6,441 nt of DNA, from contig DAOVAK010000166.1 of the NCBI GenBank assembly GCA_030671095.1, positions 1 to 6,441 on the forward strand, written 5' to 3'. This DNA comes from Deltaproteobacteria bacterium (lineage in GTDB: Bacteria; Desulfobacterota; DSM-4660; Desulfatiglandales; HGW-15). Position numbers and translations under genes: made by a program. The notes beneath the pieces are model-generated. The model had not been told where the DNA came from and searched no databases. It saw only the letters and a program-made list of their open reading frames with translations. Each line of letters opens with the position of its first letter. Position 1 is the stretch's first letter. Below, one piece after another: positions 1 through 6,441 of this stretch.

Positions 1-246
1 CTCTTTGTGATAGATATACTCCCGGCTGGCGGCCCCTTTGGCACAGAGGGTCCCTGCACTGTGAGGGTTGCTCTTGGTCCCCTCCACTTTTATAATGACC
101 CCATCTTTGACGTAAGCGTCTATGCCACAGTGGGAAAATGGGTTGCAGATGGCGCAAATGGTCTGCCGGATTTCCACGTCACTCTCTTCCACTGGTACTT
201 TGCCTGTGGGTATCCGATTTGCCTCAAAGTACGTGTTGATGCTCAT
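1..246 (-). CDS. Second molybdopterin (bis-MGD) oxidoreductase large subunit, N-terminal fragment cut by the left window edge
   Basis: The minus strand is open from an ATG at 246 to the window edge, giving 82 codons with no stop. The protein starts MSINTYFEANRIPTG and holds an N-terminal [4Fe-4S] motif: Cys31, Cys34, Cys40 and Cys68 (CX2CX5CX27C). After Cys40 comes GIDAYVKDGVIIKVEGT, followed by a GTLCAKGAASREY block. This is the classic layout of the first domain of DMSO-reductase-superfamily enzymes, where the cluster passes electrons to or from the Mo/W-bis-MGD site. There is no Tat signal before the cluster, so a cytoplasmic location is likely. An AGGA at 258-261 lies 11 nt before the ATG, a long spacing, so the start is probable but not certain. 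The gene lies downstream of the ferredoxin and first large-subunit genes and was probably in their operon before the 265-562 element inserted. The catalytic part is outside the window, so the substrate is unknown. It shares the CX2CX5C spacing with the other large subunit. Confidence 0.85.
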   Translation of the reverse strand, partial: MSINTYFEANRIPTGKVPVEESDVEIRQTICAICNPFSHCGIDAYVKDGVIIKVEGTKSNPHSAGTLCAKGAASREYIYHKE

Positions 247-256
247 GATGCTGTTC

Positions 257-264
257 GTCCTTTC
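257..264. repeat. Left target-site duplication GTCCTTTC
   Basis: This is identical to 563-570 and abuts the left end of the inverted repeat exactly. It becomes 9 bp if C256 and C562 are counted, C562 also being the last base of the right inverted repeat. On the minus strand this copy reads GAAAGGAC and supplies the AGGA that may serve the second oxidoreductase gene. Confidence 0.75.
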
Positions 265-326
265 GTAACACTTTAGCCGTTTGAAAAGCCCTTGGGCTAA
301 GCGGCATTCTCTGGAGGAGCCAAAAA
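265..326. repeat. Left terminal inverted repeat of the MITE-like element
   Basis: It consists of an outer 22-nt block (265-286) and an inner 33-nt block (294-326), joined by only 7 nt (agccctt). The inner block contains TTCTCTGGAGG and ends in GCC followed by an A run. It pairs with 486-562. The short connector can fold by itself (AGCCC, TT, GGGCT at 287-298). Confidence 0.8.
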
Positions 327-485
327 ATTTGCTCGGTGCCCTTAAGTATGGCGCACAAAGCGAAGTAGCTCTGAAAGCGGTGTTCTGTCATCATTGAACT
401 TGGGCCGGTCTTTATTTGGGCGGCCTGTGTGCGCAGGCGTCATGGCAAGGGAGGCCGTCTAAGAAAACCTGCGCAGAAGGCAGGG

Positions 486-562
486 TTTTTGGCCCCTCCA
501 GAGAACCCCGCTCAGCCCGCCAAGAGTTTTTGCACGGCTGTTTCAAAGGGCTAAAATGTTAC
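486..562. repeat. Right terminal inverted repeat of the MITE-like element
   Basis: It begins with a T run and GGCCCCTCCAGAGAA (complement of the left inner block, 486-518). A 22-nt connector (519-540) follows, then the outer block TTTCAAAGGGCTAAAATGTTAC (541-562 overall). It is 15 nt longer than the left arm because of the connector. Confidence 0.8.
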
Positions 563-570
563 GTCCTTTC
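563..570. repeat. Right target-site duplication GTCCTTTC
   Basis: This is identical to 257-264 and abuts the right end of the inverted repeat. It lies 36 nt past the stop of the ferredoxin gene in the direction of transcription. Confidence 0.75.
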
Positions 571-606
571 TATACTTTTCCCCTTCAATCAGCCGCCCGT
601 TCTTTC

Positions 607-1263
607 TCATGGTCTGTCCATTCTCGGATTTTCGATGACCCTCTGTTCTACCTGTTTCCACGTATTCCTTGGGAAAATATAGGAAACTTTTGGATGGGTC
701 CCCTCGGATGCAAGCAATTGTTCAGACTTCCTCAGTTTCTCCCGAATAGGACTATTAGGATCATCCAGGTCCCCGAAAACCATGACCTTTGACGGACATT
801 CTGCAACACATGCAGGTTCTCTTCCCTGATCGATTCGATGTACGCATAAATTACACGTGGAAGCCTTTCCGGGCGGATGCATCCGATGGGCTTCTGCAAT
901 CCCTTCGAAGGGTAGGTTTTGCCCGGGGAAATAATCCTCTTCGGGATTTACATCAATGACGCCGTATGGACACGCCTTAATGCACTCACCATGCCCCTGA
1001 CATTTTTTCTGATCAATAAGGACAATTCCATCCGGACGTTTGTAGATCGCATGTTCCGGGCAAGCTTCAACACAAGGCGGACTATCGCAATGCATACAGG
1101 CGTACCGGAAGTATATGATACGGTCGAGTGACTCACTTTCCAATTCCAAGACCCTGTTCCACCACACGCCCGGTCTGGTAAAGTTTTCCTGTTTGCACGC
1201 TATGACGCATGTCATGCAACCGGTACACCGATTCAGATCAAGGAGTATTCCGTATCTCGCCAT
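607..1263 (-). CDS. Four-cluster [4Fe-4S] ferredoxin-type electron-transfer subunit (DmsB/PsrB/NrfC family)
   Basis: This 218-residue protein would carry electrons to or from the molybdenum subunit encoded just upstream. The Cys groups, in order, are C13-C16-C19-C23, C56-C59-C64-C68, C88-(H91)-C94-C98 and C137-C140-C152-C156. Together they fit the four-cluster arrangement of the CISM small subunit family. The third group reads KCQGHGECIKACP: the position of its second cysteine holds His91, so it may bind a [3Fe-4S] or a His-ligated cluster. NarH has Trp at the equivalent place and binds [3Fe-4S]. About 38 residues separate C98 from C137, a longer insert than in many relatives. The segment ECPSKVMVFGDLDDPNSPI after the last cluster is typical of PsrB/PhsB-like proteins. 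No signal peptide or membrane helix is seen. The ATG has a very strong AGGAGGAGG (1271-1279) 7 nt upstream, and the gene begins 34 nt after the large-subunit stop, so the two are co-transcribed. The exact partner reaction is unknown. Confidence 0.93.
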   Translation of the reverse strand: MARYGILLDLNRCTGCMTCVIACKQENFTRPGVWWNRVLELESESLDRIIYFRYACMHCDSPPCVEACPEHAIYKRPDGIVLIDQKKCQGHGECIKACPYGVIDVNPEEDYFPGQNLPFEGIAEAHRMHPPGKASTCNLCVHRIDQGREPACVAECPSKVMVFGDLDDPNSPIREKLRKSEQLLASEGTHPKVSYIFPRNTWKQVEQRVIENPRMDRP

Positions 1264-1270
1264 GATTCAA

Positions 1271-1279
1271 CCTCCTCCT
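1271..1279 (-). promoter_or_regulatory. Strong ribosome binding site AGGAGGAGG of the ferredoxin-type subunit
   Basis: It lies 7 nt before the ATG at 1263 in a 34-nt intergenic gap. It fixes the start and suggests high translation of the small subunit relative to the genes with weak sites upstream. Confidence 0.8.
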
Positions 1280-1297
1280 CATTTTACTCAATCCAGT

Positions 1298-3469
1298 TCA
1301 TGCCTTGACCACCTCACAGACCACCTCTTTATAAGGAGGAAATCCGGAGATGGGATCGAATTGTCTCGGTATCAACTCATTGACATTTGCCTTCGCCCAT
1401 CCATGCATTATGCCCAGGACACCGGGAGGAACCATAATGGTGGGTTTCGCTTTCACACGCATCTGGCCATAAGCAGTCTTAAGAAACACCTCGTCTCCCC
1501 TGTGAATATCTCTCTTAGCCGCATCTTTGGGGTTGATCGTCAAGAGCGGATCTCTCTGAAGTTCCAACAGCCACGGTGAATCTTCTCGCCATTTACTGTG
1601 GGTGATATAGGGAACCCTGGAACCGGAAATCAAAACCAGGGGATATTCTGAGGTTGTCTCCATGGGTTCTCTATATTCGGGCAGACCTGGATAGCCATGT
1701 TTTTCCAGGGCCAGTGAGACGGCTTCGACTTTGCCTGACGGCGTCATGAAACCCGGTTTTTTGTCCGGCCTCATATCTCCTGTTTCATACTTTCTGTACA
1801 ATTCTCGGCCTGAGCCCGGGACATTGACACCTTCTACCTGATTCTTTCTCAAATCCTCATAGCTGATATTCCATAGCCCCAGGATATCGTTGCAGGCCGC
1901 CTCCACGTCCCCGTTGAAAAAGGTGTCTGCATGTCCTAAACGGACGCCTATCTCCAGGGCGATTTGCCAATCTTCTTTGCACTCTCCTAATGGTTTGACG
2001 GGTGTGCGTCCAAATACCTGTCTTCCGAAAAAGGCAAAAGGGGCCAATCTCTCGTAGTTCATGGATGCAGGCAGCACGAGATCCACATAATCATGGGTCT
2101 GTGGACGGTAGAAATAATCCACGGCCATGGCGAACTCGAGGCTTTCAATAGCCTGCTGATATTCGTGTGTCTGTGGCCAGATCATGGTGTTGAAACCCCA
2201 ACCGAGGAATGCTTTGATCTTTCCCTCCTTTATCCACTCAACAAGATAGTTCGTTTGAATCTCAAAGAGTTTCTCTGCCCAGGCGGGGAAGGCTTCCAGG
2301 TCCAATCGGTGCTCCCTCATCTCCATCATTTTGTCACGCATGCAAAACTTTGGCGGGCCATCAGCCCAGTTTGGCCCCCCCATTTCCACCAACGGGTCGG
2401 TAGGTTTTGGAACGCCTCCTGGGATATCAATGTAGCCACATACGGCAGGAACCAACAATATGGCCCGATGGTTGTTTGTGGCGTTCAAATCATGGGTGGT
2501 GGCCTGGGCGCCGGTCAAGAACGCTCCGGGCCGATGTGTGGCATAGAGACGGGCCGCATCAATGATTTTTTTGGCTGGTACCCAGGTAATCCCCTCTACT
2601 TTTTCCGGCGTAAAGCCTTTGACATATGCTTTCAATTCATCGATTCCATGGATCCATTTATCACAGAATTCCTTATCCTCGAGACCTTCCTCGAAAATGA
2701 CGTTCATCATGCCCGCAGCAAGTGCTGCCGTTGTGGCTGGGCGGGGCTGCAAATGGATGTCAGCCAAGGTCCCAGCAGTTGGGCTAATTCTGGGATCCAC
2801 CACAATAAATTTCACACCCCGTTCTTTTGCATCCGCAAGCTGGGCATGACATAGGAAGGGTTGACCGGAATAGGCGGGATTGGTTCCCCAGATGAGCATT
2901 GATTTTGTTTCCTCGGTGGGAAGGCCTCCCATGGTTGGAAACCCATAAGTGAGCAACTCGGCCAACTGGGCAGCTCTTCGGCAGGCCGTGGAACTCTCAC
3001 ACCCGTAATTGACCGAACCGTAGGTGGCTGCTAGGCGTTGGACAGCGGCCCTAGGCTCCTTAGGATCGCCCACATAGAAGAAAACGGCATGAGGCCCGTA
3101 CTCCTCCTTTATTCGATTCAAATGATCCACAATCATGTCATAGGCTTCATCCCAGGAAATTCGAACGTAACCGGGATCAGTTGATCCCTTCGGGTTGGTT
3201 CGCTTCATGGGATATTTTAGACGGTCCGGATGATAAAGTCGCTGGAGGGTCGCATAGGCCTTTGAACAGAGAGGAGATGCAGGAAACCCGGGCCATGGTT
3301 CAATACGGGTCACCACATCACCCCTTCTAAAGAACTTGATTCCGCAAGTTGGGCATTCATTGCAGCCATCACAAAAAGTGTATCCCTCTGTTTCCTCCTC
3401 TGCTTCAGCAGCTCCTGTCTGTGTCTGGGCAAATAACTCTTTATCTACCCTATTCTTGTTGGAAGCCAT
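1298..3469 (-). CDS. Molybdopterin (bis-MGD) oxidoreductase large subunit, DMSO reductase superfamily, probably cytoplasmic
   Basis: This 723-residue catalytic subunit has three regions. An N-terminal [4Fe-4S] domain has Cys33, Cys36, Cys42 and Cys68 (CX2CX5CX25C) plus an extra Cys39. The central molybdopterin domain follows, with YVRISWDEAYDMI (101-113), ESSTACRRAA (158-167), MLIWGTNPAYS (191-201) and FIVVDPRIS (221-229). The C-terminal dinucleotide-binding barrel starts near 605 (EYPLVLISGSR) and includes TINPKDAAKRDIHRGDEVFL. Cys163 in ESSTACRR is my best candidate for the protein ligand to Mo or W, placed by analogy with NapA and FdhF. I chose the ATG at 3469 because AAGGAGGA lies 5 nt upstream. 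An in-frame ATG at 3526 would add 19 residues, including SRRIS, but no hydrophobic stretch follows, so it is not a Tat signal. Length is close to acetylene hydratase (about 730). The ferredoxin gene follows by 34 nt and livG precedes by 92 nt. The family is certain; reaction and metal are not. Confidence 0.93.
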   Translation of the reverse strand: MASNKNRVDKELFAQTQTGAAEAEEETEGYTFCDGCNECPTCGIKFFRRGDVVTRIEPWPGFPASPLCSKAYATLQRLYHPDRLKYPMKRTNPKGSTDPGYVRISWDEAYDMIVDHLNRIKEEYGPHAVFFYVGDPKEPRAAVQRLAATYGSVNYGCESSTACRRAAQLAELLTYGFPTMGGLPTEETKSMLIWGTNPAYSGQPFLCHAQLADAKERGVKFIVVDPRISPTAGTLADIHLQPRPATTAALAAGMMNVIFEEGLEDKEFCDKWIHGIDELKAYVKGFTPEKVEGITWVPAKKIIDAARLYATHRPGAFLTGAQATTHDLNATNNHRAILLVPAVCGYIDIPGGVPKPTDPLVEMGGPNWADGPPKFCMRDKMMEMREHRLDLEAFPAWAEKLFEIQTNYLVEWIKEGKIKAFLGWGFNTMIWPQTHEYQQAIESLEFAMAVDYFYRPQTHDYVDLVLPASMNYERLAPFAFFGRQVFGRTPVKPLGECKEDWQIALEIGVRLGHADTFFNGDVEAACNDILGLWNISYEDLRKNQVEGVNVPGSGRELYRKYETGDMRPDKKPGFMTPSGKVEAVSLALEKHGYPGLPEYREPMETTSEYPLVLISGSRVPYITHSKWREDSPWLLELQRDPLLTINPKDAAKRDIHRGDEVFLKTAYGQMRVKAKPTIMVPPGVLGIMHGWAKANVNELIPRQFDPISGFPPYKEVVCEVVKA

Positions 3470-3474
3470 GGAAA

Positions 3475-3482
3475 TCCTCCTT
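3475..3482 (-). promoter_or_regulatory. Ribosome binding site AAGGAGGA of the molybdopterin oxidoreductase
   Basis: It is 5 nt before the ATG at 3469 and decides in favour of that start over the ATG at 3526, inside whose reading frame this site would lie. Confidence 0.8.
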
Positions 3483-3502
3483 GATGAATTGTCGCCCAAG
3501 TT

Positions 3503-3559
3503 CTTGATTATAAATAAAGGCTTCATGGACTAATGCCCTAATCAAGGCTTGCATGAAGC
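3503..3559 (-). promoter_or_regulatory. Interleaved inverted repeats in the livG-oxidoreductase leader, possible mRNA pseudoknot
   Basis: The 92-nt gap 3470-3561 contains two perfect 8-bp inverted repeats that interlock. GCTTCATG/CATGAAGC occupies 3552-3559 and 3520-3527 (read on the minus strand), and CTTGATTA/TAATCAAG occupies 3539-3546 and 3503-3510. In transcript order the arms run first stem 5', second stem 5', first stem 3', second stem 3', with connectors of 5, 11 and 9 nt. Those lengths are workable for an H-type pseudoknot. A short competing hairpin (GCTT, CATGC, AAGC at 3547-3559) uses the first arm. The ribosome binding site lies about 20 nt downstream of the last arm. It could control translation or mRNA processing between the transporter and enzyme genes, or be a DNA operator. 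Function is unproven, and it does not match a riboswitch class I recognise. Confidence 0.45.
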
Positions 3560-3561
3560 AC

Positions 3562-4278
3562 TTACTCCCCAAGATAAGCCTCAATAACCTTCCTATCCTT
3601 AACGACCTCTTGTGGCTCCCCTTCCGCAATCTTCTCCCCATAATTGAGAACGACCAATTTCGTTGAGAGATTTAATATGGCTTTCATCACGTGCTCTACC
3701 ACGATCAGGGTAATCCCGGAATCACCTATTTCCTTTAGCAGACGCAAGGCCTCCTCCATCTCTGTTGGCGCTAACCCGCTCATCACCTCATCGAACAATA
3801 AGAGCTTGGGCTTGGTCGCCAATGCCCTGGCAATCTCCAACCTCTTGCGATCCACGACTCCAAGCGTTGCGGCCCTCGTCAAGCTCTTTCCACCCAACCC
3901 GATGAACTCCAGAATCCTCTCACATTCTCCCTTAGCCTCGCTCATACTCAGAACCGGATCACTGCCATAAAGCCGACCAATCATCACATTCTGTAAGGCC
4001 GTCATGTGCGTAAAAGGCTTGGTTAACTGGAAAGTCCTGGCTATACCATTCTGACATACCTTATGAGGCTTAAGACCCGTTATATCCCTTCCTCTAAACT
4101 TGATCTCTCCTCTTTCTGGTTTAAGAACACCACTTATCAAATTAAAGAGTGTCGTCTTGCCTGAGCCATTGGGACCGATGAGGCCAATGATCTCGCCTTC
4201 ATTAACGGCAATATCCAGATCGCTGATAGCGACCAGACCTCCGAAAGACTTTGTTAAGCTGTTTACCTCAAGAAACAA
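3562..4278 (-). CDS. livG: Branched-chain amino acid-type ABC transporter ATP-binding protein LivG
   Basis: This 238-residue cytoplasmic ATPase energises the LivH/LivM permease together with LivF. Visible motifs are Walker A GPNGSGKT (35-42), the Q-loop RTFQ (Gln84), Walker B KLLLFDE with the catalytic Glu164, the D-loop region SGLAPTE and the switch His196 in VVEHVMK. The signature, normally LSxGQ, is degenerate: residues 139-143 are LGVVD, followed by RKRLEIARAL. I recall similar DRKRLE forms in a subset of LivG-like proteins, so this is probably a subfamily trait, not decay. The start is a TTG at 4278, overlapping the livM end by 11 nt with a G-rich run upstream. No better start exists, and the family's conserved LEV..LTKSFGG begins at residue 3. 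Length is slightly below E. coli LivG (about 255). The imported substrate cannot be told from the ATPase. Confidence 0.95.
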   Translation of the reverse strand: MFLEVNSLTKSFGGLVAISDLDIAVNEGEIIGLIGPNGSGKTTLFNLISGVLKPERGEIKFRGRDITGLKPHKVCQNGIARTFQLTKPFTHMTALQNVMIGRLYGSDPVLSMSEAKGECERILEFIGLGGKSLTRAATLGVVDRKRLEIARALATKPKLLLFDEVMSGLAPTEMEEALRLLKEIGDSGITLIVVEHVMKAILNLSTKLVVLNYGEKIAEGEPQEVVKDRKVIEAYLGE

Positions 4279-5224
4279 TTTGACTGCCCCCCCTTAAAAG
4301 CCGGTGGCGAGCTTTTGTTATCAACTCAACCAATCCTTCTGGCAAAAATAAGACCACTATAATAAATAGGACGCCAAACACTGCAACGTGCATTCCTCCT
4401 GGCAAATACAGAGAGAGAAATTGTTTAAGTAAAACAAAAAAGACGGACCCGATAATCGGGCCTATAATCGTACCCACACCGCCGACGAAGACGATAATCA
4501 CCGCATCAAAGGTCCAAACTGGTTCGAACAGTCCGCCCGCTCTGAAGGCTGCGCTATAATAGGCATAGATCCCTCCAGTCAAGCCGGCCATGAAAGTGCT
4601 GATCAACAAGGCCAAGAGTTTATGTTTTTGGGTATTAACACCAGAAGCCTCCGCCGCTTCTTCGTCTTCACGAACAGCCATCAAGCCCATTCCAAGTCTT
4701 GAGCGGCTTATCCAATAAACCGCGGCCACTGACAGCACCGCAAAGACTAAACTGAGATAATATCGGGGAATGAGGCTGTAGGCGCTCAAGAGTTTCATGG
4801 GCATGACATCGGCCTCAGGGAGAATCGTGTAAAAGACCGATCTCAGTATCTCCGCCAGGACCAGTGTTCCTATAATAAAATATATACCCTTCAGCCTGAA
4901 GGCAGGAAATCCTATAATCATGGCAAAGATTGTTGCCGCCAATGCCCCTCCCAAGAGCGCGAAGGGAAGGGGCAGTCCAACATGTAGCCAGATGTAACGA
5001 GCGGTCAGGGCCCCTACCCCAAAAAAGGCAGCATGGCCAAGATTCACCTGCCCAGCATATCCGCCAATGACATTCCAGCTCTGAGATAACGTAATATAGA
5101 GCAAAGTCAAAAAGAACCAGGTCAAGACATCGGTTCGCGTGGTTATCAGAGGCATAAATATTAGAAGAATGATTATGCCAGTGATTATTGCCAATTTTTT
5201 CAAGTCGATCGCCAATTTGGACAC
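4268..5224 (-). CDS. livM: Branched-chain amino acid-type ABC transporter permease LivM
   Basis: This 318-residue inner-membrane permease has many hydrophobic segments, the first at about residues 10-27. The family-defining stretch SQSWNVIGGYAGQVNLGHAA lies at 47-66. The cytoplasmic coupling loop that contacts the ATPases is at about 180-203 (GLMAVREDEEAAEASG). The C-terminal membrane part includes FVGGVGTIIGPIIGS (246-260) and ends near LPEGLVELI. Length is normal for LivM proteins outside E. coli, whose version is longer. The assigned start is a GTG at 5224, only 2 nt after the livH stop, and AGGGG nearly touches it. A TTG at 5215 (residue 4) would be about 8 nt from that AGGGG and is an alternative. 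The C-terminus overlaps the livG start, so translation of livH, livM and livG is probably coupled. Confidence 0.95.
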   Translation of the reverse strand: MSKLAIDLKKLAIITGIIILLIFMPLITTRTDVLTWFFLTLLYITLSQSWNVIGGYAGQVNLGHAAFFGVGALTARYIWLHVGLPLPFALLGGALAATIFAMIIGFPAFRLKGIYFIIGTLVLAEILRSVFYTILPEADVMPMKLLSAYSLIPRYYLSLVFAVLSVAAVYWISRSRLGMGLMAVREDEEAAEASGVNTQKHKLLALLISTFMAGLTGGIYAYYSAAFRAGGLFEPVWTFDAVIIVFVGGVGTIIGPIIGSVFFVLLKQFLSLYLPGGMHVAVFGVLFIIVVLFLPEGLVELITKARHRLLRGGSQIVS

Positions 5225-5226
5225 CC

Positions 5227-6102
5227 CTATGCTTTTCCGAACAGTCCTTGCGGCCTGAACATCAGAATCAATAGAAATATTACCAGACCAAGGACCACCG
5301 TGTACGGGCCCATGAAAATGGCGCTGACCGCCTCAACTATCCCCAGGATCAGGCCCGCAAAGAATGCCCCACCGACGCTCCCTATTCCCGCCAACACCAA
5401 AACGATGAGGGCATTTAGTGTCCAGGACATACCAATATCCGGAGTGACTGTTTGCATCATGCCAACCAAGATTCCCGCTATACCAGCCAAAGCCGCCCCC
5501 AAGGCAAAAGTGATCAAATAGGTCCGGTCCACGTTGATACCCATCAGCTTCGCAGCCTTCCAGTTTTCGGTCGTTCCCCTGACGGATTTTCCAAAATACG
5601 TCTTGGTGAGCAAAAGGTGCAGTCCGAAAATGATTACCACAGCCACCAACAGGCCCGCCAAGGGAACATAACCGACCCTTATTCCTAGAATTGCGAACGA
5701 CTCACCACTATAAGCAGGCGTTATGGCCCTCTCATCGGAGGTCCAGAGCACCCTGGCTATCTGGGGAAATATGAGGAATAACCCAAATGCCACGAGTAAG
5801 GAATTTTTTACTTTGGCCTCTTCATGGAACCTGGCCAGGCCAGAGAAGAGGAACTTATAACAGATCCCCCCAAGAACAAATAGAGCAATCCCGACCAAAG
5901 GTAGACACAGCAATGGGTCCAAACCGATCAAGGTAAAAAGCCAAAAGGCTATGTACCCACCCAACATCAAGAATTCTCCATGGGCCACATTGAGGATTTT
6001 CATCACACCGAAGGTCAGGGAAAGGCCCACTGCGATCAGACCGTACATTGCACCCACGTTGATACCATTGACTAGTGTCTGAGCCACAAGTCCAAACATC
6101 AC
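5227..6102 (-). CDS. livH: Branched-chain amino acid-type ABC transporter permease LivH
   Basis: This 291-residue inner-membrane permease pairs with LivM to form the import channel. It shows the LivH hallmark FGVMKILNVAHGEFLMLGGY (31-50) and a coupling loop at about 171-190 (GKSVRGTTENWKAAKLMGIN). It also has VLVLAGIGSVGGAFFAGLI (234-252) and the usual ending FRPQGLFG. Hydrophobic helices cover most of the rest. The start is either GTG at 6102 or the adjacent ATG at 6099. GGAG lies 7 nt before the GTG and 10 nt before the ATG, so GTG fits slightly better on spacing; the two differ by one residue. The gene starts 15 nt after the livF stop and ends 2 nt before livM. Confidence 0.95.
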   Translation of the reverse strand: MMFGLVAQTLVNGINVGAMYGLIAVGLSLTFGVMKILNVAHGEFLMLGGYIAFWLFTLIGLDPLLCLPLVGIALFVLGGICYKFLFSGLARFHEEAKVKNSLLVAFGLFLIFPQIARVLWTSDERAITPAYSGESFAILGIRVGYVPLAGLLVAVVIIFGLHLLLTKTYFGKSVRGTTENWKAAKLMGINVDRTYLITFALGAALAGIAGILVGMMQTVTPDIGMSWTLNALIVLVLAGIGSVGGAFFAGLILGIVEAVSAIFMGPYTVVLGLVIFLLILMFRPQGLFGKA

Positions 6103-6117
6103 TCACATACTCCAAAT

Positions 6118-6441
6118 TCAGCTTGTGCCAAGATAGGCACCTATCACCTTTTCATCATCCAATAAGCTAGTGGCCTCACCGTGTCCGGCAACTCGGCCAT
6201 TCTCAATGATGTATGCCCTTTTGGCGAGTCCCAAAGCGGCCCGAACATTCTGTTCTACGAGAAGAAGGCTCACCCCAGACTTTTTTATCTGTTTAATAAC
6301 ATCGAAAATACTCTTCACAATCAAGGGAGCCAACCCCAAGGACGGCTCATCACACATCAGCAACTTTGGCTTGCCCATCAAGGCCCGTCCTATGGCCAAC
6401 ATCTGTTGTTCCCCGCCACTCAGGGTCCCGGCCGCCTGTTT
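6118..6441 (-). CDS. livF: Branched-chain amino acid-type ABC transporter ATP-binding protein LivF, C-terminal part, cut by the right window edge
   Basis: The minus strand is open from the right edge to a TGA at 6118, giving 107 residues of the C-terminal half. The fragment opens with KQAAGTLSGGEQQMLAIGRA, so a complete canonical signature motif (LSGGE) sits at residues 7-11. Walker B and the catalytic glutamate follow (LLMCDEPSLGLAP), then LLLVEQN, where Gln replaces the usual switch histidine as is normal in LivF, and the typical ending GAYLGTS. Walker A and the Q-loop lie outside the window. The ATG at 6402 is internal and is not the start, because the signature motif lies before it. As the most upstream visible gene, it implies that the promoter, and perhaps the substrate-binding protein gene, lies beyond the edge. 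Confidence 0.95.
   Translation of the reverse strand, partial: KQAAGTLSGGEQQMLAIGRALMGKPKLLMCDEPSLGLAPLIVKSIFDVIKQIKKSGVSLLLVEQNVRAALGLAKRAYIIENGRVAGHGEATSLLDDEKVIGAYLGTS

Follow-up and report, generated by a model that had tools for sequence, protein, structure and literature searches.

What is the 298-bp sequence that separates two genes of a molybdopterin-oxidoreductase operon in this Deltaproteobacteria contig and, if it is mobile, which transposase moves it? The sequence lies at 265–562 of the window (the whole stretch of DNA analysed, 6,441 bp) and is hereafter referred to as the window element. It has inverted ends GTAACANTTTAGCCNTTTGAAA and is placed between exact 8-bp duplicates GTCCTTTC. 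Judged by its sequence, the window element is mobile DNA, a genuine IS66-type MITE. We consider it probable that this MITE was inserted in the operon and that the likeliest supplier of its transposase is a transposon of about 2.36 kb, here termed DruA-IS66. The features on which the argument rests are the following:

1–246, minus strand: downstream gene, molybdopterin oxidoreductase Fe4S4 domain (Pfam PF04879, E 3e-14), cut by the window end
257–264: left copy of the target duplication, GTCCTTTC, read from the sequence; exact copy at 563–570
265–562: 298-bp non-autonomous element (MITE), recognised by its inverted ends, exact duplication and relatives with other duplications
265–286, plus strand: left outer inverted repeat GTAACACTTTAGCCGTTTGAAA, 20/22 against the right end
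294–326, plus strand: left inner arm, 33 nt, 88% complementary to 486–518
327–485: unique interior, without recognised coding or RNA family (Pfam, Rfam, locus comparison)
486–518, minus strand: right inner arm, 33 nt, 88% complementary to 294–326
541–562, minus strand: right outer inverted repeat GTAACATTTTAGCCCTTTGAAA, 20/22 against the left end
563–570: right copy of the target duplication, GTCCTTTC, read from the sequence; exact copy at 257–264
607–1263, minus strand: upstream gene, 4Fe-4S dicluster protein (Pfam PF13247, E 8.9e-24)

Both outer ends fit a 22-letter pattern, and positions 7 and 15 are the only two at which they disagree. With up to three mismatches allowed, 0.01 matches to this end pattern are expected in the window, and two matches were obtained in 0 of 200 shuffles. 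The inner arms are paired at 29 of 33 positions (294–326 with 486–518). In the alignment, the full arms measure 62 nt (265–326) and 77 nt (486–562), and the 15-nt difference between them is therefore real. An initial reading made from the sequence alone (the sequence-only reading) had described the 20/22 outer repeats, the 29/33 inner repeats and a duplication abutting the element exactly; the sequence confirms all three, GTCCTTTC adjoining the element on both sides over 8 bp without a mismatch. That reading attributed the unequal arms to divergence after the element had formed, which may be the case. The same reading held that nothing inside encodes a transposase, which agrees with our results: two open reading frames of 50 aa or more extend far into the element (224–394, minus strand; 416–682, plus strand), and neither matched a Pfam family. 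The window element, lacking the IS66 transposase gene that defines an autonomous IS66 element, is thus not itself an IS66 insertion sequence. It has the properties of a MITE, being short, with terminal inverted repeats, a target-site duplication and no transposase gene, and dispersed copies with the same ends are present in other genomes. Its GTAACA ends and 8-bp duplication are of the IS66 type, and its full end motif is common to transposase-bearing IS66 elements.

The element sits between two minus-strand genes, 607–1263 and the start of 1–246; further upstream are a second molybdopterin oxidoreductase gene and genes for a branched-chain amino-acid ABC transporter. When the element and one duplication copy are subtracted, the gap between the two genes is 54 bp. 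The duplicated 8-mer, read on the minus (coding) strand as GAAAGGAC (563–570 and 257–264), resembles the Shine-Dalgarno sequence of gene 1–246. Because the insertion duplicated it, a Shine-Dalgarno-like copy would remain before that gene, and the insertion may have left its translation intact. Among 85 genomes of the class to which G001 belongs, the closest match to gene 607–1263 is in G001 itself (MAG Meg22_1214_Bin_272), in which five operon proteins are 77 to 88% identical. The sequence downstream of this gene is different in all six relatives compared that carry it: the window element is absent at this place in 6/6, and gene 1–246 was not found beside gene 607–1263 in their stretches (one of which ends 544 bp on). 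We also searched all loci with the joined flanks of 60 elements with duplications of 7/8 or 8/8, the window element included. No empty site was found by this joined-flank search; the two spanning matches were both of L100, which contains two elements 15 bp apart, on itself.

The exact end pattern (20 fixed letters) occurs in at least 114 stretches of the genome contigs searched. The ends are not confined to the window, and the refuting outcome named in the sequence-only reading, a conserved intergenic structure present here alone, is not what was observed. Most titles among the listed matches name Deltaproteobacteria, Desulfobacterales, Desulfobacteraceae or Thermodesulfobacteriota, mostly Desulfobacterota MAGs, and a few name Planctomycetota, Brocadia, Nitrospinota, Deferribacteres or no group. 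We counted 1801 ends with at most one mismatch (8 to 499 per genome) in 20 genomes, each picked because it had a match, compared with two for the reversed pattern; one hairpin becomes a member of a large mobile-element family. With a slightly different pattern, ends were present in six of eleven genomes picked for transposase matches (64 in G316; control 0), and six further genomes gave ends in G371 only (13; control 1, in G109). No exact match to the end pattern was found in viral contigs, and the window element had no match in plasmids (distant blastn, E 1).

Interiors vary between lineages, and it is therefore the ends that define the family. A DNA search of the 20 genomes with the whole element returned matches of 22 to 42 bp, confined to element ends, and the element without its 26-bp ends matched none of the loci fetched; no copy of the same interior was found. 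In seven loci (L003, L018, L059, L100, L011, L050 and L056), several interiors contain phrases common to lineages, for example CCCCCTTTTTCAAAGGGGGA and TCTGACAGGATAA, as if the ends had captured, or had been inserted around, other repeats. Many ends in G001 have a contig end some 100 bp away, as expected of a repeat. The MITE family may break assemblies and shape the operons of environmental bacteria.

Evidence of movement comes from the duplications. The fetched loci, window excluded, yielded 253 distinct ends. For 75 of these the sequence on the inner side was shorter than 720 bp, and pairing was possible for 108 elements. An exact 8-bp duplication flanks 51 of the 108, 13 are at 7/8 and 44 at 6/8 or fewer. 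By comparison, exact agreement was seen in 0 of 1080 cases when the right 8-mer was shifted by 3 to 12 bp and in 0.06% of 11,556 permuted pairs between different elements. Since loci were chosen for their ends, some for two facing ends, the number of ends is biased and the duplications are not. The 51 exact duplications represent 49 different 8-mers, AT-rich in the middle, which is the sign of mobility that the sequence-only reading had named. These 51 elements are 69 to 446 bp long and share the end consensus GTAACANTTTAGC(C/T)NTTTGAAA, in which positions 4 (25% not A) and 5 (26% not C) are variable; each position of the TTTGAAA block (16–22) is conserved at 91 to 98% among the MITEs.

These results bear on an alternative to mobile DNA, namely a conserved intergenic structure, whether RNA hairpin or regulatory element. 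Its location within an operon and its strong fold would suit such a structure: as single-stranded DNA, 257–570 folds at −76.3 kcal/mol versus −48.5 kcal/mol for shuffles (z −6.96; none of 100 shuffles folded as well). Yet the relatives lie elsewhere, in unrelated flanks, with their own duplications and different interiors, no Rfam family reached its cut-off anywhere in the window, and the relatives with the neighbouring gene do not have the element there. We regard a hairpin of this kind as next to impossible, and the element as a MITE.

Which transposase, then, recognises these ends? Of the 20 MITE genomes, 9 have IS66 (PF03050) matches, as do 128 of the 291 genomes in the class of G008. An automatic search near IS66 genes (GTA...TAC ends, 13/22 alike, exact 8-bp duplication, frame of at least 380 aa) recovered 36 full-length, duplication-bounded IS66 elements. 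All start with GTA, which was a search criterion, and most with GTAA. One of them (L363) is within 2/19 mismatches of the MITE motif at both ends; the next best has 4 and 6, and the other 35 have different ends. The end groups agree with the transposase tree: for 41 rows and seven groups, six changes are required, the minimum possible, with the groups named from the ends and the support of one group only 92/88. The tree also includes five added rows for which no duplication is shown: two of the three rows in the DruA group and all three in the DUF6788 group. The classical IS66 group (GTAAGCG) and the GTAAATATTCGG and TTCACGGGG groups were rejected as partners, their ends being too different.

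The L363 element (same place as L233; G025) spans 2361 bp; its 25-bp ends are identical, it is flanked by an exact duplication TTCACTGA, and a DruA-family frame (PF14236) overlaps its IS66 transposase frame. It is nested in an ISBst12-like IS66 element, which has its own exact duplication TAAAAATG (3351–7436 of L363). Related elements are found in L246 (G112; 79% transposase identity), which is cut by the contig end and has one end at 0/19 mismatches, and in L364 (G331; 58% identity), with one end at 2/19. When the L363 transposase was later used to query the 85 genomes in the class of G001, a single match was obtained, at 63% identity, in G413, a member of the class of the window's nearest relative. 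This element (L419) comprises DruA and transposase genes between GTAACAGTTTAGCTCTTTGAAA and GTAACACTTTAGCTCTTTGAAA over 2364 bp; its flanking 8-mers differ, so there is no duplication there. Mobilisation by an IS66-like transposase, which had been inferred earlier, is thus supported by full-length IS66 elements with the same end motif (L363, L419, L246 and L364), and the suggested comparison with IS66 termini gave 0/19 mismatches at both ends of L419 and 2/19 at both ends of L363.

The same ends are shared with short elements at the level of individual letters. The GTAACAGTTTAGCTCTTTGAAA end of L419 recurs letter for letter in G013 and G016, and ends identical to that of L246 are on short elements of the same two genomes. 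One G016 short element (L384, 3202–3490) combines a GTAACAGTTTAGCTCTTTGAAA end with an exact duplication; another (L397) has one GTATGA end, as in G025, and one GTAACA end, also with an exact duplication. The gene adjoining the transposase matches PF14236 in L246, L363, L364 and L419 (E 1e-32 to 1e-36). The PADLOC DruA model matches the L246 gene weakly (E 1.1e-5), and a sequence comparison of the L363 DruA with solved structures gave no match at E 0.1.

Other IS66 subgroups could move the MITE instead, namely DUF6788-IS66 (ends GTAACAGTTTAGTCC) or ISBst12-like single-gene elements (ends GTAACTATTCAGC). DUF6788-IS66 elements also have GTAACAGTTTAG, and their ends are only 2 to 6 of 19 mismatches away, which counts against a DruA-IS66 partner. 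Two MITE-bearing genomes (G316 and G272) contain fragments 60 to 75% identical to the DUF6788-IS66 transposase, and a third (G008) contains an ISBst12-like element with an exact duplication. By contrast, the TTTGAAA block (positions 16–22) is absent from most DUF6788-IS66 and ISBst12-like ends, and in nine ISBst12-like elements each end departs from the motif at 4 to 9 positions, against 0 to 2 for DruA-IS66 ends. We therefore judge these subgroups unlikely suppliers. IS66 elements or remnants with ends GTAACAGTTTAG(T/A)(C/T)C are present in L219 (1865–3916), L290 (G284), L291 (G180) and L327 (G190); L219 has a DUF6788 gene too, and carries two copies of its left end 15 bp apart.

A transposase from outside the IS66 family, sharing GTAAC ends and 8-bp duplications by chance, might be considered because IS66 matches occur in just 9 of the 20 MITE genomes. 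No element of such a kind was seen, and the whole motif is on DruA-IS66 elements, which makes this explanation very improbable. In L051 (334–2893), two MITE-type ends lie 2560 bp apart, with no duplication and a 430-aa frame between them that we take to resemble an IS110 transposase.

The preferred partner, DruA-IS66, has difficulties of its own. Its transposase is scarce where MITEs are common: at E 1e-50, two classes with MITE-rich members gave a match to the L363 transposase in 1 of 85 genomes and in 0 of 8, respectively, and G025 and G331, which carry DruA-IS66 elements, are without canonical MITE ends. MAG bins often lose repeats, and the absence of the transposase is therefore weak evidence. 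Further points against this partner are the 44 of 108 paired elements with duplications at 6/8 or fewer, the missing duplication of L419, the presence of IS66 transposases of any kind in just 9 of the 20 MITE genomes, and the failure of both the six relatives and the joined flanks to reveal an empty site. In five MITE genomes (G006, G010, G011, G014 and G018), the DruA genes were not flanked by paired MITE-type ends; a lone end (L275) and a 73-bp element (L277) are near them. Two doubtful matches came from a generic screen for long inverted repeats bordered by duplications.

In the mechanism we propose, a transposase supplied in trans would recognise the 22-bp ends (blocks GTAACA, TTTAGC and TTTGAAA) and insert the MITE between two co-directional genes, leaving the 8-bp duplication. 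Its likeliest source would be the transposon of about 2.36 kb in which a DruA-like gene precedes an IS66-family transposase gene. We infer that the DruA-IS66 transposase moves the MITEs and that DruA takes part; the DNA could move by either copy-and-paste or cut-and-paste. A broader proposal is doubtful, albeit conceivable: the DruA-family protein, known from Druantia anti-phage systems, would be a working part of the transposition machine, short elements, up to hundreds in a genome, would have spread from DruA-IS66 through Desulfobacterota and into Planctomycetota, and the 22-bp ends alone would be enough, with almost any interior carried. The analysis points to a transposase that can be tested and to an accessory gene belonging to a defence-protein family; this transposon, the likely partner, is more novel than the MITE itself.

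DruA-like genes adjoin varied transposase genes in regions of G018 and G011: with IS66 TnpB and TnpC in L272, with IS66 again in L273 and next to a frame with a DUF772 transposase domain in L282; in L283, DruA-like and Tnp_DNA_bind domains are in one frame. As such genes lie beside, or are fused to, parts of other transposases, the defence protein may derive from transposons, or the reverse.

Among the matches listed, the open-licence literature contained no IS66-linked MITE family with these ends, and none of the open-licence papers searched combined DruA and IS66. The text of a YprA helicase preprint contains no word starting with "transpos" (PMC12458937), and DUF4338 is termed a GNAT domain in an excerpt of another paper (PMC10853773). 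An excerpted table gives a value of 8, read here as repeat length, for two Paracoccus IS66 elements (PMC3281130). The window element resembles bacterial MITEs in being short, with inverted ends, a target duplication and no transposase gene. The gene adjoining the transposase shares its PF14236 match with Druantia DruA (PADLOC DruA1). Unlike Druantia DruA, it is inside a transposon, and no Druantia helicase gene was seen in the two-gene 2.36-kb elements. ISDge4 (IS66 family, ISBst12 group) is described as having GTAAC-type ends (GTGACTACTCAGCA and GTAACTGCTCAGCA) and as generating an 8-bp direct repeat when it inserts, both as in the window element; it encodes a transposase and is without TTTAGC/TTTGAAA blocks, whereas the window element encodes none (PMC12898284). 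According to PMC12888890, tIS66 are IS66 elements with passenger genes and, like DruA-IS66, combine the IS66 family with an extra gene; the example there has a resistance gene and classical GTAAGCG-type ends, whereas DruA-IS66 has a DruA-like gene overlapping the transposase gene, and other ends.
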